From assembly GCA_020721225.1 (NCBI GenBank), contig DYNE01000017.1, forward strand, positions 1-45,127: a stretch of DNA of 45,127 nucleotides, written 5' to 3'. The notes beneath the pieces are model-generated. The model was not told where the DNA came from and made no database searches. It saw only the letters and a list, made by a program, of their open reading frames with translations. A program made the position numbers and the translations under genes. The DNA is from Pelodictyon luteolum (lineage in GTDB: Bacteria; Bacteroidota; Chlorobiia; Chlorobiales; Chlorobiaceae). Positions 1 to 45,127 of the stretch are shown one piece after another (the stretch's first letter is position 1; every line of letters starts with the position of its first letter).

Positions 1-113
1 TACCGTCGATCCATTTCCTTCATTCATCAACGGGCTCCTAATGTACCATCCACTTTCATCAATTCCAAATCCCTTTTCCTCTTTTCTTCTCTTTTTGTGA
101 GAAAAAAATTCTT

Positions 114-1823
114 TTACTGCCCCATATCGCTTTCAGCCGGCATAAACGACGGCATCTCCGCAGAGCGCTCTACCGGCAGTTCCATCTGCCGTTTGCCGAA
201 ACTGTACTCTTTTGCCGCTTCGACGAAGCCGTGAAAGAGAGGATGCACCTTCTGCACTCTTGATTTCAGCTCCGGATGGAACTGAACCCCTACAAACCAG
301 CGATGGTTTGCAAGTTCCACAATCTCGACAAGCTCGCCGTTCGGCGATGTGCCGGAAAAGATCATCCCGTTCTCCTCAAAGGGCTTGCGGAAGGTGTTGT
401 TGAACTCGTACCGGTGCCGGTGGCGTTCATTGATGAGAAATTTCTGATAGACAGCGTAAGCCCGTGAACCCTCCCTGAGAATACAGGGATAGCTTCCCAG
501 ACGCATGGTTCCCCCTTTCTCCTTGACCTTTTTCTGGTGCTCCATAAGGTCGATGACCGGATATCGGGTACGCTTGTTGAACTCGGTAGAGTTGGCCTCC
601 TGCAGATTGCACACATTACGGGCGAATTCGATGGTCGCGCACTGCATGCCGAGGCATATGCCGAAAAAGGGTATGTTCTGCTCCCTTGCGTAGCGTATAT
701 ACTGGATCTTGCCTTCAATGCCCCTGTCGCCGAATCCGGGAGCGACGAGAATGCCGCTGACGCCTTCAAGCTCCTTCGCGAAATCGAACGTCTTGCCCTC
801 GGCGTCTTCCGCCTTGAGCAGCCGGATGTTCACCCTGACGTTGTTGCTGGCTCCTGCATGCACGAAAGACTCGATAATGGATTTATAGGCGTCGGGGTAC
901 TCGGTGTATTTACCGCAGATGCCGATGGTGATCTCGCCATCCCGGGGATGGTTCACCTTGTCGCAGAACTCCCGCCAGTAAATGAGGTTAGGTTCCTTGA
1001 ATTTTTTCAGGCCAAGCTTCTTCATCACCCTGAGGTCGAGCTTCTCCTTGAGCAGCATGAGCGGCACTTCATAAATCGTATCGCAATCGTTGAGCCCTAT
1101 AACGTCGAGGTCGTTGACGTTACAGAAATGTCCGACCTTGTTCTTGATCTCGCGGGAGAGCGGCTTCTCGCTCCGGCAGACCAGGATATCCGGCTGGATT
1201 CCGGTTTCGAGCAGCATTTTCACGCTGTGCTGCGTAGGCTTGGTTTTCAGTTCGCTTGCCGCCTTGATGTAGGGAACAAAGGTGAGATGAATGTTGAGCA
1301 GGTTCCGCTCACCCATTTCAAGTTTCATCTGGCGCATGGCTTCGAGAAACGGCAGCGATTCGATGTCGCCGATCGTCCCGCCGATTTCAGTTATGAGCAC
1401 ATCGAGATTACCGTTTTTGGCAAGCTCGGCCATACGGTCCTTGATCTCGTCGATCACATGGGGAACCACCTGAACGGTTCCTCCGAGATATTCCCCGCGA
1501 CGCTCTTTATCGATAACCGATTTATAGACGCGCCCCATGGTGAGATTCGAAGACTGAGAGGTCGATTCGTCAAGAAAGCGCTCGTAGTGACCGAGATCCA
1601 GATCGGTTTCAGCGCCATCATCGGTAACATACACCTCGCCATGCTGGTAGGGCGACATGGTACCGGGATCGACATTGATATAGGGATCATATTTCTGTAT
1701 GGCTACCCTCAAACCCCGGGACTTGAGCAGCATCCCGAGAGATGCGGACAGAATTCCCTTGCCAAGCGAGGAGATCACCCCTCCGGTAACAAAAATATGC
1801 TTTACATTTTTTGGTCGCGCCAT
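114..1823 (-). CDS. pyrG: CTP synthase
   Basis: Converts UTP to CTP using ATP and glutamine; cytoplasmic, last step of de novo pyrimidine nucleotide synthesis. The N-terminal amidoligase half opens with the family signature [16 protein letters not shown] and contains the [13 protein letters not shown] region. The C-terminal class I glutamine amidotransferase half has the nucleophile-elbow GICLGMQ (near residue 390) and the catalytic FHPE. At 569 residues it is slightly longer than usual (about 535-550); the extra is a C-terminal tail. The start [11 protein letters not shown] has a GGGA purine run upstream. A terminator-like hairpin ends only about 25 bp before the start codon, so transcription must read through it or begin inside the preceding gene. 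Confidence 0.98.
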
Positions 1824-1847
1824 AAAATTCCCTGTCGTTATTTAAAT

Positions 1848-1873
1848 AAAAAAATCCGCCGACTTGCAGCGGA
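1848..1873 (-). terminator. Rho-independent terminator between the CDGSH gene and pyrG
   Basis: Read on the minus strand, TCCGC and GCGGA pair across a 9-nt loop and are followed at once by seven T residues. It lies after the CDGSH gene stop and about 25 bp before the pyrG ATG. It can serve as terminator of the upstream gene or as an attenuator in a pyrG leader. Confidence 0.7.
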
Positions 1874-1899
1874 ACCCGGAACGTCCCGAAAACGGTACT

Positions 1900-2124
1900 T
1901 CAGACGATGCTCTTGTGGGCTCCGTCACAGAAGGGCATCTTTGCCGAAAGACCGCAGCTGCAGACAGCAACGTTTTTTTCGACCTCGATTTCGACTTTAT
2001 ACGGACGCAGTCCGCTGCCCTTGTGCGCTCCGTCGCAATACGGCTTGTTCTGTGATTTTCCGCAGGCACAATAATACGTTGTGCCTGCCTGTTCCCTGAT
2101 GATATACGGTCTGTTCGGTTCCAT
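1900..2124 (-). CDS. Tandem CDGSH iron-sulfur protein
   Basis: A 74-residue protein made almost entirely of two CDGSH-type [2Fe-2S] binding motifs. The first has CACGKSQNKPYCDGAH (about residues 19-34) and the second CSCGLSAKMPFCDGAH (about residues 55-70). Both keep the C-x-C...P-x-C-D-G-x-H pattern with three Cys and one His ligand. This is the bacterial/MiNT-like class in which both motifs lie in one chain. No signal peptide or membrane segment is visible, so it is probably a soluble electron-transfer or cluster-handling protein; its partner is unknown. It sits between gyrA and pyrG on the same strand and is followed by a terminator. Confidence 0.93.
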   Translation of the reverse strand: MEPNRPYIIREQAGTTYYCACGKSQNKPYCDGAHKGSGLRPYKVEIEVEKNVAVCSCGLSAKMPFCDGAHKSIV

Positions 2125-2175
2125 GATTATGCCCGCCGTTCCGGGTACTTTTTAAAGCACGTTCTTCCTTTCAAG

Positions 2176-4662
2176 TCAAACAAAAAGATCGATCTGACCG
2201 TCGGCATCCTCAATGATGGGATCGGAATCAACCTCTTCATCACTTTTCGGAACCCTTGCCAGAGCTGAAATCTTGTCGCCGGCCATAAGCCTGATAAGCC
2301 TTACGCCGGAAGTATTGCGACCGGTCATCCTCACATCCGATACATGCTGACGGTTCACGATGCCGTTCGTGGTGATGATGATGAGATCGTCATCGTCATT
2401 GACATCGATAAGGCCGACCAGCGCACCGATCTTCTCATGCGCCTTGAGGGTAATGACGCCTCGTGCGCCTCTTCTGGTAAGGCGGTAGTCCTCGACACGA
2501 CTGCGCTTGCCGAAGCCGTTGTCGGTAACGGCGAGCAGTGCGGTATCCGTCCGTTTTGTCGTGACCATTGAAATACACTTCTCCCCCTCGTCGAGGGTGA
2601 TGCCCTTGACCCCCATGGCGGTTCTGCCCATGGAACGGATCTCGTTTTCAGGAAAGCGCACCGCATAGGCCGAACTTTTCGCAAGAATGATCTGATGGTC
2701 GCCGTCGGTCAAACGGGCATCGAGCAGTTCGTCTCCCTCTTCGATGGTGATGGCAGCAATGCCGGTTCTGCGCGGGTTCGAGAAATCGTCGAGAGGCGTT
2801 TTCTTGACGATGCCGTTGGTCGTGGCCATCACAATGTATCCCGGATCCTCGAAGTTGCGGATATTGATGTATGCCTTGATCTGTTCCGTCGGGCGAAGCT
2901 CCATGATGTTGGCCAGCGAACGTCCACGCGCAGCGCGGCCCGCTTCGGGAATTTCGTAAACCTTGAGCCAGTAGCAACGGCCTGTATTGGTAAAGAAAAG
3001 AATATAGTTGTGCGTCGAGGCGATGAACATGTGTTCGATGAAGTCATCATGTTTCGCCTGAGCGCCGGTAACCCCTTTGCCGCCTCTTGCCTGTCTGCGG
3101 TATCCGGAAACAGGGAAGCGTTTGATAAAGCCGTCGTGGGTGATGGTGATGACCACATCCTCCTGGGCGATCATATCCTCGATGGAAAAATCACCCTCCT
3201 GAGGCACAATTTCAGTACGGCGCTCGTCACCGTAAACCTCTCTCACCTTCAGCAGCTCTTCGCGGATAATCTGCATCTGCTTCTGCGGACTGGCGAGAAT
3301 GGAACGCAGCCCGTCGATAAGAAGAAGGGTTTCCTGATATTCCGTATCGATCTTTTTCCGCTCCATCCCGGTAAGGCGCTGCAGACGCATTTCAAGAATG
3401 GCCTTTGACTGTATCTCGGAAAGCCCGAAGCGCTCCATAAGGCGTTCCTGAGCCGTAGAGGTGTCCGGCGACTCGCGGATGGTGGTGATCACCTCATCGA
3501 GATTATCGAGACAGATTTTCAGCCCTTCAAGAATATGTGCCCGTTTTTCGGCGGCAGTGAGATCATATTGCGTACGGCGCAGCACAATTTCGTTCCGGTG
3601 CTTGACATAGTAGTGCATCATCTCCTTGAGATTGAGCACCCTCGGCACTCCGTCCACAAGGGCAAGCATGATCACCCCGAAGGTCTCCTGCATGGGGGTG
3701 TGCTTGTACAGGTTGTTCAGCACCACCTTGGCTACGGCATCGCGCTTGAGTTCTATCACGAGCCGCATGCCGTCACGGTCCGACTCGTCGCGGATGTCGG
3801 CGATACCGTCAAGTTTCTTATCGTGAACAAGCTCGACGATCTTCTCGATCAGACGGACCTTGTTTACCTGATAGGGAAGTTCGGTAACGATAATGGACTC
3901 GCGGCCGTTCTTCTGGGTCACCTCGACAAGGGCCCTTGCGCGAATCACCACCTTGCCGCGTCCTGTCAGATAGGCCAGGCGAACACCTTCGTAACCGTAG
4001 ATGATCCCTCCGGTCGGGAAGTCGGGAGCGATAACATGCTTCATGATATCGGCGATCTCGATCTCGGGATTCTCTATGACCGCGATGATGCCGTCAACGA
4101 CCTCGCGCAGGTTCTGCGGAGGGATGTTGGTCGCCATGCCGACGGCTATGCCGGATGAGCCATTCACGAGCAGGTTGGGTATCGCTGAAGGAAGCACAGT
4201 AGGCTCTTCGAGCGAATCGTCGAAGTTAAGGGAAAAATCAACCGTCTCCTTATCAAGATCCTTGAGCATTTCGCCGGCGATAGGCTTCATGCGCACCTCG
4301 GTATAACGCATAGCAGCAGGGGAGTCGCCATCGACGGAACCAAAGTTTCCCTGACCGTCGATCAGGGGATAGCGCAGGGAAAAGTCCTGCACCAGTCGCA
4401 CAAGACTGTCATAGACCGCACTGTCTCCATGCGGATGGAACTTGCCGAGCACTTCACCGACAATACGGGCCGACTTCTTGTGCGGCTTGCCCGCCTGGAG
4501 TCCCAGCTCGTGCATACCGTACAACACCCTGCGGTGCACCGGCTTCAGTCCGTCACGAACATCAGGAAGCGCACGGCTGACGATAACCGACATGGAATAA
4601 TCGAGATAGGAATCCCGCATCTCCTCTTCAATACTGATCGGCAATATCCGTTCGCGCTGCAT
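2176..4662 (-). CDS. gyrA: DNA gyrase subunit A
   Basis: Breakage-reunion subunit of gyrase, acting with GyrB to introduce negative supercoils. I start it at [20 protein letters not shown] (828 aa); the open frame extends 26 codons further upstream, but that stretch is not like the family and GGAAA precedes this ATG. The catalytic tyrosine is Y120 in AAMRYTE. The quinolone-determining region reads [11 protein letters not shown] with Ser81 and Asp85, the usual sensitive residues. The C-terminal beta-pinwheel has a GyrA-box (QARGGKG), separating it from ParC. The tail is acidic ([21 protein letters not shown]). gyrB is not in the window. Confidence 0.98.
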
Positions 4663-4777
4663 AGGTTTTTCCGTGTAATAATTAATAATAACCCGCTTAA
4701 GGGCGTAATGTATAAAATCCCGCCAACTTCTTAAAACCACCGGACATGGCTGTGACCCGCCCGGCCGGCGGCGGAAA

Positions 4778-5173
4778 TCAGGTCACCTGGGTAACCGGGG
4801 CATCCGACCAGAGAGACTCGAGGTCATAAAAGCGCCGCTCTTCCGGCATGAAAATGTGCACAACCACATCAACATAATCGAGCAGAATCCAGTGCATGGT
4901 ATCCATACCTTCCACATGCAGCGGACGCTCATCGTCCCCTTTCAGCTCATCGATAATATGCTCGGCAGCGGCTTTAGCCTTCCGCTCGGAGTCAGCTGTA
5001 ATAATAACGAAATAATCAGTAATCGATGTCAACCCTTTAAGGTCGAGTATCTTTACCTGTTCACACTTTTTCTCGAGCGCAAGAGATGCTGCCCGGTTTG
5101 CAAGCAGCTCGCCATACGATACCTCTTCAGGTTGCAGGTCGCCGCGGGTTTCATCATGCTCAGAACTGGTCAT
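4778..5173 (-). CDS. rsfS: Ribosome silencing factor RsfS (Iojap family)
   Basis: Binds ribosomal protein uL14 and blocks subunit joining when nutrients are short. The 131-residue protein has the Iojap core: [30 protein letters not shown] in the middle, then the G-x-x-x-x-x-W-x-L-L-D-Y segment ([20 protein letters not shown]) and a closing [11 protein letters not shown] strong Shine-Dalgarno GGAGG lies 3 nt from the ATG. The N-terminal 20 residues are polar and probably disordered. It lies between tsaB and gyrA on the same strand, so it is probably part of the tsaE-tsaB transcription unit. Confidence 0.95.
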
Positions 5174-5220
5174 AAACCTCCGTTTATTTCATCAATGTTA
5201 AAATGTAAAATAGTAATGAT

Positions 5221-5901
5221 TCACTCTTTTCTTCCTCCCGGCATAAACATTTGCCGGTAATCAGGCGACGCATCGGCTGGCGACTGCGTGCTTCCAAGAC
5301 CGAAAAGCCTTATGGCTTCTGGCAGAAGCGATGCCGCAGAGAAAAATGACGCATCGATAAAACAGACTTCGCCGCATTCCGGCAAAGTCGAAAAATCTGC
5401 AGCGTGTCTGGCCGTAACGACGGTTCCGGGGCCCATGCTACAGGCTGCCGCAACAACATCTTCGGCAGATCCTCTTGCCGACTCATCACCCGCCATCCCT
5501 TTTTCAAGCAGAGCGCGCGAGTAACATCCATAATAATACTCCCCCCTGCGGGAGGGAATGAAAGGAACGATCGCTCCGGCAGAGGTATAGGGCATTGCGG
5601 CAACAGCCATGGCCGGCAGGGTAGGGACGGAAACAAGAGGAATGCCAAGCCCGTACGCAATACCTTTAGCCGCCGACATGCCGATACGCAATGCGGTAAA
5701 CGAACCCGGACCTGAAGAGACCGCCACCGCATCGAGCCGCTCTTTTTCTGTATGGCTGTTCCGAAGCACCTGCTGAACAAGCGGCATGATGGTCTCGGCA
5801 GCCCGGCTCCACTCGCTGCCGCAAAGCTCAAATACCTCTCCGCCGCTGCCAACGGCAACGCTGAGGGAGGTATGCGAAGACTCAATGGCCAGAAGGTTCA
5901 T
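5221..5901 (-). CDS. tsaB: tRNA threonylcarbamoyladenosine biosynthesis protein TsaB
   Basis: Scaffold partner of TsaD in the complex that makes t6A37 on ANN-decoding tRNAs. The ASKHA-type fold opens with [16 protein letters not shown] and has the family signature [24 protein letters not shown] around residues 61-85. At 226 residues it matches the usual TsaB length. Its start overlaps the tsaE stop (ATGA), so the two are translationally coupled. Two partners of the pathway, tsaC/tsaD, are not in the window. Confidence 0.95.
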
Positions 5902-6353
5902 CGGTTATGCTGTCGGGTTATGACGATTCTTCTCGAATTATCGCCGGCATGATCGAGAAAAACCGTAGCGGTATAACATGAAAGATAGTCGGAAAACTTG
6001 TCGCCCCACTCCACAATGGCGATATGCGGCCCGAACAGATATTCGTCGAACCCTATCGCTTCGAGTTCCTGAGCCCGTTCGATCCGGTACAGATCGAAAT
6101 GGTGGAGATCGACCGGTCTTTCGCGGAATGCGCCGTGATAGATGTTGAAAAGCGAAAACGTCGGGCTCGAAAGTTCTTCCGCACAGTTGAAAAACCCGGC
6201 GATACCTTTCATGAACTCGGTTTTACCGGCACCAAGCTGACCTTTGAGGCAGACCCGGTCGCCGGGCTGCAGCGCGGAAGCGAACTGCCGGGCATATTCA
6301 CGGGTCTCCTCGGCAGAACGGGAGAAAAACTCTTCGGTCAACGCCATAGCCAT
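5898..6353 (-). CDS. tsaE: tRNA threonylcarbamoyladenosine biosynthesis ATPase TsaE
   Basis: P-loop ATPase that drives turnover of the TsaB-TsaD complex in t6A formation. The Walker A motif is [10 protein letters not shown]; the family motifs HHFDLYRI and IVEWGDKF follow. I use the ATG of [10 protein letters not shown] at 6353, immediately after the upstream gene's TGA; the frame is open eight codons further up, and a second in-frame ATG lies two codons down. The length (about 151 aa) is normal. It is the second gene of a DUF1015-tsaE-tsaB-rsfS run and overlaps tsaB by 4 bp. Confidence 0.94.
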
Positions 6354-6354
6354 A

Positions 6355-7629
6355 TCAGTCGAGCGGATTGAAAACAAGTCCCGTCATTATTTTCGGGTAA
6401 AAAAACGTCGATTTCTGCGGCATCACCCCTCCGGATTCGGAAACGGCAAGTACCTGCCCGACAGTGGCCGGCTTGACGACAAAACCAGCCTGAACCCTGC
6501 CGGATGCGACCGCATCGAAAACATCGCCGTCGTCCTTCACATACACCAGATTGGTCTGCTTTGCCATGGCTTCCTGACCGATGCCAAGCAGGCGGTTCAG
6601 TACAACCTCATGCAGCACGACAAGGCCGAGCTGCTGCAGGGCCGGAGCTATGCCGCTGTCGAGCATGCCTGCCGGATCGCTTTTCAGCGTAATGCCCAGA
6701 ACAGAACCTTCGCTCACCACTCCATAGGCATAACTCGATGAGGCGGCTTCGAGATAGGCCTTCAGTTCAGCGCGTCCGTCAAGCTCCGTTACGGCAAAAT
6801 GCTCTTCGAGCCGCTCCCTGAGCCGCGAAGCGTCGAAATCCTCCAGGCTGTGCACCAGACGGTGTATGGGAAAAACCACCAGTCCTTTATCATAAATATT
6901 GTTCAGATAAACAAGGATAAAATTGTACGGTTCGTTTCCGGAATGTTCAGGATTCTCTTCCGCACGCTCCCTGCGATAGTTCAAACCTGTTTCATACCGG
7001 TGATGGCCGTCGGCGATATAGACCGTCCGCTGAGCCAGCGCCTGCTGGATACCGGCCACAAGCTCCGGATCGACGATACGCCACAGCCGGTTGCGCACGC
7101 CCTGGAACACCGCATCGACCAGCGGTTCATTTGCTTCGGTATAGGCGGAAACGATGCGGTCGGCCTCTCCTTCATCATCGGCATAGAGGCCGAAAATCGA
7201 ACTGATGTTCGTGCGCGTTTTGCGGAACAGGTTCAGCCGGTCGGCCTTGGGGCCGGAAAGCGTCCGTTCGTGCGGCAGCACCTTCCTCTCTGCAAACTCG
7301 TGCAGCCGCATGGCCGCGAAAAAGCCGCAACGATTATGGGTATTTCCCGCCTGATCGGTAAAGGTCTGGCTGTAGGGATAGATCGCGGCCTCCGTATCGC
7401 GAAGCAGCTCGCCGTTCTGCAGCCAATCGTGCAGGCACCCGGCCGATGCCGCATAGGGGTCTGCTTCGACAGGCAGTTCAAGCCGGACTGCGTTGAAGGG
7501 CGAAGAGTCGTTCAGCTGCTGCTGCAGCTCACTGGATATAACGTCATAAGGCGGACAGATCAGTTTTGCGGCATCTCCCGCTGTTTCGGGATTGTAGCGT
7601 ATTGCCCTGAAGGGCTGAATTTCCGGCAT
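6355..7629 (-). CDS. DUF1015 family protein
   Basis: A 424-residue member of the DUF1015 (COG4198) family, whose function is not established. The N-terminus has the family's characteristic [26 protein letters not shown], and the middle has the conserved [18 protein letters not shown], which looks like a metal or phosphate-binding site. No membrane segment or signal peptide is seen, so it should be cytoplasmic. It ends one base before the chosen tsaE start and is the first gene of this minus-strand run. About 130 bp of AT-rich DNA upstream must hold the promoter. Confidence 0.85.
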
Positions 7630-7759
7630 AAGAATTGATTTATACTATTTTTTTAAAAAAGGCCATGACATTCCTGACGCATAAAATATAAAAACCGGTC
7701 ATATGCTCTGTTTGAAGATTTGAACATCCATCAATCAACAAAAAACACGGTGGCCAAGC

Positions 7760-8515
7760 CTAAAAACAAAACTCCTTCCGGGCTTTTTCAAGAGCTGGAA
7801 GAAATTCGTGGCAATGTTTTGACGGCCAGGGATTCTTCGGATCGTTTCGTCGCATCAGAATACCAGGATGAGCACAATGCATTACCGGAACTGATACTGA
7901 ACCACAAGTCAATGTAGAGTATTCAGGCTTAAGTAACTTTATCTGTGCTGTTTTTGAGTGAATCCCACGTAACACACCAGCAACCTCGGCACCAAGAGTT
8001 ATCATGAAAACAGGTTGTGCCGCTTCAAGTTCTTTTTCGAGCCAGAACAATGATTTTTTTGCCAATTCAGAGAAGTCTTCACGAAGATAACCTGATGGCA
8101 CTACCGCATTCAATTTTTTATACCGCTCAATGTGTCCTTGTTTGAAAAGGAATATCTTTACAAGATCAGTTATCCAGCAGGTTGATCTTTGTAATGACAA
8201 AGGCTCCAGAAAAAGTTCTTCTAGTTCTTGTGCCGAAGGTTGCTGCCGAACCCTGCAACCATCAAACCATCGTTCACTCTCAAATAGCCCAAGGTTATCA
8301 GCTGTTGGCACGTCGGAAATTCCATCTATCAGAGCAAACCTTGCAGAAGGATATGCCCCCAGAATAAAAAGCCCTTTTTTCCCGGTATCGAGAGGAACAA
8401 CAGGTCTCAGTATAGTTCCATGCAGATAAACCGCCTCAGGATCGAGGCCGACTCTTTTTGCATAATTATGATATATATCCTGCTGGAGTTTCTGAATTTC
8501 TTTCATGCAAGACAT
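7760..8515 (-). CDS. Uracil-DNA glycosylase superfamily-like protein of the R-M cassette
   Basis: A 251-residue protein resembling the UDG superfamily. GLFILGAYPSARFA near residue 49 sits where motif 1 (GxxPG) is expected; FMITLGAEVAGVL matches the central LG strand; HCAHPGILMRR near the C-terminus sits where the HPS-type motif 2 is expected. The usual catalytic acid of motif 1 is not obvious and the family-4 iron-sulfur cysteine pattern is absent, so activity may be altered. No good ribosome binding site is visible. It is 38 bp downstream of the restriction endonuclease gene on the same strand, and base composition is more AT-rich than in the housekeeping genes around it. It may also be a non-catalytic DNA-binding relative. 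Confidence 0.6.
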   Translation of the reverse strand: MSCMKEIQKLQQDIYHNYAKRVGLDPEAVYLHGTILRPVVPLDTGKKGLFILGAYPSARFALIDGISDVPTADNLGLFESERWFDGCRVRQQPSAQELEELFLEPLSLQRSTCWITDLVKIFLFKQGHIERYKKLNAVVPSGYLREDFSELAKKSLFWLEKELEAAQPVFMITLGAEVAGVLRGIHSKTAQIKLLKPEYSTLTCGSVSVPVMHCAHPGILMRRNDPKNPWPSKHCHEFLPALEKARKEFCF

Positions 8516-8553
8516 TGTATTATTTGATACTATGAACAGTTTACCTGATTAAA

Positions 8554-9282
8554 CTATTTCGGATCACGCAAACGCGCATACGCAATAGCATGCGCGGTCA
8601 GCGAGGTGGCAAAAACCGTAAAACCGAATTCCGGATTCGGTTCGCCGTACGCGCCTTTCAGTCCTCCGGTTTTATCCGACAAGAGCAGGCAAACCCCATC
8701 ATAAAGGCGTTCCCGCATAAGCCGCTCGCAGAACAGCTCGTACCGTTTTGCGTAGGAAGCCTCCTTGAACTCCGAAAAAACCTCGAAATGCGGTTCGTCC
8801 ACCCGAACCGGGGTCGTTGATTTCGGGGTATCCTCAAGCAGTATCATCCAGCCAAGCCAGGGACGTTGCGACGGCTTGAACTTGCCCTCGCGATAAGCGG
8901 TAAGCAGATCGGCGGAATTGCCAAGTGCCTCCTCGACACGGTTGTTGAAGTTGTTGCCGAACGACGGGCCGACATGGGCCTTCAGTTCGATGGACGCCAA
9001 AAGCATGCCGTCCACAACCACCAGCAGATCCCAGTTCTTTGTCGGTCTGAAATATCCTGGAAGGGTTGTTGCTCCGACATGGATCGAGGAATCAGGAAGT
9101 CCCGCCTCGGACAACAATTCGGTAAGCAGCCTGATGAAGCCGTCAAGATGCTTGCCTCCGGTAACGGCACTCCGATTGCCCGCATCCTTCTTACCCGTCG
9201 CCGAACCCTGCGTTGTGTACTGTTGCGTCCTCACCTTCCAGAAGTGGCGGACGGCTTTGGAAACCCTTGGCTTGAAATCCAT
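8554..9282 (-). CDS. PaeR7I/XhoI-type type II restriction endonuclease
   Basis: A 242-residue protein matching the PaeR7I/XhoI family, whose known members cut CTCGAG. A PD-(D/E)xK core is visible: Asp in NWDLLVVVDG and, after a short beta turn, SIELKAHVG with Glu-x-Lys. The family-typical GPSFGNNFNNRVEEALGNS follows. Length is normal and no frameshift is visible. It begins 4 bp after the methyltransferase stop, so the two genes are co-transcribed with the methylase first. CTCGAG does occur in the window, for example at 4817, 9619 (inside the methylase gene), 15027, 18021 and 25933, so the host must protect it if the enzyme is active with that specificity. Confidence 0.85.
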   Translation of the reverse strand: MDFKPRVSKAVRHFWKVRTQQYTTQGSATGKKDAGNRSAVTGGKHLDGFIRLLTELLSEAGLPDSSIHVGATTLPGYFRPTKNWDLLVVVDGMLLASIELKAHVGPSFGNNFNNRVEEALGNSADLLTAYREGKFKPSQRPWLGWMILLEDTPKSTTPVRVDEPHFEVFSEFKEASYAKRYELFCERLMRERLYDGVCLLLSDKTGGLKGAYGEPNPEFGFTVFATSLTAHAIAYARLRDPK

Positions 9283-9286
9283 TGTC

Positions 9287-10270
9287 TTATGCGCTCTTTG
9301 CGACAGTTATCACCTCTGTCGGGGAAAAAAGGGAGGCCGTTGCCTGCCGGATACGTTTTTCGGCCATATCGAAGTAGTGCGGATCAATCTCCACGCCAAT
9401 CGAGTTCCGTCCCCAATTTGCTGCCGCAACGGTTGTGGTACCGGTTCCCATGAAAGGATCGAGAACCATATCGCCAACAAACGAGAACATGCGAACCAAA
9501 CGCGTGGCAAGTTCCTCCGGATAAGGAGCCGGATGATTTTTGGTCGATGCGCCGGTCACTCCGCTCCAGATCGACTGAAACCATTGCCGGTGGTTGTCGT
9601 CGGAAATCACGGAGAGCACTCGAGTCGCTACTGACGGCTTGCGGTATCCGCCCGGCTTGCGCTCCATAAGGATAAATTCGATATCGTTTTTGATAACGGC
9701 ATTCGGCTCATAGGGTTTTCCCAGAAAACCGGCACCGTTCCCGTTCGCTTCATAGTTGGCGTTTGCGATTTTGTGCCAGATAATGGGAGAAAGGTTGTCG
9801 TACCCGATCCTGCGGCAATGCTCCTGGATGGATGCGTGCAACGGCACAACGGTATGCCGTCCGTCATTTTTCCGCCGGGAGAGGCACACGTCACCCACAA
9901 CGCAGATCAGCCGTCCACCGGGGACAAGCACCCGGAAACAATGCTCCCATACTTCGTCAAGCTCCCGAAGGAACTCTTCATAATCCTCGATATCGCCAAG
10001 CTGATCTTCATGATCCCGATATTTCTTCAGCGTCCAGTAGGGCGGAGAGGTCAGCACAAGGTGAACCGATTCATCCTCTATAAACGCCAACCTGCGGGAG
10101 TCTCCCTGCACCAGCCGGTGCGATGTCTCCATCTGCTGGACTGCGGCCTCGATTGCTCCAAGCAGTTTTCTGTCTTTGGCAATGCGGGGAATATCGGTTT
10201 GCGGATTTTCGAGCGTTGCAACCGGTTCGGGCAGGTATCTTTCGTGATTATCTATTGCTGTCATCAACAT
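9287..10270 (-). CDS. Beta-class site-specific DNA methyltransferase
   Basis: Methylates DNA using S-adenosylmethionine and is the presumed protective partner of the adjacent endonuclease. Motif IV is TSPPYW (about residue 73) and comes before motif I, DPFMGTGTTTVAA (about residue 275); this order defines the beta class. SPPY rather than D/NPPY is typical of N4-cytosine methylases, although it does not prove the target base. Residues KSIWSGVTGASTKNHPAPYPEELATRLVRMFS form the usual segment before motif I. The first ATG has GAGAGGG about 11 nt upstream; a second ATG lies two codons in. From memory, characterised PaeR7I-type systems use a gamma-class adenine methylase, so the pairing is unusual. 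Confidence 0.9.
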   Translation of the reverse strand: MLMTAIDNHERYLPEPVATLENPQTDIPRIAKDRKLLGAIEAAVQQMETSHRLVQGDSRRLAFIEDESVHLVLTSPPYWTLKKYRDHEDQLGDIEDYEEFLRELDEVWEHCFRVLVPGGRLICVVGDVCLSRRKNDGRHTVVPLHASIQEHCRRIGYDNLSPIIWHKIANANYEANGNGAGFLGKPYEPNAVIKNDIEFILMERKPGGYRKPSVATRVLSVISDDNHRQWFQSIWSGVTGASTKNHPAPYPEELATRLVRMFSFVGDMVLDPFMGTGTTTVAAANWGRNSIGVEIDPHYFDMAEKRIRQATASLFSPTEVITVAKSA

Positions 10271-10358
10271 GTTTGCTGTTTCCCTCTCTCATTGAGTTAA
10301 TAACTTCCTCATATTCTCTATCACATAGCAATCATTCCGCATATCTGAAATGCATTAT

Positions 10359-10763
10359 TCAGGAATTGCCTGCCGTGTAATACTGCCTGAACTCCTCCGA
10401 CGGTTCGCGATCGGAGTATATATAGAGCGTATTGCCGACAGGATCGGCAACGGAAAAGCCCCGGTCGCCCCAGGGATGATCCTCCAGCGGCATGATGACA
10501 TCGAGTCCGGACCGGATCAGACGCTCGTGCTCAGCATCGACATCATCGACGCTCCAGTTGAGCGTTACCCCTTTGCCGCAGAATTCCGCCATGCCCTGAC
10601 GAGGCTGCATGAACTGGAGAGTCGGCCCATCCTTTCCAAAACGGAGATTGACATACCACCCGCAATCGAAAACAACCTCGGCAGAGAAATGACGCTGGTA
10701 GAATTCCCGGCACGCATCCACCCCGGATGTGCAGAAACAGGCCGAGAGAGCGTTGCTTTTCAT
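10359..10763 (-). CDS. VOC-superfamily (glyoxalase/bleomycin-resistance type) protein
   Basis: A 134-residue vicinal-oxygen-chelate protein built of two beta-alpha-beta-beta-beta units. Evidence is the N-terminal ACREFYQRHFSAEVVFDCGWYVNLRFG, the central VTLNWSVDDVDAEHERLIRSGLDV, and the terminal PWGDRGFSVADPVGNTLYIYS; the last is very typical of the family. Substrate cannot be told from sequence; bleomycin-binding relatives, lactoylglutathione lyases and antibiotic-resistance proteins look alike. It lies between scpA and the methylase gene on the same strand, with about 45 and 90 bp gaps. Confidence 0.85.
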   Translation of the reverse strand: MKSNALSACFCTSGVDACREFYQRHFSAEVVFDCGWYVNLRFGKDGPTLQFMQPRQGMAEFCGKGVTLNWSVDDVDAEHERLIRSGLDVIMPLEDHPWGDRGFSVADPVGNTLYIYSDREPSEEFRQYYTAGNS

Positions 10764-10809
10764 GGGTTCGATGCTATGAATTTACAAGCCAGGCGACAAC
10801 AAACCTCCA

Positions 10810-11535
10810 TTACGCTCCATCCCGTACTGCCATCCAGAAATCATCATAACCCTCCTTGACGACCACCACGATTTTTCCGTTGCGACACAACTCCAGCACG
10901 GCAAGAAAGGTCACGACAAAAATGATGCTTTCACCAACACCCTCCATCACCGATCGAAAAGAAACCTGTACCCGTTCGCAAAGTTTCGAAAGAATCAGCG
11001 CGCTCTGTTCCTCGACCGTTACCGGAGCATCCCTGACGTTGCGGATCATGGGTTTTGGAATATTTTCAAGCACCGACCGGTATGCCTTTATGAGATGATA
11101 GAGCGTAGGACGGTGAATCTCTTCATCAAGTTGATCGACAACAAGCGGATCGAACGATTCAGCAAAGCCTTTTGAAAAAAGTCGAGCCCGCTCATCGGCA
11201 TGTTCGCCGAGTTTGTCGGCACACTCCTTCATCTGTCGATATTCGAGAAGCTTCTGCACCAGTTCGGTTCGGGGATCGAATTCATCGGTATCTCCTGTCT
11301 CTGCAGAAGGGAGGGGAAGCAGCATTTTTGCTTTGATGCTCATCAGCATCGATGCCATATAAATAAATTCGGCGGCAACCTCAAGGCTCGTGGCCCGCAT
11401 CCCGTTTATGTAGGCAATAAACTCAGCCGTTATTCTCGAAATGGGAATATTGTAAATGTCCAGTTCATCGCGCCGGATAAAAAAAAGCAGGAGATCAAGA
11501 GGCCCTTCAAACTCTTCAAGAGTGATCCTGAACAT
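10810..11535 (-). CDS. scpA: Segregation and condensation protein A
   Basis: Kleisin subunit that bridges the SMC dimer in chromosome condensation. The N-terminal signature FRITLEEFEGPLDLLLFFIRRDELDIYNIPISRIT is unmistakable, and TSLEVAAEFIYMASMLMSIKAKMLLP follows as in the family. I take the ATG at 11535 (MFRITLEEF); a GTG start 11 codons upstream is possible and no clear ribosome binding site decides between them. The C-terminal winged-helix part continues to residue 241. scpB and smc are not in the window. It is divergent from the secreted TPR gene. Confidence 0.94.
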   Translation of the reverse strand: MFRITLEEFEGPLDLLLFFIRRDELDIYNIPISRITAEFIAYINGMRATSLEVAAEFIYMASMLMSIKAKMLLPLPSAETGDTDEFDPRTELVQKLLEYRQMKECADKLGEHADERARLFSKGFAESFDPLVVDQLDEEIHRPTLYHLIKAYRSVLENIPKPMIRNVRDAPVTVEEQSALILSKLCERVQVSFRSVMEGVGESIIFVVTFLAVLELCRNGKIVVVVKEGYDDFWMAVRDGA

Positions 11536-11853
11536 GACTGTGCCGTGAGCATTTATACTGTTGGACACCTCAACAAACCGGCACGAATCACTCGTAAAGT
11601 CGTACGAACGATCATAGTGCCAGGAACCGGCAAACCAGAGGACTCAGTACGGTTTTTCGTAACGCCCTGTTTCAGGCAAGATAGAAATAAACTGCATGAT
11701 TACGTAAAAATAACCCGTCGAAATCTTACTATTGAATAGAAGCGCCCGGAAACTTTCAAACGGATGCTGCATATTACTAATGATGCTATCTATTAAGAAA
11801 CCCGACTATTGCACGCATTATATACACCTGATTACACATCACCCTTCGAACCG

Positions 11854-12426
11854 ATGAATAAAAAAATGAGTGCCTCGATGTTTTCCATCGCCATAATCCT
11901 GTTAATCATTGCAAGCACCACAGCTTTGGCCGGGCAGGAAAACGATTATTTCAACAGAGGATATGAAAAACACCTGCAGGGAGATCTCAAGGCGGCCATC
12001 AAGGATTACACCTCTGCGATTGAAAAAAATCCCCGATTTACCATGGCTTACCAGATGAGAGGAGCCGTATGGCAGAGAATGAGAGTGTACGACAAAGCCA
12101 TCAATGACTTTTCCATGGTGATCACTTTCGGAGAGACGCATTTTCAGGCCGTCGGTTACTACAACCGGGGAATTGTTAAAAATATGGCCGGCGATTTCTT
12201 CGGAGCGATTACCGATTTCAACGAGGCACTGAACATCGACAAAAAAATAGCTGCAGCTTACTTTCACCGCGGCATAGCAAAAAGCCGAACAGGAGACTCA
12301 TTCGGCCGCATCCAGGACTTCAGGGAAGCGGCAAGGCTCGGAGATGTCAATGCAGAAAAGTGGCTTAATACGTACTACCCGACATGGAAACAGCCGGTAG
12401 CCGTTGCGCCACTTCTGACTAACTGA
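11854..12426 (+). CDS. Secreted TPR-repeat protein
   Basis: A 190-residue protein with a Sec signal peptide (MNKKMSASMFSIAIILLIIASTTALA, likely cut before GQENDY), so probably periplasmic. The mature part is three to four tetratricopeptide repeats: DYFNRGYEKHLQGDLKAAIKDYTSAIEKNP, FTMAYQMRGAVWQRMRVYDKAINDFS, QAVGYYNRGIVKNMAGDFFGAITDFNEALNI, and AAAYFHRGIAKSRTGDSFGRIQDFREAARLGD. Such repeats mediate protein-protein contact; the partner is unknown. The frame is open 15 codons upstream of the chosen ATG, but only this start gives a proper signal peptide. It converges on glnB across a strong bidirectional terminator. Confidence 0.85.
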   Translation: MNKKMSASMFSIAIILLIIASTTALAGQENDYFNRGYEKHLQGDLKAAIKDYTSAIEKNPRFTMAYQMRGAVWQRMRVYDKAINDFSMVITFGETHFQAVGYYNRGIVKNMAGDFFGAITDFNEALNIDKKIAAAYFHRGIAKSRTGDSFGRIQDFREAARLGDVNAEKWLNTYYPTWKQPVAVAPLLTN

Positions 12427-12439
12427 AATACGACGAAAC

Positions 12440-12490
12440 ATCCGTAAACTGAAAGAGCTGCCGGAGAGGCAGCTCTTTCAGTTTACGGAT
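12440..12490. terminator. Long perfect hairpin between convergent TPR and glnB genes
   Basis: A perfect inverted repeat with 23-bp arms (12440-12462 and 12468-12490) and a 5-nt loop, GGAGA. The inner stem GAAAGAGCTGCC is GC-rich and the outer part AT-rich, so both strands have weak T/A-containing flanks. Its position between two convergent genes marks it as a bidirectional terminator. Confidence 0.8.
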
Positions 12491-12502
12491 ATCCTTTGTT
12501 AC

Positions 12503-12844
12503 TTATATAGCTTTTCCGCCTTTCTCGCGGGTACGGATACGGATGCACTCTTCGAGATGTGTGATAAATATCTTGCCGTCGCCAACCTCTCCAACGCCAT
12601 GCCTGGCCGCTTCGATGATGGTATCAAGCGTGATATCGACAAACTCCTCATTAACGGCAATATCAAGCCTTATTTTCGGAATAAGGTTCGGAGCTATTTT
12701 CTGACCTCTGTAGATTTCAATATCCTCCTGCCGTCCATGACCGGTCACCCGACTTACGGTTATTCTTGTAATATCAGCCTGAATCAGCGCCTCCCGGACA
12801 TGATCGAGCCTGTCGGGCTGAATGATTGCAGTAATCAGTTTCAT
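12503..12844 (-). CDS. glnB: PII nitrogen regulatory protein with altered T-loop
   Basis: Trimeric sensor of 2-oxoglutarate and ATP/ADP; the partner gene amt, 9 bp upstream, makes it a GlnK-type regulator of ammonium uptake. The core is clear: MKLITAIIQPDRLDHVREAL, the B-loop GEVGDGKIFI and the C-terminal IRIRTREKGGKAI. Compared with E. coli GlnB, the T-loop is one residue shorter (GHGRQEDIEIYRG) and the segment that carries the uridylylated Tyr51 (GAEYMVDFLPK) reads GQKIAPNLIPK, so the modified tyrosine is absent. Tyr46-equivalent is kept. It should therefore signal by ligand binding, not by uridylylation. Length is 113 aa, as usual. Confidence 0.93.
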   Translation of the reverse strand: MKLITAIIQPDRLDHVREALIQADITRITVSRVTGHGRQEDIEIYRGQKIAPNLIPKIRLDIAVNEEFVDITLDTIIEAARHGVGEVGDGKIFITHLEECIRIRTREKGGKAI

Positions 12845-12853
12845 CGCAAGCGT

Positions 12854-14185
12854 TTAGTTTAAGTTAATAAGACCGTATCCCTGTTCGCCGTGCATGCTGT
12901 GGTCAAGACCCGACATCTCTTCGTCTTCGCTGATACGCAATCCGATGGTCTTCTCGATAATGAAAAGCAGAATAAGCGACACGATGGCGGCATAGGCAAT
13001 GGTAACACCAACTGCGGTAGCCTGAACGCCGAGCTGCTGCCAGACGGTCCAGCTGCCGCCGACTTTTGCGGCTGCATCGGCCATCCATGACGGACGGATG
13101 AAAAAGGTAAGCGCCAGAGCCCCGACAATACCGCCGACGCCATGTATCCCGAATGCATCGAGACTGTCGTCATAACCGATTTTGTTCTTGAGCATGATGG
13201 CAAGGTAGCAGAACACGGCGGCAAGCGCGCCGAGCGCAAGCGCGCCGACAGGCTGAACCACGCCGGCTGCCGGAGTAATGGCGACAAGACCGGCAAGAAT
13301 ACCCGAGGCCACACCGAGGCTGGTTGCCTTGCCGTGCTGGAACATCTCGATCATCATCCAGGTAAACGCGCCGGCTGCGGCGGCCATCTGGGTAACGGTA
13401 AGCGCTCTGGCAGTTGCAAGATTGCTGGCAATGGCGCTGCCGGCATTGAAACCAAACCATCCCACCCAGAGAAGGCCCGCTCCCATGAGGGTCATAACAA
13501 GATTATTCGGATGCATGACGTTTCTGGGATATCCCCTGCGAGCGCCGAGATAAAGCGCGGCAACCAGAGCGGTAACGCCCGAAGAAATGTGCACCACCGT
13601 ACCTCCGGCAAAATCGATGGCCCCCATTGCACCGAGATTGAAGAGGAAACCGTCGGCAGCCCATACCCAATGGCAGATCGGGCTGTAAACGATAATGCTC
13701 CAGAGCGCAATGAAAACTGCATAGCCCTTGAAGTTCACCCGCTCTGCAAAAGCGCCGGCAATCAGCGCGGGAGTGATGATTGCGAACTTGCCCTGGAACA
13801 TGGCAAAGACATACTCGGGAATCTGGGTGGACATGATAGTGTCATCGATGCCCTGCAGAAGAAAATACTTGCTGTCCCAACCGATAAAACCGCCCAGAAT
13901 ACCAGGTCCGAAACTCAGAGCATAACCCAGTGTAGGCCAGAGCACTCCGATGATGACCATTGCGGCAAAACTGTGCATCATGGTGCCGATAACGTTTTTG
14001 GTGCGAACCAGACCGCCGTAGAACATGGCAAGCCCGGGAACCATAAGCAATACAAGCGCTGTAGATGTAAGCATCCACGAAGTAGTCCCGCTGTCGGTAA
14101 CAACCTCTTCAGCCCCCAATGCAGTACCGCTGAACATCATTGCCGCAGTAAGCAGCAGTAATGGAAATGAAAACCTTTTCATCAT
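12854..14185 (-). CDS. amt: Ammonium transporter
   Basis: Trimeric inner-membrane channel for ammonium. The 443-residue chain starts with a cleavable signal peptide (KRFSFPLLLLTAAMMFSGTALG) followed by eleven hydrophobic segments. Family motifs include MVPGLAMFYGGLVRTKN, the DFAGGTVVHISSG block with the first pore histidine region and DAFGIHGVGGIVGAL with the second. The C-terminal cytoplasmic tail (KTIGLRISEDEEMSGLDHSMHGEQGYGLINLN) is the part that PII proteins contact. Two ATGs are adjacent at the start. It forms an operon with glnB; a promoter with a palindrome over its -10 box lies about 50 bp upstream. Confidence 0.96.
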   Translation of the reverse strand: MMKRFSFPLLLLTAAMMFSGTALGAEEVVTDSGTTSWMLTSTALVLLMVPGLAMFYGGLVRTKNVIGTMMHSFAAMVIIGVLWPTLGYALSFGPGILGGFIGWDSKYFLLQGIDDTIMSTQIPEYVFAMFQGKFAIITPALIAGAFAERVNFKGYAVFIALWSIIVYSPICHWVWAADGFLFNLGAMGAIDFAGGTVVHISSGVTALVAALYLGARRGYPRNVMHPNNLVMTLMGAGLLWVGWFGFNAGSAIASNLATARALTVTQMAAAAGAFTWMMIEMFQHGKATSLGVASGILAGLVAITPAAGVVQPVGALALGALAAVFCYLAIMLKNKIGYDDSLDAFGIHGVGGIVGALALTFFIRPSWMADAAAKVGGSWTVWQQLGVQATAVGVTIAYAAIVSLILLFIIEKTIGLRISEDEEMSGLDHSMHGEQGYGLINLN

Positions 14186-14641
14186 ATCCCGATGGTTTAA
14201 AAATTACATAAAACCTTAATATTTTAATTTTACTACACAATAGTAGTAAAATTATTAACCATAAACAAGAAATCAACATATTTTATAACAAAGACGTAGG
14301 ATTTTACAGGGAAAAAAAGAAAAAACGGCCCGTATCCGCAATTACCTGCAGGACGCGGAAGGTCACAGGCGGGATAAAAAAACAAAAAAAGTAAACGGAA
14401 ATGCGGGATAACGTAAAAAAGGGCGGCTTTTCAGGAAAACAAAAAATAAATCACGATTTTGTATATTTTTATTTGTATTTCTGTTTCTTGCGGGTGTTTT
14501 TATTTTTGAAAACAACTGCTAATTGCGGTAAATTGGGTTATTAATTAGCCAATGGTTGGCTGATCGCGTTCAAATAATTTGTGCCTTGGTTGTTTGTATG
14601 CGGTTCTTTTCTATCAATGCACATGTTTACTGAGACTAACA
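14186..14641. other. Divergent intergenic region amt / RNA-binding protein
   Basis: About 455 bp with no credible gene. The amt-proximal side holds the palindrome and promoter at 14225-14268. The rest is AT-rich and purine-rich on the plus strand (14300-14450), then T-rich (14460-14515). A short inverted repeat, AGCCAA-TGG-TTGGCT, lies at 14547-14561, about 80 bp before the RNA-binding protein start, where a long untranslated leader would be. No tRNA or known riboswitch was recognised. Confidence 0.6.
14225..14268 (-). promoter_or_regulatory. amt-glnB promoter with palindromic operator
   Basis: A perfect inverted repeat with 12-bp arms (14225-14236 and 14243-14254, core TTTTACTAC / GTAGTAAAA) and a 6-nt spacer. 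On the minus strand a candidate -35 TTGTTT (14263-14268) and -10 TACTAT (14240-14245) are separated by exactly 17 bp, with the -10 inside the repeat. This geometry suits repression by a dimeric regulator; the regulator is unknown. Confidence 0.55.
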
Positions 14642-14914
14642 ATGAATATCTACATTGGCAATTTACCCTACTCCGTTACCGAAGACGATCTTCGTGATGT
14701 ATTCTCCCAGTTCGGACAGGTCGACAGCGCTAACATCATCACCGACAAGTTTTCAGGCCGCTCGAAAGGGTTTGGGTTTGTTGACATGCCTAATGACGGT
14801 GAAGCCCGCGAAGCTATCGAATCCATGAACGACAAGGATCTTAAAGGCCGTACCATAAAGGTTAACGAAGCCAGGCCACGTGAAGAACGCCCCGCAAGAA
14901 GAGACCGCTATTGA
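14642..14914 (+). CDS. RRM-type RNA-binding protein
   Basis: A 90-residue single RNA recognition motif protein. RNP2 is IYIGNLPY at residues 3-10 and RNP1 is KGFGFVDM at about residues 41-48, followed by the typical EAIESMNDKDLKGRTIKVNEARPRE. The C-terminus is Arg-rich (REERPARRDRY), adding nonspecific RNA affinity. Cyanobacteria and Chlorobi carry several of these Rbp proteins; cold-shock induction is known for cyanobacterial ones, but is inferred here. The frame extends 21 codons upstream of the chosen ATG without similarity. A long T-rich leader precedes it. Confidence 0.93.
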   Translation: MNIYIGNLPYSVTEDDLRDVFSQFGQVDSANIITDKFSGRSKGFGFVDMPNDGEAREAIESMNDKDLKGRTIKVNEARPREERPARRDRY

Positions 14915-14933
14915 TTCTCCTTTTGACCAGTAT

Positions 14934-14980
14934 AAAAAACAGCCGGACAGAAACATAAACATTCTGACCGGCTGTTTTTT
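14934..14980. terminator. Bidirectional terminator between RNA-binding and ferritin-like genes
   Basis: Arms of 13 bp at 14934-14946 and 14968-14980 with A6 on the left and T6 on the right, centred on CAGCCGG/CCGGCTG. An inner CAGAA/TTCTG pair extends the stem. It acts for both convergent genes. Confidence 0.9.
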
Positions 14981-14999
14981 ATCGTCCGCATTGAAAACC

Positions 15000-15494
15000 T
15001 TATCTTGTCAGGATGACGCCCACATCCTCGAGAAGAGACTGAAGATCTTCCTCATGCTCCACCTCATCCTGCAGTATCTGTACCGCAAGGTTATAGGTCA
15101 CAGGATCCTTCATGCCGATCTCCTGAATGATACTGTTATATACATTGATGGCACACTGCTCTCCGGCAATGTTCTGTTCGAGAATTTTCTTCACGAAAGG
15201 ATCGTCAGGAGCGTCATAACCGCAGTTCGTCCAGGTAAACCACTCTCTGGGGTTGGTAATCGGAGTCCCTCCAAGCTGGATGATTCTGGCAGTTACCATA
15301 TCGGCATGACGCAACTCGTCGGCGGCATGCTGCAGCAGTTCTGCAATAACGGCATCCTTCATCGGTCCCTGTACCACCTTCGAACCGAGCCAGTACTGAT
15401 AATAAGCAAGCCATTCATCAGCGAACGCCTTGTTGAGCAACTCAAGCACGCGCGGCAGATGTTCTCCCACGATTTCACGTCCTCTTGATCCCAT
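15000..15494 (-). CDS. Ferritin-like diiron protein
   Basis: A 164-residue four-helix-bundle ferritin/bacterioferritin/Dps-like protein. The metal ligands are seen as Glu in FADEWLAYYQYW (about residue 27), ExxH in ADELRHADM (about 58-65), Glu in NIAGEQCAINVYN (about 110), and ExxH-like EDEVEHEED near residue 145. This is the pattern of DPS-like and bacterioferritin ferroxidase centres; it should oxidise or store iron, or protect DNA against peroxide. A good Shine-Dalgarno GGAG lies 8 nt from the ATG. An 8-bp inverted repeat (ATTTGTCG at 15546 / CGACAAAT at 15576) lies upstream and might be an operator. Confidence 0.85.
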   Translation of the reverse strand: MGSRGREIVGEHLPRVLELLNKAFADEWLAYYQYWLGSKVVQGPMKDAVIAELLQHAADELRHADMVTARIIQLGGTPITNPREWFTWTNCGYDAPDDPFVKKILEQNIAGEQCAINVYNSIIQEIGMKDPVTYNLAVQILQDEVEHEEDLQSLLEDVGVILTR

Positions 15495-15598
15495 TGTAAT
15501 TACTCCTTTTAACCTGTTGTATTGACTTTTCCGGTCACCGCGATCATTTGTCGAGAATTAACGCACCTGAGGACGCGACAAATTATCGGCGGCATCCG

Positions 15599-16540
15599 TT
15601 ATTTGTTATTTGAAACAAGATCCTGCAGCGCATCGGCAAGAACGGGATACCGAAAAACGAAGCCGTTCCGTTCGAGAGCGCCGGGAATAACCCTCTGACC
15701 TTTCACAGCGTACTCCGCCCCTTCGCCCATCAGCAACTGCACAGCGAGTTTCGGGACAGGAAAGAGTGAGGGGCGACCCATTACCTTGCCAAGTTCCCGT
15801 GCAAAATCATTCATGGTCGCCGGCAGAGGAGCCACCGCATTGACGGCTCCGGAATAGCGGGAATCGTCAAGTATATCGATAATGCAGTTTATTTCATCGT
15901 CAAGATGAATCCATGAAAGGCACTGCCGTCCGGAACCGACAGGGCCGCCGAGAAAAAAGCTGAATGGAGCGATCATTTTCTGAAGCATCCCGCCTTTCGT
16001 GGAAAAAACAATCCCGGTACGAAGAAGAACGAGACGGACGCCGATATCTGCAGCCGGAAGCGCGGCTTTTTCCCAGTCAATACATATTTTCGCAAGAAAG
16101 TCCCTGCCCTCCGGACCGGACTCGTCGAGATCGGGAGTGTCGCTGCACTGCTCGAATGAACCGTAGTACCCGATAGCCGAAGCGGATATAAATACCCCCG
16201 GTTTCCGGGCCGCGGCAGCAATAGCCGAAACCATGTGTTTCGTGCCGTTAATTCTCGAATCGTAACACTCTTTTTTGTGTTCTTCCGTCCACCGCGATTC
16301 GAGCAGGGGTTTCCCTGCCAGGTGAATAATCGCTTTTGCCCCATCCACATCGGCCACCCACTCTCCTGACGTCATATCTGAATCCCACCGTACATAGGCC
16401 GAGGCTCCGGGAACCTTTTCGGCAGCTCCCCCTGTCGAACGGGCAAACAGCACGACCTTCTCTCCTCTGGCAATCAGCCGTCGGGCAAGTTCGGCGCCGA
16501 TAACCCCGGTCGCTCCTGTAATAACTATATGACCTTCCAT
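15599..16540 (-). CDS. TIGR01777-family NAD(P)-dependent epimerase (YfcH-like)
   Basis: A 313-residue extended short-chain dehydrogenase-like protein. The Rossmann dinucleotide site is ITGATGVIGAELARRL at the N-terminus; AKAIIHLAGKPL and ASAIGYYGSFEQ (Tyr of the YxxxK-like region) are typical for the YfcH/SulA-homologue family. Its C-terminal DUF1731 region reads MGRPSLFPVPKLAVQLLMGEGAEYAVKGQRVIPGAL. The substrate is unknown. It stands alone; an imperfect palindrome, TGACGG-C-CCGTCA, lies just upstream at 16559-16571. Confidence 0.9.
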   Translation of the reverse strand: MEGHIVITGATGVIGAELARRLIARGEKVVLFARSTGGAAEKVPGASAYVRWDSDMTSGEWVADVDGAKAIIHLAGKPLLESRWTEEHKKECYDSRINGTKHMVSAIAAAARKPGVFISASAIGYYGSFEQCSDTPDLDESGPEGRDFLAKICIDWEKAALPAADIGVRLVLLRTGIVFSTKGGMLQKMIAPFSFFLGGPVGSGRQCLSWIHLDDEINCIIDILDDSRYSGAVNAVAPLPATMNDFARELGKVMGRPSLFPVPKLAVQLLMGEGAEYAVKGQRVIPGALERNGFVFRYPVLADALQDLVSNNK

Positions 16541-16671
16541 AATTCTGATCAGGTTTCATGACGGCCCGTCAGAATCCTAACGGATAACAGGCCTTAAAAC
16601 CTTTTTGAACTGTCAATTACCGGTAATAATTCCCGTTACTGCCAGGAAACGCGGAACGAAAAAAAGAAATT

Positions 16672-17031
16672 TCAGTACTCATCTCCATTGATCAGCAGAA
16701 TCACCTGCCGATCATCCCCAAGCAAATCAGTTGCCTCTTGCGACCACTTACGGGAGGCAACCTCAAGCCGACTTATCACATAATCCTCAAAATCATCGAG
16801 CAGACATTCGTCACCGTCGAACTCTTTCGGAGAGGTAATTTTGATAAGGATACTCGGCTCGGCCTTTTCGCCCTCTCCGTACGAACCAAACTCGATAACA
16901 ACGTCACTCTCGCCGGTTCCAACGAGAGGAACCAGCCTGCCGGTCTCGACAAGCTCTTTGGCTATGCTCTGCAGATCGGCAAGAACTCCCGCAAATCTCT
17001 CGTCCTGATGAAGATTGATGCTTTGACTCAT
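16672..17031 (-). CDS. Hypothetical protein downstream of glmS
   Basis: A 119-residue acidic protein that I do not recognise. It lacks signal peptide and membrane segments, is rich in Asp and Glu (GTGESDVVIEFGSYGEGEKAEP, SPKEFDGDECLLDDFEDYV), and ends with a hydrophobic strand, RQVILLINGDEY. It begins 26 bp after the glmS stop on the same strand and ATG plus reading frame are clean, so it is probably a real, co-transcribed gene. A function linked to cell-wall sugar synthesis would be guesswork. The 130 bp beyond its stop contain a 12-bp palindrome ATTACCGGTAAT (16616-16627) and no clear terminator. Confidence 0.7.
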   Translation of the reverse strand: MSQSINLHQDERFAGVLADLQSIAKELVETGRLVPLVGTGESDVVIEFGSYGEGEKAEPSILIKITSPKEFDGDECLLDDFEDYVISRLEVASRKWSQEATDLLGDDRQVILLINGDEY

Positions 17032-17057
17032 TTCCTGCGGCTTTGATTGAAGTTTAT

Positions 17058-18902
17058 TTATTCCACCGTAACCGATTTGGCCAGATTACGGGGACGGTCA
17101 ACATTACATCCTCTCAGCGTTGCAATATGATAGGCAAGCAGCTGCAGAGGAATTACGGTAAGAAGCGGCGTAACCGGCGCCGATGCTGCCGGAATGTAAA
17201 TAACATGGTCTGCCAGACAGCGGATATCCTCATCACCTTCGCTTGCTATGGCGATCACCCGACCTTTCCGGCTCCGCACCTCCTCGATATTGCTGAGAAT
17301 CTTGGTGTAGGTGCTGTCATGGGTGGCAATAAAAATCACCGGCATATCCTCATCGATCAACGCAATAGGACCGTGCTTCATTTCCGCCGCCGGATAGCCC
17401 TCCGCATGGATGTATGAGATTTCTTTGAGTTTCAGCGCGCCTTCGAGCGCAACCGGAAAGTTATAGCCCCGGCCAAGGTAAAGAAAATTTCGGGCGTTGC
17501 GGTAACTTCCCGCTATGGCATGTATCTCTTCGCTGCTCTTGAGGATTTCCGAAACTTTCGAAGGTACCTCCGACAACTCCCTGAGATAAAGCGCAATTTC
17601 CGAATCGCTGAGCGTTCTTCCCTGACTGAGAGCAAGAGCAACCATATAAAGCACGATCACCTGGGCGGTAAAAGCCTTCGTAGAGGCAACCCCGATCTCA
17701 GGGCCGGCATGCGTGTACATGCCGCAGTGGGTTTCCCGCGCAATGGTCGAGCCAACCACGTTACAGATACCCATAACCAGAGCGCCCTTCTCCTTGGCCT
17801 CGCGCAAGGCCGCCAGCGTATCGGCGGTTTCCCCCGACTGGGATATCACAATAACCACATCTTCGGGAGTGATAACCGGATTGCGATACCGGAACTCAGA
17901 GGCATAATCAACCTCCACAGGAATACGGGCAAACTCCTCGATCAGATACTCCCCGATAAGTCCGGCATGCCAGCTTGTGCCGCAGGCGCAGATAATGATA
18001 CGCTTTGCCTTACGCAGATGCTCGAGATTATCCTTGATGCCCCCAAGATGGAGAGAGTTGCTTTCAAGTCTGACCCGGCCTCTCATGACGTCTTCCATAA
18101 CGCCGGGCTGTTCGAAAATCTCCTTGAGCATGAAATGTTCGTAACCGCCCTTTTCGATCTCTTCAAGCTCGAAATCAAGCTCGGTAACGAGTTTTTCCGT
18201 CTCGATGTTCTCCACGGTCTTGACCGTATAGCCGTCAGCAGTTATTCGCGCCATCTCACCGTCGCCGAGGTAAACCACCTTGCGGGTATGTTCTACAATC
18301 GGAGCGGCATCGGAAGCCACAAAATACTCGCCGTCACCGATACCGATTACCAGGGGACTGCCCTTGCGGGCGACAACCAGCGTTCCGGGTTCACGGGATG
18401 AGATAACACAGATACCGTATGCTCCTTCCACATGGTGAAGCGCCCGACGCACAACATCCTCAAGCATCAACGCGGGCTCCTCCTTCCATATCCTGTCGAT
18501 GAGATGCACCAGCACCTCGGTGTCTGTCGCACTGCGGAAGACATATCCATGCGACGAGAGTTCAAGCCTGAGAGCGGTATGATTTTCGATGATGCCATTA
18601 TGGATCAGCGCAATGTCGCCTGTCGTATTGAGATGAGGATGAGCGTTGCGATCACTGGGATCTCCATGCGTCGCCCATCGGGTATGCGCTATTCCGGCAA
18701 CTGCTCCGCTGAGCATATCCCCGCTCTCCCTGAGAGCATTTTCAAGATCGGCCACGCTCCCTTTCTGTTTCACTACCGAAAGGGTTCCGTTCAGCACGGC
18801 AATCCCCGCCGAATCATAACCCCGGTACTCCAGACGCTTCAAGCCGATCAGCAGGATCGGTGCAGCATCCCGTTTTCCGATATAACCAACAATTCCGCAC
18901 AT
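17058..18902 (-). CDS. glmS: Glutamine-fructose-6-phosphate aminotransferase (isomerizing)
   Basis: Makes glucosamine-6-phosphate from fructose-6-phosphate and glutamine, the entry to peptidoglycan and lipid A sugars. The start is fixed by the N-terminal nucleophile: MCGIVGYIG, so that Cys becomes residue 1; four upstream codons are discarded. The class II amidotransferase domain is followed by two SIS sugar-phosphate isomerase domains, the first with CGTSWHAGLIGEYL and SQSGETADTLAALREAK, and the conserved terminus PRNLAKSVTVE. The length, 614 aa, is normal. No glmS ribozyme is present in the short upstream gap, as expected outside Firmicutes. Confidence 0.98.
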   Translation of the reverse strand: MCGIVGYIGKRDAAPILLIGLKRLEYRGYDSAGIAVLNGTLSVVKQKGSVADLENALRESGDMLSGAVAGIAHTRWATHGDPSDRNAHPHLNTTGDIALIHNGIIENHTALRLELSSHGYVFRSATDTEVLVHLIDRIWKEEPALMLEDVVRRALHHVEGAYGICVISSREPGTLVVARKGSPLVIGIGDGEYFVASDAAPIVEHTRKVVYLGDGEMARITADGYTVKTVENIETEKLVTELDFELEEIEKGGYEHFMLKEIFEQPGVMEDVMRGRVRLESNSLHLGGIKDNLEHLRKAKRIIICACGTSWHAGLIGEYLIEEFARIPVEVDYASEFRYRNPVITPEDVVIVISQSGETADTLAALREAKEKGALVMGICNVVGSTIARETHCGMYTHAGPEIGVASTKAFTAQVIVLYMVALALSQGRTLSDSEIALYLRELSEVPSKVSEILKSSEEIHAIAGSYRNARNFLYLGRGYNFPVALEGALKLKEISYIHAEGYPAAEMKHGPIALIDEDMPVIFIATHDSTYTKILSNIEEVRSRKGRVIAIASEGDEDIRCLADHVIYIPAASAPVTPLLTVIPLQLLAYHIATLRGCNVDRPRNLAKSVTVE

Positions 18903-19010
18903 GAGCAATTTCATTTAAAAAGATGACAGGCCTGATTTTTCCGAGAAAACAGAGCCTGCGTATGGGGGAGACCTGCAAAACAGAAATACAGTCAATAATA
19001 ATAAAAACCC

Positions 19011-19835
19011 TTATAACACCAGCCTCATCGCGGCGTGAATTTTTGCAGCCTCTCCGGCTACCGCCACTTCAAACTCCTCTATCGAAGAGAAGCTCCCGGC
19101 CGGATAGATCAGGCTGCGGCTGACATTGATTATGGCGCTCTCCGAGTTGACGTCAACACCTGCCCGCACGGCGTCCTCGAGCGAACCACCCTGGGCGCCG
19201 ACTCCGGGAATAAGAAAGAATAGTCCGGGAGCCTGACGGCGAATATCGCCAAGCAGGACGCTTTTGGTGGCGCCTACCACAACGCCGGCATTACCGTCCT
19301 TCCCCCATAACGTTACCTTTTCAAGCACAGACTCATAAAGAGGTTTTCCGTTCTCCAGTCTCTGCTCTTCAAAATCGCGCGATCCCTCATTCGAGGTCAG
19401 ACAGAGGACAAAAACCAGCTTGCCGCTATAGGAAAAAAACGGCTCCAGAGAGTCAAAGCCCATATAAGGTGCCACCGTAACGGCATCAAACGACCAGTGT
19501 TCGAAAAAAGCCTGAGCATACTTTCTGCTGGTATTGCCGATATCTGCCCTTTTGGCATCGGCAATGGTCATGCACTCTGCGGGAATCTCTTCGAGAGTCT
19601 TTTCCATATCCAGAAGCCCCGGTATGCCCCGGGCCTCATAAAACGCGGTATTGATCTTGTATGCAACGGCAACGCCTCCGGTTGCCCTGATAACAGAACG
19701 ATTGAAGGCAAAAACAGGATCCGGTGTGCGAAAAAACACTTCCGGAATCTTATCCGGGTCGCTGTCCAATCCTACGCATAAAAGGGATTTCAGAGACGAT
19801 ATCCTTTTATTTGCTTTTTGTCGAGCGGCGCTCAT
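19011..19835 (-). CDS. pyrF: Orotidine 5'-phosphate decarboxylase
   Basis: Decarboxylates OMP to UMP, the last step to UMP; with pyrG elsewhere in the window it belongs to pyrimidine synthesis. The active-site signature is TIADAKRADIGNTS (Lys-Asp-x-Lys-type tetrad) and LLCVGLDSDPDKIP opens the barrel. The length (274 aa) and layout place it in the longer type 2 (Mycobacterium-type) group. The start is uncertain: I choose MSAARQK, preceded by GGAAGAGAGG; an ATG five codons and a GTG eight codons upstream remain possible. It is upstream of glmS on the same strand with a gap of about 110 bp. Confidence 0.95.
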   Translation of the reverse strand: MSAARQKANKRISSLKSLLCVGLDSDPDKIPEVFFRTPDPVFAFNRSVIRATGGVAVAYKINTAFYEARGIPGLLDMEKTLEEIPAECMTIADAKRADIGNTSRKYAQAFFEHWSFDAVTVAPYMGFDSLEPFFSYSGKLVFVLCLTSNEGSRDFEEQRLENGKPLYESVLEKVTLWGKDGNAGVVVGATKSVLLGDIRRQAPGLFFLIPGVGAQGGSLEDAVRAGVDVNSESAIINVSRSLIYPAGSFSSIEEFEVAVAGEAAKIHAAMRLVL

Positions 19836-19956
19836 TTTCCTCTCTTCCATTTGCTTCACATGAAAAAATTGATTTTTTTTGACTGCCTTGCCGGCTATCG
19901 TTCCGCATCCCCGGGCATCGGACCGCAGGATCCCGTTTCTGAAACTTATAATCCGA

Positions 19957-20112
19957 ATCGGACATTTACGTTCGGGTAATATATGTAATATGTTTTTTAC
20001 GGGGAGCTGCGATTAAATAGAAAGAATCCCGTAAATTGCTTTTCGCACATGTCCGATACGGATGCTTCATGTCGAGATTCGCTTAACATTTCAAATAATG
20101 ACGACTGATTAA
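19957..20112 (+). promoter_or_regulatory. Nested inverted repeats and 4-codon leader ORF before ftsH
   Basis: The outer arms are ATCGGACAT (19957-19965) and ATGTCCGAT (20049-20057); the inner arms are TTTACGGG (19996-20003) and CCCGTAAA (20028-20035). Together they can fold into one long interrupted stem in a ftsH leader. Just after it, ATG ACG ACT GAT TAA (20098-20112) is a 4-codon ORF whose stop overlaps the ftsH ATG (TAATG). No clear Shine-Dalgarno precedes ftsH. Confidence 0.4.
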
Positions 20113-22196
20113 TGGCAAATAACCTGTTCAAACCATCAAATCCTTACAGAAAAGAACCGGAAACCAACGAACGACGCCCGAAATTTTCCATAATGTACTA
20201 TCTGGTGGTGATTATGCTGCTGATAGGCATACAGCTTGCTTTTTTCTGGTCCGGCTCATCGGTGGAAATCCCCTATAGCACCTTTCGCAAATACATTGCA
20301 GAAAACAAGGTCGAGTCGGTGAGGATATCTCCCGAGAGAATCTTCGTCGTGCTCAAACCCGAGGCAAAACCTGTCGTGACTGCGCCCGAACCGCCGAAAG
20401 ACGGCCCGGGAATATTTATGCCCCGTTCGTCAACGCCGTCCAACGAGATCTTCGTCACCCCGGTACGAGACGAAACGCTCGTCGAGCTGCTCGAAAGCAA
20501 GGGCATAAAATATCAGGGCATGCCGAGCAACACCTGGCTGGGCGAACTGCTTCAGTGGATCCTTCCGTTCGCCTTGCTGATAGGCATCTATTTCTTTGTT
20601 TTCCGCCGTATGGGCGGACCTGGATCGCAGTTCATGAACATCGGCAAGAACAAGGCCGCGCTTTATGAAAACCTCGACGAACACACCCGCATCACCTTCA
20701 AGGATGTAGCCGGACTCGACGAGGTAAAAGCCGAGGTCATGGAGGTCGTCGACTTCCTGAAAGACCCGAAAAAATATACAAAACTCGGCGGCAAGCTGCC
20801 CAAAGGCGTACTGCTGGTAGGCCCTCCCGGTACAGGCAAAACCCTTCTGGCCAAAGCCGTTGCCGGCGAGGCGGAAGTGCCGTTCTTCAGCATCAGCGGT
20901 TCCGACTTCGTGGAAATGTTTGTGGGCGTCGGAGCGGCAAGAGTGCGCGACCTGTTCCGCCAGGCCAAAGAGAAAGCCCCCTGCATCATTTTTATCGATG
21001 AAATCGACGCCGTAGGCAGAAGCCGGGGCAAAGGCGCCATGATGGGAGCCAACGACGAGCGGGAAAACACGCTCAATCAGCTGCTGGTGGAAATGGACGG
21101 CTTTGCTACCGACAAGGGGGTCATCCTCATGGCGGCTACCAACCGGCCCGATGTGCTCGACTCGGCCCTGCTGCGTCCCGGACGCTTCGACCGCCAGATC
21201 ATGGTCGACAAACCCGATCTGAAAGGCCGTATCGATATTTTCAAGGTGCACACCAAGAACCTCTCGCTCTCTCCGGATGTAAACCTGAAAACGCTTGCAT
21301 CACAGACTCCCGGCTTTGCCGGCGCGGAAATAGCCAATGCCGCCAACGAGGCCGCCCTGCTTGCCTCGCGCCGCGAAAAGCAGAGCATCGAAATGAAAGA
21401 CTTCGAAGATGCCATCGAACGTGTGGTGGCGGGACTTGAAAAGAAAAACAAGGTCATCAACCCGCGCGAAAGGCAGATTGTCGCCTACCATGAAGCCGGC
21501 CACGCCATTGTGAGCTGGATGATGCCCGAAAACGATCCGGTACAGAAAATTTCGATCGTTCCGCGAGGTATGAGCGCGCTCGGCTACACCATGAACATTC
21601 CGCTTGAAGACCGTTACCTCATGACGAAAAGGGAACTCTTCGCTCGAATCTGCGGCCTGCTTGGCGGACGCATTGCCGAGGAGATCATCTTCAACGAAAT
21701 ATCAACCGGCGCGCAGAACGACCTTGAAAAAATTACCGGAATAGCCTATAACATGGTGCTGGTTTACGGCATGAGCGAACGGCTCGGCAACCTCTCCTTC
21801 TATGAGAGCAACAATCCCTATTCGGGCGGACCAGGCATCGACAAGAAGTACAGCGAGAAAACCGCTCAACTGATCGACAGCGAGGTCAAGGTCATCGAGG
21901 AAAAAGCCCGTCAGACGGTAACCGATCTGCTGACAATCAACCGCGACAAGCTCGAAGCTCTCGCACGCGAACTTCTGGCCAAAGAGATGCTGCAATACTG
22001 CCAGATCGAGGAGATTCTCGGAAAACGTCCGGAGGGTGGATTCCCCGCTCATCTGCATACGGAGTGCAACGGAAACGGAACCCGTCAGGAAGCCGCTGAA
22101 GAGCCGGATATCCCGGTAATAAGCAGCGAAGAGCGTCTTGAACTCGAAGCCGCCGTTGCACGGCTGAAGGAAAACCGGGAACAACCGGAAACCTGA
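20112..22196 (+). CDS. ftsH: ATP-dependent zinc metalloprotease FtsH
   Basis: Membrane-anchored AAA+ protease that degrades misfolded and short-lived membrane and cytoplasmic proteins. Two membrane segments (about residues 26-47 and 150-167) flank the periplasmic domain. The AAA module has Walker A GPPGTGKT at 237-244, Walker [10 protein letters not shown], and the second region of homology ending [19 protein letters not shown]. The zinc site is HEAGH at 460-464. The periplasmic part contains a Pro-rich insertion ([17 protein letters not shown]). Length is 694 aa, slightly long. It precedes acyP by 16 bp. Confidence 0.98.
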
Positions 22197-22212
22197 CAAC
22201 TGCCGGCAGGCA

Positions 22213-22488
22213 ATGACCAGAAGAGTGCTCCTTATCGTTTCCGGACGCGTACAGAGCGTTGGATTCAGAATGTTTATCGACCGGGCGGCAAGAGAACTGC
22301 AGCTGTCCGGCTGGGTGAAAAACCTTGCCGGGGGAAGCGTGGAAGTGAATGCGCAGGGAGCAGCCCCTATTATAGATGAGCTGATAAAAAGGGCAGAAAC
22401 CGGACCGTCGAAATCACAGGTAACGGGTGTCAGAATAAAGGAACTCGAACCTGACAGCTCCCTGAGCGGATTCAGCGTCATTTTCTGA
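22213..22488 (+). CDS. acyP: Acylphosphatase
   Basis: Small enzyme that hydrolyses acyl phosphates such as carbamoyl phosphate. The 91-residue sequence has the phosphate-binding loop GRVQSVGFRMF (variant of GxVQGVxFR) with the catalytic Arg, and the second signature GWVKNLAGGSVEVNAQG with catalytic Asn. The usual GVGFR Gly is present as SVGFR. It follows ftsH by 16 bp and is closed by a terminator, so it is likely co-transcribed with ftsH. Physiological substrate is unclear for the whole family. Confidence 0.94.
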   Translation: MTRRVLLIVSGRVQSVGFRMFIDRAARELQLSGWVKNLAGGSVEVNAQGAAPIIDELIKRAETGPSKSQVTGVRIKELEPDSSLSGFSVIF

Positions 22489-22521
22489 ACGCTCCTCCAG
22501 CGCGTAACCCGGCTTAACGGA

Positions 22522-22549
22522 GAAAAGGCAGGTAAAAGCCTGCCTTTTT
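22522..22549. terminator. Shared terminator of acyP and tRNA-Val
   Basis: Arms AAAAGGCAGG and CCTGCCTTTT around a 6-nt loop, followed by further T residues on the plus strand; on the minus strand it also ends in TTTT. It lies between acyP (plus) and the tRNA (minus), which converge on it. Confidence 0.85.
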
Positions 22550-22569
22550 TCGCTGTGATATGCTGTGTG

Positions 22570-22643
22570 TGGGTCCCGAGGGATTCGAACCCCCGACCTA
22601 CTGGGTGTAAACCAGCCGCTCTAACCAGCTGAGCTAGGGACCC
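22570..22643 (-). tRNA. tRNA-Val (anticodon TAC)
   Basis: Reads GGGTCCC...GGGACCC as the acceptor stem on the minus strand, with the D-arm AGCTCAGCTGGTTAGAGC and the T-arm GGGGGTTCGAATCCC. The anticodon stem-loop is CTGG-TTTACAC-CCAG, giving anticodon TAC, which reads GTA and other valine codons. The discriminator base is A; the CCA end is not encoded. An adjacent strong promoter faces it. Confidence 0.96.
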
Positions 22644-22657
22644 GGCTGAGGGGCACT

Positions 22658-22685
22658 ATTATAACATTTTTTCCTGCAAACGCAA
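22658..22685 (-). promoter_or_regulatory. Promoter of tRNA-Val
   Basis: On the minus strand: -35 TTGCGT (22680-22685), 16-bp spacer, consensus -10 TATAAT (22658-22663). It ends about 14 bp before the tRNA 5' end, leaving room for a start just upstream of the mature tRNA. Confidence 0.75.
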
Positions 22686-22802
22686 AAAGAAAATCCCCTG
22701 AGCGATCAGCGAAAAAGTACCGGATTTGTAAGCCTTTACGAAAAAGCATAAATTCAGGCCGGCATTGTAACCGCAACCCGGCAACTTTTTTCAAAAAAAC
22801 TT

Positions 22803-23951
22803 ATGAAAGCATTATCCATTCTCGGCAGTACCGGCTCAATCGGGCTCAGCACTCTTGATGTTGTCAGGCAGCACCCCGGAAAATTTACGATTACCGGATT
22901 AGCGGAAGGTCATGATGTCGGACTGCTTAACGAGCAGATCAAGGAATTCAGGCCTGACGTGGTTTCGGTAAGAGATGCTGCATCAGCCGATGAACTCCGC
23001 AAGCTCCTCGGAACGCATAAACCGGAAATCTTCTACGGTATAGAAGGTGCTGCGACCGTCGCTGCAGCCGAAGGAGCCGAGATGGTTGTTTCGGCCATTG
23101 TCGGTGCCGCAGGACTGGTTCCCACCGTAAGCGCAATAAAAGCGGGCAAGCATATCGCCCTGGCCAACAAGGAAACCCTTGTCGTTGCAGGGCAGCTGGT
23201 TTCCGATCTGGTGAAGAAACACAACGTCAAGCTGCTGCCGGTGGACAGCGAGCACTCGGCAATCTTCCAGTCGCTTGCCGGTCACAGAACCGAGGACATC
23301 GAGCGAATCATCCTTACCGCATCCGGCGGCCCATTCCGCAAAACCCCTGCCGAAGAGCTGAAGCTTGCCGGTCCTGAACAGGCGCTCAAGCATCCGCAGT
23401 GGACGATGGGAGCAAAAATCACCATCGATTCGGCAACGCTCATGAACAAAGGACTTGAGGTTATCGAAGCCCACTGGCTCTTCAATATGCCGGCGGAAAA
23501 AATCGGAGTAGTGGTCCACCCGCAGAGCATCATCCATTCGATGGTGGAGTATATCGACGGCTGCGTGATGGCGCAGATGGGAGTGCCCGACATGCGGGCC
23601 CCGATCGCCTACGCTCTTGCATGGCCGGAACGGTGCGGAACCGGCATCGGCAAACTCGACCTTGCAAAAATCGGAACGCTCACCTTCGAAGAGCCCGATA
23701 TGAAACGCTTCCCTGCCCTCCGTCTGGCATTCGATGCCCTGAAAGCGGGCCGTACCTATCCGGCAGTTCTGAACGCCGCAAACGAAATCGCCGTAGCGGC
23801 ATTTCTCGATAAAAAAATCGGTTTTACCGACATCGCCGATACCGTCGATAAAACCATGCAGGCTCACGAAGCCTATGCTCCGGTTGAACTCGACGAATAC
23901 CTGCAGGCCGACCGATGGGCCCGAGAAAAAGCAAGAGAGATCATAGGATAA
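22803..23951 (+). CDS. dxr: 1-deoxy-D-xylulose 5-phosphate reductoisomerase
   Basis: Second enzyme of the methylerythritol phosphate pathway: converts DXP to MEP with NADPH. The NADPH site [14 protein letters not shown] is at residues 7-20; [11 protein letters not shown] and the metal-binding [14 protein letters not shown], then [13 protein letters not shown] and [20 protein letters not shown], are all family signatures. Length is 382 aa, as usual. In a green sulfur bacterium this pathway would supply the isoprenoid tails of chlorophylls, carotenoids and quinones. There is no clear Shine-Dalgarno. It is followed by a terminator-like hairpin and then rseP. Confidence 0.98.
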
Positions 23952-23991
23952 GCCTTTTCTTCAGAGAGTCTCCGACCATCTCTCCATTCCG

Positions 23992-24022
23992 GCGCCCCGG
24001 ATTCTACGGGGCGCGGATTTTT
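23992..24022 (+). terminator. Terminator-like hairpin between dxr and rseP
   Basis: GCGCCCCG and CGGGGCGC pair across a 7-nt loop and GGATTTTT follows. It lies 40 bp after the dxr stop and only 23 bp before the rseP ATG, so it either ends dxr transcripts partially or limits rseP read-through. Confidence 0.7.
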
Positions 24023-24045
24023 ATTTACCGAAACGATTGATAACC

Positions 24046-25407
24046 ATGGATATTCTGAATACAACGTTTTTTTTCATTGTCGCCATTTTCATTCTGGTCA
24101 CGGTACATGAACTGGGCCACTTCCTGACCGCAAAGCTTTTCGGCATGCGAGTCGATAAATTCTATATCGGATTCGACTTCTTCAACCTGAGACTCTGGAA
24201 AAAGAAAATCGGCGAAACGGAGTACGGCATCGGGGTATTTCCGCTTGGAGGATATGTAAAAATAGCGGGGATGGTGGACGAAAGTCTTGACACCGCCTAC
24301 CAGTCGTCGGAACCCGAACCTTGGGAGTTCAGGGCCAAACCGGTCTGGCAGCGCCTGATCGTGCTCGCCGGCGGCGTAGGGATGAACATCGTGCTCGCCG
24401 CGGCTATCTTTACCGGCGTCACGCTCATGTTCGGAGAATCGCGCACGACGGTCAACAACCCCGCGTACATAGAGAAAGGGTCGGTCTTCGCCGTAATGGG
24501 CATGCAGACCGGCGACAGGATTGCCGCCGTCAACGGCAAGGAGGTCGCAAGCTGGGAAGAGGCTCTCGACCCGGCATCGTTTACCGCATCTTCGCTGAAC
24601 TATACGGTACTGCGCGATGAAAAACGGTTGACGCTTGCAGCCCCGGCCAACATTCTTTCGTTGCTCAACGAAAACAAGCCCCTCGGCATACGTCCGCTCA
24701 TGCCTCCGGTAATCGACGATGTTCTTGCGAACGACCCGGCGGCAAAAGCCGGCATAAAACCGGGCGCGCTCATAACCGCCATTAACGGCAAACCCCTTTC
24801 CGACTGGACCGAGGTGGTTTCCGTCATCTCCGCACATGCAGGAAAACCGATCTCCATAACCTGGAAATACCTTGAGCCCGTTCCAGGCAAAGCAACAGAT
24901 CCTGCGGCAATTCTCGCGTCCGGCACTACCGTCGTAACCGAAGTCGTGCCTACCGCTGCCGGTAAAATCGGTATCGCGCTCCGCCAGACGCTGCAGACCG
25001 AACGCATCAGCCTGAACGTTTTCGAGTCAATCGGCAGCGGCACCTCGCAAACCTGGAAAATGAGCGTAATGACCGTACAGGGATTCGCAAGAATCTTCAC
25101 CGGACAGGAGGATTTCCGCAAATCGCTGGGCGGACCGGTGAAAATTGCAAAAATTGCCGGGCGCAGCGCCGAACAGGGCCCTATCAGCTTTCTGTACTTT
25201 CTGGCCGTCCTCTCCATATCGCTGGCCATCATCAACATCCTGCCCATTCCGGCGCTTGACGGCGGACAGTTTGTCATGAATGCCATCGAGGGCATCATCG
25301 GACGCGAACTGCCTTTCGAGGTAAAGATGCGTATTCAGCAGATCGGCATGGCGCTGCTCCTGACGCTCTTCGTCTATATTCTCCTGAACGATATTATCAA
25401 CCCGTGA
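24046..25407 (+). CDS. rseP: RIP metalloprotease RseP (site-2 protease)
   Basis: Intramembrane zinc protease that cleaves anti-sigma factors and signal-peptide remnants. The zinc motif HELGH is at residues 21-25 in the first membrane helix, and the third ligand lies in [13 protein letters not shown] near the C-terminus. Two PDZ-type domains occupy the middle ([22 protein letters not shown] and [26 protein letters not shown]), as in proteobacterial RseP. I use the ATG at 24046; a TTG three codons upstream is less likely. Length is 453 aa. It lies between dxr and prfA on the same strand. Confidence 0.96.
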
Positions 25408-25443
25408 ACCTGAAAACCGCACATCGGGCAGGAGAAGTAACCC

Positions 25444-26517
25444 ATGTTTGACAAACTGCAGTCAATCAAAGAGAAGCACCTCGATCTTGAACAGCAACTG
25501 GCCGACCCGTCCGCCGCATCCGATCAGAACCGCTTCAGAAAGCTCAACAAGGAGTACAGCGACCTCAAGGAGATCGTTCACGCTTTCGACCGGTACAGCC
25601 TTGCCCGAAAACAGCTCGAAGAATCGCGAGAGCTGCTCGGCAGCGAAAAAGACCCTCAGATGCGCGAACTCGTTCAGATGGAAATCGAGGATCTGCAGGA
25701 GAAACTGCCCGAGCTTGAACAGCAGTTGAAAGTCCTGCTGCTGCCGAAAGACGAAGCCGATTCGCGAAACATTATTATGGAAATCCGGGCCGGAACCGGC
25801 GGAGACGAAGCCGCGCTCTTTGCGGCAGACCTCCTTCGGATGTACCAGCGCTATGCGGAACGGCAGGGCTGGAAATGCGTGCTCCTCGACTATACGGAAA
25901 GCTCCGTCCCCGGAGGGTTCCGCGAGGTTACGCTCGAGGTAAGCGGCCATGACGTGTTCGCCACAATGAAATACGAAAGCGGCGTCCACCGGGTGCAGCG
26001 GGTGCCCGACACCGAAACCCAGGGGCGCATTCACACCTCTGCGGCCAGCGTGGCCGTACTGCCGGAAGCCGAAGAGGTGGACGTGGAGATCCGTCGGGAC
26101 GACCTGCGATTCGACACCTACCGCAGCGGCGGCAAAGGAGGCCAGAACGTCAACAAGGTCGAGACCGCCGTCAGAATAACCCACCTGCCCACCGGCATTG
26201 TTGCCGCCTGTCAGGAGGAACGTTCGCAGCTGCAGAACAAGGAACGGGCCATGACCATGCTGCGTACGAAATTCTACGACATTCAGCTTGCCGAGCAGCA
26301 GCAGCAGCGCGCCGACCTGCGCCGATCTATGGTAAGTACCGGCGACAGGAGCGCAAAAATCAGAACCTACAACTATCCGCAGTCTCGGGTGACCGACCAC
26401 CGGATAGGCTTCACCAGCCACGCCCTGCCGCAGATCATGCAGGGGGAGATCGGCGACGTCATCGAAGCCCTGAAGCTGCACGACCAGACCGCCCGGCTGC
26501 AGGCGGAACAGGTTTGA
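25444..26517 (+). CDS. prfA: Peptide chain release factor 1
   Basis: Terminates translation at UAA and UAG. The peptidyl-hydrolysis loop is GKGGQNVNK with Gly-Gly-Gln at residues 232-234. The codon-reading loop reads [15 protein letters not shown], that is, a P-x-T tripeptide typical for RF1, not the SPF of RF2. The coiled-coil domain 1 fills the first 100 residues. The [22 protein letters not shown] wording is typical of Bacteroidetes/Chlorobi RF1. It starts 36 bp after rseP, with a GGAG about 8 nt upstream of ATG. Confidence 0.97.
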
Positions 26518-26677
26518 CAAAACCCCCGGCCACGACGAAATGCCGGTACGGTCTATGTTTTTCGGCGATTCTCTTTATATTTGCAGTTAAGGGGAACCTC
26601 CGCCCGAACAATTCATACAGCAACAACGACACACAGAAAAACGGCTTTTAAAGAGTCGCAGAGGGAGAGCACCGGTA

Positions 26678-27289
26678 ATGGAAATGGAAGCCACAGGCAA
26701 AAGCAGAGGCGAATGGATTTTTCATGGAGAGTTCGACCGTACGGTCACCTATCTCTCCGACCAGGCAAAAATTCTCGGCTTCAACCCCTTCTGTCATAAG
26801 GTGGAAAAGACCTGTGAAGAGAACATCTATCGCTGGCATTTCCGGGTAACCGATCCGCAGAACAACCCCTTCGACGTAATCTTTTATGTCGAGCAGAGCG
26901 AAGAGCTGCTGGTGGAACTGCCCGATCATCTTGAGGGAATCGACCCGGAAGAGCTTTCCGAGGAGATGATTCGCCAGTACACGGTCGGCAAAAAAATCCG
27001 CTGGCACCACCATCCGCCTTCGCAGCCGGTTGACGATCCAAAAAACTATCTTTTCGAAGGAAAAGCCTTTGCCGACATGTCTGTACACCCCATGGATGCA
27101 GACAGAACAAGGGTACATTTCGATCTTAAAATCGATGTCCGGTTCGTGCTCTATCCCGCCTTCTGCATCATCCCGGAACAGATCATCCGGGCCATGACCA
27201 ACGCCGGGATGTCGATGATCATGCAGACCGCCACGAACAGGATGTTTCACTCTATATCAAAGGATTTCGGCCATGTCCAGCACGCATGA
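26678..27289 (+). CDS. Conserved hypothetical, possible SRPBCC/DUF1997-like
   Basis: A 203-residue soluble protein that I do not firmly recognise. It begins [23 protein letters not shown] and has alternating beta-strand sequence ([39 protein letters not shown]) and a final amphipathic helix ([24 protein letters not shown]), an order that resembles START/SRPBCC lipid-binding proteins such as the DUF1997 group of phototrophs. That link is a guess. The HHHPP stretch near residue 109 is unusual. A GAGGGAGAG purine run precedes the ATG. Its last 17 bp overlap the nitroreductase gene, so the two are coupled. Confidence 0.7.
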
Positions 27290-27818
27290 AACCAACCGGC
27301 CGCTGAACTTCCACGATCTTGCGGCAGGGCGGTGCAGCATCCGCAGTTTCGAGAAAAACCGGCCTCTTCCTCGCGAAGTCATGCAGCGCATCCTCGACGC
27401 CGGAAGGCTCGCCCCTTCGGGAAAAAACCTTCAGCCATGGACGTTCATCGTGGTCAGCTCCCCGGAAATGCTCGCAAAAATATACCCCTGTTATTCCCGC
27501 GACTGGATACAGAGCGCGCCGCACCTGCTCATCGTAAAAGGGACGCGCAGCGGAGCATGGCAACGGAAAAAAGACGGCTATACATCGCTTGAAACCGACC
27601 TTGCCATCGCCATGGATCACATGATCCTTGCCGCGGCATATGAAAGCGTCGGCAGCTGCTGGATCGCAGCCTTCGACCGCGACATCCTCTACGGCGCGCT
27701 CGGCCTCACCGACGACGAGGAGATCTTCGCCTTCACGCCCATAGGCTATCCGGCTCCGGATGCCGTAACGGTACCTAAAACAAGAAAACCGCTCGACGAG
27801 GTGGCGGTGTTCCTGTAA
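27273..27818 (+). CDS. Nitroreductase family protein
   Basis: An FMN-dependent oxidoreductase of the nitroreductase superfamily, 181 aa. The N-terminal [37 protein letters not shown] carries the FMN phosphate-binding Arg-Ser and the APSxxNxQPW signature. The C-terminal part has [15 protein letters not shown] and [16 protein letters not shown], the GYP segment being standard. The physiological substrate cannot be told; relatives reduce nitroaromatics, flavins or quinones. It overlaps the preceding hypothetical gene by 17 bp and converges on the tandem hydrolase gene. Confidence 0.92.
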
Positions 27819-27899
27819 ACAATGCGATATATTTTGACTACCTGACAGAAAAAAAGGAAGGGATTAATTCACGGAATGAACATGGTACTATTAATTTTC

Positions 27900-29543
27900 T
27901 CATATCTTCTGAAGCATCCATAAAAGCATAATCGCCATGGATGCCCCACTCACCACGGCTATCCATGGGGGGTGAATTGCAGGGATTAAAACGCAAAAGA
28001 CAATAATCATTATTATAAAAAGAATAAATAGAATAAAGAAAGCTAACCGAGATAAAACTGATAGCCACCACGGATTTTTTAACGGCTTATCAAAACAATT
28101 ACGATTTCTTTGAAGCTCTTCTTCGTCACAAAGCATGTATTCTACTAATTGTCTTCTGCTTTTTGATTTTAATGCCGAACCATGCCCTCCAGAAATAAAA
28201 CAGTTTTGTATAGATTTTTCAACAGAAACAAAGCCTTTATAACCACCTGTTCCAAAATTCTTCATAAAAGGGAAAGGAATTTCATGCAATGCTTTGCATA
28301 AAAAACCAACCGGAACATCCTTATTGGCACAAACATTCCTTAAATACTTCACCCTCCCTTTATACGGAAATTCATTCCATTTAACATTCTGATTCACTAC
28401 CGATCCGGCAAAAAACACTCTTTCAACCTTAATAAAATCATTTTTTTCAACGGCCTGCTGAAAAACCAGGGTGCCATTACTATGGGCAGCAACAAATACT
28501 TCTGCATCAGGAGAAAGTGAAACCTCCTGAACATACTTGTCAACAAAGACACGGACTGCTCGCTTCTGCTGATGAGGAAGCAGAAATTGAAGGAGATTAA
28601 AATACCCATATTGGACAGGAATAACATCAATATTTCTATCTTTTTTTTCGATCTCATACTCTAATGCATGATGCCACTCAGCAAAATCTCGAATCCCATG
28701 TATAAGAAAAATAATTTTTTCTCTCGGCTTAAGGAACCTATTTGTATTTTGTTCACAATCGCCCCTGATAAATGAATTCAAAACTTGCTCATATCCATCA
28801 ACTCCATTTTTCATTTTACAAAACGATTTATGATCAGCACCTCTAATTACATCAATAACAGAAACATCAAACCTGTTAATATCAATGGCATCATCTTCTG
28901 ATACAACCGCATCTTGATCACCATATATCTGAACAATTTCCGGCCCTTTTATCTTTCCATAACAATAAGTTTTAATCCATTTCATACGAAGCGATGTAAC
29001 CCAAACCGAACCGATTTGCATACTCATAATAAGCTTAGCAACACGAAATACAGGCACAATTAATGCAAAAAAACTGAACATACTATTATATGGAACAAAC
29101 CCCCTATTTGTTCCGGCAAGCAAAACCATCCTATTTAACAAATCAACCCAAGCATATTCTTTTTCTTTGGCAAGCAAAACTGTTCTTCGGGCAAGTAAAG
29201 CCCCAATACTGTGCCCCATTATAAATATTCTTGAATATCTGTTCTTTTGGCATGCTTTATTTATACTCAAAGCAAGTTGTGCGGCGATATCTTCAGGGTT
29301 GGCATTCGATAAGTAACTATTCGAATAGCTAAATGGAAACAGATCGGCTCCATATAAAATATTTTCAGATCTTGAATCACAAACAAGAGCATTCAGCAAA
29401 TCATAAAAATCGATAGGTCTTAAAGTCCATCCTGGAATAAAAACAAGTAACGTAGCATATTTATTATTACTATTAATAAATAATGATCCTGATTTTAAAC
29501 AGGACTCAAACACAGATATCTTAACCTCATTAACTTTTTCCAT
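27900..29543 (-). CDS. Tandem alpha/beta hydrolase with C-terminal membrane pair
   Basis: A 547-residue protein that I read as two complete alpha/beta-hydrolase domains in one chain. Domain 1 (about 25-260): oxyanion strand LLVFIPGW, elbow GHSIG with Ser112, candidate Asp211 in YGDQDAVV, His238 in GADHKSF. Domain 2 (about 275-470): IFLIHGIRDFAEW, elbow AHSNG with Ser355, candidate Asp409 in NKDVPVG, His454 in SGGHGSALK. Two hydrophobic helices (about 496-520 and 526-544) close the protein, so it is probably tail-anchored to the inner membrane. No signal peptide and no Shine-Dalgarno are seen. The gene is markedly AT-rich compared with its neighbours, which suggests horizontal transfer. Substrate (lipid, ester or peptide) is unknown. 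Confidence 0.75.
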   Translation of the reverse strand: MEKVNEVKISVFESCLKSGSLFINSNNKYATLLVFIPGWTLRPIDFYDLLNALVCDSRSENILYGADLFPFSYSNSYLSNANPEDIAAQLALSINKACQKNRYSRIFIMGHSIGALLARRTVLLAKEKEYAWVDLLNRMVLLAGTNRGFVPYNSMFSFFALIVPVFRVAKLIMSMQIGSVWVTSLRMKWIKTYCYGKIKGPEIVQIYGDQDAVVSEDDAIDINRFDVSVIDVIRGADHKSFCKMKNGVDGYEQVLNSFIRGDCEQNTNRFLKPREKIIFLIHGIRDFAEWHHALEYEIEKKDRNIDVIPVQYGYFNLLQFLLPHQQKRAVRVFVDKYVQEVSLSPDAEVFVAAHSNGTLVFQQAVEKNDFIKVERVFFAGSVVNQNVKWNEFPYKGRVKYLRNVCANKDVPVGFLCKALHEIPFPFMKNFGTGGYKGFVSVEKSIQNCFISGGHGSALKSKSRRQLVEYMLCDEEELQRNRNCFDKPLKNPWWLSVLSRLAFFILFILFIIMIIVFCVLIPAIHPPWIAVVSGASMAIMLLWMLQKI

Positions 29544-29977
29544 AATATTCTGTTATTAAAGTAGAATTCATGTAAACCAGAAATTATAATCAGCGACAAA
29601 CTCTCACAAAAAAATCATTCCATAACTCGTTCTGAACCGAGATTCAGGATTATGACACTTCTTTCTTGATTTATATGGATCAGTTGCCGCTCTGAATCGT
29701 TTACTTCGGAATCAATTCTTGAAGTACGCTTATTCCGTTACATTATTTCAAAATGAGCTATTGCCTGCATCATATCCGCGAAAAGCGGATTTGCGGCCTC
29801 CAGCAGCTTGCCTCCGTTCATGATGGGCTCTCTGAGAATCACACTCGCATGCCTGACTCCGAGATCTTCGGGAATCCTGAAAAGGATGAAACGATCCTGA
29901 AACGATCGTAATAACCTATCCACTCATTATCGCGCATTGTACCTGAATGTTGAATTGGGTTTGCTTTCGTAACAGCC
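29544..29977. other. AT-rich spacer with gene remnant
   Basis: About 435 bp between the tandem hydrolase and the DUF3298 lipoprotein genes, both on the minus strand. The part 29544-29735 holds no frame I can support and is AT-rich. The part 29738-29937 is a small broken coding sequence, listed separately. No terminator was recognised. Confidence 0.5.
29738..29937 (-). pseudogene. Small gene broken by an 11-bp partial duplication
   Basis: A frame starting at the ATG at 29937 reads MRDNEWIGYYDRF and then shifts. Directly after it the 10-mer TGAAACGATC (plus-strand sense) occurs twice, at 29887-29896 and 29898-29907, a spacing of 11 bp. Removing one 11-bp unit joins the start to FILFRIPEDLGVRHASVILREPIMNGG and onward to the stop at 29738, giving an uninterrupted 62-residue protein. 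As it stands, only the 61-codon frame from 29923 is open. I do not recognise the family. The copies differ by one flanking base, so the duplication is not perfectly clean. Confidence 0.45.
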
Positions 29978-30826
29978 TCATAGCCCCATGAACTCCGGTT
30001 TCAGAATATCGGCGACATCACTGTATGAGAGCGTGATCTCCGCAGGACCGAAAACATAGGCGGCGATTTCATAGATATTGTAGAAAAAGGTCACGCCTTC
30101 CGAAGTCAACGCGACGTTATCGTTAAAACGGATGAAGTTTTCAAACAACTGGCCATTTTCGCTGTCAAGCCGATCCGTTTGCGATAGCCCTTTCATCTGC
30201 CGATACCGGCTGTCGATCAACCTGTTCAATCGATCCTCGAACCCTGCCTTGAAGAGGCTCCTGACGGCAAGACGTTTCCCTGATCGGGCATCGAACACGA
30301 AAAACCGTGTACCGTAATTGCCGTGAGCCCCTCCGGTATAAGACTCTGTGGCAAGACTCACCGTCAGGACTCCCTTCCTGTTCATCAAAACGGATCCGTT
30401 CAGATCGAACTGGTATCCGGGAATGTTTCCGAGCTCTTTTTTCGCACGTTCATACTCCTCAAGAAAATTCGCGGCAAGCTTCCCGACCGACCTGTCTCCC
30501 GTATACCCGTTACCGGGAGCGATAGCCGTGCTGTCAGCAATCCATGACTGCAACGTCCCGTTTACAAGCCGGGCAGGTTTGCCGCCGGAAAAAACCGGAT
30601 AGCTGCATTTACAGTAAACTTCATTGTCATTGGCAGCAGCCTTCATGTTGCCATCATGTTTCTCTATACGCTGCATCTCGTATGAAAGCGTATCGGCGGA
30701 GGAAATGCCGCTTCCCGAAGAAACGCCTGAGAGGCCTTTCGCACTGTTCGAATCGCATGCAGAAGCGATAAACACTATGCATGCAAGAAACAGGGAAATA
30801 AACCATACCCGGTTGTGATTGTTCAT
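29978..30826 (-). CDS. DUF3298-type lipoprotein
   Basis: A 282-residue lipoprotein: the signal peptide ends in a lipobox (VFIASAC, Cys about residue 24), followed by a Ser/Gly-rich linker. The C-terminal two-thirds matches the DUF3298/RsiV-like pattern, with the characteristic SLATESYTGGAHGNYGTRFFVFDARSGKRLAVRSLFK and a closing EITLSYSDVADILKPE. Proteins with this fold include the lysozyme-sensing anti-sigma factor RsiV and deacetylase-linked domains; here there is no sigma factor nearby, so only a cell-envelope role is inferred. It is divergent from the ArsA-family gene. Confidence 0.8.
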   Translation of the reverse strand: MNNHNRVWFISLFLACIVFIASACDSNSAKGLSGVSSGSGISSADTLSYEMQRIEKHDGNMKAAANDNEVYCKCSYPVFSGGKPARLVNGTLQSWIADSTAIAPGNGYTGDRSVGKLAANFLEEYERAKKELGNIPGYQFDLNGSVLMNRKGVLTVSLATESYTGGAHGNYGTRFFVFDARSGKRLAVRSLFKAGFEDRLNRLIDSRYRQMKGLSQTDRLDSENGQLFENFIRFNDNVALTSEGVTFFYNIYEIAAYVFGPAEITLSYSDVADILKPEFMGL

Positions 30827-30952
30827 AACTCTTCAACGTTTATGCTAACAGCAAGCAAACCGTACAAACAGGTTCATAAAACGAAAAATAGTTTTTTTAC
30901 AGCAATTTCACCAGAAATACAAATCAGAATTGTGGTCCGCCGACACGATGAA

Positions 30953-30980
30953 TTAACTGCACCACTTGAGGGTTTATAAT
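30953..30980 (+). promoter_or_regulatory. Promoter of the ArsA-family gene
   Basis: -35 TTAACT (30953-30958), 16-bp spacer, consensus -10 TATAAT (30975-30980), 42 bp before the ATG. No good Shine-Dalgarno follows. Confidence 0.55.
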
Positions 30981-31022
30981 ACAAAGCAAATATCATGTAA
31001 CGATTGAATACGACCTGTTACC

Positions 31023-32213
31023 ATGAGAAACATCGTTTTCACCGGAAAAGGCGGCGTAGGCAAAACCTCGATCGCCGCTGCAACGGCTGTGAAAGCCGCT
31101 TCGATGGGCTACAAGACCCTTGTCATATCCACCGATCCCGCGCACAGCCTCGGCGACTCCTTCGATATCGAGCTTGGCCCCTCACCTGTAAAAATCGCCA
31201 AAAACCTCTTTGGACAGGAGGTCAGCGTCTATGGCGATCTCAATCTCAACTGGGAGATCGTTCGCGAACACTTCGCCCACCTCATGGAAGTACAGGGCAT
31301 TCAGGGCATCTACGTCGAAGAGATGGGCGTGCTCCCCGGCATGGAGGAGCTCTTCTCGCTCTCCTACATCAAGCGCTACAACGAATCTCAGGAGTACGAC
31401 CTGCTCGTGGTTGACTGCCCCCCTACCGGAGAAACCCTGCGCCTGCTCTCCCTGCCCGAAACCTTCGGCTGGATGCTCAAGCTGATGCGCAATCTCGAAA
31501 AATATGTGGTCAAGCCCGTTATCCGCCCGCTCTCGAAGCGGGTGGGAAAGCTCCACGACCTGGTGCCTGACACCGACGTTTACGACCAGGTCGATCACCT
31601 CTTCTCATCCATAGAGGGGATCATCGAACTGCTCTCCGACTCGTCGAAAACCACCGTCCGCCTGGTCATGAACCCCGAAAAAATGGTGATCAAGGAGTCC
31701 ATGCGCGCGCTCACCTACCTGAACCTCTACGGCATCACGGTCGATCAGGTTATCATCAACCGGGTCTTCATGGACGAAGTGGACGGCCAGTACATGAAAG
31801 AGTGGAAAGAGATCCAGCACAGATACATCGACCAGATCGAAACATCCTTCGCCCCGGTGCCCATCACGAAAGTGCCGCTCTTCCGGCGCGAGGTGCTCGG
31901 TCTCGATATGCTGAAGCAGGTCGGCGAGGTCGTTTACGGCGACAAGAATCCTCTCGACATCTTCTACCATGAAGAGCATGTCGATATCAAAAAGGTTTCG
32001 GACGGCCACTACGTCATGAAACTCCGCCTGCCTTTCGTCTTCGACAACAAAATGGAAGCGAACGTGGTGCAGATCGGCGACTCGCTCACCGTGCGCATCG
32101 GCAACTATCAGAAAGGGGTGGTGCTGCCGCTCTTTCTGGCCGGCATGCGGGTTGCTGAAGCCGGCTACGAGGAGAAGTGGCTGAAAATCGATTTCCGGAA
32201 AAAAAAGGGCTGA
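31023..32213 (+). CDS. ArsA/Get3-family ATPase with HSP20-like C-terminal domain
   Basis: A soluble SIMIBI-class ATPase of 396 residues. The deviant Walker A is GKGGVGKTS at residues 7-15, with switch [14 protein letters not shown] and the [17 protein letters not shown] block typical of ArsA/Get3. It is a single ATPase half, not the duplicated form of plasmid ArsA, so it must dimerise. The last 75 residues (about 320-394, [16 protein letters not shown] to EEKWLKIDF) look like the ArsA HSP20-like beta-sandwich domain found in green sulfur bacteria and relatives. No arsenic genes (arsB/C/D) adjoin, so arsenite export is unlikely; a role in targeting or chaperoning membrane or chlorosome proteins is inference. 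Confidence 0.9.
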
Positions 32214-32254
32214 AACCGGAGCGCCGGACACTGCCGGCTTCGGTATCGGCCTGC

Positions 32255-32287
32255 ACTATCCGGAAATTGTCTGGAACTATCCGGAAA
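32255..32287 (+). repeat. 12-bp direct repeat upstream of iorA
   Basis: ACTATCCGGAAA occurs at 32255-32266 and again at 32276-32287, start-to-start 21 bp, i.e. two helical turns. A degenerate third copy (ACTACGGAAA) is near 32327. The layout resembles binding sites for a regulator on one face of the helix, upstream of the ior-paaK cluster. Confidence 0.5.
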
Positions 32288-32399
32288 CATATCCCCACAA
32301 AACAGTCCAACTCTCCTCAATCGGACTACGGAAAACTGAATTCACTGGCTTTGCAGGAAAAAATATCTGATCTTTGGAGGATTCAAGTTTTCTACCTTT

Positions 32400-34010
32400 A
32401 TGAAAAAACATCTTCTCCTTGGAGCCGAGGCCATTGCCGCCGGAGCTCTCGATGCCGGCATATCCGGCGTTTACGCCTATCCGGGAACACCCTCGACCGA
32501 AATCACCGAATACATCCAGAAAAGCCGGGAAACCGCTGAGCGGGGAATTCACGCAACATGGTCGGCAAACGAGAAAACCGCCTATGAAGCCGCTCTCGGC
32601 ATGTCCTATGCCGGAAAACGCGCGCTTTCGGCCATGAAGCACGTCGGGCTGAACGTCGCTGCCGACGCGTTCATCAACTCTGCCATAACCGGCGTCAACG
32701 GCGGCCTGGTGCTTGCCGTGGCCGACGACCCGTCGATGCACTCCTCGCAGAACGAACAGGACAGCCGCTTTTACGGCAGGTTCGCCATGGTGCCGGTACT
32801 CGAACCGGCATCGCAGCAGGATATCTACGACGCCACGATCTCGGCATTCGATCTTTCGGAATCCCTGAAACTTCCGGTGCTGCTCCGGCTGACCACACGC
32901 CTTGCGCACTCCCGCGCAGGAGTAACCCGCGCCATGCCGCGCGGAGAAAACCCCCTGCATGCGGAATATGCCCCCGAACGGTTCGTGCTGATGCCGTACA
33001 ATGCGCGCAGGCAGTACGAGGGACTCCTCGGCAAACAGGAACCGCTGGAACGGCTCTCCGGCTCGTCCCCGTTGAACAGGATGATCCCCGGAAACAGCTC
33101 CACAGGAGTGCTTGCCTGCGGCATAGCCTTCAACTATGCCATGGAAGCGAAAAAATCATACGGCCTCGATATTTCCGTGCTCAAAATCGGCCAGTACCCC
33201 TTGCCCCGGCATCTGGTCGAAGAACTCTTCGCCCGATGCGAAACCGTGCTGGTCGCCGAAGAGGGATACCCGATATACGAAGAGCTGCTCAGAGGATGGT
33301 TCGACGACCGGAACATCCGCGGACGCCTGGACGGAGCGCTGCCCCGTGCCGGCGAACTCACGACCGGCCTGCTCGCCGAAGCGCTTGGGGTAAAACGCCG
33401 GGAAACGGCAACGGTTCCCGATATCGTCGTAAACCGCCCGCCCGGGCTCTGCCGGGGATGCGGACACCGCGATCTCTTCGAAGCCCTGAACCGGGTCATG
33501 GAGGGTTTCGAAAACCGGCACGTCTTTTCCGACATCGGCTGCTACACGCTTGGAGCCCTGCCCCCATATAACGCCATCCACACCTGCGTTGACATGGGAG
33601 CGGCAATCACCATGGCAAAAGGAGCTTCCGACGCCGGCCTTCGCCCTGCCGTCTGCGTCATCGGCGACTCCACCTTCACCCATTCCGGCATGACCGGCCT
33701 GCTCGACGCCGTCAACGAACGGACGCCGATCACGGTCATCATCGCCGACAACGACACCACCGCCATGACCGGAGGACAGGCCTCGGCAGCTACGGGATCG
33801 AAACTCCATGCCATCTGCCGCGGCCTCGGCGTAGCAGAAAACCGCATAAGAACGATCATCCCCCTGAAACAGAACCTGGAAAAAAACATGGCGACGCTCA
33901 GGGAGGAAATCGAATTCCCCGGCGTTTCGGTGGTACTCGCGGTCAGGGAGTGCATAGAAACCGCTGCCCGGAAAAAACGCAGCTCCGGAAGCAAACCAGC
34001 CAATCAGTAA
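32400..34010 (+). CDS. iorA: Indolepyruvate:ferredoxin oxidoreductase alpha subunit, lacking the ferredoxin domain
   Basis: Thiamine-diphosphate enzyme that interconverts arylpyruvates and arylacetyl-CoA with ferredoxin as electron carrier. The N-terminal half begins LLLGAEAIAAGALDAGISGVYAYPGTPSTEI; the TPP-binding half includes CRGCGHRDLFEAL (Cys351, Cys354) and GDSTFTHSGMTGLLDAV...DNDTTAMTGGQ. At 536 residues it ends right after VVLAVRECIETAARKKRSS, whereas archaeal IorA continues with two [4Fe-4S] CxxCxxC motifs; those are missing here. A GGAGG lies 19 nt upstream of the ATG, unusually far. The iorB gene follows within 5 bp. Confidence 0.93.
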   Translation: MKKHLLLGAEAIAAGALDAGISGVYAYPGTPSTEITEYIQKSRETAERGIHATWSANEKTAYEAALGMSYAGKRALSAMKHVGLNVAADAFINSAITGVNGGLVLAVADDPSMHSSQNEQDSRFYGRFAMVPVLEPASQQDIYDATISAFDLSESLKLPVLLRLTTRLAHSRAGVTRAMPRGENPLHAEYAPERFVLMPYNARRQYEGLLGKQEPLERLSGSSPLNRMIPGNSSTGVLACGIAFNYAMEAKKSYGLDISVLKIGQYPLPRHLVEELFARCETVLVAEEGYPIYEELLRGWFDDRNIRGRLDGALPRAGELTTGLLAEALGVKRRETATVPDIVVNRPPGLCRGCGHRDLFEALNRVMEGFENRHVFSDIGCYTLGALPPYNAIHTCVDMGAAITMAKGASDAGLRPAVCVIGDSTFTHSGMTGLLDAVNERTPITVIIADNDTTAMTGGQASAATGSKLHAICRGLGVAENRIRTIIPLKQNLEKNMATLREEIEFPGVSVVLAVRECIETAARKKRSSGSKPANQ

Positions 34011-34015
34011 CGACC

Positions 34016-34609
34016 ATGCAGTACGACATCATTGTATCCGGCGTCGGAGGGCAGGGCATCCTGAGCATCGCCGCGGTCATCGACCTCGCCGCGCTCCATT
34101 GCGGCCTCCATATTCACCAGGCCGAAGTACACGGTATGAGCCAGCGCGGAGGCGCCGTACAGTCGCACCTGCGCATTTCGGACGCGGAAATTCACTCCGG
34201 CCTTATCGGCGAAGGAACCGCCGACATCATTCTTTCGGTCGAACCTCTCGAAGCGCTCAGATACCTGCACTACCTCGCCCCCGAAGGGCGCATCGTCACG
34301 GCAACCGAAACGGTCATCAACATGCCCGGTTATCCGCCTTTCGAGCTGATCGAAGCCGAACTGCGCCGTACCGGCAGCCCGGTGCTCGTCGATGCAGCCG
34401 GACTGGCCCGCGAAGCGGGAAGCGCAAGAACCTCGAACATGGTGATGCTCGGCGCAGCCGCACCGTTCATCGCTCTTGAACAGGATATTCTCGAAACCGG
34501 CATCAAGGAACTCTTCGAAGCAAAAGGAGAAACAATCGTCGCCATGAACATCGACGCATTCAGAAAAGGACTTGCTTTTTCGCAGGAACACATCATAAAA
34601 GAGTCATGA
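34016..34609 (+). CDS. iorB: Indolepyruvate:ferredoxin oxidoreductase beta subunit
   Basis: Gamma-type (pyruvate ferredoxin oxidoreductase gamma) subunit that completes IorAB. The opening [25 protein letters not shown] and the [20 protein letters not shown] motif are family signatures. I take the ATG at 34016 (197 aa); the frame is open 22 codons further upstream but lies inside iorA. It lies 5 bp after iorA and before paaK. Confidence 0.95.
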
Positions 34610-34709
34610 TCGGCCGGAGCGCGAAGCAAACGGGATCGGAACAACGCAACAGTTTGGTTGCGCAACAACTTTTCAGCGGTTCAAAACAGTCAATTCAACA
34701 GACAGGCAT

Positions 34710-36011
34710 ATGATCTGGAACGCGCATTACGAATGCATGGAGCGCGAGGAGCTCCGGAAACTGCAGGGCGAACGCCTGCAGGCCATGGTGGAAAAAGTCT
34801 ATTTCAATGTTCCCTTTTACCGCCTGAAACTGCAGGAAAAGGGCATCGAACCCGGCGACATCCGCACTATCGACGACCTGCAGAAGCTGCCCTTCACCAC
34901 CAAACAGGACCTGCGCGACAACTACCCCTTCGGCCTCTTCGCCTTGCCGCAGCAGGAGATCGTCAGGCTGCACGCATCGAGCGGCACCACAGGGAAATCA
35001 ACGGTCGTGGGCTATACCCATAACGATATTCTCATGTGGAGCGAAGTGGTCGCCCGGTCGCTCACCATGGCGGGAGTCACGAAATCCGACATCATTCAGG
35101 TCGCATACGGATACGGCCTCTTCACCGGCGGCCTCGGCCTGCACTACGGCGCCGAAAAAATCGGAGCTTCGGTCATCCCCATTTCCGGCGGCAACACGAA
35201 AAAGCAGCTGCAGCTCATGGAAGATTTCGGCTCCACGGCAATCGCCTGCACGCCCTCCTACGCGGCCTACCTCGGCGAAGCGCTTGCGGAGGAAAAAATC
35301 GACCGGAAAAACATAAAACTCAAAGCCGGCATCTTCGGCGCCGAACCGTGGACCGAAGAGATGCGCGCCCAGATCGAGCGTCTGCTGGGACTCAAAGCCT
35401 ACGACATCTACGGCCTGAGCGAAGTCATAGGGCCCGGCGTCTCGATGGAATGCCAGTGCCAGAACGGCATGCACATCTTCGAAGACCACTTCATTCCCGA
35501 AATCATCGATCCCGAAACCGGCGACCTACTGCCCTACGGGGAACTCGGAGAGCTGGTCTTCACGACGGTAACCAAAGAAGCCATGCCGCTCGTCCGCTAC
35601 CGCATGCGCGACCTGACCCGCCTGCACGCCGAAACCTGCCAGTGCGGCAGAACGCTGGTACGCATGGAAAAATGCGTCGGACGCTCCGACGACATGCTCA
35701 TCATCAGGGGAGTCAACGTCTTCCCGTCGCAGATCGAATCGGTGCTGCTTGAAATGAGCGAAACCAAACCGCACTACCTGCTCGTCGTGGACCGCGAAAA
35801 CAACCTCGACACCATCGAAATCCAGGTCGAGGTCGAAGAGCAGTTCTTCAGCGACGAGGTAAAGGATCTCGAAGATCTCCGCCGGCGCATCCATGCCAAT
35901 ATCGCAAGCCTGCTCGGCCTCAGCGCATCCATAAGGCTGGTCGAACCCGGCACGATCGAACGCAGCATGGGCAAGGCCCAGCGGGTAGTCGATAAACGCA
36001 AACTCAAATAA
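34710..36011 (+). CDS. paaK: Phenylacetate-CoA ligase
   Basis: Adenylate-forming enzyme that makes phenylacetyl-CoA (or related arylacetyl-CoA) from the acid, ATP and CoA. The AMP-binding P-loop is [17 protein letters not shown], then [19 protein letters not shown] and the C-terminal hinge [24 protein letters not shown]. Length 433 aa is normal for PaaK. It follows iorB after 100 bp and precedes the ACT-domain gene, so the cluster couples arylacetyl-CoA to IorAB. A 10-bp palindrome (GTTGCGCAAC at 34657-34666) sits in the gap before it. Confidence 0.95.
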
Positions 36012-36028
36012 ACACCACGGAGAAGACC

Positions 36029-36457
36029 ATGATCATCAAGCAATTATCGGTGTTTCTCGAAAACAGGACCGGCAGGCTGACCGAACTGACAGGAATCCTT
36101 GCCGAAAACGACATCAACATCTCGGCATTCAGCATCGCCGACACGGCGGACTACGGCATTCTGCGCATGATCGTCGGACGGCCCGACGCCGCGGCTGACG
36201 TGCTGCGCAAAAACGGCTTCGCCGTCAGAATTACCGACGTGGTCGGCATGATCGTACCCCACAAACCCGGCGGGCTGCACAAGGCGCTGCAGATCATTTC
36301 CGACAACGGCATCGCCATCGACTACATGTACGCCTTCGCCTCGGGCGACTGCAAGGCCACGGTGGTCATCAGGGCCGACTCGCTGGATCGCATCATAAAG
36401 GTGCTGCAGGAGCACAAGCTCGAACTGCTGCAGGCAGGCGACGTTTACCAGTTGTGA
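36029..36457 (+). CDS. ACT-domain amino-acid-binding regulatory protein
   Basis: A 142-residue protein made of two ACT domains and nothing else. The first is IIKQLSVFLENRTGRLTELTGILAENDINISAFSIADTADYGILRMIV, the second VGMIVPHKPGGLHKALQIISDNGIAIDYMYAFASG, each with the beta-alpha-beta-beta-alpha-beta pattern and a ligand-loop Gly. ACT proteins of this kind follow paaK in many anaerobes and are thought to sense aromatic amino acids; here the ligand is inferred from neighbours. It begins 17 bp after paaK, with GGAG upstream. Confidence 0.93.
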   Translation: MIIKQLSVFLENRTGRLTELTGILAENDINISAFSIADTADYGILRMIVGRPDAAADVLRKNGFAVRITDVVGMIVPHKPGGLHKALQIISDNGIAIDYMYAFASGDCKATVVIRADSLDRIIKVLQEHKLELLQAGDVYQL

Positions 36458-36532
36458 AGAAAAGGAGAGCAGGGATTACAGGAAGATAAAGGACGCAAGG
36501 GAGCAAAAGGGAAAGGAAGAAAATAACCAGCA

Positions 36533-37726
36533 ATGCCAAGATTTTCGCAATCAGTATCAGCGCTTCGCTCCTCGGCAATCAGGGAGCTTATGAGCCTCGC
36601 TTCGAGGCCCGACATCATCTCCTTCGCCGGCGGCATGCCGGGCAACGATCTCTTTCCGGTCGAAGAGGTCGAGGAGCTGTTCCGGAACCTCGACCCAAAA
36701 ACCAAACAGGCGGCATTCCAGTACGGCCCGACCCCCGGCCTGCCGTCGCTGCTCGAATCGCTCTCCGGCTACCTCGAACGAAAAGGGCTGCCCGTACAGA
36801 AAAACCGGCTCATGATCACCACCGGTTCCCAGCAGGCGCTCAGCATCCTCGCCCGGGCATTCATCGACCCCGGCGACCAGGTGCTCTCTGAATATCCCTG
36901 CTTCATCGGAGCGATAGCGGCCTTCAAGGCATGCGGAGCCGACATCGTCTCCATTCCGGTCAATGAAGAAGGCATCGACATCGGCCTGCTGCAGCAGGAA
37001 GTAGAACGCCCATCACCCGCAAAATTACTCTACCTCACGCCCTACTTCCACAACCCGGCCGGGATGCTCTACACCACCCGGCGCAAACGCCAGCTCATCG
37101 AGATCATGCAGGGACGCGACATCCCCATCATCGAAGACGACGCCTACGGCGACCTCTGGTTCAGCGAAGAAGATCGCGAACGGCTGCAGCCCCTCAAATC
37201 GATCGACCCCGAAGGCATCGACCTCTGCTATACCGGATCGTTCTCCAAAATCCTCGGCCCCGGCCTCCGTCTCGGCTGGCTGCTCGCTCCCGAAGCCATC
37301 CACGAAAAATGCGAACTGATCAAACAGTCCGCCGACGCCTGCTCGCCGAGCTTCACCCAGGTCATCGCCGACGCCTTCATCCGCTCGGGCAGAATCGACA
37401 GCTACATCGCCTCCGTACGCAACGAGTACCGGCGCCGGGCGGCAAGCATGACCGCAGCGCTCCGAAGCCTTCTGCCGGACTATGTGCATTGGAACGAACC
37501 GAAAGGAGGCTTCTACATCTGGCTCACCCTTCCCGAAGGAGCTGACGCCACGGAAATTCTCAAACACGCCATCGAAGGCGGAGCCGTCTTCGTCGCCGGC
37601 AGCACCTTCGACCCCGAAGGCCGACGCAACAACGCCATCAGGCTCTCCTACTGCAACAACACCCCTGAAGAGATCGAGCGGGGCATTCCGATCGTTGCAA
37701 GGGCGATCAGGGAAGTGTGCGGATGA
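36533..37726 (+). CDS. PLP-dependent class I/II aminotransferase
   Basis: A 397-residue fold-type I aminotransferase of the group that includes LysN and the catalytic part of MocR-type regulators, without a DNA-binding domain. Visible are ISFAGGMPGNDLFP, TTGSQQALSILARAFIDPGDQVL, YLTPYFHNPAGMLYT, IIEDDAYGDLWF, and the PLP-lysine segment TGSFSKILGPGLRLGW. The likely substrates are aromatic or 2-aminoadipate-type amino acids; the neighbours favour aromatic ones. A purine-rich 75-bp gap separates it from the ACT-domain gene. It ends the five-gene cluster. Confidence 0.93.
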   Translation: MPRFSQSVSALRSSAIRELMSLASRPDIISFAGGMPGNDLFPVEEVEELFRNLDPKTKQAAFQYGPTPGLPSLLESLSGYLERKGLPVQKNRLMITTGSQQALSILARAFIDPGDQVLSEYPCFIGAIAAFKACGADIVSIPVNEEGIDIGLLQQEVERPSPAKLLYLTPYFHNPAGMLYTTRRKRQLIEIMQGRDIPIIEDDAYGDLWFSEEDRERLQPLKSIDPEGIDLCYTGSFSKILGPGLRLGWLLAPEAIHEKCELIKQSADACSPSFTQVIADAFIRSGRIDSYIASVRNEYRRRAASMTAALRSLLPDYVHWNEPKGGFYIWLTLPEGADATEILKHAIEGGAVFVAGSTFDPEGRRNNAIRLSYCNNTPEEIERGIPIVARAIREVCG

Positions 37727-38060
37727 GAGATGAGTTCTGGGTTCTGAGTTCTGAGTGGGGAGGCGAGAGGGCTTGTCAGCTGAATAGCTGGATGGCGAGA
37801 TAGCAAAACAGCTATCCAGCTCATAATAAGGCTGTTCAGAAGCAAGTTGAGCAAGGAAACAACGTCACATACTACTGTATCCATCCGTGAAAATCCGATT
37901 TCAATCAGCGGGAACCGCGTTCTTCCTCTTCAAAAAACAGCGCCTGAATTGATCGGCAAAGCCGGGCAACGCAGGCGCCAATCCGTGTTAATCCGTGCCA
38001 ATCCGTGGGAAAAAATCTTCCTCTTCAATCCACAGGCTTCCACCTCCTGACTCCTGTCTC
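37727..38060. repeat. Intergenic region with several short tandem repeats
   Basis: No gene. It holds GTTCTGG/GTTCTGA/GTTCTGA, a heptamer x3 at 37734-37754; a decamer x3 with core AATCCGTG at 37978-38007; and a heptamer x3 CTCCTGA/CTCCTGT/CTCCTAA at 38044-38064. The last copy runs into the stop codon of the minus-strand regulator gene. Two overlapping hairpins lie at 37786-37821 (AGCTGGAT/ATCCAGCT) and 37799-37816 (GATAGC/GCTATC). It resembles the heptameric STRR arrays of cyanobacteria and other bacteria. Confidence 0.65.
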
Positions 38061-40160
38061 CTAAGAATACCTCTTCCTCAACCCCAGCTTGTCGATGCGG
38101 GAGTAGAGGGTCTTCGGATGCATGTCGAGCCGTTCCGCTGCTCCGCCCTCGCCGCTGATCCGACCTCCCGACCGTTCGAGCGCATCGAGTATCAGCTCCC
38201 GCTCGAGCATGAGCATCTCCGACTCGAAATCGCGCATGCTCTTTACCCTTTCCGTCGTCCGGTTCCCGGCGGCGGAAGTTTCGGGCGAAAGGATGGAGGA
38301 GAAGTCGAGCGATGGCCCTTCGGAAACGATCACCGCCTGCTCGATCAGGTGGGCCAGTTCGCGGATGTTGCCTTTCCACTCGCGCCCTTCGAGCCGCAGG
38401 AGATCGCTCTGCCGGAACGGCAGAGTCTGCCGTCCGAATTCGCGGGCGTAACGCGCGGCGAAGTGGGCGGCAAGCAGGGCAATATCGTCCCGTCTCTCCC
38501 GCAGGGGTGGAACGGCCAGAGGAAATACGTTGAGCCTGAAATAAAGATCTTCGCGGAACCGGCCGGCGGCGACCTCCGCATCGAGATCACGGTTCGTAGC
38601 CGCAATCACGCGCACATCCACCTGAATGACCCTGCTTCCGCCGAGCCGCTCCAGTTCTCTCTCCTGCAGCACGCGGAGCAGCTTGGCCTGAAGCTCCAGC
38701 GGCAGCTCGCCGATCTCGTCGAGAAAAATCGTCCCTCCGGCGGCAAGCTCGAATTTGCCTATCCTGCGCTCCGTCGCTCCGGTGAAACTGCCCTTCTCAT
38801 GTCCGAACAGCTCCGACTCTATCAGCGCTGCCGGCAGCGCTGCGCAGTTCACCTTCACCATCACTTTCTCCCGGCGTGAAGAAAGATTGTGGATGGCTCG
38901 TGCGAAAAGCTCCTTGCCTGTACCGGTTTCCCCCTGGATCAGTACGGTCGCGTCGGTCGGCGCAACCTGACTCACCCTTCGCAGGGCGGCCGCAAGCGCG
39001 GCGCTGCTGCCGATAATTTCCTCGAAATCATGCGCCCCCTTGATTTCCTCGATCAGCCATGTCCGCTCGCCCTCCAGTCGCCCGCGAAGCTCGTCGATAT
39101 CCTCATAGGCAAGAAAGTTCTGCAGCGCAAGTGAGAGCTGCGGCACAACGAGGCTCACCATCTGCAGGTCATGCTCGTCGAAAGACCTCCTGGTATCCGA
39201 AATGATCAGTCCGGCGCGGCTGCCGGGGGAGTCCCACAGGCTGGCGCTGATAACCGAACAGACGCCGAGTTTTTCACGCACCAGAGCAACAAGCCGGTAC
39301 TGCCGGCAGAGCCGCTCGAAATCCGCTCCGGAATAGCATCCGGGATTGGAAATAAGCGCAAAACTCTCTTTGGCGATCTCCCTGAAATCCGATATCCCGA
39401 AATGATCGTAGGAGAGGACAGGGGCAAACGATCCTGAGGGTTCCCGCATGAAATTATCGAACACCCGGTAATCGCCGTCGCTCTGCATTACCCGTATGCC
39501 GAGAAACGTGCAGGGTACCAGCCGGTCGATCTGCTCGCAGACGGCAAGCATCATACGACTGCGATCCCGTATGGTAAGCAGCGCGTTGTTCACGGCAAGC
39601 TGCATGGATATCTGGGCTTCGCTCTGACGCAGTTCCTCATAGGCAAGGGCATTGCTGACCGCGACGGCGATAGGCGCCGAAAGGGTGGTGAGCAGCTCCT
39701 TTTCGCCTTCCGACCATATCTTTTCCCGCTTCGAAACAAAATTCAGAAAGCCGATCACCTTGCCGCCGGAACGCAGAGGCGAGAGTACCACCTGACGCAT
39801 GCCAAGATCGTAAAGCATGCCAGGAACAGGGAAATCCGAAGGATAACGGTTGAGCTCGCCCTCTATGGAGAGCACCGACACGGTGGTATCGCCGAGATGC
39901 GGTTCGATCCAGGAACCCGTTACAGGCCGTTTTTTACGCCGAACGGAATCGGGAAGCTCGAAACGGAGCATTTCGAAAAAAACATTGATGTAGCGCCGGT
40001 CGCGGTCGAAGGTGATAATAACCGCCGAATCGAATTCGAAAACAAGGCGCAGCTTGTCGGTTACCGTCCGGAACAGCTCCTGCGGATCGCGTATGGATCC
40101 CACCGCATCGCTGATATACTGCATGAGCGTGCTGGCTTCATGCATAGACTCGTTTCGCAT
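38061..40160 (-). CDS. GAF-GAF-AAA+ sigma-54-dependent transcriptional activator
   Basis: A 699-residue bacterial enhancer-binding protein. Two GAF domains (about residues 27-175 and 195-350) form the sensory half. The AAA+ domain (about 381-610) has Walker A GETGTGKE at 410-417, Walker [11 protein letters not shown] near 476-485, and the sigma-54 contact loop GSFTGA at 457-462, in place of the canonical GAFTGA. The C-terminal Fis-type helix-turn-helix is [28 protein letters not shown]. Domain order resembles FhlA more than NtrC, so it senses a small molecule rather than a phosphate. It diverges from the tolC-emrAB operon, which has a -24/-12 promoter, so it probably controls that operon. Confidence 0.94.
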
Positions 40161-40213
40161 AGGAAAAAATCATGAAGAAAAAACAATTCCTGAAAAAATG
40201 AGAACCCATTCCG

Positions 40214-40239
40214 CAGAATATTCTGATTATTTCAGAATA
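40214..40239 (+). promoter_or_regulatory. Putative enhancer (upstream activating sequence)
   Basis: A perfect palindrome CAGAATATTCTG (40214-40225) followed by a further half site, CAGAATA (40233-40239). It lies about 130 bp upstream of the predicted start from the sigma-54 promoter, a normal distance for enhancer-binding proteins, and 55 bp from the regulator's own start, so it could also autoregulate it. Confidence 0.5.
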
Positions 40240-40275
40240 ACAACAAAAAACGTCAGATAAACATTTCATCCAAAA

Positions 40276-40293
40276 CCCCTGTAAAATCAGGGG
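40276..40293. promoter_or_regulatory. Hairpin-forming inverted repeat in the divergent region
   Basis: CCCCTG-TAAAAT-CAGGGG (extended by one A-T pair) between the putative enhancer and the sigma-54 promoter. No T-run follows, so it is more probably a protein or bending site than a terminator. Confidence 0.35.
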
Positions 40294-40324
40294 TCGAACG
40301 GCTTCTTCACGCTTGTGACGATTT

Positions 40325-40341
40325 CCGGCACACGAATTGCT
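40325..40341 (+). promoter_or_regulatory. Sigma-54 (-24/-12) promoter of tolC-usp-emrAB
   Basis: CCGGCACACGAATTGCT: GG at 40327-40328 and GC at 40339-40340, exactly 10 bp apart as required, with GGCAC and TTGCT matching the consensus TGGCAC-N5-TTGCW closely. Transcription would start about 40352, 60 bp before the chosen tolC ATG. A sigma-54 activator gene lies next to it. Confidence 0.7.
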
Positions 40342-40411
40342 TATGAAAGGTTCAGGGTTACATACAACCGTTTCCGGCAAGGCCAAAAGGAACCATTCCA
40401 TACATGCACCG

Positions 40412-41737
40412 ATGAAGAAGACGCTCAAACGACATGCCGGCATTGCCGCCGCGGCACTGATGCTCACCTTTCCGCCCCGGCTTCAAGCCGTTGCAGAACC
40501 TGCGGCTGCCCGGCTCACGCTTGAAGAAACCATACGGCTGGTCAGAGAAAACAGCCCGGCGCTGAAAGCCGTCTCCGAAGAGGTCAATGCTGCGGATGCC
40601 CGCATCCGGCAGCAGAAAAGCGCATATTACCCGCAGATCACCGCGAGTGCGGGATATACCTGGATCGACCCGGTCTCCGAAATGGGGTTCGGCGGAAGCG
40701 AACCGATACAGTTCATGCCGAACGACAACTACGAGGCGAAAGTCACCGCCAGAGCGACCCTGCTCGATTTCGGCAAACGGGGAATCGAGGTCGATATGGC
40801 CCGAACAGGGAAAAACGCCGCGGGGCACTCCTTCGAAATTACCCGGCGCGACCTCTCCTTCCGGACGGTAGAGCTTTTCTACGGCATACTCTTCCTCCGC
40901 GAAAGCATCCGGGTGGAGGAGAAGGAGATCGAGGCCCTGCGGAAAGCTTTCGACTATACGACAAAACGATACCAGGCCGGCACGGCGACAAAATTCGATG
41001 TACTCTCGACCGACGTGCGCATACAGGCTGCGCGCTCGAAAAAGCTCGGACTGGAACATCAGCTTCGTCGTCATGAGCTTACCCTTCACCGTCTGACCGG
41101 ACTGGCCGCCAATATGCCGCTCGACCTCAAAGGCTCGTTCTCCGTCCATCCGGAAAATCCTGACGAAACGACGCTTGTCGCCGCCGCGGTCAGGCAGCGC
41201 CCGGAAGTACTGCTTGCCGGCGAAAACGAACAATCCGCCAGACTCCGCCGCTCGCGTTCCATGAAGGAAGGGCTGCCGGTAGTGCGCGCAAGCGCTTCTT
41301 GGGGAGTAAGCAACGGCTATCAGCCGGATATCGACGAAATCCGCGAAAACGTGGCGGCAGGCATCCATGTGGAGCTTCCGCTCTTTACCGGGTTCCGCAC
41401 CTCGGCGGAACGGCAGGAGGCCGCTGCCCTGCTCCGCGCAGCAGCACAGCGCAGGCTCGATACCGAAGAACAGATTGCGACGGAAGTTGCAGAAACCCTT
41501 CACGCCCTCGATACGGCAAGGGAAAAGATACTCACCACCGAATCGCAGGTGCGGCAGGCAAAGCTCGCCGCCGAACATGCGCGGGCACGCTATGAAAACG
41601 GCATAGCGACAACCCTCGACCTGCTCGATACCGAAGCCGCTCTTGCCCAGGCAGAACTTGCCCGGCTGCAGGCGGCATACGACTACGTGCTCAACAACTA
41701 CACCCTTAAACGGGCAACCGGGGAGATATTCTGGTAA
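40412..41737 (+). CDS. TolC-family outer membrane efflux protein
   Basis: Outer-membrane channel of a tripartite exporter. The chosen ATG gives a signal peptide (MKKTLKRHAGIAAAALMLTFPPRLQA); the frame is open 25 codons further up. Two outer-membrane-efflux (OEP) repeats follow, each with a long coiled-coil: LTLEETIRLVRENSPALKAVSEEVNAADARI in the first, and AAEHARARYENGIATTLDLLDTEAALAQAELARLQAAYDY in the second, the latter typical for TolC. Mature length about 415 is normal. It ends 1 bp before the universal stress protein gene. Confidence 0.93.
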   Translation: MKKTLKRHAGIAAAALMLTFPPRLQAVAEPAAARLTLEETIRLVRENSPALKAVSEEVNAADARIRQQKSAYYPQITASAGYTWIDPVSEMGFGGSEPIQFMPNDNYEAKVTARATLLDFGKRGIEVDMARTGKNAAGHSFEITRRDLSFRTVELFYGILFLRESIRVEEKEIEALRKAFDYTTKRYQAGTATKFDVLSTDVRIQAARSKKLGLEHQLRRHELTLHRLTGLAANMPLDLKGSFSVHPENPDETTLVAAAVRQRPEVLLAGENEQSARLRRSRSMKEGLPVVRASASWGVSNGYQPDIDEIRENVAAGIHVELPLFTGFRTSAERQEAAALLRAAAQRRLDTEEQIATEVAETLHALDTAREKILTTESQVRQAKLAAEHARARYENGIATTLDLLDTEAALAQAELARLQAAYDYVLNNYTLKRATGEIFW

Positions 41738-41738
41738 C

Positions 41739-42212
41739 ATGCATACACAACCGAAACAAATCATCTGTGCGATCGATTTCTCGCCGCTCTCCGACGAGGT
41801 GCTGATCTATGCGGCAGGACTGCAGCGGTGCGGAGCGGAGCTCACCCTTCTCTACGTGGAAACCGAAATCGAAAGAAACGGGAAGATGCTGCAGAAACAT
41901 CTGCACGCCTTCTCGCATTACAGCGAGATCCTCGCTCAAAACGGAGGAAACGCACGTTTCTCGGTGGGATACGGCGACCCCGCAACGGAAATCCTTACCT
42001 GCGCCGAGCGTCTCAATGCGGATCTGCTCGTACTCGGCTCGCACGGAAGCACGGCATTCACCCGGCTGCTGATGGGCAATACAGCCGAAACCGTAATGCG
42101 CAGGGCCTGCTGTCCGGTCGTCATCTATAAATCACCTGAAACAGGCTGCTCGGAGATGGAGAGGCAGAAACGCGCAGCCTGCCATCTGAAAGACAACAAA
42201 CAAACAGCATAA
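41739..42212 (+). CDS. Universal stress protein (UspA family)
   Basis: A 157-residue single-domain Usp. The N-terminal IICAIDFSPLSDEVLIYAAGLQRCGAELTLLYVE and the DLLVLGSHGSTAFTRLLMGNTAETVMRRACCPVVIYK segment hold the ATP-binding pattern G-x2-G-x9-G-N. The final residue is Asn where Ser/Thr is commoner. The C-terminal 20 residues are a charged tail. The gene sits between tolC and emrA, with a 1-bp gap and an overlapping TAATG, so it is translated as part of the efflux operon. Such placement suggests a link between export and stress, but the role is unknown. Confidence 0.93.
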   Translation: MHTQPKQIICAIDFSPLSDEVLIYAAGLQRCGAELTLLYVETEIERNGKMLQKHLHAFSHYSEILAQNGGNARFSVGYGDPATEILTCAERLNADLLVLGSHGSTAFTRLLMGNTAETVMRRACCPVVIYKSPETGCSEMERQKRAACHLKDNKQTA

Positions 42213-43207
42213 TGGCAGAAAAGGAAAACAACGCCGCAACGGCGGGAAATAACGGAAAGGACGTCCTGAAAGCATCCAGTCCCCTGCGCCTTGTCATAAC
42301 GGTCATTCTCGTTCTGGTCGCGCTCATCTGGGGAGGAAGCAAAATTTACCACTCATTCCTCTACGTCGAAACCGACAACGCCCAGATAGAAGGGGACATC
42401 TACCCGGTCATCTCGCGCGTGCCCGGCAGGGTGCAGCAGGTTCTCTGTTCCGACAACCAGAAAGTCGCAAAAGGCGACACGCTGGTGCTGCTCGATCCGG
42501 CGGACTACGAAGTCAGACGGGATATGGCCGAAGCCGCCCTCGATAACGCCCGCGCTTCGGTTTCAGCCGCAGGAGAAGCCGCGCTTGCCGCCGCTGCGAC
42601 CGGGCAAAAACTCAGCTCCGATCTCCGCAGAAGCGAAAACCTCCGCAGACAGGACGTGATTTCGCCCTCGGAGTTCGATGCCGTAAAGGCCGGCGCGCTA
42701 ACATCCTCGGCTCAGCATGCCGCTGCCGAAAGCCAGCACCGGGCCGCTGCCGCCCAGCTTAAAATGCGCGAAGCCGAACTGCGCAACGCCGGGCTGCAGC
42801 TCTCGTACACAACCATTACCGCCCCGGCCGACGGACACTTCTCGAAGAAAAACGTACAGCCCGGCCAGTACGTCGCGCCCGGCCAGCAGCTTATCGCCCT
42901 GGTCGGCAGCAAAAAGCTCTGGGTCGTAGCGAACTTCAAGGAGACGCAGCTCGAAAACATCCGGCCCGGCCAGCCAGTATCCATAAAGGTGGACGCCTAC
43001 CCCGGTAAAGAGTTCGAGGGAGAGGTGGAATCGATCTCTTCGGGAACAGGAGCGCGCTTCGCCCTGCTGCCGCCCGACAACGCCAGCGGCAACTTCGTCA
43101 AGGTCGCACAGCGCGTACCGGTCAGAATCCTCTTTACCGGCAAACCCGATAACGAGCACAAACTCGCGGCAGGCATGAACGTGGTCGTGGAGATCAGGGT
43201 AAAATGA
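42212..43207 (+). CDS. emrA: HlyD/EmrA-type membrane fusion protein
   Basis: Periplasmic adaptor that links the inner-membrane pump to TolC. A single N-terminal membrane segment (about residues 27-48, LRLVITVILVLVALIWGG) is followed by the lipoyl half-motif VETDNAQIEGDIYPVISRVPGRVQQVLCSDNQKVAKGDTLVLLDP, a long Ala-rich coiled-coil hairpin, and the second half TITAPADGHFSKKNVQPGQYVAPGQQLIALV. The C-terminal part has the beta-barrel pattern. Length 331 aa is normal for EmrA. Its start overlaps the usp stop (TAATG) and its end overlaps emrB (ATGA). Confidence 0.94.
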   Translation: MAEKENNAATAGNNGKDVLKASSPLRLVITVILVLVALIWGGSKIYHSFLYVETDNAQIEGDIYPVISRVPGRVQQVLCSDNQKVAKGDTLVLLDPADYEVRRDMAEAALDNARASVSAAGEAALAAAATGQKLSSDLRRSENLRRQDVISPSEFDAVKAGALTSSAQHAAAESQHRAAAAQLKMREAELRNAGLQLSYTTITAPADGHFSKKNVQPGQYVAPGQQLIALVGSKKLWVVANFKETQLENIRPGQPVSIKVDAYPGKEFEGEVESISSGTGARFALLPPDNASGNFVKVAQRVPVRILFTGKPDNEHKLAAGMNVVVEIRVK

Positions 43208-44790
43208 ACGGCTCCGGAGCGGCAGCGACGCTGCACACCTACGAAACCGGCGCGAGACGCATCATCATTACCCTCACGGTAATCGTTTCGGCCATGCTCG
43301 AACTGATCGACACCACCATCGTGAACGTGGCCATCACGCAGATCAGCGGCAACCTCGGCGCCAGCATCGAAGACGTCGCCTGGGTGGTCACCAGCTACGC
43401 CATCGCCAACGTCATCGTCATCCCGCTCTCGGGCTTTCTCGGCAATCTGCTCGGCAGACGAAACTACTACATCGGCTCGATACTGCTCTTTACTGCGGCC
43501 TCGCTGCTCTGCGGCCTTGCCACCGACATCTGGACGCTGGTCTTCTTCCGTTTTCTGCAGGGCATCGGCGGCGGAGCGCTGCTCCCCACCTCGCAGGCCA
43601 TCCTTTACGAAACCTACCCTCCCGAAGACCGCGGCAAGGCAACCGGCATCTTTTCCATGGGCCTCGTGCTCGGGCCAACCTTCGGCCCGCTGCTCGGAGG
43701 CTTTCTGGTGGACAACCTCAACTGGGAGTGGTGCTTTTTCGTGAACATTCCGGTCGGCCTGCTCGCCGCCTGGTCGGCATTCTCGTTCATCAGGGAACCG
43801 AAAACCCAGCACAAGGTCACAAAAATCGACTGGGCCGGCATCGGCCTTCTGGCTCTCGGCATCGGATCGCTGCAGTTCATTCTCGAGCGGGGAGAGTCGA
43901 AAGACTGGTTCGAAACGCCATACATCACCTGGTTCACCATCATCGCCGTGGTATCGCTGCTGCTCTTCGTCTGGTGGGAGCTGCGGGTCGAGGAACCCGC
44001 CGTCGATCTCAGCGTGCTCGGAAGGAGCCACAACCTGGCCATAGCCGCCGTACTGACCTTCGTTGTCGGCTACGGCCTCTACGGCTCGCTCTTCGTCTTT
44101 CCGGTCTTCGTGCAGCACCTGCTCGGCTTTTCGGCCTTGCTCACCGGCACGGTGCTCTTTCCCAGCGCGCTCGTAACCGGCATCATAGCGCTGCCCCTCG
44201 GCATCGCCCTGCAGCGGGGAGCATCGGCGAAAATCCTCATGACCGTCGGCATGGCGGCATTCGCCCTCTTCTGCTGGGAACTCGGTCAGCAGACCATGCA
44301 GTCGGGCGCCGAAAACTTTTTCTGGATACTGCTGCTTCGCGGTGTCGCCCTCGGCTTCATTTTCATTCCCGTCACCATGCTTGCCGTCGCCGGACTGCAC
44401 GGCAAGGACATCGGGCAGGCAACCGGCCTCAACAACATGGTGCGACAGCTCGGCGGCTCGTTCGGCATTGCGATCACCAACACCTATATCGTCAAGCGGG
44501 TGGCCGAACATCGCAGCGAGCTCCTGAGCCACCTTTCGCCCTACGACCCGGCAGCCGTCGAACGCCTGAACGGCATCGCACAGGCGGCGCAGTCGCGCAT
44601 GCTCTCGCCGGTCGAAGCCGAGCATGCCTCGCTCAAAGCGCTCGAAGGCACTCTTACCTCCCAGAGTTACCACCTCGCCTACATGGACGCCTTCATGCTG
44701 ATCGCCCTGCTCTTCGCGCTCTCGATGCCGCTGCTGCTGTTCATCAGAATAAAAAAAGGCGAGAAAGCCGACCTGTCACAGGCGCACTGA
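43204..44790 (+). CDS. emrB: EmrB/QacA-type DHA2 multidrug transporter
   Basis: Proton-driven inner-membrane pump of the major facilitator superfamily, DHA2 group (14 helices). The 528-residue chain has motif D1 LELIDTTIVNVAITQI in helix 1, the loop 2-3 motif GNLLGRRNYYIGS and the helix 5 antiporter motif VLGPTFGPLLGGFLVD. The C-terminal helices are followed by a short cytoplasmic tail (KKGEKADLSQAH). With emrA and tolC it makes a complete tripartite pump. It overlaps emrA by 4 bp. The substrate is unknown; hydrophobic drugs, uncouplers or fatty acids are typical. Confidence 0.95.
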   Translation: MNGSGAAATLHTYETGARRIIITLTVIVSAMLELIDTTIVNVAITQISGNLGASIEDVAWVVTSYAIANVIVIPLSGFLGNLLGRRNYYIGSILLFTAASLLCGLATDIWTLVFFRFLQGIGGGALLPTSQAILYETYPPEDRGKATGIFSMGLVLGPTFGPLLGGFLVDNLNWEWCFFVNIPVGLLAAWSAFSFIREPKTQHKVTKIDWAGIGLLALGIGSLQFILERGESKDWFETPYITWFTIIAVVSLLLFVWWELRVEEPAVDLSVLGRSHNLAIAAVLTFVVGYGLYGSLFVFPVFVQHLLGFSALLTGTVLFPSALVTGIIALPLGIALQRGASAKILMTVGMAAFALFCWELGQQTMQSGAENFFWILLLRGVALGFIFIPVTMLAVAGLHGKDIGQATGLNNMVRQLGGSFGIAITNTYIVKRVAEHRSELLSHLSPYDPAAVERLNGIAQAAQSRMLSPVEAEHASLKALEGTLTSQSYHLAYMDAFMLIALLFALSMPLLLFIRIKKGEKADLSQAH

Positions 44791-44808
44791 GACCCATCTT
44801 TGATGTAT

Positions 44809-44847
44809 ATCAACCCGATTGTATCGGGTTGATCTGAACAGTATTAA
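44809..44847 (+). promoter_or_regulatory. Promoter/operator of the VapB-type antitoxin
   Basis: A perfect inverted repeat with 11-bp arms, ATCAACCCGAT / ATCGGGTTGAT (44809-44819, 44823-44833), separated by TGT. A promoter TTGTAT-N17-TATTAA (44819-44824 and 44842-44847) has its -35 box in the centre of the repeat, so a protein on the repeat would block transcription, as known for VapB autoregulation. Confidence 0.5.
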
Positions 44848-44857
44848 AAGAATACCA

Positions 44858-45109
44858 ATGGAAACCGCTGAAATTTTTCAATCGGGAAGAAGCCAGGCCG
44901 TCAGACTTCCAAAGAAATTCCGGTTCCAGGGAAAAGAGGTGCTGATCAGGCATTTCGCCGATGGGGTATTGCTTCTCCCAATCGATAAATCCTGGGCAAC
45001 GCTGGAAGCAGCGCTTCAGGAATTCGAGCCGGAATTCAAACCGGAACGGGAGCTGCCTGAAACAGAAAAAAGGGCTCCTCGCTATTTCAAGTGGGTAAGC
45101 CAAAATTAA
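44858..45109 (+). CDS. AbrB/VapB-type antitoxin
   Basis: An 83-residue protein with an N-terminal swapped-hairpin AbrB domain: METAEIFQSGRSQAVRLPKKFRFQGKEVLIRHFADGVLLLP. The QSGRSQAVRLPK wording is typical for VapB/VagC antitoxins. The C-terminal acidic tail (FEPEFKPERELPETEKRAP) is where VapB usually wraps its toxin. I use the internal ATG; the frame is open 13 codons further up. The gene is complete, but the window ends 18 bp after its stop, so the expected VapC PIN-domain toxin would start just beyond. A 14-bp spacing before the ATG from the -10 box implies a very short leader. Confidence 0.85.
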   Translation: METAEIFQSGRSQAVRLPKKFRFQGKEVLIRHFADGVLLLPIDKSWATLEAALQEFEPEFKPERELPETEKRAPRYFKWVSQN

Positions 45110-45127
45110 GCTTCCCGCTGATCAGGT

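Follow-up and report, generated by a model that had tools for sequence, protein, structure and literature searches.

We found that a single gene on the minus strand of the window (the whole stretch of 45,127 nucleotides that was analysed) encodes two alpha/beta-hydrolase domains, each with its own complete catalytic triad, followed by a C-terminal pair of membrane helices, and that this architecture recurs in a widespread and apparently undescribed bacterial family. The gene (27900..29543; all features of the protein given below lie on the same strand) is an open reading frame of 547 aa, P0001, whose architecture is shared by about 40 homologues, and the six catalytic residues named in the original prediction are all present in it. 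The first domain, D1, covers about residues 28-262 (28758..29462) and holds the nucleophile Ser112 within GHSIG (codon 29208..29210), the acid Asp211 (28911..28913) and the base His238 (28830..28832). The second domain, D2, covers residues 272-476 (28116..28730) with Ser355 within HSNGT (28479..28481), Asp409 (28317..28319) and His454 (28182..28184), its motif series reading HGIR...HSNGT...D...GGHG. Helices 501-523 and 526-546 form the C-terminal transmembrane hairpin (27906..28043, from hydropathy and the AlphaFold2 model), while no hydrophobic segment is seen at the N-terminus in the sequence or its hydropathy plot. None of the curated models searched (Pfam, NCBIfam, PADLOC) names this architecture. 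Part of the first half gives a borderline match to the alpha/beta-hydrolase superfamily (Pfam Hydrolase_4, 27.6 bits vs a cut-off of 27) and D1 matches are of the Hydrolase_4/Abhydrolase/DUF676 type; the second half has no significant Pfam match in P0001, and D2 has Pfam hydrolase matches in relatives. Searches of P0001 against NCBIfam returned nothing meaningful, and against PADLOC-DB 2.0.0 there were zero matches up to E 10.

The AlphaFold2 model, built on a 39-row alignment (mean pLDDT 86.6, pTM 0.89), predicts the canonical order of hydrolase elements in D1 and again in D2, and in neither half is the fold absent. D1 is modelled as strand 31-36, helix 43-55, strand 67-70, helix 83-100, strand 105-111, Ser112 and helix 113-127, continuing with strand 136-142, inserted helices, strand 202-208 ahead of Asp211, strand 228-233 ahead of His238 and helix 251-260. 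D2 follows with strand 276-281, helix 289-301, strand 305-310, helix 323-343, strand 348-354, Ser355 and helix 356-367, then strands 373-379, 398-406 (Asp409) and 445-450 (His454) and helix 460-471, after which come the two C-terminal helices. Both halves thus carry the marks of the superfamily, namely the Ser elbow, an Asp past strand 7 and a His past strand 8. Structural neighbours in the PDB are mostly lipases and esterases, for example monoacylglycerol lipases, with matches that cover mainly D1, and the structural and profile neighbours of D1 also include Streptomyces and Burkholderia-type lipases. The D2 profile finds pancreatic lipase related protein 2 as its best match (E 0.0068) and has weak matches to pancreatic, lysosomal and gastric lipases. 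A phmmer search with the P0001 sequence by itself yielded no solved relative. Because alpha/beta-hydrolase folds serve many substrates, these neighbours leave the substrate unfixed. D1 members weakly match Pfam PGAP1 (25/34) and Palm_thioest (5/34), as might be expected of a membrane enzyme of the palmitoyl-thioesterase or PGAP1 type that de-acylates or processes proteins and does not cleave lipids; in the members inspected, however, the matches fall mainly on the elbow region common to the superfamily, the predominance of lipases and esterases in the PDB speaks against such a role, and GPI anchors are, to our knowledge, not known in bacteria. We consider it very unlikely.

Conservation of the two active sites is close to complete. 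In an alignment of six members with 23-27% identity to the window protein, S112, D211, H238, S355, D409 and H454 are all invariant. The 39-row alignment keeps D211, H238, S355 and D409 without exception, the sole mismatch at S112 coming from L036, whose ORF starts within D1, and the sole departure at H454 being a gap in L041, a truncated ORF. The domain alignments, from which rows were left out that lack the domain, are incomplete or are hard to align, show the D1 triad invariant in 34/34 rows and the D2 triad in 36/36. Most members also have the C-terminal hydrophobic pair, where the strongest hydrophobic segments of the 39-member alignment are located. The alignments and the model thus bear out the prediction of two full catalytic sets and two C-terminal helices, and since both triads are invariant across phyla, both sites are probably in use.

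Regarding the origin of the two domains, a fusion of different hydrolases, as had been proposed on the grounds that they are not evident duplicates, is upheld over a recent duplication. When D1 and D2 of the window protein are compared by BLASTP, the elbow motif alone matches (E 0.058), and the profile-profile comparison (probability 84%, 88 columns) extends only from the oxyanion strand to the elbow; at the level of sequence the two domains thus appear merely remotely related. Furthermore, D2 exists without D1, in REC-D2-TM proteins on Klebsiella and Enterobacter plasmids, in a D2-SH3-PLD (phospholipase D) fusion, in proteins of 935-1215 aa from Ensifer, Singulisphaera and Rhizobium, and in proteins of planctomycetes. 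All 14 D2-only proteins inspected retain Ser and Asp, and 13 of them His, the remaining one having a gap at that column; a hydrophobic helix is present at or past the end of D2 in all except the Ensifer protein. With triad and helix kept in this way, D2-TM forms a module of its own, independent of D1, and its occurrence alone in other fusions marks the double hydrolase as a fusion of different hydrolases.

Two kinds of D2-only loci show a recurrent gene order. A three-gene operon is found on IncF plasmids of Klebsiella variicola (L009, 1771-6726) and Enterobacter hormaechei (L093, 1981-7155): its first gene encodes a protein of 1110-1191 aa, one end of which weakly resembles a GHKL ATPase in the Klebsiella copy, the second gene is small (REC in Klebsiella), and the third encodes the REC-D2-TM hydrolase. 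This operon is possibly a signal-triggered membrane hydrolase system; the literature on GHKL/REC-coupled effectors yielded nothing on the double-hydrolase family. In planctomycetes (L051, L053, L054, L055 and L056) a two-gene unit consists of a conserved first gene of about 337-365 aa (a 217-aa fragment in L053) and a second gene whose product combines an N-terminal domain of unknown kind with D2 and a membrane helix.

The original prediction knew of no described family with this arrangement, which needs qualification, as tandem hydrolases are known from AcvB/VirJ; a family combining a double triad with a membrane tail was not found, either among described systems or in the open-licence literature. 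AcvB is a solved tandem alpha/beta hydrolase, soluble and periplasmic, that hydrolyses the membrane lipid lysyl-phosphatidylglycerol, its N-terminal domain having shown no activity and the C-terminal domain alone being active (PMC13197417). Like the window protein it carries two alpha/beta-hydrolase folds in tandem on one chain, but it has no membrane helix where P0001 has its C-terminal hairpin, the periplasmic export signal expected of AcvB/VirJ has no counterpart in a hydrophobic segment at the P0001 N-terminus, and the inactive N-terminal domain of AcvB contrasts with a D1 triad that is complete and invariant. The VirJ family model is absent from the Pfam matches of P0001 up to E 10, a search in which the HMMER filters drop very weak matches, while the A1 profile reaches AcvB at E 0.89 only and the D1 profile at E 1.9e-4 over part of the domain. 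The top structural neighbour of the model is the Legionella phospholipase PlaB (6zth/6zti; Z 20.1, rmsd 3.2, 231 residues), to which D1 is the part that corresponds, at 15% identity and with a weak sequence match (E 0.012). PlaB is a membrane-associated phospholipase whose second part is a different, PlaB-specific C-terminal domain; the second half of the window protein is predicted to have hydrolase topology. Bacterial and mammalian lipases, including the monoacylglycerol lipases, resemble D1 in fold, in the order of the triad and in general chemistry, but have a single catalytic domain and no C-terminal membrane hairpin.

The gene was predicted to be horizontally acquired, and this is borne out by an empty site in a sister species (G295). 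The window matches G295 at 27600-27817 (88%) and at 29760-29951 (85%), and the gap between these flanks measures 36 bp in G295 vs 1,942 in the window. The insert (27819..29759, 1.94 kb, no strand) contains the double hydrolase as its sole gene and has a G+C content of 34.8%, compared to about 55.7% in the flanks; likewise, the gene itself was rightly called AT-rich (35% vs 55-56% in the 5 kb on either side). No convincing direct or inverted repeats were seen at the insert borders. Within the window's phylum a full-length copy is present in 3/296 genomes, that of the window included, the two further genomes having relatives that read as full-length double hydrolases. By tblastn we found relatives spanning both domains on one Nostoc plasmid and two Rhizobium plasmids, and a profile-based scan brought the double-domain relatives to about 40, distributed over Pseudomonadota, Actinomycetota, Bacteroidota, Planctomycetota, Cyanobacteriota and others. 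Single-protein scans of genome and viral contigs gave no relative where alignment-based scans did find some, and P0001 had no match in phage records. The distribution is patchy, with conjugative plasmids and one phage-like contig among the carriers, and in the tree the window protein sits on a very long branch with no clear sister. A solitary, mobile, AT-rich gene whose structural neighbours include the macrolide esterases EstX and EstT might suggest a detoxification esterase for a xenobiotic, such as a lactone or ester antibiotic, that spreads in the manner of resistance genes; yet a membrane hairpin and two separate active sites would be unexpected for such an enzyme and the neighbours examined included no recognisable resistance gene, which makes this a remote prospect in our view.

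Neighbour clustering revealed no universal partner gene, and most loci are without a conserved partner; the largest cluster consists of ABC transporters, presumably owing to their abundance. Patatin-like phospholipase genes occur near D1-D2 or D2-only genes at five loci, namely in Rhizobium (two), Ensifer, an Arenicellales and a Verrucomicrobiaceae. In L005 (1813-9680), L006 (1679-9548) and L007 (3557-8814) the patatin-like gene is directly followed by that of a large D2 protein (965-1215 aa), and on the two Rhizobium plasmids a patatin-like gene and a large D2 gene are followed by the double hydrolase. The D2-SH3-phospholipase D fusion (L050, 15977-17998) lies 4.3 kb downstream of a double-hydrolase gene. 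In an IMG/VR contig (L063, 6240-14642) the double hydrolase is oriented against its neighbours, with portal genes on one side and sigma-factor/terminase genes on the other, and is apparently cargo of a phage-like element.

Several of these settings recall defence. The Nostoc plasmid copy lies near an nSTAND1-WD40 gene, the Flavobacterium copy near a type I restriction-modification system, and in Bradyrhizobium D2 is found near a SAVED gene. Alpha/beta-hydrolase domains have been described as effectors in conflict systems, where their proposed action is on membrane lipids or alongside peptidases (PMC7159879, PMC8195603). P0001 could accordingly be pictured as a defence or conflict effector: upon a signal such as infection the anchored hydrolase would degrade the membrane lipids of its own cell and growth would stop, as with abortive-infection lipases. 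Besides the loci just named and the copy between portal and terminase genes, the mobile and patchy occurrence of the gene and the association of D2 and its membrane helix with signalling domains, as in the GHKL-like/REC operon, speak for this picture. On the other hand, P0001 fits no PADLOC model, and the described effectors come together with STAND, MoxR-vWA, caspase or death-like modules, whereas the double form is mostly solitary and without a fused sensor, coupling to REC or other domains being seen with D2 alone. PADLOC matches (E <= 1e-10) among the 148 near neighbours were scattered, mostly one neighbour per model in raw counts, and the Pfam matches were a mix of ordinary genes, most recognisable neighbours being unrelated genes. 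Matches to mad2 and mad3 among the neighbours hinted at a link to MADS, which was discarded for Flavobacterium, where the mad2 match is a type I methyltransferase. The proposed association with defence islands thus did not prove consistent over the neighbour clusters, the 148 neighbours and the Flavobacterium locus, and we regard a defence role as rather unlikely.

The reading we prefer, at about even confidence, is a cytoplasm-facing dual serine hydrolase that is anchored in the inner membrane and acts on membrane acyl lipids through an acyl-enzyme in each domain, perhaps in two successive steps. The C-terminal hairpin would anchor the protein, and given this hairpin and the lack of an N-terminal signal (hydropathy and model), both active sites would lie on the cytoplasmic side, close against the inner membrane. 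By the classical mechanism, each Ser would attack ester or thioester bonds and form an acyl-enzyme. Acyl lipids of the cell's own membrane would be the likeliest substrates, and the two sites could work in succession, for example as phospholipase and then lysophospholipase. Membrane lipids are the likeliest substrate in view of the anchor, a minority of neighbour genes (patatin, PLD) and a generic similarity to lipases. As the gene is a stand-alone accessory that moves horizontally, its role is probably in conditional lipid remodelling or damage rather than in core metabolism. More speculatively, and in our judgement quite improbable, the two-site anchored chain would strip phospholipids stepwise as a mobile, self-contained and inducible defence effector, with D2-TM as a plug-in module shared with the REC-coupled and PLD-fused forms. 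Two strictly conserved sites in one anchored, mobile chain found in many phyla point to a coupled two-step membrane reaction, and since D2 with its membrane helix links the family to signal-coupled plasmid systems, one assigned substrate would inform the annotation of several unknown architectures.

The gene remnant next to the double hydrolase (29738..29923, minus strand) had been taken as a further mark of the acquired patch. The remnant is real, but it comprises both ends of an internally deleted resident alpha/beta esterase and lies outside the system: the esterase is intact in G056 (308 codons), and G295, which lacks the double hydrolase, has a similarly internally deleted esterase at the same place, so that the remnant is a separate resident gene. 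By sequence comparison the insertion appears joined at its 3' end. A 9-bp repeat, GATCGTTTC, at 29888-29896 and 29899-29907 coincides with the deletion junction and may reflect the deletion. Further along the window, an ArsA-type ATPase gene (31023-32213) has a second stretch of about 76% identity in the same genome (G000:C12:19503-20020).
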